Shown here: piece after piece, positions 1 through 64,000 of the stretch
How the letters are laid out: each line of letters opens with the position of its first letter
Numbering within the stretch: the stretch's first letter is position 1
NCBI RefSeq assembly: GCF_025643335.1
Contig: NZ_CP092489.1
Coordinates: forward strand, 1,166,501 to 1,230,500
Length of the DNA: 64,000 nucleotides
From: Endozoicomonas sp. Mp262
Lineage (GTDB): Bacteria > Pseudomonadota > Gammaproteobacteria > Pseudomonadales > Endozoicomonadaceae
Reading direction: 5' to 3'
Notes under the pieces: model-generated
The model's database searches: none
Told to the model about the DNA's origin: nothing
The model's input: the letters and a program-made list of their open reading frames with translations, nothing else
Translations under genes and position numbers: made by a program

Positions 1-1
1 G

Positions 2-94
2 GGAATTATTTATGCCGGTTCTGGTAACGACTTTGCCACCTCTGCAAGACAGGCAACCATTGAACTAAAAGATACTATCAATAAATTTCGTTAA
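2..94 (+). CDS. C-terminal fragment of an unidentified protein
   Basis: An open frame enters from the window edge and codes for 30 residues ending in ELKDTINKFR before a TAA stop. The tail looks helical and amphipathic. The spacing of A, LK, T and N residues faintly resembles the C-terminus of cytochrome b562, which would fit the cytochrome b561 gene downstream. However, the histidine heme ligand expected there is absent, so I do not assign it. A hairpin follows about 20 bases after the stop. Confidence 0.5.
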   Translation, partial: GIIYAGSGNDFATSARQATIELKDTINKFR

Positions 95-114
95 TCTATC
101 CTGATTCATTACCT

Positions 115-145
115 GTCAGCTAAGGTTTTATAAACCTTGGCTGAC
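115..145 (+). terminator. Stem-loop downstream of the first partial gene
   Basis: A 14-bp stem with one T-G wobble and a 3-base TAT loop lies 20 bases after the stop codon at 94. There is no strong T-run after it on the plus strand. It probably ends or stabilises the upstream transcript and separates it from cytochrome b561. Confidence 0.6.
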
Positions 146-303
146 AAAATAGAGTTTATTATAAATATAAAAAATCTAACCTAATGAAAAAATAAATTTT
201 CAAGCTATCCTACAGTTTTATATTGATTGAAAGGTCAGCCTGTATTTAAAGTAAATAGTACTTTAATGCAAAACCCATTAACAAATAAATCAGGATAAAA
301 CTT

Positions 304-837
304 ATGGACAACCAAAAATACCATATAACCATGCGGTTAATTCACTGGCTAATGGCGCTTATGCTATTAAGCCTTATCACTAGTGGTTGGTATATGACCC
401 ACCTGGAAGACAGTGTCAACTATAAATATGATATTTACCACTGGCATAAATCTTTTGGTGTCCTTGTACTCTTTTTATTAGTAGCCAGAATATTTTTTAG
501 ATGGGTTTATAAAGTGCCTCCTATACCTCATAGTCTTCCCCATCACGAAAAAAAATTAGCCAAAATTACACACTGGGTACTTTATCTCTTTATGTTTCTG
601 GTTCCTGCCAGTGGGTACCTGATGTCCGGAGCAGCCCCTAACAGAAAGGTCCCATTTTTCGGGCTGACTATGCCTGATATTGTTGATAAAAATCGAGAAC
701 TCGCTGATATTCTGCACAGTGTGCATATTTGGATTCCCTATATTTTTCTTGGAATCATTACTCTACATGTGATAGGGGCACTGAAACACCGGTACTTTGA
801 CAAGCCTGAAAATGATGTATTCCGTCGTATACTCTAA
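304..837 (+). CDS. cybB: Cytochrome b561 family membrane cytochrome
   Basis: A 177-residue di-heme b-type cytochrome of the inner membrane, expected to pass electrons between the quinone pool and periplasmic partners. Four membrane segments are visible, with the family's conserved histidines: MRLIHW near residue 14, YHWHKSFG near 45-48, KITHWVLY near 80, and the LHSVHIWIP/LHVIGALKHR pair in the last helix. Length is normal for the family (about 175-185). The ATG is preceded by a CAGGA ribosome-binding site at about 291. It is probably transcribed alone: a hairpin follows it and the next gene converges. The physiological partner cannot be told from the sequence. Confidence 0.93.
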   Translation: MDNQKYHITMRLIHWLMALMLLSLITSGWYMTHLEDSVNYKYDIYHWHKSFGVLVLFLLVARIFFRWVYKVPPIPHSLPHHEKKLAKITHWVLYLFMFLVPASGYLMSGAAPNRKVPFFGLTMPDIVDKNRELADILHSVHIWIPYIFLGIITLHVIGALKHRYFDKPENDVFRRIL

Positions 838-840
838 TAT

Positions 841-874
841 TAATGGGGAATAGTGTAAACCACGATTCCCCATT
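841..874. terminator. Hairpin between cybB and fic; shares 16 bp with the purE hairpin
   Basis: Arms AATGGGGAAT (842-851) and ATTCCCCATT (865-874) form a 10-bp stem with a 13-base loop. It sits 4 bases after the cybB stop and 30 bases from the end of the convergent fic gene, so it can serve both strands. Bases 841-856 recur as an exact reverse complement at 57924-57939, downstream of purE. Confidence 0.6.
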
Positions 875-903
875 TAGTAATGAGATAATATGGATATTAA
901 AGC

Positions 904-1962
904 TTAGCAGGTTGGCTCACGGGTTTTCTGCCACTGTGCCCCCCTTCCCCGTCCTTCTGCTATCAATAATCCCTCATCCCTGAATTGTTGGATCACTTTT
1001 TTCACCAGCTCCCGACTGACGGTTGGTAGTTGAATACAAATATCTGCCACTGAAAACAGACCTTCAGATTGTTCAATAGCCGTTCTGATTAACTGTGTTT
1101 TCGGAGCCCTGATTCCCTGCCGTCTCAGCGCACTAACCCGGTGTTCCCATTCCGAGTACGCCCCAATTAAAACATCCAGAAAAAACTCAATCCAGGGCAT
1201 GGGATTATGAATACCCTGGTGCCAATTCCTGACACTTTCTTTCAGTGCTTCATTATAGGCATCTTCATGCTGTGCAAAAATACGTTCAATGCTTATAAAC
1301 TGTCCCACCCGGTAGCCATTCAGCGATAGCATTAATAGCATTAACAATCGGCTAATACGGCCATTACCATCACTGAACGGGTGTATGCATAAAAAATCAA
1401 GAATCGCGGCACTGATTAGCAGTAGCGGATCGACTCCAGCTCTAAGCCCTTTGTGATATTGCCTGATAGTCTCACACATGGCCTGGTCAATATCTGCCGC
1501 TGGAATGGTACGATAGAGAGTACCGGTAATTATTCCTTTAGCATTCCGCTCGATAATATCCTTGTTAGTTGCTCGCCAACGTCCTCCTTCATGAAGTAAA
1601 TGCCCATACAACATGGCATGCAGCTGTCCGACCAAGCCTACAGAAACCTCCATATGCTCTGCTGGATCTACCACTAAGTCCAATCCATCTGAATAACCTG
1701 CAACTTGTCTTTCCAATGGTGTCGTGGGCTTTGCCTCTTTGAGAACCAGCTTCCTCACCACATTCGGAGAAATAAAGACGCTATCAAGATGATTACTCCT
1801 CTCAACAGACTCCAGCCAGGCAACCTGCCTCAAGGTGTCAAGTATTTCAGGTTGTTGCCTGATAATCTGATGCTGTCGCCCTTTGAACTCACCCAGCTGC
1901 CTGAAGGTTCGTAAATGCTGTGCTTTAAAACGGTATTCTGACAATTTGATCAATGTCTTCAT
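904..1962 (-). CDS. Fic-domain protein (probable AMPylator/NMP transferase)
   Basis: A 352-residue Fic family protein. The catalytic motif HPFSDGNGR is intact at residues 194-202, so transfer of AMP (or another nucleotide moiety) from NTP to a target hydroxyl is expected. The layout is an N-terminal Fic_N region, the Fic core, and a C-terminal winged-helix-like segment (about 285-340) as in many stand-alone Fic proteins. In the N-terminal helix, where class II Fic proteins carry the autoinhibitory (S/T)xxxE(G/N) motif, this one reads S56-NHL-D60-S61: Asp instead of Glu and Ser instead of Gly. The start has a G-rich ribosome site (GGGGG) just upstream. No antitoxin-like partner is adjacent. 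Target unknown. Confidence 0.9.
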   Translation of the reverse strand: MKTLIKLSEYRFKAQHLRTFRQLGEFKGRQHQIIRQQPEILDTLRQVAWLESVERSNHLDSVFISPNVVRKLVLKEAKPTTPLERQVAGYSDGLDLVVDPAEHMEVSVGLVGQLHAMLYGHLLHEGGRWRATNKDIIERNAKGIITGTLYRTIPAADIDQAMCETIRQYHKGLRAGVDPLLLISAAILDFLCIHPFSDGNGRISRLLMLLMLSLNGYRVGQFISIERIFAQHEDAYNEALKESVRNWHQGIHNPMPWIEFFLDVLIGAYSEWEHRVSALRRQGIRAPKTQLIRTAIEQSEGLFSVADICIQLPTVSRELVKKVIQQFRDEGLLIAEGRGRGAQWQKTREPTC

Positions 1963-2236
1963 GATACCCCCATTATCAGATAATTATCGGGTACTAATTT
2001 ATCAAACTAACCTATAAAAATCATTTAATAACCATAAAGTTAGAAGCTATATTTAGCCTTAAAAAATAAGATAAAAAATGTGTAATTCGTACGTTTTTTA
2101 TACGATTTAGCGGTAATCTTACCTTATCCTCTTCAATTAGCAGAAAATAGATCAAAAAACGTACTCCATACAACCAAATCAAACACTCATCTCCTACAGA
2201 ACTGTGTTAATTGATTCTGGGAGTGAGATACAGATA

Positions 2237-3604
2237 TTAAAGAATCGAACCTGCAACCAGCTCTTGCAAATGAAAGGCTTTATCATTCTGCTTTTTTAGT
2301 TTAACAGTGGAAATTGTATTATAACTATAGGTTTTTATAACAGAAGCTTTAACTAACCTATCTTCTTTTATTAATTTTATTTTTTCCCTATCAGCAAAAT
2401 CATTTAACACATTTATTTGCTTTTTAATTACAGGTATTTCAACTTGTTTTTCAACTTCGCTATTATAACCTGCCCAGTAATTTTCAGTTTCTTCCACATC
2501 TAAATCAAGAACCCTGGCAACTATGACAGGCTCTTTTTCCCTTTCAGGAATTTTCAAAACTGCAGAAACCTTAATTTTATTGATATTTTTCCCAATAAAT
2601 GCATCTGGATTCACCCTGGCAATTTCTTTCATCAAATGTTTCCAGGACTTTATATCAGGATAATATTTTTTTAATTTCATTGCGATTGAACTAAGAGAGT
2701 CACCTGATTTTACAGTATAAAAGTCCAGATTAAAAATATCTTTATGGCTCTTATACCCCCCTAAACTTTGTACCACCTGTATTTTTTTATTTAGACTTTT
2801 CTTGTCAACAGGCACAGCATTTATTCTATGCTGCTTCTTACTCGCAACTGCTAGTTTAGGCTTTTTGATACCATGTAGCCGGGCAAATAACTTTCTGGAA
2901 GGCAAATTCCGCAAGTCTTTTCTTTGAAAAAAACCATGCTTCTTACTGGCTGGTTTTACCTTATGGCTATCATCACCAGCATAATTTTCTATGGGGCTTT
3001 TTGGAGGAGTGGGGTCAACCTTACCCGCTATTTTTTTGAGTTTTTGTTGACTTACTTCTTTAGCTGACATTTTTTGTTTTGAAATCAGTTCAACGGTTGA
3101 CGGTCCAAATTTTTTTTCCACTCTTGATTTTGAAGCTAATAGCCTGTCTTTTTTCCAGGGTATAGACAACCTGTTAGCGGCCACAACCGGTGGTTGACTG
3201 GTTAAACGTATCTGCGGCAACAAAAAGTGGTATTTACCAAAAGACTTTCCTTCAGCTGAAAGCATCATCACCAATAAGTCAATATTCTGATCCATCATAG
3301 GCTCATTACTTTTGACTCGAATACTGGATTTACCTCGAAGATCCTTTTCTATAGAGGCTTGGAGGTCAGAAATATAGTACTTTCTATCTACTCTATGACG
3401 CATAAAATCGATTTTCGATGCCAGATCAACAATCACCGGACCTTTCATCATTTCTTCAGATTCAGCTATGTCAATCCTGGCTTCAAGAGGCTCATTGAGA
3501 GAGGACAAAACACGTATAGCCCCCATCTCATAAGCCAAACTGCCGGGCATAAAGCAGCCTATGATAAAAAAAACAGGCCATCTAGAAAGTTTTTTTAGCA
3601 CCAT
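2237..3604 (-). CDS. FimV-like LysM protein lacking the C-terminal TPR region
   Basis: A 455-residue exported protein. The N-terminus is a signal peptide, followed by a FimV-type domain with the LNEPLEARI signature near residues 37-45 and a run ending in YHFLLPQIRL. A basic, lysine-rich linker follows, then a LysM peptidoglycan-binding module (FYTVKSGDSLSSIA near 296-309). In Pseudomonas, FimV is about 900 residues, anchors in the cell wall and recruits polar machinery through a C-terminal cytoplasmic TPR domain. No obvious central membrane helix or TPR region is seen here, so this is a shortened relative, possibly a cell-wall-linked paralogue. It is a single gene with its own start (GGGG upstream). 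Confidence 0.8.
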   Translation of the reverse strand: MVLKKLSRWPVFFIIGCFMPGSLAYEMGAIRVLSSLNEPLEARIDIAESEEMMKGPVIVDLASKIDFMRHRVDRKYYISDLQASIEKDLRGKSSIRVKSNEPMMDQNIDLLVMMLSAEGKSFGKYHFLLPQIRLTSQPPVVAANRLSIPWKKDRLLASKSRVEKKFGPSTVELISKQKMSAKEVSQQKLKKIAGKVDPTPPKSPIENYAGDDSHKVKPASKKHGFFQRKDLRNLPSRKLFARLHGIKKPKLAVASKKQHRINAVPVDKKSLNKKIQVVQSLGGYKSHKDIFNLDFYTVKSGDSLSSIAMKLKKYYPDIKSWKHLMKEIARVNPDAFIGKNINKIKVSAVLKIPEREKEPVIVARVLDLDVEETENYWAGYNSEVEKQVEIPVIKKQINVLNDFADREKIKLIKEDRLVKASVIKTYSYNTISTVKLKKQNDKAFHLQELVAGSIL

Positions 3605-3672
3605 TTACCCCAAGCACAGGTTTCATTGCGATTAAACGCCATGAATGCACTATCGGCACTTTTTTAGTGTAC

Positions 3673-4437
3673 TCAAGTAACTGGCAACCACTTTTGTGGA
3701 ATGCTTTCTTCCCAACAAAATTTTCTGATTATATTTGACATTGTTTGGTCCAAAGGTGCTACAAAACTGAGTCCTGAACCAGTAACCGGATGAGTCAATG
3801 ACATTTCCACACAAGACAGTAATAAACGGCCAGCTGCCAGGTGCCTGGCAAAATAGCGATTATGCTTCCCCTTGCCATGCTTGGCATCACCAATAATTGG
3901 ATGAGATATATGTTTCAGATGCCTGCGAATTTGGTGCTTTCGACCTGTTTCCGGTGTTAACTGAAGCAATGAATAGCGACTTGTTGGATAGCGATCTATA
4001 CACACAGGCAATTCAATATCAGCCAGGCGCCTATAGTGGGTAATCGCATCCTGGGCAGGCTTATCTTTTTGCGCTTTTCTATCCGTTATTTTATCAAGTT
4101 GCTCTCTTAAAGCATGATCAATCAAACCTTTTTCATCTGTAACCCCTCGAACTATAGCCAGGTAGCTTTTTGATACGCTATGCTGCTGAAACTGCTCTCC
4201 GGCCAGTTTTGCCACCTCTGGAGACAAAGCAAATAATAGTACCCCTGAGGTGGGTTTATCTAATCTGTGTAGTGGGTAGACGCGCTGGCCAATCTGATCA
4301 CGAACCATCTGCATAGCAAAGCGAGTTTCATGACGATCAATCATTGAGCGGTGAACCAATAGCCCTGAAGGTTTATTAATAGCAACAAGATATTCATCCT
4401 GGTAAATGATAGGCAGTTGTTCTGGAAGTGGGTTCAT
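3673..4437 (-). CDS. truC: tRNA pseudouridine(65) synthase TruC
   Basis: A 254-residue RluA-family pseudouridine synthase. The catalytic motif HRLDKPTSGVLL (near residues 57-68, Asp nucleophile) is present, together with NKPSGLLVHRS at the start, TGRKHQIRRHLKHISHPIIGD near 165-185, and a C-terminal LTHPVTG. Length and these strings match TruC (about 260 residues), which modifies U65 of certain tRNAs, better than RluA, RluC or RluD; there is no S4 domain. It is transcribed on the minus strand downstream of the exported hypothetical gene, with 77 bases between them. Confidence 0.9.
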   Translation of the reverse strand: MNPLPEQLPIIYQDEYLVAINKPSGLLVHRSMIDRHETRFAMQMVRDQIGQRVYPLHRLDKPTSGVLLFALSPEVAKLAGEQFQQHSVSKSYLAIVRGVTDEKGLIDHALREQLDKITDRKAQKDKPAQDAITHYRRLADIELPVCIDRYPTSRYSLLQLTPETGRKHQIRRHLKHISHPIIGDAKHGKGKHNRYFARHLAAGRLLLSCVEMSLTHPVTGSGLSFVAPLDQTMSNIIRKFCWEESIPQKWLPVT

Positions 4438-4514
4438 TATTTAGCAGCAAAACGTAGTATTTTATAAATTAAATAAAGCAAAGTCACTGTATAAACATAC
4501 ATTCGCCCCTTTTT

Positions 4515-5720
4515 TTATTCCGGCTCAACCACAGAAGGGAGCTTTTCTGAAAAAGCTTTTATTTTATTAAAGTAAGGCCCGGAATGATAAATATTATTCC
4601 AACCCAGCAAAATAATAGATAATGTATTTCTAATCTGAGCCATATCAAAATCGATATTGCCGTCTAATGCTTGAACCATTTTCTGCGAGGGGCTATAGGC
4701 TGATAATATAGCTTTCTTTGTTTTTTCAACGGCAGGCACAGACTGCTTTCCCATCAAAAGAAAGCTAATTCCAACTTCAGCAATAATTACCGATTCTACA
4801 CGGGTAATAATTTCATCAATATTCTTTTCAAAATAATCAGTAATCCACTCAAGACTTTGATCACTCACAGGCTCTTGGAAATTACCACTTGCTGCAATAA
4901 CTAAATGAGCCATGCTGGTGATTTTTGTCATATATTGCTGGTCACTTAAAAGCACATCCTTATTATCAGGAAAAACTTTCTTAAAGGAGTTGGTAAATAT
5001 CTCTCTATAGTCACCGAGGTCAATATCTTTTAGCCAATACACCTGATAGGCTTGACGAGAAGCCCAGGCTCTTATCATATCAGGGTTAGTAAAACCTGGT
5101 TCAAAGTCAAAAGCTGATATTTTTTGTATTATTTTTTCATTATCATTTTTTAATTGCATGCCAAACTCACTAACCCTGTGTAACTCCGGTAATAATAAAT
5201 TTGCATAAAATATATGGTCATTAAACCATCTTGCCGTTTCACTTCTAAGTGCACGACAGACTTTATTGACACCCAAAAAACAAGATCCATCATCAATCTC
5301 TCTTTTTATTCTCTGGGTTCTATAGGTTGCGCAATAGACTCCTCTACTCAGTTCACTTAACCGGTCAGCAGATATATACAACTCATGCAAAATCGCATTA
5401 AGATAACTTTTATCACCGGTTGTTCGGTACATTTTTACAGCATATTCACCATCTTTCCTGAAAGAAAATCTGTAGGATAAATTATTTAAATTTTCCCTGA
5501 TCTGCTCAGATACCACCTCAGGGGCAATATTTTTTGGATTTAGGTCATCAGCAGCCAGTTTGGAGGTCGCAGGTTGATTTTGAACAGCACCTCCCATAAC
5601 CAATGATGACTGATATATAAATACGACAACAATAAATAATCTAAATAGTAGCATTATATTTACTTTTAAAAAGTGACTATCAATCAGGGCAATCATAGTT
5701 TTTTTACACATAACCGCCAC
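4515..5720 (-). CDS. Exported protein of unknown function
   Basis: A frame of 401 residues that I do not recognise with confidence. A hydrophobic stretch near residues 23-43 followed by GGAVQNQ looks like a signal peptide. The true start may therefore be the internal ATG at 5654 (MLLFRLF), while the ATG at 5720 has a better ribosome-like GAGTGG upstream; I cannot decide. The mature part is mostly alpha-helical, with three cysteines close together (GVYCATY, GSCFLG, VCRALR), which could form a disulfide in the periplasm, and many aromatic residues. It is followed on the same strand by truC. The upstream neighbour rsmG is divergent. Confidence 0.7.
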   Translation of the reverse strand: MAVMCKKTMIALIDSHFLKVNIMLLFRLFIVVVFIYQSSLVMGGAVQNQPATSKLAADDLNPKNIAPEVVSEQIRENLNNLSYRFSFRKDGEYAVKMYRTTGDKSYLNAILHELYISADRLSELSRGVYCATYRTQRIKREIDDGSCFLGVNKVCRALRSETARWFNDHIFYANLLLPELHRVSEFGMQLKNDNEKIIQKISAFDFEPGFTNPDMIRAWASRQAYQVYWLKDIDLGDYREIFTNSFKKVFPDNKDVLLSDQQYMTKITSMAHLVIAASGNFQEPVSDQSLEWITDYFEKNIDEIITRVESVIIAEVGISFLLMGKQSVPAVEKTKKAILSAYSPSQKMVQALDGNIDFDMAQIRNTLSIILLGWNNIYHSGPYFNKIKAFSEKLPSVVEPE

Positions 5721-5849
5721 TCAAGTATTCAGATATTAAAATAGTTACAAGAGCTGGTTGCAGATAGACTAGACAAGATGACTCATAACTCGACTCACTA
5801 AAACGATTGCAATACACTGCTTATCTTTTAACACTTGGAATAGCTGTAC

Positions 5850-6491
5850 ATGTCAAACGACCTTCTTGTGGAGCAGATTTACAACGGTGCCAATGAACTG
5901 TCTCTGCCACTCACTGAAATCCAAGCAAGGTCTCTGGGCCAATACGTCGAACTTCTGGCCAAGTGGAATAAAGCCTATAACTTAACAGCAGTTCGTGAAC
6001 CTGATCAGATGGTATCCCGCCATATTCTTGATAGCCTTAGCATTGTCCCTTACATCAAGGGAGATAATATCCTGGATGTGGGTTCTGGCCCTGGATTACC
6101 CGGTATACCTCTAGCTATCATGTATCCTGAAAAGCGTATTACGACCCTTGACAGTAATGGCAAAAAAACCCGCTTTATGACCCAGGCAAAGATAGAAATG
6201 GGCTTAAAAAACCTCACTGTGGTGAATACCCGGGTTGAATCCTATCAACCAGACCATCTCTTCGATGGTATAACATCCCGGGCTTTTAGCTCACTATCTG
6301 ATATGGTAGAAGGAACAAAACACCTATTAGCTGACTCAGGTGTTTATCTGGCGATGAAAGGGCTATATCCTGAAGAAGAGCTTAGCGAGCTGACGCAACA
6401 ATTCAGCTGTGAACTGGTAGAGTCTATATCTCTTAACGTTCCAGGCAGTGATGGAGAACGTCATCTCGTGATTCTGCGAAACAAGTATTAA
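5850..6491 (+). CDS. rsmG: 16S rRNA (guanine527-N7) methyltransferase RsmG (GidB)
   Basis: A 213-residue SAM-dependent methyltransferase that makes m7G527 in 16S rRNA; loss gives low-level streptomycin resistance in other bacteria. The SAM-binding motif ILDVGSGPGLPGIPLAI is near residues 74-90, preceded by SRHILDSLS, and TSRAFSSL is near 146. Length is normal. It heads the rsmG-parA-parB cluster (16 bases to parA). In Pseudomonas-type genomes mnmG lies directly upstream; here mnmG is 18 kb away on the other strand, so the gene now has its own promoter region. Confidence 0.97.
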   Translation: MSNDLLVEQIYNGANELSLPLTEIQARSLGQYVELLAKWNKAYNLTAVREPDQMVSRHILDSLSIVPYIKGDNILDVGSGPGLPGIPLAIMYPEKRITTLDSNGKKTRFMTQAKIEMGLKNLTVVNTRVESYQPDHLFDGITSRAFSSLSDMVEGTKHLLADSGVYLAMKGLYPEEELSELTQQFSCELVESISLNVPGSDGERHLVILRNKY

Positions 6492-6507
6492 ACGGTGGCA
6501 GAAGATT

Positions 6508-7305
6508 GTGGGAAAAATTCTTGCGATAACCAATCAAAAAGGGGGAGTGGGCAAGACTACTTCCTGCGTTAACCTGGCAGCCTCCCTGGCTGCCTCCGGC
6601 AGCCGGGTTCTGCTGGTAGACCTGGATCCACAAGGTAATGCCACCATGGGCAGTGGCGTCAATAAACATGACCTGAAATTTTCGGTTTACCATGTTCTAA
6701 CCGGGCGCTGCGAAGTAGAAAGCGCCCTATGCCAGCCCACTGACTCAGGCTTTGACGTGCTGCCAGCCAATGCAGATTTAACGGCAGCTGAAGTAGAACT
6801 GGTGAAAAAAAAGAATAAAGAGTCCAGGCTAAAAATGGCTTTGGAAAAAATACTGGATCAGTATGACTTCATTCTCATTGACTGCCCTCCCTCCCTTAAT
6901 ATGTTAACAGTCAATGCCATGGTGGCCGCACGAGGGGTAATTATCCCCATGCAATGCGAATACTATGCCTTGGAAGGGCTAACATCACTCATGGATACCA
7001 TCTCGGGAATAAGGAAAACCATTAATCCTGACCTGCATATTGAAGGCCTGCTGCGAACCATGTATGACCCCAGAACGAGTTTGACAACAGAGGTTTCAAG
7101 GCAATTAATCAGCCACTTTGGTGACCAGGTATATAAAACAGTGATTCCCAGAAATATCCGGTTGGCAGAGGCTCCCAGCCACGGCAAGCCCGTTATCACC
7201 TACGACAAAAACTCCCGTGGGGCCATTGCCTATTTAGCCTTGGCTGGAGAACTTCTTCGTAAGCAGGATTCCAGCAAAACAGTTAAGAAAACAGGAACCC
7301 GGTAA
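6508..7305 (+). CDS. parA: Chromosome partitioning ATPase ParA (Soj)
   Basis: A 265-residue deviant-Walker ParA ATPase. KGGVGKTTSCVNLA (residues 11-24) is the signature Walker A with the second lysine, LLVDLDPQGNAT (about 35-46) is the A' motif, and FILIDCPPS (about 122-130) is Walker B. It acts on the nucleoid with ParB bound at parS to move and position origins. The start is GTG at 6508, needed to keep the GKILAITNQKGG N-terminus. Three bases separate it from parB, so the two are co-translated. Two parS sites are found in recF in this same window. Confidence 0.97.
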   Translation: MGKILAITNQKGGVGKTTSCVNLAASLAASGSRVLLVDLDPQGNATMGSGVNKHDLKFSVYHVLTGRCEVESALCQPTDSGFDVLPANADLTAAEVELVKKKNKESRLKMALEKILDQYDFILIDCPPSLNMLTVNAMVAARGVIIPMQCEYYALEGLTSLMDTISGIRKTINPDLHIEGLLRTMYDPRTSLTTEVSRQLISHFGDQVYKTVIPRNIRLAEAPSHGKPVITYDKNSRGAIAYLALAGELLRKQDSSKTVKKTGTR

Positions 7306-7308
7306 CCC

Positions 7309-8199
7309 ATGGCGAAACAACGTTTAGGCACCAATCTGAATGCATTGTTGGGCAGTGCTAATCTGGATGCCTCAACCCCGGAGCATCTTTCAACAGACTC
7401 ATCAGCTCTTCCTGAACGCTCTGTCGAGCTTTTGGACTTGCCTGTAGAGTTCATTACCAGGGGCAAATACCAGCCACGAAGAGATATGCACCCTGATGCT
7501 CTTGAGGAGCTTGCAGAAAGCATTAAGGCGCAAGGTGTAATGCAACCCATTGTTGTTCGCCCCGTTACAGAGAATCGCTATGAAATTATTGCAGGTGAAC
7601 GACGCTGGCGAGCAGCCCAGATTGCCGGATTGGCAGATATCCCGGCATTGATTCGCGAAGTTCCCGACGAAGCTGCCGTGGCAATGGCCTTGATTGAAAA
7701 TATTCAGCGGGAAGACCTGAATCCGATAGAGGAAGCTATTGCCCTCTCGCGATTACAAAAGGAATTTGAACTAACCCAGCAGGAAGTCGCCCAGGCTGTT
7801 GGAAAATCCAGAACCGCCGTTACCAATCTCCTGAGGCTTATGTCCCTCGGATCTGAAGTGAAGAAAATGCTGGAGTACGGTGACCTGGAAATGGGACATG
7901 CCAGAGCACTGCTTACTCTTTCAGAAAAAGATCAACTGGACATCGCGCGAACTATTGTTGCCAAGGGACTATCTGTCAGGCAGGCAGAAGCATTGGTTAG
8001 ACGCCTTCAACAGCAGAGCCAGAAAAGCAATAAAAATAAAAAACGGATTGATCCTGATATTAAACGGCTTGAGGAAGATTTGGCCGAACGTATAGGAGCC
8101 AAGGTAGCGATACAATGCAATGCCAAAGGCAAAGGCAAGCTGGTTATCTCCTACAACAGTCTTGATGAACTGGATGGTGTTTTAGAACATATAAAATAA
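7309..8199 (+). CDS. parB: Chromosome partitioning protein ParB (Spo0J)
   Basis: A 296-residue ParB/Noc-type CTP-dependent DNA clamp. The N-terminal nuclease-like/CTP-binding part carries QPRRDMHPDALEELAESI and GERRWRAAQIAGL (about residues 50-105). The central helix-turn-helix reads TQQEVAQAVGKSRTAVTNLL (about 160-180). A lysine-rich hinge leads to the C-terminal dimerisation domain. It binds TGTTTCACGTGAAACA sites, two of which lie at 37240 and 37873. It forms an operon with parA and is followed by a weak bidirectional hairpin. Confidence 0.97.
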   Translation: MAKQRLGTNLNALLGSANLDASTPEHLSTDSSALPERSVELLDLPVEFITRGKYQPRRDMHPDALEELAESIKAQGVMQPIVVRPVTENRYEIIAGERRWRAAQIAGLADIPALIREVPDEAAVAMALIENIQREDLNPIEEAIALSRLQKEFELTQQEVAQAVGKSRTAVTNLLRLMSLGSEVKKMLEYGDLEMGHARALLTLSEKDQLDIARTIVAKGLSVRQAEALVRRLQQQSQKSNKNKKRIDPDIKRLEEDLAERIGAKVAIQCNAKGKGKLVISYNSLDELDGVLEHIK

Positions 8200-8202
8200 A
8201 AC

Positions 8203-8225
8203 AGGTGAGGTGTATAAACTCACCT
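8203..8225. terminator. Hairpin between convergent parB and the membrane-protein gene
   Basis: AGGTGAG (8203-8209) and CTCACCT (8219-8225) form a 7-bp stem with a 9-base loop in the 25-bp gap between convergent genes. There is no clear T-run. It is a plausible weak bidirectional terminator. Confidence 0.45.
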
Positions 8226-9241
8226 CACTCACTTTTCAGGAATATATCTCGATAAGCCACATAGCTTCCAGCAATAATAACTGGTACGGCCACTAATAAA
8301 CCAACACCTAAGAGTAAAGTACCAATAATAGCAATAAAAATTGCCAGGATATTAAACACTGTTAATGGAATGATATTTTTAAGGCTACCACTAAAGCTCA
8401 TTTTTATTGCTTCAATAACAGGCACCTCATTAATTACGATAAGCGGCCCTGCAAAGAAATACCCCATCATAAGCAGGAGAAAAACTACGGATAATAAAAT
8501 ACCAGGTATCAGAGCACCTGCCCCTGAAGCGGCTCCCATGAATGTGATAAAGAACCCGCCAACCATGACTACAGACATGACTATACATAAACCAATTAAG
8601 GGCAATGATTTTTTTAATGCCTTAAATGTATCACCGACTTTTAAATCATTACCATTATCTTGCTGATAAGCACCGTACATCAGCCCTGGATACATTGCCA
8701 ACCCCAGAATCATTCCTGCTACCTGACCAATAATAGGAATAATATTGACAACAACTGACACAATAATCCAGGCTAGCAGAGCCAAAATCCAGCTAACCGG
8801 ATTTTGCTTGAAAAAATAAATCCCTTCTTTAATCCATTTTAAACCATTTCCTGCCTTTCCTGATTTCACCTCACTAACAGCATCATCACTATCATCTTCA
8901 AAATATATTTCATTAAGATCGTTATGTTTAAATGAATGATTAGCTTGAACAAACAGGGATTCTTTTTCAGAACCAGACTTTTTGCTTTCTTCTAAATCTA
9001 CCTCCTCTCCATCAACACTTAATATAATGCATTCAAGACCCATTTTTTTAAGATTCTTTTTATAGCGAATGGCATCCGATTTACTGACACTCTTTTTTAT
9101 CGTGACATTTTTTCCCGCATGAAAAATTTTATTAACCCTGTTTTTATCATTAATCTTAAAAAATTTGGAAAAATGTAATTTAGCTTGGTCGAGAGAAAAA
9201 CCTGCTAGTGTTTTTCCCGTCAATTGCAGTGAATAATTCAT
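8225..9241 (-). CDS. BPSS1780-type multi-pass membrane protein
   Basis: A protein of 338 residues from the ATG at 9241, chosen because GGA lies 8 bases upstream; a further in-frame ATG at 9253 has no such site. The N-terminal 75 residues form a small soluble domain rich in lysine. After an acidic linker, the membrane domain starts with the family-like phrase GLKWIKEGIYFFKQNPVSW and carries about six hydrophobic segments rich in Gly, Ile and Val. This resembles the BPSS1780/YciC-like group of uncharacterised inner-membrane proteins. Function is unknown. It converges on parB. Confidence 0.75.
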   Translation of the reverse strand: MNYSLQLTGKTLAGFSLDQAKLHFSKFFKINDKNRVNKIFHAGKNVTIKKSVSKSDAIRYKKNLKKMGLECIILSVDGEEVDLEESKKSGSEKESLFVQANHSFKHNDLNEIYFEDDSDDAVSEVKSGKAGNGLKWIKEGIYFFKQNPVSWILALLAWIIVSVVVNIIPIIGQVAGMILGLAMYPGLMYGAYQQDNGNDLKVGDTFKALKKSLPLIGLCIVMSVVMVGGFFITFMGAASGAGALIPGILLSVVFLLLMMGYFFAGPLIVINEVPVIEAIKMSFSGSLKNIIPLTVFNILAIFIAIIGTLLLGVGLLVAVPVIIAGSYVAYRDIFLKSE

Positions 9242-9792
9242 ATAACATTCCATGTAACAAAATAAGCCAATTGATAGCAGACAACCGTCATTTTTTCGAC
9301 AGCCTTAGAAGGTTTTAAATAAATCTATAAGTAAAACTATAGTTTATAATAGAGCTGACAGTTACCCATGATAAATCTCTGACCAACGAATAAAAAACGC
9401 GCTCACAGCATTCAAGCTGGCTATAAAAACATCTGAAAAGAAGAATATCGTGAACCTGACCACAAACAAGCCACTCTGCACTAGCTATGTATGGTGCACT
9501 AAAGCACTATTTTGGGGCACCCCCTCTCTCAGTCTCAATGATTCGTTGACGTCTTAAGCCCGATAACCACTCAACAAAATAGTAAGCTGATCCATCTATT
9601 TAGACTGGCATCTTAATTGCATTACTCAAGTTAGTTTTTTTTGGCCACTATCACATAGCTGTCATCCTATGGGTTAATGGTTAGGATCAGAAAATGGCAG
9701 ATTTTTTAAGGAAAATCGATACTGAAACAAAGCTGTCATAAAAAGTTCAACTTTACTCACTAATAATAAATAAAAAAGAAATGGAGCACCTA
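9242..9792. other. Intergenic stretch without a supported gene
   Basis: About 550 bases upstream of the broken alpha/beta-hydrolase gene. I see no convincing coding frame or RNA gene. The region 9477-9518 has two dyads resembling NtrC sites: TGCACTA...TGGTGCA (9477-9498, spacer too long) and GCACTATTTTGGGGC (9504-9518, one mismatch to GCACYAN4TGGTGC). The hydrolase ribosome site GGAG is at 9783-9786. Confidence 0.5.
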
Positions 9793-9804
9793 ATGACATC
9801 TTGT

Positions 9805-11449
9805 CAGCTATTCCCGCATGATGAACGTCGATGATCGTTGGTATTGACAATAAGGCAGCAAAAATAATGAAGCCGATCAAAACTGAGCCGCCAATTAACA
9901 AAGCGGAGCTTTAAAGAAAAAATGTCACCCCTGAACGTAGCTACGATATGGCCGGTTATGATGTATCGAATGGAATCACCCTTTTCTCTTCAATACCATG
10001 AGTTACTGTGTAAAAAAGCCCCTCCCACGTTTTTATCAGCCAATGCAAAAAATAGCCCTGTATCCATTTCCATAATGCTATACGGACTCCTTTTGAGCGG
10101 GTTCTTAAAGCTTCCTGAAACTGGGGACAGCACAGTTCCTGTATTTGATCTACGAGAAAAGCAAGCATCGTCAGATAGGCCAGATTTGTGGCTAAGTGCT
10201 TCTCACCGTGACCGTAGTTATGTTCGAGATCGTAGCCTTGATTTTTCAGGGTGTTAAACGTCTGGTTCTCAATATGCCATCGGCAGCGCCCTCCTTTCAT
10301 GACGGGTTCTATGGTTTCTTCGTTAAGCGGAATATCAGTCACCCAGCACCAGATATGCTGTTTACCTTTTTTATCGGTTTCGACAAAATCAAGCACATTA
10401 ACCTGTTCTGCATATTTTGCCTTGTTCAGCCTGACGTCATTGGCATAGCGAAACCACCACTTAATTCCAGTCTCTTCATTAACTTTTTCAGCACGGTGAA
10501 CTTTTCCTTCTTTATCCAGCTCATCCATCGCTTCAACCAGCGAGGCATGGTTGCCATCTTTCGCGACAATGATGTAATGCCAGCCATAACTCTTAATCAG
10601 TTGGACAGTGGGGTTGTCAGCATAAAGACTGTCCAGAAGAATAACGAACTTTAGACGTGGGTGATGCTCTCGTATGGTGGCAAACAACCGTTTAATGGCA
10701 TTTTTTTCACAGTCATTTTTGGTCGAACCGTCCTGGCAAACTATGGCTTCCGGTGCCAATGGCAAGACTGTTTTTTGATCCGGGTGAGCAATGCATGCTG
10801 CCATTAACTGGTGGTAGTGAGCTTCGTTGGCCTTTCCCTTATTTTTAGTACAGCACTCCTGACAAGGTTTTTTATTATTGCAGGAGTAAAATAGCCCAGT
10901 TCCATCGATCGGGAGCAAGTAGTGATTTTTCAAGTTCCCGCAGTGAAATTCGAATGCCTTCAGTAATCCGCCCCTTTGGACGTTAGACAGCAATGTCTTA
11001 AAAGGCTTTTTGAACTCTACGGGATCTATTGGATCCAGGATTTCCCGCATACTGGTATCACAGGGAGCACGTTTTTTTATCTGATACAGGTGCTCAAGGT
11101 TATGCCTTACTTCTTGCTCTGTTTTATCACGCTCAAACGAGAGGAGCGATGGGTACTTGAGATGCATCATGGCAAAAGCGGACATGGAGGCATCATGTAT
11201 TGTTATTTTTCTGGAATCCTTGTTTGGTCGGACATCTGGAATTTGCTCATAACTTTCAGAAATCGTAGTAATTAAACTGTTTGCACAAAGATGCTTACGA
11301 CTTTTTTGGAATGGATAAGCCATGAGAGACAGCCATTGATAAAGTATCCCTATCAAAAGTAGACGTTATTTTGTGCGAAATCACTCCATTTGGAATTTAC
11401 TGTAAGCCTTGCTGTTGCAGTGATTTAATTGATGTCACGGGAATAGCTG
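9805..11449 (-). mobile_element. 1645-bp insertion sequence, copy 1
   Basis: A complete element with terminal inverted repeats CAGCTATTCCCG (9805-9816) and CGGGAATAGCTG (11438-11449). It is flanked by a perfect 9-bp duplication ACATCTTGT at 9796-9804 and 11450-11458. It contains one transposase gene on the minus strand and about 150 non-coding bases after it. A second copy of identical length, apparently identical where compared and in opposite orientation, is at 52042-53686. The transposase has an IS4-like DDE fold, but I cannot name the IS group. Confidence 0.95.
9956..11323 (-). CDS. DDE transposase of the 1645-bp IS, copy 1
   Basis: A 455-residue transposase counted from the ATG at 11323 (MAYPFQKSRKHL); the frame is open further to a TTG at 11356. 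Catalytic-core candidates are LPIDGTGLFYS (first Asp, near residue 150), VILLDSLYAD (second Asp, near 235) and the C-terminal RWHIENQTFNTLK signature (Glu), which resembles the IS4-type R-x3-E-x6-K helix without the leading Tyr. A four-cysteine cluster (CNNKKPCQECCTK) next to the first Asp is unusual and may bind metal. The protein is identical in sequence to the copy at 52168-53535. Confidence 0.93.
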   Translation of the reverse strand: MAYPFQKSRKHLCANSLITTISESYEQIPDVRPNKDSRKITIHDASMSAFAMMHLKYPSLLSFERDKTEQEVRHNLEHLYQIKKRAPCDTSMREILDPIDPVEFKKPFKTLLSNVQRGGLLKAFEFHCGNLKNHYLLPIDGTGLFYSCNNKKPCQECCTKNKGKANEAHYHQLMAACIAHPDQKTVLPLAPEAIVCQDGSTKNDCEKNAIKRLFATIREHHPRLKFVILLDSLYADNPTVQLIKSYGWHYIIVAKDGNHASLVEAMDELDKEGKVHRAEKVNEETGIKWWFRYANDVRLNKAKYAEQVNVLDFVETDKKGKQHIWCWVTDIPLNEETIEPVMKGGRCRWHIENQTFNTLKNQGYDLEHNYGHGEKHLATNLAYLTMLAFLVDQIQELCCPQFQEALRTRSKGVRIALWKWIQGYFLHWLIKTWEGLFYTVTHGIEEKRVIPFDTS

Positions 11450-11636
11450 ACATCTTGTCATATTGTATTTTTACCTGGATTATTTGCCCGGGGTTGGATC
11501 TGGAATACTGTTGCCCAGGAATTTAGAAAACAGGGGCACACTGTTACAGTGCTTGAACCATCAATTCCCGAGATATTTGGCGGAGGACTCTCTAGCGCCC
11601 AAGTTATAAGTAGTGTATAGATTGCTTTCGAATAAT

Positions 11637-12296
11637 TTAACCATCCAGTCGGACAGTATTAGAAAATGAGATCATATACTCCTCTCCAAATGAAAAAAGC
11701 ACCCGTTCAACTTCTTTTTCAAATTCCGCAAAGCTCTTGATTGACAAGAGGTTGAGCCATTCATACTTTATTTTCCTCCACAGGATTTCAATCAGGTTGA
11801 GCTCAGGTGAATATGTTGGCAGAAAGCAGACCAGCAATTTCTTTTCAATCATCCAGTCATCAATTCTGGCACAAAACTTTTTGCTGGTGTGAATGCTGGC
11901 ATTATCCACCATAACTACCGTGTAACGATCATTTGAGCTGTATTTTTCATCTGCCATTTTCTCTGCAAAGTCATCAAAGGCCGCAATCACCGTATCGCTA
12001 TTCACTGAACCCACAACAGGATAATGAAATAGCTCACAGCTTCGGTTCATAAACCCCAGTACGTTGATGCGTTTACTTTTGACTGATGGTATTCTGAGCT
12101 GCTTTCCTTTTTCCTGCCAACCGTATGGCACACAAGGTTCCTGGGTAAAGCCGGACTCATCAAAATAAAATAAATTGATTAACCCTTTGCTCTCGGCTTC
12201 CTGGGCATCTTTCAGAGCAGTTTTACAGTCATGGAATTGCTCTTCGTCCCGTTTATGTTTGCATGATTTACGGAGTCTTTTGTAAACCAGCCCTGC
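11637..12296 (-). CDS. IS630 transposase, second frame (OrfB, made by -1 frameshift)
   Basis: This frame continues OrfA after a -1 slip and reads AGLVYKRLRKSCKHKRDE, the normal IS630 continuation. It contains the full DDE catalytic domain: FYFDESGFTQEP (first Asp), VMVDNASIHTS (second Asp) and LPTYSPELNLIEILWRKIK (Glu). No good independent start is visible, since the first in-frame ATG (12131) would delete the first catalytic Asp. Expression as an OrfA-OrfB fusion is therefore expected. Confidence 0.85.
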   Translation of the reverse strand, partial: AGLVYKRLRKSCKHKRDEEQFHDCKTALKDAQEAESKGLINLFYFDESGFTQEPCVPYGWQEKGKQLRIPSVKSKRINVLGFMNRSCELFHYPVVGSVNSDTVIAAFDDFAEKMADEKYSSNDRYTVVMVDNASIHTSKKFCARIDDWMIEKKLLVCFLPTYSPELNLIEILWRKIKYEWLNLLSIKSFAEFEKEVERVLFSFGEEYMISFSNTVRLDG

Positions 12297-12685
12297 TTTT
12301 TTACAATGTTTGCCAGAGTAATTTTTGATGAAGATTTACCGGTTTCATCCTCGATCTTGGATTTGACATACGATAAGCGACGAGGCTCTTCAGCCACTAA
12401 TTCTTTTATGCGTTGCACTTCGGATTCGTCATATATGCACGGCCTACCGCCACCATGCCCCTTGTACAAGGCACGAATACCATATTCTTCCCAATCATCA
12501 ATCCACTGAGAAGCAGTTTGATATCTAATTTCAAGTATTTCGGCAATTTGCTCAAGGGTAAAGCCACGATTGCTCAATAAAAGGCTATGGGCTCTTTCCC
12601 TTATACATCTCAGAGGTCCGTAGTGTTTGGCGAATTTCAAAGTTAATAAAACAGCTTCATCAGTGATTGTAGTGACGTACTTCAT
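12212..12685 (-). CDS. IS630 transposase, first frame (OrfA)
   Basis: 157 residues from the ATG at 12685. It carries a helix-turn-helix (FTLEQIAEILEIRYQTASQWIDDWEEYG, written here as two parts: FTLEQIAEILEI and RYQTASQWIDDW), the linker GGGRPC, then a second DNA-binding region up to KITLANIVKKQG. The frame leaves the family pattern right after the A AAA AAG heptamer; the last 27 residues (WFTKDSVNHANING and on) are off-frame sequence. Together with OrfB it forms the usual IS630 transposase of about 349 residues. Confidence 0.85.
   Translation of the reverse strand: MKYVTTITDEAVLLTLKFAKHYGPLRCIRERAHSLLLSNRGFTLEQIAEILEIRYQTASQWIDDWEEYGIRALYKGHGGGRPCIYDESEVQRIKELVAEEPRRLSYVKSKIEDETGKSSSKITLANIVKKQGWFTKDSVNHANINGTKSNSMTVKLL
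12296..12302 (-). promoter_or_regulatory. Programmed -1 frameshift heptamer A AAA AAG
   Basis: On the minus strand the zero-frame codons are GTA AAA AAG, so the heptamer A AAA AAG is exactly in slippery phase. A -1 slip gives GTA AAA AAA GCA GGG, which restores the IS630 reading frame (VKKAGL). Confidence 0.8.
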
Positions 12686-13533
12686 AGGGAGAGGGATTTA
12701 AAGACCAGTACTCTCTTTATAATAGAGTAAATGTATCATTCAATAGCTATCTGATCGTTAGATCAAGAAGTAGATTTCTCGTACTGGCCGAACATCCAGT
12801 TTATTTGAAACCAAACTATGACCTACTTACTACAGGACTGCCTCTATCGAAAATCCGGTATCAGACCTGTGGTGTTAGTCGGTAACTCCATGAGCGGCCT
12901 GATTGCTCTTGATTTTGCCAGTAACTTCCCAGAAGCCGTTGATGGTTTGATTATGAGTGGTTCACCAGGACTTGTTGAATTAAACGCCGGTGTTTCACTC
13001 AATAGTTTAAGAAAGGGATCAATGGAAACCGCTCAAAGTCTTGGCAACAGGGTCTTTTATGATATAGAGAAAGTTCCCCCAAGAGGCATTGAAGATATCC
13101 AGAAAATCTGCTCTCAGCCTGAAAATATGAAAGCGATGATCAAATGGCTCAATATCAGCAGAAAGTATGATATTGAATCAGCTGCTGCACAACTGGAATG
13201 CCCTGTTCAACTTATTTGGGGGGATCATGATCTGATTACCCCAGGGAAGGAATGGTCCGAATTTGCAGAAAAAAATAGCGGAATAACCTATAACGAAGTA
13301 GCTTTCTGTGGACATAGCCCCATGCTGGAAAGGCCTTTTGAGTTTATAGAACTTATGTCGTTTTATATAAATTCCATACAACAACCACTAATCCAAACAG
13401 CCTAGGATTCTATTCTGGAATAGTACCAGTAGCGAAAGTCTCAGAATAAGGAAGCAATAATGAAAATTATAAAAATAATCGCCACTTGTCTTACAGTAGC
13501 TACAACGTCACTCACTTTTGCTATGGGTGGAAC

Positions 13534-14601
13534 CTATGTACGGGACAAAACTTTAAGTAAAATCTGAAAATCAATCTGATCACTTTTTGAACATCCATTC
13601 TTCAAAACTCTTCGGAGCATATCCAACCCCAGTCGGAACAGGCTTTTGGCTGGTCGCCAGTGCTTATTGAGAGGCAGCCCTTCCGCTTCCCCGTATTTCC
13701 AATGCCCTGCTATCAGACACCAGGCAAATGCCAGTGCAAGAACCCCCATCAGCTTATCCATACGGTCAAGCTCAGTCATATGAGTCGATTCAAGGTCAAA
13801 TCCCCTGCTTTTAAGGCAGCCAAACAGAGTCTCAATAGACCAGCGCTTATAATAGTCTTCGATCATAGTTTCAGGTTTCTTCGTTGCCACTACAATCAAA
13901 AGACCTTTTATCGTGCGTCTGGCAGCGATATATAAACAGACACCAGATACTTTACGCTTGGTGAACCAAGTTTCTGTCTGATTGAGTTTTACATTCCTGA
14001 ATAGTTGTTTGGCATTAATGTCTTTACCACAGCTACCAAGAACAGGAGTGTCTTCCTTTATTCGAAGCCGACAGATAATGCCTTGCTCATCCAGCCACTT
14101 AAACCAATCACGGCCAACAAACTCCCGGTCGGCGAGCAGTTCATCAATCTTGTCTGCCGGGATCAACGCCAGCACTCTCTTCATGATGGCTATGCGCTCG
14201 GCGGTATTAGAGTTGCCGCCTGACTTATCCAGACATACCCAGGCGATAGGAATGGCAGCACCCTGCCAGGCAATTGAAACCACCAGATAGTTGACGTGAT
14301 GAGAGCCAAATTTCCAGTTAGTTCTATCCATGCAGAGTGTGTAGGTGGTGAGACTCAGCCAATGTAAAATCAACCGTCCGAGCTGCTCATAGCAATATGT
14401 GTAGCCTGAAAAAAATCGTTTTATGCGCCGATAGCTGGAGTCTTCCAGCGCTTTGCTCTGGAACTCTTCTGCCACACGGCAAAGGTTGCAGGAGCGTGCC
14501 CTTATGAGAGCAAGTATGAACTGGGCAAGAAATATAATCCGGGCTTGATGCCAGGGGAGATGAGCTTTAAGCTCTTGGGCTAATGAGCTGACGTCTTCCA
14601 T
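13534..14601 (-). CDS. IS4-family transposase with a stop codon completed by target DNA
   Basis: A 355-residue DDE transposase. The Asp motifs are LCMDRTNWKFG (first) and LLADREFVGRDW (second). The IS4 signature Y-x2-R-x3-E-x6-K is present as YYKRWSIETLFGCLK, followed by SRGFDLESTHM. The last six residues (KVLSRT) are encoded by the terminal repeat itself. The stop codon TAG uses T and A from the IS end and G from the flanking duplication at 13534. It is related to, but clearly different from, the transposase at 58043-59191. Confidence 0.93.
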   Translation of the reverse strand: MEDVSSLAQELKAHLPWHQARIIFLAQFILALIRARSCNLCRVAEEFQSKALEDSSYRRIKRFFSGYTYCYEQLGRLILHWLSLTTYTLCMDRTNWKFGSHHVNYLVVSIAWQGAAIPIAWVCLDKSGGNSNTAERIAIMKRVLALIPADKIDELLADREFVGRDWFKWLDEQGIICRLRIKEDTPVLGSCGKDINAKQLFRNVKLNQTETWFTKRKVSGVCLYIAARRTIKGLLIVVATKKPETMIEDYYKRWSIETLFGCLKSRGFDLESTHMTELDRMDKLMGVLALAFAWCLIAGHWKYGEAEGLPLNKHWRPAKSLFRLGLDMLRRVLKNGCSKSDQIDFQILLKVLSRT

Positions 14602-14713
14602 GTACGACTACGGTAACTGTACGGAGGTTAGAGACCATACAGGTTACTCTACATGGGCGTCAGCTCATACCCCTTGGTTTTTCTAGCTTTCCTGATTTTT
14701 GTCCCGTACACAG
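13535..14713 (-). mobile_element. IS4-family insertion sequence (about 1179 bp)
   Basis: Imperfect inverted ends TATGTACGGGACAAAA (13535) and, reading inward from 14712, TGTGTACGGGACAAAA. A 10-bp duplication GGGTGGAACC flanks it at 13525-13534 and 14714-14723. One transposase on the minus strand runs to the very end of the element. Confidence 0.92.
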
Positions 14714-14872
14714 GGGTGGAACCCCATCTGCGGTCTGTTATGTCAATGGAAAACTAGTCTCTACCAACATGCCTGTCAGTCACTGCCAGTATCAACTGAA
14801 GGGAGATCCCAGTATGGATATATCAACTGAGAAAGCAAAGAAGAAAAAAGAAGAAATTAATAAGTAAAAAAA

Positions 14873-14894
14873 AGACTGCACATATGTGCAGTCT
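14873..14894. terminator. Perfect 22-bp palindrome terminator between convergent genes
   Basis: Arms AGACTGCACAT and ATGTGCAGTCT are fully complementary with no spare loop bases. On the minus strand it is followed by a run of eight T's, a good Rho-independent terminator for the 50-residue gene at 14937-15089. It also lies directly after the stop of the split exported protein on the plus strand. Confidence 0.8.
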
Positions 14895-14936
14895 AATGCG
14901 TCTTCTGCGGTAACATCAGGTACAGAAAATTCGGTC

Positions 14937-15089
14937 TTACTTCAAGTGTTTGTCTGCTTCACGGAAGAAGAGTGCCATATCATTCCAGGGTGTAGACTTC
15001 CTGAGGATACGCTTGCAGTTTAGTACAGTCTCAAAATTACGGGACTGCTTCTTCAGTTCTATCCAATTATTGATTGAAGAATTTTTCAT
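14937..15089 (-). CDS. Small basic protein, 50 residues, unknown
   Basis: A short gene starting at ATG 15089 with GGAG 6 bases upstream, ending at TAA 14937-14939. The product begins MKNSSINNWIELKKQSRNFE and ends FFREADKHLK; it is basic and predicted helical, with no signal peptide or known motif. A strong palindromic terminator lies 43 bases after its stop, which supports a real transcription unit. No function can be proposed. Confidence 0.65.
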   Translation of the reverse strand: MKNSSINNWIELKKQSRNFETVLNCKRILRKSTPWNDMALFFREADKHLK

Positions 15090-15426
15090 TACCTGCTCCT
15101 CAAAGCGTCCTGAAGAATCAGGGGTATCTAAAGAATAAAATCAGTATATGGTGACTATTGACCAGTGAATAATCAATAAAATTTTGGCATCCCATCAACC
15201 CTGCTTATGACTTCTGGCAATTGATGCAGTATTAATGCTCACATGTACTTTTGTCCATTCTGGAATAAAGTAAACTTTCTTCCCGGATATCACAGTACTC
15301 CCCTTCTCTTTGTGCTGGATATAACACATAGCCTGCATGCCTGACCATACACCAGACAAACAGAGTACTAGACTGGGGGAGTTATACAGCAAACCTGCAC
15401 AAGCGAAATTTAACGGAGTACGCCCC

Positions 15427-16323
15427 ATGCATATCACTTTGCGCCAGCTTGAAATATTCAGAGCTGTCGCCCAGAGTGGTCGGGTTACAGCTGCCGCTGA
15501 AGCCCTTCATATTTCCCAGCCTGCTGCCAGCATGGCGCTATCGGAACTGGAGAAGCACTTGGGTCCACTTTTTGATCGGCACCAGGGGGCGTGTTTAAGT
15601 CTAAATGATTCTGGTCGTGCTTTACTATCAAAAGCCTGTGAAATGATGGATCGTGCCCTTGAGATTGAGCAGCAATTTTCACGGGATGCCTGCTACCAGG
15701 AAGGCTCATTAATCATTAACTCCAGCTCAACCGTTGGCAATAACCTGATGCCCGCCATCATTGGTGAATTTACTGATATTAACCCGGGAATAAGTGTAGA
15801 CCTGAAAGTAGACAACACTCGTCAGATAGAACAGCGATTACTAGGCTTTGAAATTGATATGGCTGTGGTTGAAGGTATTTGTCTACACCCTGATATTGAA
15901 GTGAAAACATGGCGGAGTGATGAACTGGTTATCGTTTGCCATCCATCACACCCTCTTGCGAATAAAGATGATGTCAGCCTGAACGAACTGGCAGATGATC
16001 CCTGGTTGTTGAGAGAGTCTGGATCAGGTACCCGGGAAGTATTCGATGAAGTTATCGCTACCCGGTTAGGTGAACCCAAAGTGAAAATGGTATTAAACCG
16101 CGCCGAAGCCATCAAACAGGCTGCTGCTGATGGCCAGGGCATCGCCTGTCTTTCCCGTCTGGCCGTATGGCGAGCTTTGCGCAAAAATGACCTGGCCACT
16201 ATCAACGTGAAAGACCTGGCTCTAAAACGACACTTCTATCTAATTATGCATAAACATAAATACCGTAGTGGTGTAATAAAAAAATTCTCGGAATTTATCT
16301 TAAGTTATAAAAACCATAGATAA
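15427..16323 (+). CDS. LysR-family transcriptional regulator, YeiE-like
   Basis: 298 residues from the ATG at 15427, chosen because GGAG lies 8 bases upstream and because the family N-terminus MHITLRQLEIFRAVAQSG then starts the protein. The winged helix-turn-helix covers residues 1-60 (VTAAAEALHISQPAASMALS). The effector-binding domain follows from about 90 (IINSSSTVGNNLMPAI, LLRESGSGTREVFDEV, AADGQGIACLSR). These strings closely match YeiE, a regulator linked to sulfite and iron responses in enterics. No obvious target gene is adjacent: a pseudogene patch lies upstream and the atp operon downstream. Confidence 0.88.
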   Translation: MHITLRQLEIFRAVAQSGRVTAAAEALHISQPAASMALSELEKHLGPLFDRHQGACLSLNDSGRALLSKACEMMDRALEIEQQFSRDACYQEGSLIINSSSTVGNNLMPAIIGEFTDINPGISVDLKVDNTRQIEQRLLGFEIDMAVVEGICLHPDIEVKTWRSDELVIVCHPSHPLANKDDVSLNELADDPWLLRESGSGTREVFDEVIATRLGEPKVKMVLNRAEAIKQAAADGQGIACLSRLAVWRALRKNDLATINVKDLALKRHFYLIMHKHKYRSGVIKKFSEFILSYKNHR

Positions 16324-16820
16324 CTGGTATTAGTGAATGGCCTCTGCTGTATAATCGGGGGTCGTTATATTTATTAACTTCTGCGATACCTTATGCTGCG
16401 GCAATTGGTAATTCCAAGGGATATTGGTAATAAAGTTCCTATTAAGTCAACAACCATGGGTGTTTAGTTATTTTCACCAGTAAAATTAGGTGATTAACAC
16501 CTCAACAACCGGTTGATTTATAGGTATTACTACTAATATACTGACGCGCACCAGGGAGTCGAAATAAAGTTAATAAATAGCTCTTTGTGTGTTTCTTTAT
16601 TGAACGATTGTATTGTTGACTCTTTTACGTACAATCGCGACTCCCTCGTATATGATTCCAGGTTTTTACATACGGCCAGCAATGGATGTGTGTAAGAGTT
16701 ACAGTAGCCTTGTACATTTCAGGGTCTAGCTGATTTAGCAGGACTGGGTCAGCACCAGACCTGCTTGACTGGTGTAATCGTACAAGAGCAGAATGGTTGG
16801 CAACGATAAACAGCGAACAT
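16324..16820 (+). promoter_or_regulatory. Leader region of the atp operon with a candidate promoter
   Basis: About 500 bases without a supported gene. A candidate promoter is TTGTAT (16608-16613), 16-base spacer, TACAAT (16630-16635), about 185 bases before atpI. Its boxes are themselves a dyad (TTGTA/TACAA). No rho-independent hairpin after the upstream gene is obvious. Transcription start is not provable from sequence. Confidence 0.4.
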
Positions 16821-17267
16821 ATGTCCGAAGTTAAATTCTGGCAATTCAGCAAGAAGTACCTGCAGCAACAGGCCGGATTCTATGAAAGTAGAGGGCAACA
16901 CCCTCACCTTCGCAAACCGGCTATGCACAGAGTGTCAGTTGCACAGTTTGTCTTAACACTACTTCTGTCTCTGATACTTTTACCTGTTAGTATCAATACT
17001 GCTGTGTCCGCCTTTATGGGGGGGCTTTGCTGTAGCATTCCGAATGCCTTTCTGATCTGGAGGGCATTTCGTTACAGGGGTGCCAGTGCTGCGAAGCAAA
17101 TCGCAAGCTCTTTTTACCAGGGAGAAGCTGGCAAGTTTGTTTTAACCATCATCGCATTCGTGTTGGTTTTCACACTGGTAAAGCCGATTGAGCCACTAGC
17201 ACTCTTTGGTGCTTTTGCAGTGGTTCAATCGATTAACTGGTTAACGCCTTTGCTGATAAAAAACTGA
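16821..17267 (+). CDS. atpI: ATP synthase assembly protein AtpI
   Basis: 148 residues from ATG 16821. Alternatives are a TTG at 16797 and an ATG at 16923; homologues usually start about ten residues before HRVSVAQF, so the N-terminus is uncertain. Four hydrophobic segments and the family phrase GGLCCSIPNAFLIW followed by YQGEAGKFVLTIIAF identify AtpI, a small membrane protein that aids c-ring assembly and is the usual first gene of the operon. atpB begins 18 bases after the stop. Confidence 0.85.
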   Translation: MSEVKFWQFSKKYLQQQAGFYESRGQHPHLRKPAMHRVSVAQFVLTLLLSLILLPVSINTAVSAFMGGLCCSIPNAFLIWRAFRYRGASAAKQIASSFYQGEAGKFVLTIIAFVLVFTLVKPIEPLALFGAFAVVQSINWLTPLLIKN

Positions 17268-18161
<894 letters not shown>

Positions 18162-18269
18162 GGACCATGAAGTTGTAGGGCTTATACCTGAAAATATAAG
18201 TCCTGCGTTTCCCTGGAGTTCATTCCAGGCCCTTATTATATGACCATAGTTGTTTACAACTTTTTCTGA

Positions 18270-18560
<291 letters not shown>

Positions 18561-18585
18561 GGCCGAAGTTAATGAGTAGCCGTGA

Positions 18586-18618
18586 GCTACGAGCATTGGG
18601 AGCTCTTTCGCTCGTAGC
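18586..18618 (+). promoter_or_regulatory. Stem-loop between atpE and atpF
   Basis: Perfect 9-bp stem GCTACGAGC (18586-18594) / GCTCGTAGC (18610-18618) with a 15-base loop, in the 123-base gap after atpE. There is no T-run, so it is more likely an mRNA stabiliser or processing site than a terminator. It may help set c-subunit excess. Confidence 0.5.
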
Positions 18619-18683
18619 CCTAAGCTCGGAGCTTTTGAAACCATTAGCTCGTGTAACCATTAACTGAAGCGAGAGGTGTTGGC

Positions 18684-19154
18684 GTGAATATTAATGCAAC
18701 CCTGATCGGTCAGAGCATCGCATTTGCCGTCTTCGTGTGGTTCTGCATGAAGTACGTGTGGCCACCGCTGATGCAGGCTCTGAGCGATCGACAAAAGAAA
18801 ATTGCCGATGGCCTGGCTGCCGCTGAAAAAGCACAAAAGGATCTTGATCTGGCTCGGGAAAAAGCCAGTGCTCAGCTGCGTGAAGCCCGGGCTCAGGCTC
18901 AGGAAATTATTGACCAGGCTAACAAGCGTGCCACCCAAATCATTGACGAGTCTAAAGAACAGGCCCGTGAAGAGGGCGCTCGCCTGAAAGTCGCAGCTGA
19001 AGCAGAAATCGAACAGGAAGCCAATCGCGCCCGTGAAGCCCTGCGCTCCCAGGTGGCAGCCCTTGCTGTTGCCGGTGCCGAGAGGATACTTGGCGAACAG
19101 CTCAACGAAGCTGCCAACAGCCGACTGGTCGACGACCTGGCCGCTCAGCTGTAA
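18684..19154 (+). CDS. atpF: ATP synthase Fo subunit b
   Basis: A 156-residue peripheral-stalk subunit. It has one N-terminal membrane helix ([20 protein letters not shown]) followed by a long charged coiled coil (about 30-145) that dimerises and contacts delta. The start is GTG at 18684 with GAGAGG about 8 bases upstream. Typical phrases are [20 protein letters not shown] and [11 protein letters not shown]. Twelve bases separate it from atpH. Confidence 0.98.
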
Positions 19155-19166
19155 AGGAGTGTTTCC

Positions 19167-19700
19167 ATGGAATTGACCACCTGTGCCCGTCCCTATGCGC
19201 GGGCTGCATTTGAACATGCAAAGCAAGCAGGTCAACTCTCTGAGTGGGCTGGCATGCTTTTATTGTGTGCTGATGTTGCCCGCCAAGACAGTGTTGACCT
19301 GTTATTAACCAAACCATCGTTAACGGGTGAACAGCAGGCAAATGCTTTTCTTGCCATCTGTGAGGGAAGCCTGAGCAGTGACGTGGAAAATTTTATCCGT
19401 GTTCTTTCAGAGAACCGGCGAATTCCACTTCTGCCAGAAATTCACTCACTGTTTGAGCAATTAAAAGCAGAGGAAGAGCGCTCCCAGGATGTGAGTGTCA
19501 CCTCAGCCTTTCCGTTGTCTGAAGATCAGCTGAGTATTTTGGCGAAAAAAGTAGAAACTCGCCTGGGACGCAGTGTCAAACTAAATACCCAGGTAGACAA
19601 AGATCTGATCGGCGGTGTCATTATCAAGGCGGGTGACCTGGTCATAGATGGTAGCCTCCGGGCCCGGCTGACAAAGCTGGCCGATGCGATGATTTCCTGA
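19167..19700 (+). CDS. atpH: ATP synthase F1 subunit delta
   Basis: A 177-residue subunit that caps the F1 hexamer and binds the b dimer. It begins ELTTCARPYARAAFEHA and ends with the conserved LGRSVKLNTQVDKDLIGG and VIDGSLRARLTKL. Length equals E. coli (177). The ribosome site AAAGGAG lies just before the start. It precedes atpA by 88 bases. Confidence 0.97.
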   Translation: MELTTCARPYARAAFEHAKQAGQLSEWAGMLLLCADVARQDSVDLLLTKPSLTGEQQANAFLAICEGSLSSDVENFIRVLSENRRIPLLPEIHSLFEQLKAEEERSQDVSVTSAFPLSEDQLSILAKKVETRLGRSVKLNTQVDKDLIGGVIIKAGDLVIDGSLRARLTKLADAMIS

Positions 19701-19788
19701 GTACAAACAGCCATGCGCCAAGAAAATACGGAGCGTGTACCAACAACAATGACATCTGTATTTTCAAGGTAAACTGGGCAGGTAAGCT

Positions 19789-21333
19789 ATGCAGCAACTG
19801 AATCCTTCCGAGATCAGCGACATCATCAAGACTCGTATTGAGCAACTTGATATGTCCAGTGAAGCCCAAAATGAGGGCACCATCGTCAGTGTTACTGACG
19901 GTATTGTTCGTATACATGGCCTGGCAGATGTCATGTATGGGGAAATGATTAAATTCCCTGGCGGTGTATACGGTATGGCACTGAACCTGGAGCAAGACTC
20001 CGTTGGTGCTGTAGTATTAGGCGACTACGGTCATCTTGCAGAAGGCCAGACCGTACAATGTACTGGCCGAATTCTGGAAGTACCGGTTGGCCCTGAACTT
20101 CTGGGCCGCGTCGTGGACCCATTGGGCAACCCTATTGATGGAAAAGGCCCAATCGAGAGCGCTGAAACCTCTCCTATTGAAAAAGTAGCGCCGGGAGTAA
20201 TTGCCCGTCAGTCCGTAGATGAACCGGTTCAAACCGGTTATAAGTCTGTGGACTCCATGGTTCCTATCGGTCGTGGCCAGCGAGAGCTGATCATCGGCGA
20301 CCGTCAGACCGGTAAGAGTGCGCTAGCTATTGATGCCATCATCAACCAGAAAAGCTCTGGTATTAAGTGTATCTATGTTGCCATTGGACAAAAGCAGTCG
20401 TCTATTGCGGGCGTTGTTCGCAAGCTTGAAGAACATGGCGCCATGGATCACACCATTGTAGTAGCAGCCGGTGCCGCAGATCCTGCCGCTATGCAATATC
20501 TGGCTCCTTTTGCCGGTTGTTCCATGGGAGAGTACTTCCGTGACCGTGGCGAAGATGCGCTTATCATTTATGATGACCTGACCAAGCAGGCATGGGCTTA
20601 TCGTCAGATTTCCCTGTTGCTGCGTCGTCCACCCGGTCGTGAAGCCTATCCTGGCGATGTCTTCTATTTGCACTCCCGTCTGCTTGAACGTGCTGCCCGT
20701 GTTAATGCGGATCATGTGGAAAAGCTGACCAATGGTGCGGTAAAAGGCCAGACAGGCTCATTAACAGCACTGCCGATCATCGAAACCCAGGCGGGTGACG
20801 TATCTGCATTCGTACCCACCAACGTAATCTCCATTACCGATGGTCAGATATTCCTGGAAACAGACCTGTTTAATGCGGGTATCCGCCCGGCAATGAACGC
20901 CGGTATTTCTGTATCCCGGGTAGGTGGTGCAGCGCAGACCAAGATCATCAAGAAGCTCGGTGGGGGTATTCGTCTCGCCCTGGCTCAGTACCGTGAACTC
21001 CAGGCATTTGCCCAGTTTGCGTCAGACCTTGATGAGGCCACTCGTAAACAGCTTGAGCATGGTGTTCGGGTAACCGAGCTGATGAAGCAGAAACAGTACG
21101 CACCTCTCTCTGTAGCAGAAATGGGCGTGGTGATTTATGCGGCTGAAAAAGGGTATCTGGAAGATGTGGAGCTGAAGAAGATTGGTGACTTTGAGGCTGC
21201 CCTGCTGAGTTTTGCCAATGCCGAGTATTCTGAGCTGATGGCCCAGATTAATAATACCGGTGATTACAATGGCGAAATTGAGGCGAGCCTTAAAGAGCTT
21301 ATCGAGAAGTTCAAAGCCACCCAGAGCTGGTAA
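19789..21333 (+). CDS. atpA: ATP synthase F1 subunit alpha
   Basis: A 514-residue non-catalytic nucleotide-binding subunit. The Walker A motif [14 protein letters not shown] is near 169-182, [16 protein letters not shown] near 262-277, and the signature [19 protein letters not shown] near 364. Length matches E. coli (513). It is inside the operon; the gap to atpG holds a stem-loop that ends in the atpG ribosome-binding region. Confidence 0.99.
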
Positions 21334-21348
21334 GAAGCAACAAGTCAT

Positions 21349-21392
21349 TCAGCTGCAGGTTTTATTGCTTGCAGCCTGAAGCTTGCAGCTGA
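21349..21392 (+). promoter_or_regulatory. Stem-loop overlapping the atpG ribosome-binding region
   Basis: TCAGCTGCA (21349-21357) pairs perfectly with TGCAGCTGA (21384-21392). The second arm runs into the GAGGA that precedes the atpG ATG at 21403, and the loop contains a repeated CTTGCAG. It could modulate atpG translation. Confidence 0.45.
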
Positions 21393-21402
21393 GGATTACA
21401 CT

Positions 21403-22263
21403 ATGGCAGGCGCAAAAGAAATCAGGACGCAGATTGCGTCCATTAAAAGTACTCAAAAAATCACCAATGCCATGGAAATGGTAGCGGCCAGTAAAATGCG
21501 CAAAGCCCAGGATCGGATGCAAACCAGCCGACCCTACGCAGAGCGTATTCGCCAGGTAGTTGGTCATGTTGCCCATGCCAACGCTGAGTACAAACACACC
21601 TTTATGACTGAACGGGACGTCAAACGGGTCGGTTTTATTGTTGTTGCTACCGACCGGGGGCTTTGTGGTGGTTTGAATATCAATCTGTTCAAACAAACCA
21701 TTGAAAGCATGTCGGCCTGGCGGAATAAGGGTGCTGAAATCGATCTTTGCCTGATTGGCAGCAAGGCTGTTTCTTTTTTCCGCAATTACGGTGGAAATGT
21801 GGTTGCAGCCATGACCCAAATTGGTGATACCCCAAATATTGCCGACCTGATCGGTGGGGTAAAAGTCATGCTGGACAGCTATGAAAAGGGACGAATTGAT
21901 CGTCTGTTTGTGGTTCACAACGAATTTATCAATACCATGACCCAGAAGCCGCTGGTACAGCAACTTCTGCCACTGGTACCTGATGAAGATGAATCACTGA
22001 ATAAGCCCTGGGACTATATTTACGAACCCGATGCCAAACAGCTATTGGATGGTCTGTTGGTCCGTTATATCGAGTCACAGGTGTTTCAGGCAGTGGTAGA
22101 AAACAACGCCTGTGAACAGGCGGCAAGAATGGTTGCCATGAAGAGTGCAACCGATAACGCCGGCAACCTGATTGATGATTTGCAGCTGGTCTACAACAAG
22201 GCCCGTCAGGCTGCTATTACCCAGGAACTTTCTGAAATCGTCGGTGGCGCAGCAGCTGTATAA
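21403..22263 (+). CDS. atpG: ATP synthase F1 subunit gamma
   Basis: A 286-residue rotor shaft. The N-terminal helix starts [20 protein letters not shown] and [11 protein letters not shown], and the C-terminal helix carries [20 protein letters not shown] and [17 protein letters not shown], the two parts of the coiled coil inside F1. Length matches E. coli (287). The ribosome site GAGGA is partly in a hairpin. It is followed after 99 bases by atpD. Confidence 0.98.
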
Positions 22264-22347
22264 GCCTGCTATGGAAAAAAACAGACCATCCTGAATTGTA
22301 ACAATGGATTCCGGAGGTTGTTTGAAAGCCACAAAAAACAAGGGTGA

Positions 22348-23739
<1,392 letters not shown>

Positions 23740-23841
23740 CCATCTGACCTTCCTACTTACGACAGTGTACTGCTGGTTTACAGTGTTAACCACTTGCCAG
23801 CAGAGCACGTTGATAGGAAGCCAGAAGGAGTAAACGAGACT

Positions 23842-24267
23842 ATGGCAATGACAGTACATTGTGACATTGTCAGCGCCGAGAAGGAGATCTTCTCAGGGCT
23901 GGTAGAAATGGTAATCGCCACCGGCACTTTAGGGGATCTGGGTGTTGCTCCTGGTCATGCCCCATTACTCACAGAGCTCAGACCTGGCCCCATTCGTCTG
24001 ACCACTCAGGGTGGTGCTGAAGAGGTGTTTTACATCTCAGGTGGTTTTTTGGAAATTCAGCCTAGCCAGATCAAGGTACTTGCGGATACAGCGCTTCGTG
24101 CTGATGATATGGATGAAGCGGCAGCACAGGAAGCCAAGCGTCAAGCTGAGCAGCAGCTATCCAATCAGAGCGGTGAATTTGATTATTCCCGTGCAGCGAC
24201 CCAGCTGGCTGAAGCCGCTGCCCAGCTCAGAACCTTGCAGGCTATTCGTAAAAAACTGGGCAAATAA
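23842..24267 (+). CDS. atpC: ATP synthase F1 subunit epsilon
   Basis: A 141-residue subunit from ATG 23842, chosen because GGAG lies about 11 bases upstream and [19 protein letters not shown] is the family start; the frame is open further upstream. It has an N-terminal beta sandwich ([19 protein letters not shown]) and a C-terminal helical hairpin rich in Ala and Gln, which in E. coli can inhibit rotation. It is the last gene of the operon and is followed by a strong terminator. Confidence 0.97.
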
Positions 24268-24280
24268 CACTATGAAAATA

Positions 24281-24306
24281 AAAACGCGCTTTCGCGCGTT
24301 TTTATT
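24281..24306 (+). terminator. Rho-independent terminator of the atp operon
   Basis: A 9-bp stem (AAAACGCGC / GCGCGTTTT) with a TTTC loop, followed by TTTATTTTTA. It is placed 14 bases after the atpC stop, and its A-rich side can also serve the convergent mnmG. Confidence 0.9.
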
Positions 24307-24333
24307 TTTAATACTGAAGTTAACTTCAGTCTA

Positions 24334-26235
24334 TCACGCGACCATCGACTTCTTTTTTAAATGAATAAGCAATAATGATACTGCCGCTGGCGTCATCCCC
24401 TGAATTCTGGATGCCCGACCCAACGTTTCCGGTTTATGCTCCAACAGCTTCTGCCGTATCTCATTGGATAACCCCTTGATCTTTTTAAAATCCAGGTCCT
24501 CAGGAATACGGGTATTTTCATACCGTCTTAGTCGTTCAATTTCATCTGTCTGCCGATCAATATATCCCTGATACTTTGTCTGGATCTCCACCTGCTCAGT
24601 AACCTGCGGATTAGTCTCAGGCTCTCCGGAAAGCCCGGCAATATCGGAATACTTCATTTCAGGCCGCCGGAGCAATTCAAGCAAACTATACTCCCGGCTA
24701 ATAGGGTTCGTCAGTTTTGCTTCTATTTTTCTGGTGGCCTCAGAGTTCGGCTGAATATAGGTTGAACGCAGGCGTGCCGCTTCTTTTTCAATACGTTCTT
24801 TTTTATCACAGAAAGCCGCCCAACGTTTATCGCCTACCAGCCCCAGCTCCCGACCTTTTTCGGTGAGACGAAGATCCGCATTGTCTTCCCTGAGAATCAA
24901 CCGGTATTCTGCCCGGCTGGTAAACATCCGGTAGGGTTCACTGGTTCCATTGGTAATCAGGTCATCCACCAGTACACCGATGTAAGCCTCATCCCGTCGT
25001 GGGCACCAGCTCTCTTTATCCTGGGCACGTAAAGCCGCATTAAGGCCCGCCAACAGTCCCTGAGCTGCCGCTTCTTCATAACCGGTGGTGCCATTGATTT
25101 GCCCGGCAAAGAACAAACCGCCAATCGCTTTAGTTTCCAGTGAGTAGTGCAAATCCCTGGGATCAAAGTAGTCATACTCTATGGCATAACCCGGACGGGT
25201 AATATGGGCATTCTCCAGCCCCCGGATAGATCGGACCAGATTAATTTGTACATCAAAGGGAAGACTGGTGGAAATGCCATTAGGATAAAGCTCATGAGTG
25301 CTTAGCCCTTCCGGCTCCAGAAATATCTGATGGGAAGCCTTGTCAGCAAACCGTGTGATTTTATCCTCAATGGATGGACAATAGCGTGGCCCAACCCCTT
25401 CAATCACGCCAGTAAACATGGGAGAGCGGTTCAGACCGCCTCTGATAAGCTCATGGGTGGATTCATTGGTATGGGTAATATGGCAGCATACCTGTTCAGG
25501 ATGATCCGTCACAGAGCCCATATAGGACATCACTGGGATCGGTGTATCCCCGGGCTGTAATTCCATTACGGAAAAATCCACAGAGCGGGCATCAATTCGT
25601 GGTGGCGTACCTGTCTTAAGACGTTCTACCCGGAGAGGAAGGGATCTTAGTCGCTCAGCCAGGGCAATGGAAGGGGGATCACCGACACGGCCGCCGCTGT
25701 GATTATCCAGTCCTATATGTATTTTGCCTCCCAGGAAAGTACCTGCGGTTAATACTACATTAGGGGCAAGAAACCTGACCCCCATATTAGTCACCACACC
25801 ACGAACCTGGTTATGGACAGAACCTTCCCCCAGAATCAGATCATCCGCTGACTGCTGAAATATCCACAGATTCTCCTGGTTTTCCAGGATAGTACGGATA
25901 GCCGCTTTATACAGAGACCGATCCGCCTGAGCCCTGGTTGCCCTGACAGCCGGTCCCTTTCTGGCATTCAGTACCCGAAACTGAATTCCCCCTTTGTCAG
26001 TAGCCAGAGCCATGGCTCCACCCAGTGCATCCACCTCTTTAACCAGATGACTCTTGCCGATCCCCCCGATGGCAGGGTTACAGGACATCATCCCCAGAGT
26101 TTCAATATTATGGGTTAGTAACAGGGTTTTAACCCCCATACGAGCTGATGCAAGAGCCGCCTCTGTTCCAGCATGCCCTCCCCCAATCACAATGACATCA
26201 AACCGGGTCGGAAAATCCACTGCCAAATCAATCAC
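24334..26235 (-). CDS. mnmG: tRNA uridine-5-carboxymethylaminomethyl modification enzyme MnmG (GidA)
   Basis: A 633-residue FAD-dependent enzyme that, with MnmE, makes cmnm5U/mnm5U at wobble position 34. The FAD-binding glycine motif [20 protein letters not shown] is at residues 13-32. Further family signatures are [32 protein letters not shown], and the C-terminal [12 protein letters not shown] and ALEEAR-like helices. Length is normal (629-631). It converges with the atp operon. The 5' side faces a DnaA-box-rich gap that now contains an ISKra4-like element, separating it from mnmE. Confidence 0.98.
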
Positions 26236-26812
26236 CTGACGCGCTGTAAAAAAGGCAGAAGTATAACACTCCTGTATAAATTAGCAGGCGTCACTATTCA
26301 CAAATTCATGGTTACAAGTCGTTCTGATCTGGGTAATCGCCGAAATAGTCATTTGTCAGAAATAAAATATATATTTCTCTTTTAAGTATGTAGTATTGTT
26401 TTTGTTATTGATATTAAAGACCGCCTTTTCTGTGGATAACTGATTTATTCACAACTAAATCAGCAAATTATCGAAAGGATAATGGTGTTTGCTGTTTACG
26501 TATAAGCATTGATTTTTCTGTGTCTGACTTGTGGAAAAATCACGAGATATCCACACAAAAATTTATTATCATTTTATCCACAAAGTTCCCGTAGGTTTTT
26601 ATACATGCTTTTCCACACAATCAAAAATGATGCATTTATATAATTATTTAATATTAATCAAGCTATTAGATTAGAATAGGAATAAATGGCTTTTAATGTT
26701 ATCCACAGCACTTTTCTTAAAGAAAGTTAAAATTCAATGGAATATTAAAAATCTATAAATAATTACTCTTATTTATATAAATACGCTTTCTTAAATCCTG
26801 AATTTTCCGGAT
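26236..26812. other. AT-rich gap upstream of mnmG with a DnaA-box cluster
   Basis: No gene is seen. DnaA boxes matching TTATCCACA on either strand are at 26431-26439, 26574-26582 and 26699-26707. Near-matches are TTATTCACA 26445-26453, ATATCCACA 26547-26555 and TTTTCCACA 26609-26617. The rest is very AT-rich. A fourth perfect box (28795-28803) lies on the other side of the ISKra4-like insertion. It is an origin-like region of the E. coli (gidA-adjacent) type. Confidence 0.7.
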
Positions 26813-28418
26813 GGGTGAAAGTCTCAAATTGACCGAGCTTCTTCAGCTTGCCAACCGGGGAAAGTAGTAGGCAGCTATTTTTTCAATGCTTAAACAGAAG
26901 GCAGCCAATCACAGGTATGATGTTGATAGCACACAACACCTTGCCAGTGAGAGGCCGCCCCATGGAAGTATGTCAGCTACGGACTGAAGCCGCCACCATT
27001 TCTTGTGATGCGATTCAACGGTTAGGCCACCAATTGCAGGCTCTGCGAGAGTCTGGCAATCCTATCAGGCACTTTGAAGAGTTTGAGCAGACCGTTAATG
27101 CTCTCTTTAATCAAGCTCAGCAAGATTTTTTAGCAGAGGCGCTGGCTGAGCTTGATATTGATACCCCAGCTATTGAGGTCAGCGGGATCACTTATAAGCA
27201 GGTGTTGCGCAGTTATAAAACCTACCAGACAGCGGTTGGTTCAGTCCGGGTTATGCGAACACTTTACCGTAACGGCAAAGAGCCGTGTATCGTGCCCATG
27301 GAGTTGAAAGCCGGGATCGTGGAAGGCTTCTGGACGCCTCGGGCTGCAAAGCAAGCTGCCTGGGTTGTTGCTCAAATGTCTCCCGGTGAAGCAAAAAGCC
27401 TCCTTGATCTCATGGGAGGTATGTCTCCCTCAGAAAGCAGTCTTGCTCGTTTCCCCAGGCAATTTAATACTCAGTGGGAACAGCACCGTGAGCCTTTTGA
27501 AGAGATGCTTATTGAGAAACTTAACGTGCCCACCAATGCGGTCACAGTAGCCGCCTCCCTGGATGGCGTTATGCTGCCCATGAAAGATGGCAAACGAGTA
27601 GAAAAGCGAGCCAGGAGCGCTTCTGAAGGCAAACGGACTCAAGGGCCAACAGGTTGCAAGGAGGCCAGTTGCGGAACTTTGTCGTTTTACGATCAACAGG
27701 GGGAGCGTTTATCAACAGTCCGCATAGGACGAATGCCAGAAACTAAAAAACTCACACTCAAGCAGTCTTTGTCAGCACTATTGCAAGAAGCGTTGCGACA
27801 AAAGCCACAGCTGTCACTGGTCAAAGTCGCTGATGGCGCCAAGGACAACTGGTCATACCTTTCCCGGGAACTACCAGCGGGTGTTGAGGTTATTGATTAC
27901 TACCACGCAGCCGATCACCTGAAGAAAGCATTTGACCAGGCTTATGGAGAAAACAGCATCAAGTCCAAAGAAAAGTTTGTCACTTACCGACACGTCCTCA
28001 AAGAGGAACTTGATGGGGTTGAGCGCATTATTAAAGCCCTGGCTTATCAGCATAAAAAGCATCCGCGCCGCTCAAAATTAAAGACCGAGCTGGAGTATTT
28101 CAGAAAAAATCGCCAGCGTATGCGCTATGCTGAACACTTGTCGAATAACCTTCCGATCGGCTCTGGTGTGGTAGAGGCAGCCTGTAAAACCTTGGTTACC
28201 CAGCGGATGAAGTGCTCAGGTATGCGCTGGAGAAATCCGGGTGGTCAGGGCATATTGACGCTTCGGTCATTAGTTCAGAGCCACTGGTTTGAAAATGGCT
28301 GGAAGTTATTTGCTGCAACTTATTGCGAGAAAGTCACCAAGGCTGCTACAAGCAATGTCATACCATTCCCTGAGAAAGGTGGCAGTGTTTAGTTGTGGTC
28401 AATATGAGACTTTCACCC
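26813..28418 (+). mobile_element. ISKra4-like insertion sequence (1606 bp) in the mnmG-mnmE gap
   Basis: Inverted ends start GGGTGAAAGTCTCA on both sides and continue with one mismatch to ATTGACC. An 8-bp duplication TTCCGGAT flanks the element (26805-26812 and 28419-28426). One transposase gene is on the plus strand. The insertion divides a DnaA-box-bearing region of about 1.05 kb. Confidence 0.93.
26962..28392 (+). CDS. ISKra4-family transposase
   Basis: 476 residues from ATG 26962 (MEVCQLRTEA); the frame is open to a TTG at 26848, so up to 514 residues are possible. Features of the ISKra4 group: a basic N-terminal region, AASLDGVMLPMKDG (first catalytic Asp), LVKVADGAKDNWSYL (second Asp), and the C-terminal NLPIGSGVVEAACKTLV (Glu) followed by QRMKCSGMRW and GGQGILTLRSLVQS. 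The gene looks intact and the element should be competent. Confidence 0.9.
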   Translation: MEVCQLRTEAATISCDAIQRLGHQLQALRESGNPIRHFEEFEQTVNALFNQAQQDFLAEALAELDIDTPAIEVSGITYKQVLRSYKTYQTAVGSVRVMRTLYRNGKEPCIVPMELKAGIVEGFWTPRAAKQAAWVVAQMSPGEAKSLLDLMGGMSPSESSLARFPRQFNTQWEQHREPFEEMLIEKLNVPTNAVTVAASLDGVMLPMKDGKRVEKRARSASEGKRTQGPTGCKEASCGTLSFYDQQGERLSTVRIGRMPETKKLTLKQSLSALLQEALRQKPQLSLVKVADGAKDNWSYLSRELPAGVEVIDYYHAADHLKKAFDQAYGENSIKSKEKFVTYRHVLKEELDGVERIIKALAYQHKKHPRRSKLKTELEYFRKNRQRMRYAEHLSNNLPIGSGVVEAACKTLVTQRMKCSGMRWRNPGGQGILTLRSLVQSHWFENGWKLFAATYCEKVTKAATSNVIPFPEKGGSV

Positions 28419-28426
28419 TTCCGGAT

Positions 28427-28859
28427 TATACTTGTCTCCTGATTATTGCAAGGAGTTACAATGCAGTGCTGATGGGCAGTGTAAGCACAATAACGTAAAC
28501 ATAGCTAGGCTATGCAACTGGTATGATCGCTCTCCATAGATCAAATAAAACACCATCAACTCAACTGTATTTCATAAATACATCATGCATAGAAAATATC
28601 CATTCAATTAAACGTCCCGGTTAAGAGTATTATTATAAATACGTCAATTGTTTAATAAACAGTGTTTATATATTTTTATAAAATAATAAATTATTATTAC
28701 TATAGTTATATAGCATATTTAATACCGTTAAATTAAACAGTAATTGCCGCTTAACACTAATAAAAACTAAATCGTCGTGCAATTTAGTGCGACCTGTGGA
28801 TAAAATTAATATTTAAATAATGACTTTAACGATTAGAAAATAAATTCGATAAAAAAAAC
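28427..28859. other. AT-rich remainder of the mnmE-mnmG gap
   Basis: Extremely AT-rich between about 28540 and 28790, with no gene. There is a perfect DnaA box TGTGGATAA at 28795-28803. Together with 26236-26812 this was one continuous region before the insertion. Confidence 0.6.
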
Positions 28860-28907
28860 TGTTGATAACTATGCAAAGGGAAAAATCCCTTTGCATAGTT
28901 ATCAACA
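28860..28907 (-). terminator. Very long hairpin terminator after mnmE, arms contain DnaA-box-like sequences
   Basis: A perfect 22-bp stem (28860-28881 with 28886-28907) and a 4-base AAAA loop, followed on the minus strand by eight T's (28851-28858). It starts 5 bases after the mnmE stop. Each arm contains TGTTGATAA/TTATCAACA, one base away from the DnaA box consensus. Confidence 0.88.
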
Positions 28908-28912
28908 ACAAC

Positions 28913-30289
28913 CTATTTTCCTATACAGAACGATGAGAAAATTCTTCCTAATAAATCATCACTACTAAACTCTCCGGTGATTTCCCCCAAGGCCTTTTGG
29001 GCATGACGCAAATCTTCAGCCAGAAGTTCCCCTGCTCCCATGCACTCCAGTTGCATCTGGCCATTTTCCAGAATATCCCTTGCCCGGTGTAAAGCATCAA
29101 GGTGCCTTCTGCGAGCAGAAAATCCACCTTCCAAAGCACCTTCAAAGCCCATACATTGTTTCAAGTGTTCCTTCAGCCTATCCAAGCCACTCTCTTCAGC
29201 CGCGCTTAGCTTAAATACAGGAACCCCGTTCTCCACAACATCTGTGGGCTTCTCTCCCGTTAAATCAATTTTATTACGAATAACTGTAAGCTTTGACCGG
29301 GATGGCAAGCGGTCAGCAAAATCAGGCCAAATATCATGGGGGGCTGATGAGTCAGTTAATGTCCCATCTGTTATAAGGAGTACTCGGTCAGCGTCTTTTA
29401 TTTCTTTAAACGCCCGTTCCACTCCAATTTGCTCAACTTTGTCGTCTGTATCCCGTAGGCCGGCTGTATCTATTATGTGAAGTGGCATTCCATCAATATG
29501 AATATGCTCTCTTAGTACGTCGCGTGTTGTTCCGGCAATATCCGTGACAATCGCTGTTTCTCTTCCAGCCAGAGCATTCAGGAGGCTTGATTTACCTGCA
29601 TTTGGTCGTCCAGCGATAACCACCGTCATTCCTTCTCTGAGAATCGCTCCCTGGCTAGCCTCAGCCACTACAGCATCCAAGCTGGCAATCAGGTTGGATA
29701 AATCACTGGTCACCTTGCCATCCGCCAGAAAATCTATCTCTTCCTCAGGAAAGTCGATGGCTGCCTCAACATAAATTCTCAACTGTATAAGGGCTTCTAC
29801 CAATGTATTGACACGTTTGGAAAATGCCCCCTGTAAGGAACGAAGTGCTGAACGGGCAGCTTGCTCTGATGTGCTATCAATAAGGTCGGCAATGGCTTCT
29901 GCCTGGGTTAAATCCATTTTGTCATTAAGAAACGCCCGTTCCGAGAATTCTCCCGGATTTGCCTGTCGCACCCCAAGGGCCAGTATCCTCCTCAGCAGCA
30001 AATCCATCACCACGGGGCCGCCATGTCCCTGTAGCTCCAGAACATCTTCTCCAGTAAATGAGTTAGGCCCCGGGAAAAGCAGTGCAATCCCCTCATCCAG
30101 GGTTTCCCCTTCATGCCCATGAAAGACACCGTAGTGTGCATAACGAGGCTTCAGAGGCACCCTGAGGACTTCCTCAGCCACTTTTATAGCATCAGGGCCA
30201 GATACCCGGATAATACCAACTCCACCCCTTCCCGGAGCAGTAGCCTGAGCAGCAATAGTATCCTTATGAATAGCGGTGAAATCGGTCAT
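28913..30289 (-). CDS. mnmE: tRNA modification GTPase MnmE (TrmE)
   Basis: A 458-residue GTPase that works with MnmG on the wobble uridine. The tetrahydrofolate-binding N-terminal domain begins [20 protein letters not shown]. The G domain carries [14 protein letters not shown] (G1, near 226), DIAGTTRD (G2), DTAGLR (G3, near 274) and NKID (G4, near 344). The C-terminal CIGK cysteine motif is intact. Length is normal (454). A terminator after yidC lies upstream and a 22-bp hairpin lies downstream, so it looks like its own unit. Confidence 0.98.
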
Positions 30290-30376
30290 GAGCGGATGTT
30301 ACACAGTATATTTTGAAAATAGCGCCATAGACTACATTATCATTGAGACCTGCGCCATTACTGAAAAGCAGGCAAT

Positions 30377-30405
30377 AAAAAAGCGAGCATTCAGCTCGCT
30401 TTTTT
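30377..30405 (-). terminator. Terminator of the rpmH-rnpA-yidD-yidC unit
   Basis: Stem AAAAAAGCGAGC / GCTCGCTTTTTT with an ATTCA loop, 20 bases after the yidC stop. It is symmetrical enough to work on both strands. Confidence 0.85.
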
Positions 30406-30424
30406 ATATTGGATCACCGATGGC

Positions 30425-32101
30425 CTATGCCTTTTTCAGCTCACCACCTGCTTCTATCTTACGGGTAATAAAGTACTGCTGAATAATAGACAGCACGTTA
30501 TTGGTCACCCAGTACAGAACCAGCCCTGAGGGGAACCACAGGAAGAAGAAAGTAAAGATAACGGGCATCAGCTTCATTACCTTCGCCTGAACAGGATCCG
30601 GCGGTGTCGGGTTCAGCAGCTGCTGAGCAAACATGGAGGCACCCATGATCAAAGGCAAGATGAAATAGGGATCCATCTGTGAAAGATCCTGAATCCATCC
30701 TAACCAGGGCGCCTGACGCAGTTCAACGGACTCCAGCAATACCCAGTACAGGGAGATAAATACAGGCATTTGCACCAGAATGGGTAAACAACCCCCCATG
30801 GGGTTTACCTTTTCCTTCTTGTACAACTCCATCATCGCCTGAGACATCTTCTGGCGATCGTCTCCGTGCTGCTCTTTCAGCGACTGCATCTTTGGTCCCA
30901 ACTTGCGCATCTTGGCCATGGAACGGAAGCTGGTAGCATTTAGCGGGTAGAAGACACCTTTAACCAGCACGGTCAAAAGAATAATGGACCATCCCCAGTT
31001 ACCCACAATAGCCTGAATCAGGTGTAGTAACTTGAACAGAGGCTGGGCAAGGAACCATAGAACACCGTAATCTACTGTTAACTGTAAACCGTCAGCTAAA
31101 GACTCCAGTTTTTTCTGGAGCTTGGGTCCAGCATAAAGCGTTGCACCCGTTGTCGCTGTTTCTCCCGGAGCAGCTACAAGAGCATCGTCGTAAAAGCCTA
31201 CAAAATAGTAATTGCCTTCACGGCTTTCATTTGTGAAGTAATTATGGGATGTCTTTTGATCAGGTACCCATGCACTAACAAAGTAATGTTGGAGCATGGC
31301 AGCATAGCCCCCGTTGACTCTTTCATCAAATTTCTCTTTTTTGAAATCATCAAAGGGCAATTTATGGTAGGGCTGATCTCCAGAGCGAACGGCTGCACCC
31401 AGGTAAGTATTCATGGGAGCATGGGAGTTAGCCTTGCTGGGATCTTGTGAGCCATCACGCTTCAGCTGGGCATAAAACTGATCTCTCCAAACCTGGCCAC
31501 TATTATTCTTGACCAGATAATCCACTCTGATCTCATAGCTGCCACGCTCAAAGGTGTAGCGTTTGGTAATATCAACATCACCGTCTTTGCGTTGGAGATT
31601 AACAACCAGCTGGTTTTGCCCATTGGGCAGCTCATACTGTTGTTTCTCTACGCTGTAGACTGCCCGCTGATTATTGCTATCAGGGCCATCAACCTTAACC
31701 AAGGCACTTTGAGCGGTATACACACAGGTTTTATCACCAGAACAGCCTGGCTGATTAACCATCAGCTGGAAAGACTGGGATTTTTCGCCTTCTTTAGGGA
31801 GCCACGCCGGATACTCTGGTAGAGAAAGCCCAACAATATCTCCACCGGCCGGATCAATATCCACATCAAAGGTGTCTGTTTTTACCTTGATCAGTTCGGT
31901 AGAAGGTTGGGCTATACCATTATCGCTTAGCGGTCCAGTATTAATTGTTGGAATGTCTGATCCGCTATGGGCAGATGTGACAGTCGAAACAACTGTATCA
32001 CTTGTCGGTCTGACCTGATTATAGTCCTCATTCCACTGTCGTAGTGTGAATACACCAACAATGGCAAGGGCACCTATCAGGAGTGTTCTTTGCAAATCCA
32101 T
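30425..32101 (-). CDS. yidC: Membrane protein insertase YidC
   Basis: A 558-residue inner-membrane insertase that folds and inserts membrane proteins such as subunit c, alone or with SecYEG. It has an N-terminal membrane anchor ([14 protein letters not shown]), a large periplasmic domain (about 60-350), then the conserved five-helix core starting [21 protein letters not shown], with the cytoplasmic hairpin [14 protein letters not shown] and [20 protein letters not shown]. Length is close to other gammaproteobacteria (about 550-560). yidD overlaps its start. Confidence 0.98.
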
Positions 32102-32403
32102 GATTTACGGGCCACAGATACGGGTTGATATGTATGATTGTCAGATTGTGTCTGGTGAAGCCCGTCTGGGCGTTCCGGTACTGGATCAAAGCCTCCCGGG
32201 TGCCAGGGGTGGCAGCATAATAACCGTTTTACGGTAAGGAAACTGCCCTTCAGCAAACCATGACGATCAAGGGCTTCCAGAGCATAGGCTGAGCAGGTGG
32301 GATAAAAGCGACAACGCCCGCCCATCAGCGGACTGATGCAGTAACGATAGAGTTTGATCAGCCCGGTTAACAGGAACCTGGGCACGTTTAAAAGTTTGGC
32401 CAT
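32077..32403 (-). CDS. yidD: Membrane protein insertion efficiency factor YidD
   Basis: 108 residues from the ATG at 32403 (AGGCACTCT upstream); the frame is open to 32475, but homologues start close to [16 protein letters not shown]. Conserved features are [18 protein letters not shown] and [13 protein letters not shown], with the family's cysteines. The tail after residue 75 is longer and variable. It overlaps the yidC start by 25 bases, indicating translational coupling. A 195-base gap to rnpA is wider than usual and contains a small hairpin. Confidence 0.93.
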
Positions 32404-32598
32404 AGAGTGCCTGTAATGCCTGAATGTTGTTGTTAACTGCCAGTAAGTTAGGGCCAGATTTGCCAATTTGGCCACTTCCTCAAGTTCAGCTACATGAATA
32501 ATTCAGTTTTCAGGGTATTATTGGCGCAGAAGGCGCCACCTTCTGCATCAACAGGCTAGTCATATTGGTACTGGAAGAACTTTTAACGGAAGGTCTGC
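32404..32598 (-). other. Spacer between rnpA and yidD with a hairpin
   Basis: In many genomes rnpA and yidD nearly touch; here about 195 bases separate them. The spacer contains GCAGAAGG/CCTTCTGC (32527-32547) with a 5-base loop and no T-run on the minus strand. No gene is seen. Confidence 0.45.
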
Positions 32599-32970
32599 TT
32601 AGTGGGAGGCCTTCCAGGCTTCCAGACGCTGACTCAGTTTTAGCCACTGTCTGGCCAGCAATCTGTTCATTTCGCTGTCTTCGAGCTCACCAAAGCCTCT
32701 ACGAACCAATACAACAACATCAAGATGATCCAGTCTGCTCTGGCTGAGACGAAAGGATTCCCGTATATGTCGTTTGGCACGATTTCGGCTAACAGCATGA
32801 CGGATATTTTTTTTGGCAACAACAAGACCTAACCTGGGGTTTTCCTGTTTGCCAACTTTTGCAAGTATCAACAGCTGTCTGCACGATACCTTGATATCCG
32901 TTCTATCGAAAACCTGTTTGAACTCGGCCGCTGAGCCAAGCCGTTTATCACGGCCAAAAGCAAAACCCAC
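32599..32970 (-). CDS. rnpA: Ribonuclease P protein component RnpA
   Basis: A 123-residue basic protein subunit of RNase P, which helps the catalytic RNA bind pre-tRNA. The RNR signature is AVSRNRAKRHIRESFR (near 54-69), preceded by RLGLVVAKKNIRHA. The start is GTG at 32970. Seventeen bases separate it from rpmH, the universal gene pair. Confidence 0.96.
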   Translation of the reverse strand: MGFAFGRDKRLGSAAEFKQVFDRTDIKVSCRQLLILAKVGKQENPRLGLVVAKKNIRHAVSRNRAKRHIRESFRLSQSRLDHLDVVVLVRRGFGELEDSEMNRLLARQWLKLSQRLEAWKASH

Positions 32971-32987
32971 TTTAATCAGCCTAGTAA

Positions 32988-33122
32988 TCAGGCTGTCAGG
33001 CGCTTGCGACCTTTAGCACGACGACGCTTGATAACCTGCTGGCCGTTCTTGGTTGCCATGCGTGCGCGGAATCCGTGATCACGCTTGCGCTTCAGGTTGC
33101 TTGGCTGAAAAGTTCTCTTCAT
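32988..33122 (-). CDS. rpmH: 50S ribosomal protein L34
   Basis: A 44-residue gene that is easy to miss. The product starts [20 protein letters not shown] and ends [13 protein letters not shown], the textbook L34 sequence. It heads the unit rpmH-rnpA-yidD-yidC and is divergent from dnaA across the origin-like gap. Confidence 0.98.
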
Positions 33123-33891
33123 GACTATTACCGTCTTTTACGTGGTTACAAAAGATAGGCATTCTAAGAAATTGGCAGATTAGCGTCAATTTGCATTTGT
33201 CAAGATTGTCCACAGTTAGGGGTAAGACCTTTTATTTTAGTTACAGTCCAGTATTGGTTTTAGTAAAGAATACCCTGTTTAACCCTGTGAATAAGACTAA
33301 ATGATAAAATCAATCTTTGCTGTAAAAATATTTTGCTTCTGTGTTTTCCATGGACTTGGGTAGGGCAAAATACAATATGTTTTTTTTACTATGGGCATTT
33401 GTGAATAAAATAAAAATCTTAGTATATTTGTTTTTTGTTTTGTATATGAAGTTATTATTACTGACCCCTTTATCTGTGGATAACTAGGCTTTTCGCCTGT
33501 TGCCCTAAGCCTTGCCCTTGTGTATTAGCTTGTAGAAAAAACGTCACTAACCTGTTGTTCTTTTGGGGATTTTTTGTGTGTAATTCGATACCTTATCCAC
33601 AGAGGGGGTTTTAACACAGGTTATTAACAGCTAAATACAATGTTTTTCCATAAGATATATACAGGTTTATCCACAACAAGGAAAAAATCTTGAAACACCC
33701 ATGAAAATTAGCGCTAAGTATTTGTAACTATCTGAATTATATAAGGTATTTTAACTTGTTAAGTGTAATGGGTTAGGGTGTGGATAACTTTATTGAGAAA
33801 GGATACAATAAATAGTTTCCCTGCCTATCGAGAAGTCCTTCAGCAGGCAGGCTGACTGACTTCCGCTTCATCCGTATTCAGGAGAAAGCCT
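33123..33891. other. Probable oriC: rpmH-dnaA intergenic region with DnaA boxes
   Basis: A 769-base AT-rich gap with no gene. Perfect DnaA boxes (TTATCCACA or its complement) are at 33475-33483 (-), 33593-33601 (+), 33667-33675 (+) and 33779-33787 (-). Relaxed boxes are at 33206-33214 (TTGTCCACA), 33286-33294 and 33400-33408 (both TGTGAATAA). The position between rpmH and dnaA is where Pseudomonas origins lie. The dnaA promoter must also be here, so autoregulation is likely. Confidence 0.82.
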
Positions 33892-35445
33892 GTGCCTCTA
33901 GAGCTCTGGCAAAAATGTGTGGACCTTCTTCAGGACGAGCTGTCCTCACAGCAGTTTAATACTTGGATTCGCCCTCTTAAGGTGATGGGGGATGATCATG
34001 ATCTTTGTCTTTTAGCGCCAAATCGCTTTGTTGCTGACTGGGTAAAGGAAAAATTTCTACCCAGGATCGAGGAGATACTGGAAGATATTTCTGAAGATCA
34101 TGCTCCAGCTGTCGCCTTGGCGGTTTCAAATAGACGACCAAGATCTCTTAGTAAGCGAACTGCTCCTGTGAACAGAGCTGTTTCTAATAAACCAAAAGCA
34201 GAAGTAAAGCCTCTAGAAAAAGCGGCTGTGACTCATGAGTTGGTATCTTCTCTGTCAGTATCCGGTGATACCGCTGGGGAAGCCCCTTCCACCACCGAGA
34301 AACCGGTCATTCAAAGGAAAATTAATCCTTTGAAGGAGATTATCGATGGAGACGTTGCTCATGAGACGGTTGAAGAAAGTGAGGCTACTATTCGAGAGGT
34401 TGAAGTAGAAGGGTCAATCAAGCATCACAGTTCACTCAATACTCAGTTTACCTTTGAAACATTTGTTGAAGGTAAATCCAACCAACTGGCCCTGGCAGCT
34501 GCACGACAGGTGGCTGAAAATCCCGGGGCTGCTTATAACCCATTGTTCCTATATGGCGGTGTAGGACTGGGGAAAACCCACCTTATGCATGCTGTGGGTA
34601 ACTCTCTGGTTAAACAAAACCGTAACGCCAGAGTTGTTTATTTACATTCTGAGCGCTTTGTTGCTGATATGGTCAAAGCGTTACAGTTAAATGCTATCAA
34701 TGACTTTAAACGCTATTATCGTTCCGTTGACGCCCTGCTGATTGATGATATTCAGTTTTTCGCCGGTAAAGAGCGTTCCCAGGAAGAGTTTTTCCACACC
34801 TTTAATGCGTTGCTTGAAGGGGGTCAGCAAATGATTCTTACCTGCGACCGTTACCCGAAAGAAATCAGTGGTGTTGAGGAGCGTTTGAAATCCCGCTTTG
34901 GCTGGGGCCTTACGGTTGCTGTCGAGCCTCCCGAGTTGGAAACCCGCGTTGCTATCTTGATGAAAAAAGCCAGCCAGCAAAAAGTTGAGCTGCCTCATGA
35001 AGCGGCCTTTTTTATTGCTCAACGTATTCGTTCCAATGTTCGTGAGCTTGAAGGCGCACTGAAAAGAGTGATAGCAAGTGCTCACTTCATGGGGCGGAAA
35101 ATTGATATTGACTTGATTAGGGAGTCCCTGAAAGATCTTCTGGCGCTTCAGGATAAGCAGGTGAGTATTGATAATATCCAGAGAACGGTGGCTGAGTATT
35201 ATAAAATCAAGATTTCCGATATTTTATCCAAGCGGCGCAGTCGTTCAGTGGCAAGACCTCGCCAGATAGCCATGGCTTTGTCTAAAGAGTTAACCAGCCA
35301 TAGTTTGCCTGAAATAGGTGATGCCTACGGTGGCCGCGATCACACAACAGTGCTTCATGCCTGTCGTAAGGTGAAAGAACTGGTTGATGCTGATACCGAA
35401 ATCCGCAGTGATTATAAAAATTTATTACGATCATTGACCAGTTAA
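33892..35445 (+). CDS. dnaA: Chromosomal replication initiator DnaA
   Basis: 517 residues, about 50 longer than E. coli because of an extended variable linker (roughly residues 85-180). Domain I starts [16 protein letters not shown]. The AAA+ domain carries Walker [17 protein letters not shown] and Walker [21 protein letters not shown]. The DNA-binding domain IV ends with [15 protein letters not shown]. The start is GTG at 33892 with AGGAGAAA upstream. It is followed by dnaN after 79 bases. Confidence 0.99.
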
Positions 35446-35524
35446 TAGTAGTGGTGCAGGGTTCACTGAACTTGGGGAAGGATATATTTTTTCCTTCCTT
35501 ATCTAGCAAAGAGAAAGGAAAACG

Positions 35525-36631
35525 ATGAAATTTACCATTAATCGGGAAGCATTGCTCAAGCCTTTGCAGCTGGTAGCTGGAGTCGTTGAGCGCAGACAGA
35601 CACTCCCTGTATTGTCCAATGTCCTGATGGTGGTGGACGGCAATCAGTTGTCTCTGACAGGAACAGACCTGGAGGTAGAGCTGGTTGGACGTGTCACTTT
35701 GGATGATGTGGTTGAAGCAGGTGAGGTGACTGTTCCTGCAAGAAAGTTAATGGATATTTGTAAATCTCTTCCTGAAAATGTCCAGATTGAATTTTCCCAG
35801 GATGAGCAGCGGGTCAAGTTAAAAGCAGGTCGTTCCCGTTTCACACTTTCATCTTTGCCTGCTAATGAGTTTCCAAGCATTGAAGAAGAGTCTGGGTCAT
35901 TAACGTTTACCATTGGCCAGCCTCGACTTCGCAGATTGATTGATCGAACCGGCTTCGCAATGGCGCAGCAGGATGTTCGCTATTACCTTAACGGAATGCT
36001 ACTGGAGGTGAGCCAAAATAAACTTCGCTCGGTGGCAACAGATGGGCATCGTTTGGCTATGTGTGTGGTTGATGCGGACATTAATCAGCAAGACCGGCAT
36101 CAGGTGATTGTCCCCAGAAAAGGTATTCTGGAAATGGCCCGTTTGCTCACTGAGGGTGATGAGATGGTTCATATATCCCTGGGAGCTAACCATATCCGGG
36201 CTAAAACCGGTGATTTTATGTTTACCTCCAAGCTGGTTGATGGAAAGTTTCCTGACTATGACCGGGTTCTGCCTCGCGGTGGGGATAAGATACTGGTTGG
36301 GGATCGTCAGCAGCTTCGACAGGCTTTTCAGCGGGCTTCTATCCTTTCCAACGAGAAGTATCGGGGGATTCGATTAATCCTGTCTGAAGGTCTGCTTAAG
36401 GTTATTGCTAACAACCCTGAGCAGGAGGAAGCTGAGGAGGAGTTAAGTCTGGCTTACCACTCCAGTGATATTGAAATAGGATTTAATGTTAGCTACTTGC
36501 TGGATGTCCTTTCTGTCTTGTCTGGTGACTCTGTTAAAATCACGCTTTCTGACCCTAATAGCAGTGCACTTTTAGAGGAAGACTCCGATGAAGGTGACTC
36601 CACCTATGTTGTTATGCCAATGCGATTATAG
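35525..36631 (+). CDS. dnaN: DNA polymerase III beta subunit (sliding clamp)
   Basis: A 368-residue ring-forming clamp that tethers polymerase III. It begins MKFTINREALLKPLQLVAGV and ends with the universal YVVMPMRL. Further family strings are VERRQTLPVLSNVL and ATDGHRLAMC. Length equals E. coli (366) within two residues. The ribosome site GAGAAAGGAAAAC precedes the ATG. The 187-base gap to recF is wide enough for a separate recF promoter. Confidence 0.99.
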   Translation: MKFTINREALLKPLQLVAGVVERRQTLPVLSNVLMVVDGNQLSLTGTDLEVELVGRVTLDDVVEAGEVTVPARKLMDICKSLPENVQIEFSQDEQRVKLKAGRSRFTLSSLPANEFPSIEEESGSLTFTIGQPRLRRLIDRTGFAMAQQDVRYYLNGMLLEVSQNKLRSVATDGHRLAMCVVDADINQQDRHQVIVPRKGILEMARLLTEGDEMVHISLGANHIRAKTGDFMFTSKLVDGKFPDYDRVLPRGGDKILVGDRQQLRQAFQRASILSNEKYRGIRLILSEGLLKVIANNPEQEEAEEELSLAYHSSDIEIGFNVSYLLDVLSVLSGDSVKITLSDPNSSALLEEDSDEGDSTYVVMPMRL

Positions 36632-36818
36632 GTACTAGGGAACCAGGTGGAGAGAGATAAAGAGCCGTCCTTATGAGATATGCAGCAAGCTCTCTAATAA
36701 GAAAAAGCGGCTTTTTAACCTTCTTGATGACCGCATTGATGAACGAATTCACAGGTGGCTTTAAACCCAGGGTGGTTTTTACCGTTAATATGCTAGACTC
36801 TCTGGGTTCTTACTATCT

Positions 36819-40371
<3,553 letters not shown>

Positions 40372-40378
40372 ATTTTTT

Positions 40379-40402
40379 AAGCCGGTTATATACCGGCTTT
40401 TT
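40379..40402 (+). terminator. Rho-independent terminator after gyrB
   Basis: AAGCCGGT (40379-40386) pairs with ACCGGCTT (40392-40399), 5-base loop, then TTTT. It lies 7 bases after the gyrB stop and closes the dnaA-dnaN-recF-gyrB block. Confidence 0.88.
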
Positions 40403-40432
40403 AGTATTTCTAATAGAAATAAAGGCTGATCA

Positions 40433-41023
40433 ATGTCTTCTGAATACAAAGACCTTGTTAGACAAGAACTGGAAGAAGCTGTCATTGTTCTTAATCGCTT
40501 CCTTGATGACGAGAAAAACCTTGAGGCCATTGATGGCGCTGCCAGGCTTATAGCTGAATCCTTCAAGCAAGGTGGCAAGGTTATTTCCTGTGGTAATGGC
40601 GGGTCCCACTGTGACGCCATGCATTTTGCAGAAGAGCTCACCGGGCGCTACCGTGATAACCGTCCGGCTTATCCGGCAATTGCAATTTCTGATCCCAGTC
40701 ATCTTTCCTGTGTATCCAATGATTTTGGCTATGACTACGTTTTTTCCCGCTACATTGAGGGGCTTGGCCAGCCTGGTGATGTATTGTTGGGAATCAGTAC
40801 CAGTGGTAATTCCGGGAATATTATTAAGGCGGTTGAGCTTGCCAAAGAAAAAGGGATGAAGGTGGTTCTGCTGTCAGGTAAAGATGGCGGAAAAATGGCA
40901 GGTATGGCGGATATCGAAATCCGGGTTCCCCATTTTGGTTATGCGGATAGAATCCAGGAGGTTCATATAAAAGCGATTCATATCATGATTCAGTTGATTG
41001 AAAAGCATATGGAAAAAAACTGA
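40433..41023 (+). CDS. gmhA: Sedoheptulose 7-phosphate isomerase GmhA
   Basis: A 196-residue SIS-domain enzyme that makes D-glycero-D-manno-heptose 7-phosphate, the first step of LPS inner-core heptose synthesis. The active-site strings [20 protein letters not shown] and [16 protein letters not shown], plus [20 protein letters not shown], match E. coli GmhA closely and separate it from DiaA. gmhB, a later step of the same pathway, lies 0.7 kb away on the opposite strand. A convergent terminator overlaps its stop codon. Confidence 0.95.
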
Positions 41024-41043
41024 GCTTACGCTCAGTTTTTTTT
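41013..41043. terminator. Convergent terminator overlapping the ends of gmhA and plsC
   Basis: AAAAAACTGAGC / GCTCAGTTTTTTTT with a TTAC loop. The gmhA stop (41021-41023) lies in the stem, and the plsC stop lies in the other arm, so one hairpin serves both genes. Confidence 0.9.
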
Positions 41044-41757
41044 GCTGGCCAATGTTGTAGCAATCCACTCCCTGGCTTCATTGGTCAATTTGGCAGGTCC
41101 TTTTCCCTCCGTTTTAATGAGCTTTCCTATATGCACCTCAATGACCCCGGGTTTTTTGATCCAGGTCTTGTTTGGCCAGTGATCTCCGGCATTATGGGCT
41201 ATAGGCAATATATCCACTTCAGAGGTGGAGGCCAGGCTGGCACCGCCCCTGGAAAAATTACCCAGCTGACCGCTGGGATTACGGGTACCTTCCGGAAAGA
41301 TTAAAACGGATATCTTCCGGGCAAGAGATTCTTTACCTTGTTTCCTGACCCGCTGCATGGCTCCCCGGGGATCCTTCCGGTCAATGGCTATGGGTTTTGT
41401 TGTTCGAAGTGCCCAGCCAAAAAAAGGAATGGATAGCAGCTCTTTTTTTAACACCTGGGTTTGAGGCGAAATAAGGGTTTGCAGAAAAAAGGTTTCCCAG
41501 GTGCTTTGGTGGTTGCTGATAATGACACAGGCCTCTGCCGGAATATTTTCCTCACCATACACTTTCCATCTAACACCACAAATCAACCGGCACAGCACAA
41601 CAGCAACCTTGCTCCAGGTGTTTACCAGGATGCGATGCCGGAACCGGAAGGGGATAAGCCAAATGATCAACAGCATTAATATTGGATAAGTGACAGTCCA
41701 TACTGCCAGGGACAGATAAAAAATAACCGTTCTGATAATATTAAGAACCGATGACAT
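41032..41757 (-). CDS. plsC: 1-acyl-sn-glycerol-3-phosphate acyltransferase family protein
   Basis: A 241-residue membrane-associated lysophospholipid acyltransferase. There are N-terminal hydrophobic helices (about 8-35). Motif I is NHQSTWETF, i.e. H-x4-E rather than H-x4-D, as I recall for the Pseudomonas PA0005-like subgroup usually found beside gmhB. The substrate-binding motif FPEGTRNPSG and RGGASL follow. It overlaps gmhB by one base. The product is expected to make phosphatidic acid, but a different acyl acceptor cannot be excluded. Confidence 0.88.
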   Translation of the reverse strand: MSSVLNIIRTVIFYLSLAVWTVTYPILMLLIIWLIPFRFRHRILVNTWSKVAVVLCRLICGVRWKVYGEENIPAEACVIISNHQSTWETFFLQTLISPQTQVLKKELLSIPFFGWALRTTKPIAIDRKDPRGAMQRVRKQGKESLARKISVLIFPEGTRNPSGQLGNFSRGGASLASTSEVDILPIAHNAGDHWPNKTWIKKPGVIEVHIGKLIKTEGKGPAKLTNEAREWIATTLASKKN

Positions 41758-42308
41758 TAATCACCTGCTGACAACAACTGATCACAAAAATCTGAAAGGT
41801 CTTCTAACACCAATGTGTCTTGCAACCCTTCTCCTCTGGAAAGGGTTTTTAAACCATTTCCTGTTTTCACCAAGGCGGTTTTACATCCTGCTGCCTTGCC
41901 TGCCTGAATATCCTTCAGAGAATCCCCTACCATCCAGGTTTCTGATGCAGGTTTATCCAATACTTTTAAGATTGATAAAATCATGCCAGGCTCAGGCTTA
42001 CGGCAAGAACAATTTATCTCGGGGTGATGAGGGCAATATTTAATAACTGCTATTTTCCCTCCAGCCACCTCAACCAGCCCAATAAGCTTTTCATGCATGG
42101 CCTGTAATTCATTCTCGGTAAAATAACCCCGGGCTAATCCTGACTGGTTTGTGGCTATAGCAATGGCATAACCGGCCTGAGAGAGTTTGGCTATGGCTTT
42201 AATACTCCCTGGGATCGGTATCCACTCCTCAGCTGATCTTATGTAGTTCGCCGAGTCTTTATTAACAACTCCGTCCCGGTCGAGAATAATTAATTTATTC
42301 ATGCTCAT
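41757..42308 (-). CDS. gmhB: D-glycero-beta-D-manno-heptose 1,7-bisphosphate 7-phosphatase GmhB
   Basis: A 183-residue HAD phosphatase of the LPS heptose pathway. The nucleophile motif is LDRDGVVNKDS (residues 8-18), then ATNQSGLARG (motif II), a zinc-binding CPHHPEINCSCRKPEPGM loop that marks GmhB, and VGDSLKDIQAGKAAG (motif IV). Length is close to E. coli (191). It is co-translated with plsC. Confidence 0.95.
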   Translation of the reverse strand: MSMNKLIILDRDGVVNKDSANYIRSAEEWIPIPGSIKAIAKLSQAGYAIAIATNQSGLARGYFTENELQAMHEKLIGLVEVAGGKIAVIKYCPHHPEINCSCRKPEPGMILSILKVLDKPASETWMVGDSLKDIQAGKAAGCKTALVKTGNGLKTLSRGEGLQDTLVLEDLSDFCDQLLSAGD

Positions 42309-42363
42309 GAATGTTGCCGAGTATCATCGGCATTACCTCCAGCTATTGTCTCTCTGATAATAA

Positions 42364-42394
42364 ACAGGGTTCAAGGAAAAACCTTGAACCCTGT
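42364..42394 (-). terminator. Terminator after glyS
   Basis: A perfect 13-bp stem ACAGGGTTCAAGG / CCTTGAACCCTGT with a 5-base loop, followed on the minus strand by TTTATTATC. It is 14 bases after the glyS stop and separates it from gmhB. Confidence 0.85.
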
Positions 42395-42407
42395 AAGCTA
42401 ATCAGTC

Positions 42408-44498
42408 TTATGATTTTTGTAACAGAGAGATATCTGCCACGTGGAGGAACAGGTTGCGAAGCTGTTTCAGTAAGGCATAGCGATTCAGGCGCACTTGCTG
42501 ATCTTCTGCATTCACCAGTACTTTATCAAAGAAACTGTCTACAGGCTCTTTCAGGGTAGCCAGGCTTTCCATAACCTGAGCGTAGTGGCGCTGTTCCAGC
42601 AGGGAGGAAATAGCCTCTTGCTTAACAGTCAGGGCTTTAGCCAGTGCTTGCTCCTCGGCTTCAGCCAGCAGCGCTTCATCAATCCTATCAGGTATAACAA
42701 TATCACCGGCTTTGGCCAGAATATTTGAAACCCGCTTATTGGCGGAGGCCAGGGCATTAGCCTCAGTCATTTCATAAAAACCGGTTATGGCTTTGATGCG
42801 CTGGTCAAAGTCCAGAGGACGGGTGGGACGCAGGGCTTTAACGGAGTTAATGATTTCCGTGGCTACGCCCTCTTCCTGATAGGCCGCATCAAATCGCTCC
42901 AGCATATAGTCCACAGCGGTTGTTTGTAGCCGTGCTGCTTCAGGTAACTCAACGCCTGTTTCCAGATAGCCCGCTGCTGCCTGGCGGATCAGTTCATCCA
43001 GATCCAGATTCAGCTTTTTCTCTACGATAATACGCAGTACGCCGATACTGGCTCTACGCAAGGCAAAGGGGTCTTTACTACCGGTGGGTAACTGACCAAT
43101 ACCGAAAATACCTGCGATGGTATCGATCTTATCAGCGATAGCCACAGCACAGCCTGTCAGGGTTTCTGGCAAGTTATCCCCCGCATAGCGAGGCATATAC
43201 TGCTCATTCAGAGCCTTGCTAACCTCTTCAGCCTCTCCGTCATGGGCGGCATAGTATTGTCCCATAATGCCCTGGAGTTCAGGGAATTCCAGTACCATGT
43301 CAGACACCAGGTCAGATTTGCACAATAGTCCTGCACGGGAGGCCAGCTCCGGTTTACCTTGCTCTTGAGAGGCAATCCATGCAGCCAGTTTGGCAATGCG
43401 TTCTGTTTTATTGAACAGGGAACCCAGTTGCGCCTGGAATACGATGGCCTGGAGTTTTTCACGGCGGGCTTCAAGGGTGGTCTTCTTGTCGGTTTCAAAG
43501 AAGAACTTGGCATCTGCCAGACGAGGGCGGATAACCTTTTCGTTACCAGAAATAACTTGTTGTGGATCCCGGCTCTCAATATTGGAGACGGTGATAAAGA
43601 AAGGCTTTAAGGCGCCTTTTTCATCCACCACATGGAAATATTTCTGATGCTCCTTCATGGAAGAGATCAGGGACTCGGCAGGCACTGACAGGAACTCATC
43701 ATCAAAGCGGCCTGCCAAGGCTACAGGCCATTCTACCAGAGCTGTGACTTCATCAAGCAGGTCTTCATCGATAACCGCCTGACCACCTAACTGACTGGCC
43801 GTGGTTTCTACCTGTTGTTTAATGGTTTCACGACGGGCCATAAAGTCTGGCTGAACCCGGCCCTCTTCTTCCAGTACTTTCTGGTAGTCAACAGGCTGGC
43901 CAATGACAAGAGGTTGATTGGCATGGAAGCGATGACCCCTGGACTCACTGCCCGCTTTCAGGCCGAGGATTTCACAATCCACCACTTCATCACCAAACAG
44001 CATAACCAGCCAATGAACAGGGCGTACAAACTCTTCCCTGAGAGCTCCCCAGCGCATGCGCTTGGGAATCGGCAGGTTAGCCAGGGACTGGGAGATAATT
44101 TCTGGCAGTAAAGAGGTGGTCTTGACGCCTTGCTTCACGGAACGATAAACCAGCCAGGCTCCCTTGGGGGTATCAAGGGTTTCCAGCTGCTCAACACTGA
44201 CACCGTTGGATCGGGCAAAACCTTCTGCGGCTTTGGTGGGGTTGCCGGCAGCATCAAACGCCGCCTGCACCGCCGGGCCACGACGCTCAAGCTTTTGGTC
44301 TGGCTGAGCCACTTCCAGCCCTTTAATCAGCAATGCCAGACGACGTGGGGCTGCAAAGGAATGATACTCGCCGTAAGAGAGTTGAGCACTGTCCAGGCCA
44401 GTAATAATTCCCTGGGTAAAGGCATGGGAGAGTTTCTTCAGCGCCTTGGGAGGCAGCTCTTCTGTTCCCAGCTCAACGAGAAAGTCCTGCGTGCTCAT
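42408..44498 (-). CDS. glyS: Glycyl-tRNA synthetase beta subunit
   Basis: A 696-residue tRNA-binding subunit of the alpha2-beta2 glycyl-tRNA synthetase. It opens with QDFLVELGTEELPPKALKKL and holds the HD-like region, including SDLVSDMVLEFPELQGIMG and YAAHDGE, and the C-terminal anticodon-binding helices. Length matches E. coli (689). Start and stop overlap glyQ by one base (ATGA), so the two are co-translated. Confidence 0.98.
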   Translation of the reverse strand: MSTQDFLVELGTEELPPKALKKLSHAFTQGIITGLDSAQLSYGEYHSFAAPRRLALLIKGLEVAQPDQKLERRGPAVQAAFDAAGNPTKAAEGFARSNGVSVEQLETLDTPKGAWLVYRSVKQGVKTTSLLPEIISQSLANLPIPKRMRWGALREEFVRPVHWLVMLFGDEVVDCEILGLKAGSESRGHRFHANQPLVIGQPVDYQKVLEEEGRVQPDFMARRETIKQQVETTASQLGGQAVIDEDLLDEVTALVEWPVALAGRFDDEFLSVPAESLISSMKEHQKYFHVVDEKGALKPFFITVSNIESRDPQQVISGNEKVIRPRLADAKFFFETDKKTTLEARREKLQAIVFQAQLGSLFNKTERIAKLAAWIASQEQGKPELASRAGLLCKSDLVSDMVLEFPELQGIMGQYYAAHDGEAEEVSKALNEQYMPRYAGDNLPETLTGCAVAIADKIDTIAGIFGIGQLPTGSKDPFALRRASIGVLRIIVEKKLNLDLDELIRQAAAGYLETGVELPEAARLQTTAVDYMLERFDAAYQEEGVATEIINSVKALRPTRPLDFDQRIKAITGFYEMTEANALASANKRVSNILAKAGDIVIPDRIDEALLAEAEEQALAKALTVKQEAISSLLEQRHYAQVMESLATLKEPVDSFFDKVLVNAEDQQVRLNRYALLKQLRNLFLHVADISLLQKS

Positions 44499-45451
44499 TA
44501 TTTTTCCTCCTTTGCCAGCTGATCCAGTACAAATTTCCGGTTGGCTTCATCAGCCAGAGGGAAGCCCAGCTTATGTCGTGCATCAAAATAGGCTTTTGCC
44601 ACAGCACGGGCCAGGGTTCTTACTTTCAGGATATAGCGCTGTCTTTCTGTAACAGAGATGGCGTGGCGGGCATCCAGGAGGTTAAAGGTATGAGACGCTT
44701 TCAGCACGAACTCATAGGCAGGCAGAGGCAGGTTCAGTTCCACCAGACGGTGAGCTTCACTTTCGAAGAAAGAGAACTGATGGAATAGCTCTTTTGTATC
44801 TGCATGCTCAAAATTGAATGTGGACATTTCCACTTCGTTCTGATGGTAGACATCGCCGTAGGTTACTTTACCCTGGGGACCCTCTGTCCAGATCAGGTCG
44901 TAGACGTTATCCACACCCTGGATATACATGGCCAGGCGTTCGAGACCATAAGTGATTTCACCGGTAACGGGGAAGCACTCCAGCCCACCCACCTGCTGGA
45001 AGTAAGTGAACTGGGAGACTTCCATACCATTCATCCAGACTTCCCAGCCAAGGCCCCAGGCACCCAGTGTGGGAGATTCCCAGTTATCCTCAACGAAACG
45101 AAGATCGTGAACCAGGGGATCTACACCCAGTTCTTTCAAGGACTCCAGATACAGCTCCTGAATATTGTCAGGAGAAGGCTTCATGACAACCTGGAATTGA
45201 TAATAATGTTGAAGGCGGTTTGGGTTTTCACCATAGCGCCCGTCTGTAGGTCTTCTGCTGGGCTGGACATAGGCGGAGTTCCAGTTTTCAGGACCTATGG
45301 CACGAAGGAAGGTGGCTGGGTGGAATGTACCCGCGCCTACTTCCATATCCAGAGGCTGCATGATAACGCAACCCTGGCGGGCCCAAAATTGTTGCAGGGC
45401 GAAAATCAGCCCCTGAAATGTATTAATGTCTGGCGTACTTTGGGAAGTCAC
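44498..45451 (-). CDS. glyQ: Glycyl-tRNA synthetase alpha subunit
   Basis: A 317-residue catalytic subunit that activates glycine. Family strings are [57 protein letters not shown] and [21 protein letters not shown]. Length is slightly above E. coli (303). The 5' flank has a 10-bp stem-loop (45550-45598) and a phased group of DnaA-box-like sites at 45671-45700. Confidence 0.98.
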
Positions 45452-45813
45452 TGCTCTACCTCATGGAGGCTTGGAATAGGTGTCACTTAAAGTGTTTTGA
45501 TACCGGGTAAGGTAATCGAAACTGTAGGAGTTGCAGTTTTTCAAACAATAATGAGCAAAGACAAGAAAATAAAACATTTTGCAGCTGTTTTGCTCATTTT
45601 GTTATGTGAAAGTTGTGTTTTCACAGCAAACAAGGCGGATTATACCGATTTGCACCGGAGAGTATAAGGTTGTGGATAAAATGTGGAATAGTGTGGATAG
45701 AATCGTTTTAACCTGGTACTTGCTGTTTATTCTGACGTTAAAGGGGGAGGTGAATTAGTTTGGTGGCGCGAATCTTTAATGCTTATATTAAGTAGGCATC
45801 AACAACTGGAAAA
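45452..45813. promoter_or_regulatory. glyQ upstream region with a stem-loop and three phased DnaA-box-like sites
   Basis: About 360 bases without a gene. AATGAGCAAA (45550-45559) pairs with TTTGCTCATT (45589-45598). Three sites follow each other at 11- and 10-base steps: TGTGGATAA (45671-45679, perfect DnaA box), TGTGGAATA (45682-45690) and TGTGGATAG (45692-45700). Confidence 0.6.
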
Positions 45814-45840
45814 GGGGAATAGAAGTCATCTCCTACTCCC
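45814..45840 (-). terminator. Hairpin downstream of trkH, relative of the GGGGAATAG repeats
   Basis: GGGGAATAG (45814-45822) faces CTACTCCC (45833-45840), an imperfect stem with one mismatch, 16 bases after the trkH stop. The left arm matches the hairpin after purE over ten bases. Confidence 0.45.
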
Positions 45841-45855
45841 ATGATTGAGTCTTTT

Positions 45856-47304
45856 TCAATAGCGCCAGAATGTCGGGGTAAACAAAATGATCAAAGTAAA
45901 AATTTCAAGCCGCCCCAGAAGCATTGCAAAACAGAGAATCCATTTTGCTGTATCCGGCAATGACTGATAATTACTGGTGGCGTCACCCAGTGCCGGGCCC
46001 AGGTTATTCATACAGGATGCTACTGTTGAAAATGCAGTTTCCAGATCCAGTCCTGTGGCCATTAATCCCAGAAACATCACAATAAACAGCACCACATAGG
46101 CGGAGAAAAATCCCCAGACCGCCTCACCGATTCTATGGTTAACTGATTTTCCCCCCAGCTTAATAACAAAGATGGCATTGGGGTGAACCAGTCGGCGTAA
46201 CTCTCGCATTCCCTGTTTGAAAATCAGCAGAATCCGGATCACTTTCATGCCTCCGGCTGTTGAGCCGGAACAACCGCCAGCGAAACTGGTTAGAAATAAC
46301 AGAAATGGCAGAAATGTTGGCCAGGTGGAAAAACCGGTTGATGCAAAACCTGTGGTTGTTGCCACTGAAACCACTTCAAAGACGCCATGTTTGATGGCAT
46401 CCGGAAGGTCATAAATGGCAGAGAAGTAGAGTACAGGCACGGTAATAGCAGTAACCATGCCGAGGATAAGCAGGTATCCCTTAAACTCCGGATCCTGGAT
46501 ATAGTACTTCAATGACCGGCCTCTCCAGGCAATAAAATGCAGAGCAAAATTAACGCCTGAGATCAACATAAAAAAGATGGCTACGGTATGAATAGCTGGC
46601 GAGGCATAATGGCCAATGCTGGCATCATGGGTAGAAAAACCACCGATTGCCACGGTACTGAAGCTATGGCTGATGGCATCAAATAGATTCATCCCTGCAA
46701 GCCAGTATCCGGCAGTGCAGGCCACTGTCAGCCCCAGATAGATATACCAAAGCACTTTTGCTGTCTCGGTAATTCTGGGTGTAAGTTTCTTGTCTTTAAC
46801 GGGACCCGGGGTTTCTGTGCGATACAACTGCATGCCACCGATTCCCAGCATAGGCAGTATGGCCACAGCCAGCACAATGATCCCCATACCACCAAGCCAT
46901 TGAAGTTGCTGACGGTAGAAGAGAATGGATTTTGGCAACTCATCAATGCCTGTCAGAATGGTTGCCCCTGTTGTAGTCAGGCCGGACAGGGATTCAAAAA
47001 AAGCATCGGTGATGGTCAGGGATGGAGTCTCCATCATAAGTAGTGGCAAGGCACCTACAGCGCTGAGGACAATCCACAGCAGCACGGTAACCACGAAACC
47101 GTCCCTGTTGCGCATTTGAATCCGGGTATTGCGATAGGGAAGCCTGAGCAGAATCCCCATGGAGAGCGTTATCAGAAAAGTATAAATAAAAAGGCTGACT
47201 TCTGGCTCTGAATAAATCAGCGCAACAACCATGGGTGGAATACTGGAAGTGCTGAACAGTATCAGCAAAATACCCAATACGGGAATAATAACCGGCAACT
47301 GCAT
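45856..47304 (-). CDS. trkH: Trk potassium uptake system membrane subunit TrkH
   Basis: A 482-residue K+ channel-like subunit with four M1-P-M2 repeats. Selectivity-filter loops are seen at SGLTTTGATILTG, STVAIGGFSTHD, TTTGFASTGF and NNLGPALGD. AGGCSGSTAGGMKVIRIL is the family signature after the third filter. Length matches E. coli (483). It works with TrkA, encoded 0.3 kb upstream in the same direction, with its own terminator between. Confidence 0.97.
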   Translation of the reverse strand: MQLPVIIPVLGILLILFSTSSIPPMVVALIYSEPEVSLFIYTFLITLSMGILLRLPYRNTRIQMRNRDGFVVTVLLWIVLSAVGALPLLMMETPSLTITDAFFESLSGLTTTGATILTGIDELPKSILFYRQQLQWLGGMGIIVLAVAILPMLGIGGMQLYRTETPGPVKDKKLTPRITETAKVLWYIYLGLTVACTAGYWLAGMNLFDAISHSFSTVAIGGFSTHDASIGHYASPAIHTVAIFFMLISGVNFALHFIAWRGRSLKYYIQDPEFKGYLLILGMVTAITVPVLYFSAIYDLPDAIKHGVFEVVSVATTTGFASTGFSTWPTFLPFLLFLTSFAGGCSGSTAGGMKVIRILLIFKQGMRELRRLVHPNAIFVIKLGGKSVNHRIGEAVWGFFSAYVVLFIVMFLGLMATGLDLETAFSTVASCMNNLGPALGDATSNYQSLPDTAKWILCFAMLLGRLEIFTLIILFTPTFWRY

Positions 47305-47510
47305 GGCAACCCTGCTTTCTCTTATTTATTTAATGAATCAGATATTGATTCATGGTTATTGTTTTAAATTCCGTTTTCCTGTCAGGAATAACATTCAGGT
47401 TATTCTTTAGACTGAAAACTGATTAATGGGTTAATGTAATCATTTTGCCTATTTTTAATACTGATATACAGCATACTATGGTTCTTTCAATGTGATTGAA
47501 CCGATAAAAT

Positions 47511-47539
47511 AGCCAGAAACAGTATGTCCATTTCTGGCT
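47511..47539 (-). terminator. Terminator-like hairpin after trkA
   Basis: AGCCAGAAA (47511-47519) pairs perfectly with TTTCTGGCT (47531-47539), 11-base loop, followed on the minus strand by ATTTTATC. It is 60 bases after the trkA stop. The remaining 200 bases up to trkH must hold the trkH promoter. Confidence 0.65.
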
Positions 47540-47598
47540 TAATTAGCGAATAATTAGAACAAATAGACGATTTTTAAATTATTTTAAGGATTTTATAG

Positions 47599-48972
47599 CT
47601 AGAAGAAGCCAAGACCAACCTGGAATAGCTGCTCGACTTCCCGGATTCGTTTCTTATTGGTAAGAAACAGAATAATGTGATCCTCAGACTCTATCCGGGT
47701 GGTATCGTGGGCAATCATCACCTCATCATTGCGCACGACGGCACCGATAGTTGTACCCGGAGGTAGCTCAATTTCCTGAATGGTTCGCCCAACCACCCTG
47801 GAGGATTGCTCGTCACCGTGGGCAATGGCTTCCATCGCTTCGGCAGCCCCTCTACGCAGGGAGTGCACATTAACCACATCACCCTTGCGAACATGCTTCA
47901 ATAGACTGCCTGTGGTAGCCAGTTGTGGGGATATGGCGATATCTATTTCTCCCCCCTGAACCAGGTCAACATACGCAGGGTTGTTGATCAATGCCATAAC
48001 TTTTCGGGCGCCCAGCCGCTTGGCAAGCATGGCGGCCATAACATTGGCTTCGTCATCATTGGTGAGGGCGCAAAAAATATCGGTTTCTTCAATATTTTCC
48101 GCAATCAAAAGCTCCTTGTCTGAGGCATTGCCATTAAAGACCATAGCTTTTGTAAGGGTTTCAGAGAGGAACTGGCAGCGCTCCATACTCCGCTCAATAA
48201 CCTTCACTTTATAATCATTTTCTATGGCGCTTGCCAAACGCAGTCCTATATTGCCACCGCCAGCAATAATAATACGTTTATAGTCATCACCCAGGCGCTG
48301 AAGCTCTCCCATCACAGCGCGGATATGGCGGCGGTCAGCAATAAAGAAGACTTCGTCGTCTGCCTCAATAACCGTCGTACCTTTGGGCATGATGGCTTTG
48401 CCCCTTCTGAAGATGGCTGCGACCCGGGTATCCACATTCGGCATATGCTCACGGATATAACGGAGTTCTTGTCCCACAAGAGGACCACCGTAATAGGCTT
48501 TCATGGCAACCAGCTGGGCGCGGCCATCGGCAAAGTCCAGTACCTGCAGGGCACCGGGTCGTTCCAGAAGACGCTTGATGTAATTGGTGACCACCTGCTC
48601 AGGACTGATCAATACATCAATGGGAAGCGCATCATCACAGAACAGATTCGCCTTATTCAGGTAAGCTGCCTGGCGAATGCGGGCAATTTTCGAAGGGGTG
48701 TGAAACATGGTGTAGGCAATCTGACAGGCGATCATATTCACTTCATCGCTGTTGGTGACCGCTACCAGCATATCCGCTTCATCTGCCCCGGCCTGTTTGA
48801 GAACAGAAGGGAATGAAGCCATGCCCTGGATTGTACGAATATCAATCCGGTCCTGAAGCTCCCGAAGACGATCACCGTTAGTATCCACAACGGTAATATC
48901 ATTTTCTTCACTGGCCAGGTTTTCAGCCAGAGTTCCGCCTACTTGGCCGGCACCGAGAATAATTATTTTCAT
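47599..48972 (-). CDS. trkA: Trk system potassium regulatory protein TrkA
   Basis: A 457-residue cytoplasmic RCK/KTN protein with two NAD(H)-binding halves. The first Rossmann motif is [18 protein letters not shown] (residues 3-20) and the second [19 protein letters not shown] (near 234). Two C-terminal RCK_C domains follow each half. It gates TrkH in response to nucleotides. Length matches E. coli (458). It sits 21 bases after rsmB, probably co-transcribed with fmt-rsmB. Confidence 0.97.
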
Positions 48973-48993
48973 CGTTACTTTCGTTAAAACTGA

Positions 48994-50307
48994 TTAGTGA
49001 GCAGACTTACTTAAAAGGCTATAGAAAAAACCATCCCCGCTACCAGGGAATATCTGTTTACCATACCGGGTGTCATATCCCCAGCTTCCTGGCAGAGGCT
49101 GAAGGCTGGCATCCTTGTGAGAAGCCAGAAAGTCCTTGATTTGCAAGTGATTTTCTTTTGGCATCACGGAGCAGGTGGCGTAGAGCAGTGAGCCACCAGG
49201 TTTAAGTAATGACCACATCTGGTGAAGGATTTCCTTCTGGAGACTGGCCAGGGCATCAATGTCAGAGGCTTTTCTCAGTAGCTTGATATCGGGATGCCTT
49301 CTGATAACACCGGTAGCAGAACAGGGCGCATCTAAAAGAATATGGTCGTATTCCTTGCCGTCCCACCATGCTTCCGGTTGGGTTGCGTCGCCATGAATGA
49401 CAGTGGCAACCTGGTTTAGCCGTTCCAGATTTTCACGTACACGAACCAGCCGGTGCTCATCGGAATCCAGGGCATGCAGCTCTGTGTTTTCATAAAGCTC
49501 AAGGATATGACAGGCCTTTCCTCCGGGAGCACAACAGGCATCCAGGATGCGCTGCCCCGCTTTGGCAGGCAGCAGGTTAGCGGCAAGTTGGGCAGATTCA
49601 TCCTGGACACTGACAGAGCCATCCTGAAACAAGGGTAGCTGGTTTACCGCGGTGGGTTTGCTCAAGATTAGGCCTTGTGGCGCCAGGAGAGATGGAGCCG
49701 CAGGAATACAGTGATCAATGAGTTTTTTCAGGTATCTGTCACGGCTGATTTTGCTGTTGTTGGCCCGGAGTGTCATGGGGGGCTGTTGATTATTGGCGTC
49801 AATAATCACTTGCCAGTGCTCCGGCCATGCCTTTTTAAGTTCCTGCACTAACCAGGCAGGGTGGGCGGTGGCACAGTGTTGATCTGTTTCTTCCAGTTTT
49901 TGAAGGGTATCAAATTGGCGCTGGGCATTTCGTAGCAAGCCATTAACCAGTCCTCTTGCCCAGGCTTTGCCCAGGCTGCGGGTGACCTGTACCGTTTCGC
50001 CAATGGCTGCGTGGGGGGGGATACGGGTATAGAACAGCTGGTATAAGCCCACAAGGATAAGACTATGAAGCTCTTTCTCTTTCGCCTTTAATGGCCGTTC
50101 CATTAAATGATTAAGCCAGGCCTCAAGCCTGAAATAATAGCGCAAGGTTCCGTAACTTAACTCGGCCAGCAAGGCCTGATCCCTGGCGGAGAGCGTTTCC
50201 TGCTGGGCGGGCAAACACTTACTTAAAGAGTCGCCGCTGGCTACTTTTGCTACGACTTTGGCGGCAGCAAGTCTAACGGATGATTGTTTGGCCATAGTTG
50301 CGATCAA
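48994..50307 (-). CDS. rsmB: 16S rRNA (cytosine967-C5) methyltransferase RsmB
   Basis: A 437-residue RNA methyltransferase. The N-terminal NusB-like domain covers about 1-140. The SAM site ILDACCAPGGKACHILEL is near 255-272. The two catalytic cysteines are in LDAPCSATGVIRRHPDIK and LLYATCSVMPKEN. Length matches E. coli (429). It is 9 bases downstream of fmt, the common fmt-rsmB-trkA order. Confidence 0.97.
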   Translation of the reverse strand: MIATMAKQSSVRLAAAKVVAKVASGDSLSKCLPAQQETLSARDQALLAELSYGTLRYYFRLEAWLNHLMERPLKAKEKELHSLILVGLYQLFYTRIPPHAAIGETVQVTRSLGKAWARGLVNGLLRNAQRQFDTLQKLEETDQHCATAHPAWLVQELKKAWPEHWQVIIDANNQQPPMTLRANNSKISRDRYLKKLIDHCIPAAPSLLAPQGLILSKPTAVNQLPLFQDGSVSVQDESAQLAANLLPAKAGQRILDACCAPGGKACHILELYENTELHALDSDEHRLVRVRENLERLNQVATVIHGDATQPEAWWDGKEYDHILLDAPCSATGVIRRHPDIKLLRKASDIDALASLQKEILHQMWSLLKPGGSLLYATCSVMPKENHLQIKDFLASHKDASLQPLPGSWGYDTRYGKQIFPGSGDGFFYSLLSKSAH

Positions 50308-50316
50308 AGGCTCGTA

Positions 50317-51261
50317 TTAACTAAATTGTTTACCAGTAGAGAACAGCTCTTTTTTACTGTTGAGCAGGTCTTGCACAGACATGGCCCGACTACCGGGAAG
50401 TTGCACATTAGTCACTCTTAATACGCCTTCTCCACAGGTAATATCAAGGCCTTTTTTGTTGGCGTCGATCAAAGTGCCCGGTTTTTCATTAGTGTTGGAG
50501 GCAATGGCCGCTGCCTCTCTGATTCGAATAATCTGGCCATCAAACTCAGCTGTGGCAACAGGCCAGGGGTTGAAGGCCCTGATGTGGCGTTCAAGCGCCA
50601 TGGATGATTTTTCCCAATCCAGCCTGGCTTCTTCTTTGTTTAGTTTATGAGCATAGCAGGCTTGGTCATCATCCTGTTTTTCTGGTTGGATGGTGTGAGT
50701 TGCCAATGCATCCAACGCTTTTATCAGGGCCGGTTGTCCTACTTCAATCAAGCGGTCATGGAGGTCAGCAGAGGTATCTGTAGCCATAATCGGGCAATGG
50801 GCTTTAAGCAACATATCACCGGTATCCAGCCCGGCATCCATTTGCATAATGGTGACTCCGGACTGAGTGTCTCCTGCCTGAATGGCACGTTGAATAGGAG
50901 CTGCCCCTCGCCAGCGGGGAAGAATGGAGCCGTGGACATTAATGCAGCCCAGTCTTGGCGTATCAAGAACCATCTGGGGAAGAATCAGGCCATAGGCAAC
51001 CACAACCATAATATCGGCATCCAGTGCTGCCAGTTCTTTTTGGGCTTCTTCTGTTTTGAGGGAGCGGGGCTGAAAAACAGGTATATTGTTTTCCTGGGCC
51101 AGGGCCTTTACCGGGCTTGGCTTTAGTTTTTGCCCTCTACCGGCAGGTCTGTCAGGCTGGGTATAAGCAGCAATAACCTCATGTTTGCTGTCCAGAATGG
51201 CTTGCAGGTGCTCTCTGGCAAACTCGGGTGTTCCTGCGAAAATAACTCGAAGGTTTGTCAT
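50317..51261 (-). CDS. fmt: Methionyl-tRNA formyltransferase
   Basis: A 314-residue enzyme that formylates initiator Met-tRNA with 10-formyl-THF. The active-site strings are [31 protein letters not shown] (Asn, His) and DTGDML. A C-terminal OB-like domain follows. Length equals E. coli (315). Its usual partner def is 3.2 kb upstream here, with a structured repeat and an IS-split gene between them. Confidence 0.98.
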
Positions 51262-51318
51262 TGGATATTTAGTGTGTCCGGGTTGTGCTAGCCATACTAC
51301 AAAATAGTGGCCAGGCTA

Positions 51319-51598
51319 GGGGCTGTTGACGTTTGCTCGTGTGCTCAGCCAAAACCAGCGGTTTCGTGGCTAGACGCAGTAGCGCAGGAAGACTCACGTC
51401 TTTCAAGCTACTGCAACGACGGCACGGAATCGCTGGTTTTGGCCCTTCGGGTGGCTCGTAAAGCGGCTTTCCGACTGCGTTGGACTGGCTTGACGTAGAA
51501 TAACTATGCCTGCACCAGTCCGCCCGGTGTGCCCCATTGGGTATTGCGGAAAACCGCTTTACGAGCCACTGAGCTCACGATCAAACGTCAACAGCCCC
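51319..51598. repeat. 280-bp structured MITE-like element
   Basis: Perfect 17-bp inverted ends GGGGCTGTTGACGTTTG (51319-51335) and its complement (51582-51598), flanked by TA on both sides. The interior folds into two large hairpins. Hairpin A (51349-51442) is closed by CCAAAACCAGCG/CGCTGGTTTTGG, with inner stems GCAGTAGC/GCTACTGC and AAGAC/GTCTT. Hairpin B (51451-51569) has a 23-base outer stem with one mismatch and an inner GGACTGG/CCAGTCC. No transposase or long coding frame is present. A 50-bp relative with the same ends lies at 61674-61723. Confidence 0.85.
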
Positions 51599-51830
51599 TA
51601 GGAGCCTGTTCTCGGACAGTCTCCTATCTAAATGGTGGAAATCCTTCGCAGGAGGCGCCGGGAAAAATGACCCTGCGACTTACCGACGAAAATGAATTCA
51701 GTGAAATTGGTGGGGGATAATATGAAAAGTCGCCAGGAGTGTAAAACACTCCAGACCTTTATTTGGTAAATTATGGTCATTTTTATTGGAGCAAACCTGC
51801 TTCTGAAAAATAGTGAATAACCCATATTAA
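51599..51830. other. Residual spacer with a small hairpin
   Basis: No supported gene. A perfect hairpin GGAGTGT/ACACTCC (51736-51752, AAA loop) lies about 80 bases beyond the ancestral stop of the split exported-protein gene and could be its terminator on the minus strand. Confidence 0.45.
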
Positions 51831-52041
51831 TTACCAAACTATCTGTAATTGGTTGAAAAATAAAATACCAGCAATTATGGCAGCAACAGTGGTTAACCTG
51901 AAACACCATCCTGTAGAGGGGGATTTGTTAAGCCTATCAGCAGGAAAAGTATCGTTATGGTTAAACATGGTAACCGCTGTCATTGTAAAAACATAAGTAG
52001 CCTGAAGCTTTAGTCTGGCAATTTTTTCTTCAGGGTTTATA

Positions 52042-53686
52042 CAGCTATTCCCGTGACATCAATTAAATCACTGCAACAGCAAGGCTTACAGTAAATTCCA
52101 AATGGAGTGATTTCGCACAAAATAACGTCTACTTTTGATAGGGATACTTTATCAATGGCTGTCTCTCATGGCTTATCCATTCCAAAAAAGTCGTAAGCAT
52201 CTTTGTGCAAACAGTTTAATTACTACGATTTCTGAAAGTTATGAGCAAATTCCAGATGTCCGACCAAACAAGGATTCCAGAAAAATAACAATACATGATG
52301 CCTCCATGTCCGCTTTTGCCATGATGCATCTCAAGTACCCATCGCTCCTCTCGTTTGAGCGTGATAAAACAGAGCAAGAAGTAAGGCATAACCTTGAGCA
52401 CCTGTATCAGATAAAAAAACGTGCTCCCTGTGATACCAGTATGCGGGAAATCCTGGATCCAATAGATCCCGTAGAGTTCAAAAAGCCTTTTAAGACATTG
52501 CTGTCTAACGTCCAAAGGGGCGGATTACTGAAGGCATTCGAATTTCACTGCGGGAACTTGAAAAATCACTACTTGCTCCCGATCGATGGAACTGGGCTAT
52601 TTTACTCCTGCAATAATAAAAAACCTTGTCAGGAGTGCTGTACTAAAAATAAGGGAAAGGCCAACGAAGCTCACTACCACCAGTTAATGGCAGCATGCAT
52701 TGCTCACCCGGATCAAAAAACAGTCTTGCCATTGGCACCGGAAGCCATAGTTTGCCAGGACGGTTCGACCAAAAATGACTGTGAAAAAAATGCCATTAAA
52801 CGGTTGTTTGCCACCATACGAGAGCATCACCCACGTCTAAAGTTCGTTATTCTTCTGGACAGTCTTTATGCTGACAACCCCACTGTCCAACTGATTAAGA
52901 GTTATGGCTGGCATTACATCATTGTCGCGAAAGATGGCAACCATGCCTCGCTGGTTGAAGCGATGGATGAGCTGGATAAAGAAGGAAAAGTTCACCGTGC
53001 TGAAAAAGTTAATGAAGAGACTGGAATTAAGTGGTGGTTTCGCTATGCCAATGACGTCAGGCTGAACAAGGCAAAATATGCAGAACAGGTTAATGTGCTT
53101 GATTTTGTCGAAACCGATAAAAAAGGTAAACAGCATATCTGGTGCTGGGTGACTGATATTCCGCTTAACGAAGAAACCATAGAACCCGTCATGAAAGGAG
53201 GGCGCTGCCGATGGCATATTGAGAACCAGACGTTTAACACCCTGAAAAATCAAGGCTACGATCTCGAACATAACTACGGTCACGGTGAGAAGCACTTAGC
53301 CACAAATCTGGCCTATCTGACGATGCTTGCTTTTCTCGTAGATCAAATACAGGAACTGTGCTGTCCCCAGTTTCAGGAAGCTTTAAGAACCCGCTCAAAA
53401 GGAGTCCGTATAGCATTATGGAAATGGATACAGGGCTATTTTTTGCATTGGCTGATAAAAACGTGGGAGGGGCTTTTTTACACAGTAACTCATGGTATTG
53501 AAGAGAAAAGGGTGATTCCATTCGATACATCATAACCGGCCATATCGTAGCTACGTTCAGGGGTGACATTTTTTCTTTAAAGCTCCGCTTTGTTAATTGG
53601 CGGCTCAGTTTTGATCGGCTTCATTATTTTTGCTGCCTTATTGTCAATACCAACGATCATCGACGTTCATCATGCGGGAATAGCTG
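52042..53686 (+). mobile_element. 1645-bp insertion sequence, copy 2 (inverted relative to copy 1)
   Basis: The same element as 9805-11449 with the same 12-bp ends CAGCTATTCCCG, flanked here by a perfect 9-bp duplication GGGTTTATA (52033-52041 and 53687-53695). Length is identical. The transposase protein sequence is identical, indicating recent transposition. Confidence 0.95.
52168..53535 (+). CDS. DDE transposase of the 1645-bp IS, copy 2
   Basis: 455 residues from ATG 52168; open to a TTG at 52135. Identical over its whole length to the copy at 9956-11323, including the Cys cluster CNNKKPCQECCTK and the RWHIENQTFNTLK signature. After the stop, about 150 bases of the IS contain a short open stretch with one hydrophobic segment (GFIIFAALLSIP), which I do not consider a gene. 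Confidence 0.93.
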   Translation: MAYPFQKSRKHLCANSLITTISESYEQIPDVRPNKDSRKITIHDASMSAFAMMHLKYPSLLSFERDKTEQEVRHNLEHLYQIKKRAPCDTSMREILDPIDPVEFKKPFKTLLSNVQRGGLLKAFEFHCGNLKNHYLLPIDGTGLFYSCNNKKPCQECCTKNKGKANEAHYHQLMAACIAHPDQKTVLPLAPEAIVCQDGSTKNDCEKNAIKRLFATIREHHPRLKFVILLDSLYADNPTVQLIKSYGWHYIIVAKDGNHASLVEAMDELDKEGKVHRAEKVNEETGIKWWFRYANDVRLNKAKYAEQVNVLDFVETDKKGKQHIWCWVTDIPLNEETIEPVMKGGRCRWHIENQTFNTLKNQGYDLEHNYGHGEKHLATNLAYLTMLAFLVDQIQELCCPQFQEALRTRSKGVRIALWKWIQGYFLHWLIKTWEGLFYTVTHGIEEKRVIPFDTS

Positions 53687-54374
53687 GGGTTTATATCTTC
53701 TTTTTTTGGTAAAACTTGTAAAAGTGTTGTTTTAAGTGCTTTTTTTCGACATTCTTCGGATATGGGATATTCTCCATATCGACCAGCATAATATGATAGC
53801 AATGCGATAAAACTGTCAGAATCTTCCTCTATTAGAGATACAAAATACTCTAATAAAGAACTCTCCAATGCTGGATCTTTTTTACTTCTTTGTGGTTCCA
53901 GGATTTGTAAGTAGTCTGGCAAGTCAGATACATCCTCTACTTTTTGAACCAATAAAAGCTGATTCATAATATTGTTTATCAGATCTATATTTTCAAAATT
54001 TTTTGGGTTGCTATCAAAGAATAAATAACAGAAGTCTCCAGGTGTTAGATTTTCACCTCTACTGAATTTAGTGGTAATTAGATCTTGTTGATCTTTAGTT
54101 TCTTCAGGTGTTTTATTTTTTGTAATGAATTCAAATGTTTTTTGGAGTAACTCACCCATCGTCGTTTGGTTTGAGTAAGAATTGGTAGAGATAACAATTA
54201 ACAAAAATAAAAAATATGTTTGATAAAGTTGAAAAAATCTCATGTACACAACCTTTATGTAAAAATAGAACGAGTCAAAAGCTGCCGTTAAGAAAGCTTG
54301 TTTTTTTATACTCTTTAATTTGGGTGCATAATGAGTTTAGTTTAAATATGACTGGTTTCAGAAGGTTAGAGAAG

Positions 54375-54400
54375 CTGGAGCCATTTTTTTATGGCTCCGG
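54375..54400 (-). terminator. Hairpin after def
   Basis: GGAGCCAT (54377-54384) and ATGGCTCC (54391-54398), extended by two further pairs, with a loop of six T's. It starts 22 bases after the def stop. There is no strong T-run on the minus strand after it, so efficiency is uncertain. Confidence 0.6.
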
Positions 54401-54421
54401 AGGGGGAAAGAGTCTTTATTA

Positions 54422-54928
54422 TCAGGCTTTCAGCCGCTTATTTTTTTCAAGTTTCTTTTTGATACGATCCTGCTTCAGACGAGACAGGTAGTCGATAAAC
54501 AGCTTGCCTTCCAGGTGATCGAGTTCATGCTGTACACAGACTGAAGCCAGGCCATCAAGTTCCGTGGTGTACTCCTGGCCTTCTTTATCCAGTGCGGTCA
54601 AGCGGATTTTTTCAAACCGACCCAGGGTCTCATAAAACCCTGGTACTGACAGGCAACCTTCCTGAAGCTCTGACTTTTCTTCGTTGACAGCTTCATAGCT
54701 GGGGTTAATGAGCACGATGGGGGCGTCGCCATTTTCTGACATATCCATCACAACAATCCGCTGGTGGATATCTACCTGGGTGGCGGCCAGACCAACGCCT
54801 TTAGCGTGGTACATGGTTTCCAGCATGTCATCAACAATTTTACGGATATCATCGTCTACCACTGTAACGGGCTTGGCAACAGTGCGTAGTCTTGGGTCGG
54901 GGTATTCCAGAACGTCCAGGATAGCCAT
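54422..54928 (-). CDS. def: Peptide deformylase
   Basis: A 168-residue metalloenzyme that removes the formyl group from nascent proteins. All three motifs are intact: GVGLAATQ (44-51), EGCLS (90-94, Cys metal ligand) and QHELDHLEG (133-141, two His ligands and catalytic Glu). Length matches E. coli (169). It is divergent from the LysM gene, as in many gammaproteobacteria. It is separated from fmt by 3.2 kb of accessory DNA. Confidence 0.98.
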
Positions 54929-55126
54929 CAGTAATATATAACTCTCAAGTTAAGGTAAGCGTTTTTTCCTTCATTGTAAGGAGCATCTATAGAATGAACA
55001 ATTGGGTAAATAGCCTTAGCCCGGAAATTTTCTTTCAGGGTCGGCACCTCTTTTATTCAGAAACCCTGTCAGTGGTCGAGAGAGTAGTATAGTACATTGT
55101 TGATAGCGATCAGAGGGAGGCACAGG

Positions 55127-56158
55127 ATGAGAGTAGGGTTTCTGGCCTTGATTTTATCTTGTCTTCCGGTTTCTGGCTGGACTGTGCAAACAACGGCTAT
55201 CAAGGCAGATTCCCCGAAAAGTTATACAGTTAAGGAAGGTGATACCTTGTGGGGGGTTGCCGAACGCTTCCTCGAAAGTCCCTGGCGTTGGCCTGAACTC
55301 TGGCATGCAAACCCTCAGACAAATAATCCACACCTGATTTTCCCCGGGGATGTTGTCAGTCTGGTAGAGGTTGATGGTCAGCCCAGACTGGCGGTTTCTG
55401 AAAGAGGGGATACAGGGCGGACAGTAAAGCTCAGTCCTAAAATCAGGACAACACCTATTGATAAAGCCATTCCTGCAATTCCGTTACGGAAGATTAATAC
55501 TTTCATGCTAGAGAGTCGTATTTTTTCGTCTAAGGAAGAGCTTGTCAGGGCACCCTATATCTTTGCATCCCAAAATAACAGGGTTGCGTCCAGCCCTGGT
55601 GATACGGTTTTTGCTCGTGGGCGATTCCCGGATTACGGCGGGAAATATGAGTTATTGCGCAGAGGTAAAAGTATTAAAGATCCCGCCACTGGTCAGACGC
55701 TTGGAGTCATAGGTTACAAAGTGGGGGAGGCTAGTCTGTCACGACTTGGAGAGGGTGTCGGTACTCTGAAGGTCATTAGTGCAAAAAGACCGGTGAAGCC
55801 AGGGGACAGGGTTATATCTGGGGACTCTTTTGCACCTGCCACGATGTTTTATCCCAAGGCACCGGTAGAGGCAGTCCATGGCAAAGTGGTGAGTATTTTA
55901 AATGGTGACAGTAAAGCCGGAAAGCACGATACGATTATTATCAGTATTGGTAACCAGGAAAGTCTAAGGCCGGGGGATGTTCTGGCCATCCAGTCCAATA
56001 GGAAAATTCGGGATCGATTTTCCAAACAAAAGGTTCGACTTCCCCCCCAGGATATAGGCATGGCTATGATCTATCGATCTTTTGATAAATTAAGCTATGG
56101 TATTGTTATGTCGGCCAGCCAAGAAATAGAAATTGGCGATTTTCTGAACAACCCATAA
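55127..56158 (+). CDS. Secreted LysM domain protein
   Basis: 343 residues from ATG 55127, chosen because GGGAGG lies 6 bases upstream and a signal peptide (MRVGFLALILSCLPVSGWT) then starts the protein. One LysM module follows directly (SYTVKEGDTLWGVAERFLE and WRWPELWHANPQTNNPHLI). The remaining 230 residues are beta-rich and contain RSFDKLSYGIVMSASQEIEI near the end. It is the conserved LysM protein found between def and dprA in Pseudomonas-like genomes, probably binding peptidoglycan. Exact function unknown. Confidence 0.9.
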   Translation: MRVGFLALILSCLPVSGWTVQTTAIKADSPKSYTVKEGDTLWGVAERFLESPWRWPELWHANPQTNNPHLIFPGDVVSLVEVDGQPRLAVSERGDTGRTVKLSPKIRTTPIDKAIPAIPLRKINTFMLESRIFSSKEELVRAPYIFASQNNRVASSPGDTVFARGRFPDYGGKYELLRRGKSIKDPATGQTLGVIGYKVGEASLSRLGEGVGTLKVISAKRPVKPGDRVISGDSFAPATMFYPKAPVEAVHGKVVSILNGDSKAGKHDTIIISIGNQESLRPGDVLAIQSNRKIRDRFSKQKVRLPPQDIGMAMIYRSFDKLSYGIVMSASQEIEIGDFLNNP

Positions 56159-56164
56159 TGCATA

Positions 56165-57289
56165 GTGACGATGACTTCCTGGCAGCAACTTGAACCCTGG
56201 TTAAGACTATCGTGTATTCAGAGCATTGGGCCGGTGAGGGTGCAAAGGCTTTTGCAGCACTTTAAGTCACCTCAACAGGTTTTATCTGCGTCACTGGCAG
56301 AATTAAAGGCTGGGATCCCTGAGGCGTGTGCCAGGGCCATTGTTGAGCAAAAGAACTCAGGTGATATCGCTAAAAAGCTGGATAAAGCCAGGGGTTGGAT
56401 GGATGCCAGTGAAGCCCACCATATTCTCTGTGTTGAGTCTGATGCTTATCCCGTTCAGTTGAAAGAGCTGCCGGATCCCCCTTCCATACTCTACGTGGTT
56501 GGTAATCCTGTATTACTGTCTGAGCCCCAGCTGGCCATTGTTGGTAGTAGAAGACCAACCCCCCAGGGTAGACGGGTTGCTGCGGAGATTGCCGGGGTGC
56601 TGGCTCGCAGTGGTTTTGTTATCACCAGTGGCATGGCTATGGGGATTGATGGCGCTGCTCACCAGGGAACCCTTGCAGGTTATGGAAATACTGTGGCGGT
56701 GTTAGGCACGGGGGTGGATCAAGTCTATCCACGATCCCATCTTTCGCTCTATTCAGAAATTATCGAGCAGGGAGGGGCTATTGTCAGTGAATTGCCATTA
56801 GGCACTTCGCCAAATCCTGCCAACTTTCCCCGAAGGAATCGAGTGATATCAGGCCTGTCTCTGGGTGTACTGGTGGTGGAAGCGGCCATTGAAAGCGGTT
56901 CATTAATTTCAGCAAGACTTGCCGCAGAACAGGGGCGGGAAGTGTTTGCCATACCGGGTTCCGTTATGAACCCGCTTAGCAAGGGGTGCCATAAATTAAT
57001 CCGTGAAGGCGCTGTATTGGTGGAAAGCGCTGAAGATATTTTGTTAGAGCTTAAGCCGGAAATTCAACATTTGCTGCTGGAGTCTGAGGGTTGTGCTGTA
57101 TCTATCACAAAGTGTACCGATCCGGCACATAAGAAAATTCTCGAAGCGATGGGATTCGATGTTATCTCTCCCGACCTTATTAGCTCTTTGTGCAGTATCC
57201 CCTATGATGAATTATCAGTGATACTGACAGATATGGAGCTAAGTGGTTTTATTCAATCTGTGCCAGGTGGCTTTCTCAGATCCTGTTGA
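56165..57289 (+). CDS. dprA: DNA processing protein DprA (Smf)
   Basis: A 374-residue RecA loader for incoming single-stranded DNA in transformation. The Rossmann-like core includes LAIVGSRRPTPQGRRVA, SGMAMGIDGAAHQGTLAG, VLGTGVDQVYPRSHLSLY and NFPRRNRVISGLSLGVLVVE. A C-terminal winged-helix-like region ends the protein. The start could be GTG 56165 or ATG 56171. It follows the LysM gene by 6 bases and is probably co-transcribed. Whether the strain is competent is not shown. Confidence 0.95.
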   Translation: MTMTSWQQLEPWLRLSCIQSIGPVRVQRLLQHFKSPQQVLSASLAELKAGIPEACARAIVEQKNSGDIAKKLDKARGWMDASEAHHILCVESDAYPVQLKELPDPPSILYVVGNPVLLSEPQLAIVGSRRPTPQGRRVAAEIAGVLARSGFVITSGMAMGIDGAAHQGTLAGYGNTVAVLGTGVDQVYPRSHLSLYSEIIEQGGAIVSELPLGTSPNPANFPRRNRVISGLSLGVLVVEAAIESGSLISARLAAEQGREVFAIPGSVMNPLSKGCHKLIREGAVLVESAEDILLELKPEIQHLLLESEGCAVSITKCTDPAHKKILEAMGFDVISPDLISSLCSIPYDELSVILTDMELSGFIQSVPGGFLRSC

Positions 57290-57375
57290 GATCTGATGGC
57301 ATTAAGAAATATCGTTATCTTCCCTTCTCCCTGCTAAACTAGCGGCCTTAACACTGTCCTGAGGGAGGAGCTAAG

Positions 57376-57879
57376 GTGTCCAAGCCATTTATCGCGATTC
57401 TGATGGGGTCTGATTCTGATCTGCCAAAAGTCCAGTCAGCCGTGGATGTACTGAAAAAGCTGGATGTTCCTGTAGAGGTTAAGGTTCATTCAGCACACCG
57501 TACCCCGGATGCTACCCACTCCTATGTCCACGATGCCGATGAAAGAGGGGCTGCTGCGTTTATTTGCTGTGCCGGTATGGCTGCGCATCTGGCGGGTGTG
57601 GTTGCATCCCTCACCGTTAAGCCTGTGATTGGTGTTCCCATTGATGCAGGCCCACTAGACGGTATGGATGCCCTGTTGTCTACAGTGCAAATGCCAGGAG
57701 GCATTCCTGTGGCAACAGTGGCAATTGGTAAAGCGGGGGCAAAGAATGCGGGTTATCTTGCCGCCCAAATTATTGCCTTACACGACAAAGAGTTGTCTGA
57801 TCGGCTCAAAATGGAACGCAAAGCTAATGCTGAAGCAATTCTTGCCAAAGATGCCGCTTTGCAGAATCAGTTAAAATAA
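57376..57879 (+). CDS. purE: N5-carboxyaminoimidazole ribonucleotide mutase PurE
   Basis: A 167-residue class I PurE that converts N5-CAIR to CAIR in purine synthesis. GSDSDLPKV (residues 11-19), VHSAHRTPD, CAGMAAHLAGVVASLT and GVPIDAGPLDGMDALLS are all present. The start is GTG 57376 with GGGAGGAG upstream. In class I systems PurK supplies the substrate and is usually next to purE. Here the next thing downstream is a hairpin and an IS4-family element, and no purK is in the window. Confidence 0.97.
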   Translation: MSKPFIAILMGSDSDLPKVQSAVDVLKKLDVPVEVKVHSAHRTPDATHSYVHDADERGAAAFICCAGMAAHLAGVVASLTVKPVIGVPIDAGPLDGMDALLSTVQMPGGIPVATVAIGKAGAKNAGYLAAQIIALHDKELSDRLKMERKANAEAILAKDAALQNQLK

Positions 57880-57901
57880 TACAGCCCGGTTTATCAGTAG
57901 G

Positions 57902-57939
57902 GGGGAATAGAGAACAGCCTGTCACACTATTCCCCATTA
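57902..57939 (+). terminator. Hairpin after purE; shares 16 bp with the cybB hairpin
   Basis: GGGGAATAG (57902-57910) pairs with CTATTCCCC (57927-57935), 16-base loop. ACACTATTCCCCATTA (57924-57939) is the exact reverse complement of 841-856. Confidence 0.6.
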
Positions 57940-57996
57940 ACTACTTCTCTGGAATCGTCAATCCATAATAAACAAGAATCGGGCTAAGTCCGACAG

Positions 57997-59212
57997 CTCT
58001 GTAGGGGACAATTCTGAGGTAAACGTTGATCTATGAGGGAGAATGAGCTGCTTTCAATCAGTATTCTGCAAGTCCTTTACCTCAAGCAGTTTACTTTTTG
58101 TGCAGCATACTCATTCTCTGGAAAAACAGCTTAAAGCTTCTTTTAACTGGCATCAATCCCGTATTAACCTTATGGCTCTCGCCATCTTTGGCCTTATACA
58201 GGTTGGCACGGTCAGTTTGTCCCGTATAGCTCAAACGATGGGGCACCACACTGAAATAGACTCCAGACGTAAGCGCCTCAAACGTTTCCTGATGTGGAAA
58301 GGCTTCGAGCTGGATTGTGTGGCACGAATGGTTGTTGACTGGATGGTGCCTGAAGGCAACTGGATTGTGTGCCTGGATCGCTCCAACTGGCAGTTTGGAA
58401 AGTTCAAAATCAATATCATGATGGTGGCAATTGCTTATAAAGGCACTGCCATTCCTATTGTCTGGACGCTCCTTCCCAAAAAGGGCATGTCCAGCATGGA
58501 GGAACGAATCACGCTGCTGAAGCGTTTTATCAACTTACTGGGTACAGAGCGTATACAGTATTTAACCGCAGACCGTGAGTTTCGGGGTGAAAAATGGTTA
58601 AAGTGGCTGATAGCGCAGAAAATTCCTTTCCGTATCCGCATTCCAAACGACACCCGCACAATGAACCGCCATCGAACGGAAAAATTGAAAGCGTATCGAT
58701 TTTTCAGTCTGAAAGTGGGAGAAAGCATGCATCTGAATCATGCACGGGAACTCTGGGGTGTTCGTGTATTTCTTTCCTGTTATCGCTCAGAGCAGGAACG
58801 CGTCATCATTATCAGCAATGAAGCAGGTCAGGAGGCGCTGGGTGACTACATGAGGCGATGGGAAATTGAGACACTATTCCAAGCTTTAAAGGGTAGAGGT
58901 TTCGATCTGGAGAGTACACACCTGTCAGACAGAGAGCGTATTGAGCGCCTGCTGGGAATTGTAACCCTTGCCTATTGTTGGGCTTACTGCACAGGAGAAT
59001 GGCGTGCTGAAATTAAGCCCATCAAAAGGCTAAAACATGGACGCCTTGCCAATAGTATTTTTCGATATGGACTGGAGTGGCTGGCAAGCCTTCTGTTTGA
59101 CCGTACTTCATCCAGTACAGAATTAATGTTTCATATTGAGATGTTTGGCCAGCCTGTAAGGCCAGCCACTCATTGCGACAGTAAGAGTTAGGGATAATTG
59201 TCCCCTACAGAG
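57997..59212 (+). mobile_element. IS4-family insertion sequence (1216 bp)
   Basis: Perfect 17-bp inverted ends CTCTGTAGGGGACAATT at 57997 and, complemented, ending at 59212. A 9-bp duplication GTCCGACAG flanks it (57988-57996 and 59213-59221). It carries one intact transposase on the plus strand. It is inserted in the purE-tsaC spacer. Confidence 0.95.
58043..59191 (+). CDS. IS4-family transposase
   Basis: A 382-residue DDE transposase. First Asp in VCLDRSNWQFG, second in YLTADREFRGEKW, and the exact IS4 signature Y-x2-R-x3-E-x6-K in YMRRWEIETLFQALK, followed by GRGFDLESTHL. It is related to the element at 13535-14713 but has a different length, different ends and an internal stop codon. The gene looks intact. 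Confidence 0.94.
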   Translation: MSCFQSVFCKSFTSSSLLFVQHTHSLEKQLKASFNWHQSRINLMALAIFGLIQVGTVSLSRIAQTMGHHTEIDSRRKRLKRFLMWKGFELDCVARMVVDWMVPEGNWIVCLDRSNWQFGKFKINIMMVAIAYKGTAIPIVWTLLPKKGMSSMEERITLLKRFINLLGTERIQYLTADREFRGEKWLKWLIAQKIPFRIRIPNDTRTMNRHRTEKLKAYRFFSLKVGESMHLNHARELWGVRVFLSCYRSEQERVIIISNEAGQEALGDYMRRWEIETLFQALKGRGFDLESTHLSDRERIERLLGIVTLAYCWAYCTGEWRAEIKPIKRLKHGRLANSIFRYGLEWLASLLFDRTSSSTELMFHIEMFGQPVRPATHCDSKS

Positions 59213-59282
59213 GTCCGACAGGCTGCCAGCGTTTCTGGTAATATTGGCCGTGTAATCCAACTCTAGATGTATAACTAACCTC

Positions 59283-59849
59283 ATGATCCTTGATATTGAT
59301 GAACTAAACCTTGCAGTGGATGCGGTGACCCAAGGTGGGGTGATCGCCTATCCCACAGAAGCTGTTTGGGGGCTGGGCTGCAACCCATGGAATCAGGAGG
59401 CTGTTAACCGGTTACTGGCCATTAAATCCAGGCCTGTGGAGAAAGGTGTCATACTGGTTGGCTTTGCGGAAGAACAGTTCAGTCCGATTCTTGATCCATT
59501 AACGGATAGTGAGCGAGAGCGGCTCACTTCGGGATGGCCCGGACCTTATACCTGGCTGATTCCTGATCCTGATGGCTGGACGCCAAAATGGATTAGAGGC
59601 CAGTTTGATACGGTTGCCATTAGAATCAGTGATCACCCTATTGTTCGCTACCTGTGCTCTGCTACCGGATTGCCACTGGTATCAACATCCGCTAACAAAG
59701 CCGGGGAGCCACCCTTGCTAACTAAAGAACAGGTTGAACAACAATTTTCGGGACAGGTTGATTTTATCGTGCCGGGAGAGCTGGGTTCACAACAGACACC
59801 TTCTGAAATTCGTGACCTCAAAACCAACCGGGTTATTCGTGCCGGGTAA
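59283..59849 (+). CDS. tsaC: Threonylcarbamoyl-AMP synthase TsaC (YrdC/RimN)
   Basis: A 188-residue YrdC-domain enzyme that makes threonylcarbamoyl-AMP for t6A37 of ANN-decoding tRNAs. Family strings are GGVIAYPTEAVWGLGCNP (residues 18-35), AIKSRPVEKGVILV, SGWPGPYTWLIP and PLVSTSANKAGEPP. Length matches E. coli (190), and there is no Sua5 extension. It is followed by hemF and aroE, a common gammaproteobacterial order after dprA. Confidence 0.97.
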   Translation: MILDIDELNLAVDAVTQGGVIAYPTEAVWGLGCNPWNQEAVNRLLAIKSRPVEKGVILVGFAEEQFSPILDPLTDSERERLTSGWPGPYTWLIPDPDGWTPKWIRGQFDTVAIRISDHPIVRYLCSATGLPLVSTSANKAGEPPLLTKEQVEQQFSGQVDFIVPGELGSQQTPSEIRDLKTNRVIRAG

Positions 59850-59887
59850 CGGTTTACTGGTTCTTCAATAGAGAGGGAATGGGCTAA

Positions 59888-60802
<915 letters not shown>

Positions 60803-60841
60803 GTTTTCTGAAAACCGAACAGCAAAAAATTGAGGTGAAAA

Positions 60842-61684
60842 ATGGCCGCTCCAGCAGACCGTTATGCGGTGATGGGTAACCCTGTTGCCCATAGTAAATC
60901 CCCCCGGATTCATGCCCTGTTCGCGGAAAACACACAACAGAAACTGCGTTATGATGCTATCGAGGTTGCCATTGGTTTATTTGAAGAGAGGGTTGCTGCT
61001 TTTTTTAACGATGGAAATCATGGCTTAAGTATTACTGTACCTTTTAAAGAGGCAGCCTGGTATTTGGCCGATAAAAAAACAGCGCGTGCAAAAACGGCAG
61101 GTGCCGTAAATACCCTTTGGCGGGATGAAAATAATTGCCTGAATGGGGATAATACGGATGGCATTGGATTGGTTAGAGATTTGACAGAGAACCATGACAT
61201 TCCTGTAAAAAATACCCGAATTCTTGTGTTAGGGGCTGGTGGTGCAGTTAGAGGTGTTTTGGCTCCACTGATAAATGAACAGCCAGCATTAATCACTGTG
61301 GCCAACAGAACGTTCAGTAAAGCAGAAGAGCTGGTAGAGATATTCAGTCAGGAAAAAAAATCTTCTAATCAGGTAAGGCTGAATGCCTGTAGTTTCGATA
61401 TGATTCAAGGGGATTTTGACCTTATTATTAATGGCACTGCTGCCAGTCTTCAGGGACAAACATTACCGGTTTCTCCCGATATCATTAATCCGGAAACCGT
61501 GTGTTATGACATGATGTATGGCTCTGGAGAGACAGTTTTTAATAAATGGGCCAGAGAGTCCGGGGCACTCAAATGTATTGATGGGCTGGGAATGCTTGTG
61601 GAGCAGGCGGCAGAACAGTTTTTTATTTGGCGTGGAGTCCGTCCAGAGACCGCTTCGGTATTGGCTGCTCTTAGGGGCTGCTGA
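60842..61684 (+). CDS. aroE: Shikimate dehydrogenase, C-terminus rewritten by a repeat
   Basis: A 280-residue NADPH-dependent enzyme of chorismate synthesis. It carries AVMGNPVAHSKSPRIHALF (substrate site), LSITVPFKEAAW (catalytic Lys), NGDNTDGIGLVRDL (Asp) and VLGAGGAVRGVL (NADP site). The ribosome site is GAGGTGAAAA before the ATG. The last three codons (R-G-C) and the TGA stop come from a 50-bp repeat inserted at 61674; without it the gene would read ...AALK and stop at TAA. Function should be unaffected because only the terminal residue changed. Confidence 0.97.
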   Translation: MAAPADRYAVMGNPVAHSKSPRIHALFAENTQQKLRYDAIEVAIGLFEERVAAFFNDGNHGLSITVPFKEAAWYLADKKTARAKTAGAVNTLWRDENNCLNGDNTDGIGLVRDLTENHDIPVKNTRILVLGAGGAVRGVLAPLINEQPALITVANRTFSKAEELVEIFSQEKKSSNQVRLNACSFDMIQGDFDLIINGTAASLQGQTLPVSPDIINPETVCYDMMYGSGETVFNKWARESGALKCIDGLGMLVEQAAEQFFIWRGVRPETASVLAALRGC

Positions 61685-61723
61685 CGTTTGATCGTGAGCA
61701 CAGGAGCAAACGTCAACAGCCCC
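61674..61723. repeat. 50-bp minimal MITE-like repeat forming the aroE stop and a hairpin
   Basis: Ends GGGGCTGCTGACGTTTG (61674-61690) and CAAACGTCAACAGCCCC (61707-61723) are inverted with one mismatch and are flanked by TA. The 16-base middle GATCGTGAGCACAGGAG-like segment matches the inner flank of the 280-bp element. As RNA it is a 17-bp hairpin beginning inside aroE, without a T-run after it. Confidence 0.88.
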
Positions 61724-61799
61724 TAAATAATATCCTCTTTGTGCAGTGATTGATTGATCTATACTTTCGACTTCTATAAATAATTAGAGAGTGCAGGGT

Positions 61800-62384
61800 A
61801 TGAGTGCTGTTATTCAAACTGCTGCGGCTACAAGCCTGGAAGTAAAAGTAGATGCTTTTTTTCGCCCTTTGGCCCTGTTTTTTTCTGGTATTGTTTTATT
61901 AACGCTGGGGTCAAAGATTTATATCCCTATAGAACCTGTTCCTATTACAGCTCAAACAGTGGCTCTATTTCTGATTTCATTGACCTTTGGCCATCGTCTG
62001 GCTGTTGCTTCGGTTCTTGGGTGGCTTGGTTTAGGAGCCTGTGGGTTGCCTGTTTTTGCATCACATCTGACAGGTGTTACCGTTTTTACAGGGCCCACCG
62101 CGGGCTATCTTTTCGGGTTTCTTCTGGTTTCTGGTGTATGTGGATACCTTGCTGAAAAAGCAAAGGAATGTTTATCCGGTTCTCTTGATAAGCTGATAGC
62201 AATATCAGTGCTTGGGCATGTGATTCTCTATCTTTCCGGTTTGTGGTGGCTACATTACTTTGTGGGGAGTTGGCAAAATACTTTTTTAGCAGGGCTTTAC
62301 CCCTTTATAATTGGAGATGCATTAAAAATAATCCTTGTTGTACTATGTGTGCCCGGAACATGGAAACTGAAGAACAGATGTTAG
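61800..62384 (+). CDS. bioY: Biotin transporter substrate-binding subunit BioY
   Basis: 194 residues from ATG 61800 (GAGAG about 8 bases upstream); a GTG at 61791 is also in frame. It is an ECF-type S component with about six membrane helices. Family strings are YIPIEPVPITAQTVALFL, GHRLAVASVLGWLGLGACGLP and FTGPTAGYLFGFLLVSG. No bioM or bioN is adjacent, so it may act alone or with a shared energising module. The 3' end overlaps the next gene. Confidence 0.92.
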   Translation: MSAVIQTAAATSLEVKVDAFFRPLALFFSGIVLLTLGSKIYIPIEPVPITAQTVALFLISLTFGHRLAVASVLGWLGLGACGLPVFASHLTGVTVFTGPTAGYLFGFLLVSGVCGYLAEKAKECLSGSLDKLIAISVLGHVILYLSGLWWLHYFVGSWQNTFLAGLYPFIIGDALKIILVVLCVPGTWKLKNRC

Positions 62385-63019
62385 AAGAAGGATTGCGTCC
62401 CGGAGACCTCTTGTTTCAGCTTAGCAAGGGGCAGGAGGTGGAATGGTTAATCAGTCGGCTTTTCTCCGGCGTCAATGGGCAGGCTCTTAATCACGTAGGA
62501 CTGTATATCGGTAATAATCATATTATTGAAGCGGTTTCACCCAGGGTACAAGAAGTCAAAGTGGAACAATTTGTCAATAGGGCAGCCATTGATCTAAAGG
62601 GAAAACCTTGTGTCACTATTGCCAGGTTAATACCTGAGTATTGCTCTCTTGTGGATAAGGCTATTGATTTTGCTCAGGATTGCTTATCGCATCCTTATGA
62701 TAATAGCTACGGAAATTGCTCGGGGTGGTATTGTAGCCAATTGATTATAGAGGCTTTTAGATTCGCCAATAATGGTCATTTCCTTTTCCAGGAAACCCCA
62801 ATGAGTTTTAAAGATCCTGAAACAGGAAAGATATTTCCTTATTGGGATATCTTTTACAAAAGCCGGGGTGAAAGGGTTCCTGAGGGTCAACCGGGTTCAC
62901 ATCCGGCATTACTCTCGTTATCACATCAGTTAACCATTGTGAAGATAGTGGGTGAGCTGCCTTTTAAAAACCTGAGGGAATTTGGTAGCAGTTTTAATGC
63001 TCAGTGTGAAATTGTTTAG
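62378..63019 (+). CDS. YiiX/YebB-like permuted NlpC/P60 cysteine peptidase or amidase
   Basis: 213 residues from ATG 62378, which overlaps the bioY stop (ATGTTAG) and suggests coupling; ATG 62360 is an alternative. The circularly permuted papain-like fold is indicated by LRPGDLLFQLSKGQ at the start, NHVGLYIGNNHIIEA (His) and GWYCSQLIIEAFRFA (Cys nucleophile, near 122). No signal peptide is visible. Such proteins cleave amide or lipid-linked substrates; the substrate here is unknown. Confidence 0.82.
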   Translation: MLEEGLRPGDLLFQLSKGQEVEWLISRLFSGVNGQALNHVGLYIGNNHIIEAVSPRVQEVKVEQFVNRAAIDLKGKPCVTIARLIPEYCSLVDKAIDFAQDCLSHPYDNSYGNCSGWYCSQLIIEAFRFANNGHFLFQETPMSFKDPETGKIFPYWDIFYKSRGERVPEGQPGSHPALLSLSHQLTIVKIVGELPFKNLREFGSSFNAQCEIV

Positions 63020-63231
63020 ATAATCAAGCGATGTTTAGCAACAATTGCAGCTAATCTTGAATTTCTATCTTTGAAAGAAGTTTGATGTTCATTTATAGCC
63101 ATTTGGTTATAAAGTGTTTGCTTTTGTGAAGTTCTCTCTTCCTCAAATAGCTTTCTTTGCTCTTCAAGGTAAGCCTTATCGTATAAGTCAAATATGCTAT
63201 TTTCGGCTGCTGTGGATTTAATATCGTTCAT
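63016..63231 (-). CDS. Small hypothetical protein
   Basis: 71 residues, charged and predicted mostly helical (KAYLEEQRKLFEEERTSQKQ). It converges on the YiiX-like gene and overlaps its last 4 bases. There is no clear ribosome-binding site before the ATG and the surrounding DNA is AT-rich, so it may not be translated. No known family is recognised. Confidence 0.35.
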   Translation of the reverse strand: MNDIKSTAAENSIFDLYDKAYLEEQRKLFEEERTSQKQTLYNQMAINEHQTSFKDRNSRLAAIVAKHRLII

Positions 63232-63356
63232 ATATACATATTTAATTTATGTGTTATACCAATAGCGTAGTAGGAATATGGGACTAGTATAATTACTTTG
63301 GTTTTATATATCTTATTATTTATATAATTATTAAATTTATTTTAAATAAGAATAAA

Positions 63357-64000
63357 CTAGCTGATGTTAGTCAAATCTATAGCGCTTATATTTCCTGATA
63401 TTGCCAGCTCAAGGGAGTGTATAGCATTTGCCAGTGGCGAGGCAGTATTTGCAAGCAGTTGTTTGTACTTTTTTTCTGGCTTGGTGAGACAGGCAAACGC
63501 CAAAAGCCCTTTCACCCTGGCACCATAACAAAAAGGAATGATATATACAGTGTCTGGTTTTTTATCCAGGTGTGCTGACTCTATTCGGAAAAAATTTCCC
63601 GGAAGCTCTGAAATTTCAATGGACTCTTTGTGTTTTACTGCTTCAATAAGCAAGCTGCCATCATCATGTTGCAGTATTTCCAGATAATCTCCCTTTGATG
63701 AGCAACCATACTGCCCCTTTAAAGACAAGGTATAGTTTTTATCCACAAGGTACATCGCAGCGGCAGGAGAGTTAATTAATCTGGCCAGGTAACCGGTCAC
63801 TTTACAACAAAGCTCTCCCAGGTTCATTATGCCATTCATCTCTTTGTATAAACCAGAAATGCTGTGCTCTAACCAGAGTTGTTGTTCCTGATATTCTTTA
63901 TACTGTAACTGTCTTTTATTAAGAGTAATAACAGATTGACTTAAATTATTAAATTCAAAACTGGTATTTATGATTTCGCAGTTTGCAGAATCCCCTTTCG
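63357..64000 (-). CDS. GAF-domain protein, 5' end outside the window
   Basis: The frame is open from the window edge, with at least 213 residues. The upstream part (SFEFNNLSQSVITLNKRQLQ and on) looks like a coiled-coil linker. It leads into a GAF domain starting ELCCKVTGYLARLINSPAAA and including YIIPFCYGARVKGLLAFACL. This resembles the HAMP-linker-GAF part of hybrid sensor kinases. However, the frame ends 20 residues after the GAF domain, with no kinase or output domain, so it may be a sensor fragment or a short regulator. An internal ATG at 63839 is unlikely to be the true start. Confidence 0.7.
   Translation of the reverse strand, partial: KGDSANCEIINTSFEFNNLSQSVITLNKRQLQYKEYQEQQLWLEHSISGLYKEMNGIMNLGELCCKVTGYLARLINSPAAAMYLVDKNYTLSLKGQYGCSSKGDYLEILQHDDGSLLIEAVKHKESIEISELPGNFFRIESAHLDKKPDTVYIIPFCYGARVKGLLAFACLTKPEKKYKQLLANTASPLANAIHSLELAISGNISAIDLTNIS

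Follow-up and report, generated by a model that had tools for sequence, protein, structure and literature searches.

The 3' end of aroE in the window (the whole 64,000-nucleotide stretch of the Endozoicomonas sp. Mp262 genome that was analyzed) coincides with a 50-bp repeat that has the dinucleotide TA on either side (Table 1). The sequence there reads ...GCTGCTCT-TA-(50 bp)-TA-AATAATATCC, and the repeat overlaps or contains the last three codons and the stop of the gene: in the Arg codon AGG (61673-61675), the A belongs to the left TA and both Gs belong to the repeat, while the Gly codon, the Cys codon, and the TGA stop (61682-61684) fall entirely within it, giving a protein that ends in ...AALRGC. 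A sequence-only reading of this DNA had pointed out the TA-flanked repeat and the AALRGC end followed by TGA, and had noted that excision of the 50 bp together with one TA leaves GCT GCT CTT AAA TAA; all of this is borne out by the sequence and the reading frame.

The repeat is an imperfect palindrome, with arms of 17 bp that differ by one mismatch and that, extended with the flanks, reach 26 nt at 88% complementarity. The RNA of positions 61660-61740 is predicted to fold at -36.5 kcal/mol, against a mean of -18.95 for shuffled sequences (z, -5.55; 0 of 200 shuffles as good), in agreement with the earlier proposal of a 17-bp hairpin across the aroE stop codon. The NCBIfam aroE models NF001310 and TIGR00507 matched up to residues 278 and 277, respectively, of 280, so the enzyme is not truncated; the repeat sits behind the conserved core. 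Downstream, bioY (PF02632; 61803-62384) lies between aroE and a gene for a YaeF/YiiX-type amidase (PF05708); in the downstream DNA of several relatives, inspected by eye, a similar gene appears to follow aroE directly, unlike in the window, where bioY intervenes.

Table 1. Features of the aroE locus and the long family member in the window
Feature	Coordinates	Strand	Basis or remark
aroE, shikimate dehydrogenase, 280 aa	60842..61684	+	ORF; Pfam Shikimate_dh_N, Shikimate_DH, SDH_C; NCBIfam NF001310, 375 bits
Left TA of target-site duplication	61672..61673	.	Sequence
50-bp MITE copy at aroE	61674..61723	.	2 substitutions vs short-class consensus (positions 8, 30)
Right TA of target-site duplication	61724..61725	.	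Sequence
Terminal inverted repeat, left arm, 17 bp	61674..61690	+	
Terminal inverted repeat, right arm, 17 bp, one mismatch vs left arm	61707..61723	-	
New aroE 3' coding end AGG GGC TGC TGA (Arg-Gly-Cys-stop)	61673..61684	+	Sequence and frame
280-bp long family member	51319..51598	.	Stem with two internal hairpins

The aroE end in relatives

The C-termini of AroE were read for 29 of the 36 family relatives and for 8 more distant ones. Arg occupies the position of the window's Arg in 28 of the 29 family proteins (Ser in the remaining one) and in all 8 of the more distant ones, and the 28 Arg-bearing family proteins run on for 2 to 10 further residues. Three relatives (L241, L063, and L065) have a natural Arg-Gly at that place, and an aroE ending in RGC without the repeat was seen in none of the 37 relatives read. 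The flanks of the repeat imply an ancestor with Lys followed by a stop, and an end in AALK, as the earlier reading had it, is the simplest interpretation of these flanks; on the other hand, no relative read shows Lys and then a stop. Either the element replaced a Lys by the Arg that is usual in the family, or the end had changed in some other way; the element happens to supply the usual residue of AroE at this position.

The comparison of aroE ends proposed in that reading was carried out and revealed no empty TA site, the relatives being too distant for one, with AroE protein identities of 58 to 59% to those from the same genus and 66% at best within the family. Empty sites, such as CTTAAATAA at aroE, were not found among the loci examined: a search with the joined flanks gave no match across the junction other than self matches, and the flanks of the aroE copy matched the aroE genes of relatives only to about the gene end. 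We accept the insertion at aroE and treat the exact earlier end of the gene as presumed.

From long MITEs to a 50-bp form

The genome (5.19 Mb in two contigs) contains the two arms at 50-bp spacing, with up to 3 mismatches, at 7 places, as opposed to none for a reversed control pattern. At the same threshold, none of the other 36 family genomes contains the arms at this spacing. The end pattern taken singly, with up to 2 mismatches, gave 80 forward and 83 reverse matches (reversed control, 0). The 280-bp copy of the window (51319-51598) with its flanks yielded at least 133 genome matches, many of which represent one arm lying on the other (40 of 121 first-look candidates were scored). At least 38 pairs of ends could be formed, and they fall into discrete sizes of 50 bp (7 copies), 154 bp (at least 1), 261 bp (at least 9), 279 to 281 bp (at least 15), 298 to 300 bp (at least 5), and 2,011 bp (at least 1); with ten forward ends left unpaired and unpaired reverse ends not counted, these counts are minima. 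Such discrete sizes fit the spread of a few master copies. TA is found on both sides of all 7 short copies, each at a different site, and among 30 long copies it is found on the left in 29 and on the right in 30 (YTA on the left in 29 and TAR on the right in 28).

These elements (50 bp and 261 to 300 bp, the latter in at least 30 copies) are short, have no transposase gene, end in inverted repeats with arms of 17 to 33 bp, and are dispersed in many copies with a target-site duplication, which are properties of miniature inverted-repeat transposable elements (MITEs). REP/RAYT elements make no target duplication and are linked to a Y1 transposase; the TA on both sides and the true inverted ends argue against such an identity here. 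The long member in the window has a strong predicted DNA fold (51315-51602; -104.1 kcal/mol; z, -14.8). No known RNA family was detected in the window at gathering thresholds, plasmid and phage sequences gave no matches to the long element, and one contig in IMG/VR carries a single exact end.

At L082:1569-1851, the end of a second family member stands back to back with a long copy, and the two have one TA in common. At L074:1334-1500, a 50-bp copy abuts a second inverted-repeat element of unlike sequence, and the 100 bases to the left of this copy recur at 99% in L052 and L013. The 154-bp form (L080:2989-3142) looks as if the long element's left half had been joined to the reverse complement of that half.

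The first 29 bp and the last 26 bp of the long consensus together make up exactly that of the short form, where the two segments have the 5-bp repeat GCTCA in common; in the long form, GCTCA is present at both places. The long form folds into a stem with two hairpins, and the deletion takes out both of them. Of the earlier suggestion that the family was moving, or was being deleted down to its ends, a dispersed, TA-flanked family and the reduction of a longer element to its ends are supported; an empty site was not found among the loci examined. Among the seven short copies, four have the same sequence. The aroE copy departs from the consensus in 2 of its 50 bases, so that it is probably not the youngest; one of its two changes turns TGT into TGC and keeps the Cys.

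Ends of this type (one free base, at most 1 mismatch) occur in 23 of the 36 family genomes, in some as a single match, and the reversed control was found once each in two genomes. At least 8 short forms of 52 to 73 bp were seen in 7 relative genomes, and there was also one of 121 bp; these lengths include the flanking dinucleotides, and the stretches were picked among the matches listed and do not amount to a census. Two of them (L206 and L208) measure 50 bp without the flanking dinucleotides and have other inner sequences. Three of the 8 forms read have TA at both ends, and the other five have CA at one end. Judged by eye, the junctions differ from one relative to another, L210 and L211 apart, and short forms have therefore probably arisen more than once in the family. 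By comparison, the single layout found in the present genome suggests one origin followed by spread. In G035, which belongs to another genus, a diverged family member of about 232 bp (L241) starts 6 bp after the aroE stop; this gene end was apparently hit there independently.

We consider it likely that the 50-bp repeat is an internal-deletion derivative of a MITE with IS5-type ends, which spread as a short form and landed in the end of aroE. A long copy of 261 to 300 bp would have lost everything between the two GCTCA repeats at the base of its internal hairpins, a deletion that can be traced in the sequence itself and that may have come about by slippage or by annealing across the hairpin base. 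The resulting 50-bp form would then have been copied or moved into YTAR TA sites by an IS5-type transposase acting in trans, as judged from the fact that seven copies, all of the same size and flanked by TA, are dispersed in the genome. One of these would have landed in the last codons of aroE, where the presumed old end was replaced by the Arg-Gly-Cys-stop seen today, and the insertion would persist because it lies behind the conserved core.

The TA flanks and the one common junction could also be explained by separate deletions at a single hotspot. A long copy of 261 to 300 bp would then have sat at the aroE end and lost its middle in place, as would the other six, each time between the same GCTCA repeats, with the same effect on aroE because the ends are the same. 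We regard this as unlikely, although a 5-bp direct repeat borders the deletion where strong hairpins have their base, a likely hotspot, and short forms probably arose more than once in relatives: the seven copies in this genome share one size and layout, whereas the short forms of relatives vary by eye in size and junction (L210 and L211 apart), and only one intermediate, of 154 bp, was seen among at least 38 pairs. Returning to an origin by deletion followed by spread, we would go further only tentatively, with somewhat less than even confidence, and propose that the bare 50-bp pair of ends is itself the unit that spreads, forming recurrently from longer IS5-lineage MITEs in the family and amplified in one species. 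Stop codons in its ends, in two frames on one arm and in three on the other, would make it a safe cap for host genes.

Probable transposase parentage

In the relative G016, an 845-bp element with these ends (L205/L251; 0 and 1 mismatch of 18) holds a 169-aa ORF for an IS5-family transposase, which scored 63.9 bits against PF13340 (cut-off, 34.3) and 141 bits against NF033580 (transpos_IS5_3; cut-off, 110), covering positions 4 to 149 of 258 in the latter model. Relatives of this ORF were matched in 15 of 37 genomes. Among 30 such transposase loci, 7 (L251, L266, L252, L267, L260, L261, and L272) have an end match with no more than 3 of 18 mismatches, as against an average of 0.025 and a maximum of 1 for shuffled loci. 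These seven come from G016, G022, G008, G006, and G028, L251 being the same element as the 845-bp one of G016; L252 and L267 each have 5 mismatches at one of their ends. At 4 to 5 mismatches, many matches are due to chance (19 of 30 loci at up to 5 mismatches; shuffles, 5.0). The remaining 23 of the 30 loci have no end match at up to 3 mismatches, which limits these ends to a part of the transposase group. Since the terminal repeats of the element are shared with an IS5-family transposase gene and like ends bound such genes in relatives, the family is most likely IS5-derived.

In the genome of Mp262 itself, the parent was sought with four models. PF13358 gave 62 matches and PF01609 gave 150 scored matches; there were none to PF13340 or to the protein of L205, and all 12 matches to NF033580 were below its cut-off (best, 44.6 of 110 bits) and fall on an IS that has different ends. 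The ends of most groups of IS copies in the genome were read and none matched, the IS630A group giving no clean ends. When 66 transposase loci of this genome were scanned with the first 15 bases of the element, no end pair was revealed; in each of the 12 loci of the 297-aa type (L135 to L146), one lone match with 3 mismatches lies inside the IS, and L144 has a second one outside. The 2,011-bp pair (L081:1046-3056) was rejected as a parent: here a different IS, on whose 480-aa ORF a PF01609 match falls, has split a long MITE. We take this IS to be IS1380-like. As no transposase of the G016 lineage was found in the genome with these models, a claim of present activity is weakened, though one of descent is not, and the MITEs here may be stranded or may be moved by something not recognized.

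Gene ends closed by the element

The 37 copies examined (7 short and 30 long) close 11 gene ends, as counted for ORFs of at least 90 aa. This count omits a twelfth listed end, the right flank of L036, where a 117-aa frame continues for 180 nt across the element. In six of the 11, the stop is a TAG to which the TA and the element's first G contribute; three have RGC-TGA (aroE, a major-facilitator transporter, and an aldose epimerase), and two have GAVDV-TGA (a nudix diphosphatase and a FecCD-type permease). In the 10 closed proteins other than AroE, the match extends almost to the end of the profile; about 40 to 50 residues past that point are left uncovered in L044 and L056, and the 446-aa ORF of L037 is without the start of the profile.

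Five of the 37 copies, affecting six genes, sit exactly in a stop codon. The family could conceivably be adapted to land there, as YTAR includes TAA and TAG, the ends remake TAG, and the gene keeps its end. The count of stop-codon insertions and the 11 closed ends are in its favor, and with ORFs called crudely the excess has a P of 0.004 against all YTAR sites of the window; against YTAR sites outside gene bodies, however, it is weak, P being 0.25 for the window (21 of 230 sites) or 0.013 when 36 further loci from this genome serve as background (27 of 706), and it can be explained by selection against damaging insertions, that is, by tolerance. Stop-codon targeting beyond tolerance at gene ends is not clearly supported, and we consider such an adaptation very improbable.

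A role for the hairpin in closing the aroE transcript also has little to recommend it. It might have been kept as a terminator, as a stabilizer of the mRNA, or as an uncoupler from bioY downstream, and the strong stem over the stop codon and the diverged long member that follows aroE in G035 would agree with that. Yet an intrinsic terminator is a G+C hairpin followed by a T-tract, and the stem at aroE is followed by TAAATAATATCC, which has no T-tract; nor does a terminator scan list anything there. The two substitutions weaken the stem of the aroE copy to -34.6 kcal/mol, compared with -42.6 and -42.1 kcal/mol for two consensus copies (two diverged copies, among the 5 of 7 that were folded, are weaker still), and among the 29 family aroE ends there is one (L241) with a family member no more than 500 bp from the stop; at L238, a single match with 4 mismatches lies 282 bp away. 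A retained function is thus improbable, and the hairpin is most likely a by-product rather than a working terminator.

Bacterial MITEs that overlap gene 3' ends are already known. In Coxiella burnetii, QMITE1 and QMITE2 overlap the 3' ends of functional genes by 1 to 50 bp, and a QMITE in enhC of the Dugway strain supplies 33 C-terminal residues (PMC5896051). Like the aroE element, these are MITEs of an intracellular gammaproteobacterium that lie at gene 3' ends and form a stable stem, but their sequences are different, and a class of 50-bp bare ends is not seen in the passages considered here (PMC5896051). The palindromic elements of Rickettsia are small mobile sequences that alter the coding part of metabolic genes; those of about 150 bp fuse in frame into proteins, whereas the aroE element stops translation within a few codons (PMC10969869). 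In "Candidatus Endonucleobacter," insertion sequences are given as 10 to 11% of the genome (PMC11521996).

The IS5 family (NF033580 and PF13340) has similar terminal repeats in relatives and TA at the insertion site, as does the present element, but carries a transposase, whereas the element has no gene and its own genome gave no matching transposase with the models used. No description of this family was found in the literature searched on MITEs and inverted repeats in Endozoicomonas or Endozoicomonadaceae; what is new here is the family and the example. Within one genome, the forms grade from a long structured MITE down to bare ends, and the element illustrates how bare ends rewrite the last codons of working genes, the principle itself being known. 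For annotators of genomes from this bacterial family, it provides a rule that could reveal similar cases: ends in YTAR, with genes closed by TAG, RGC-stop, or GAVDV-stop.
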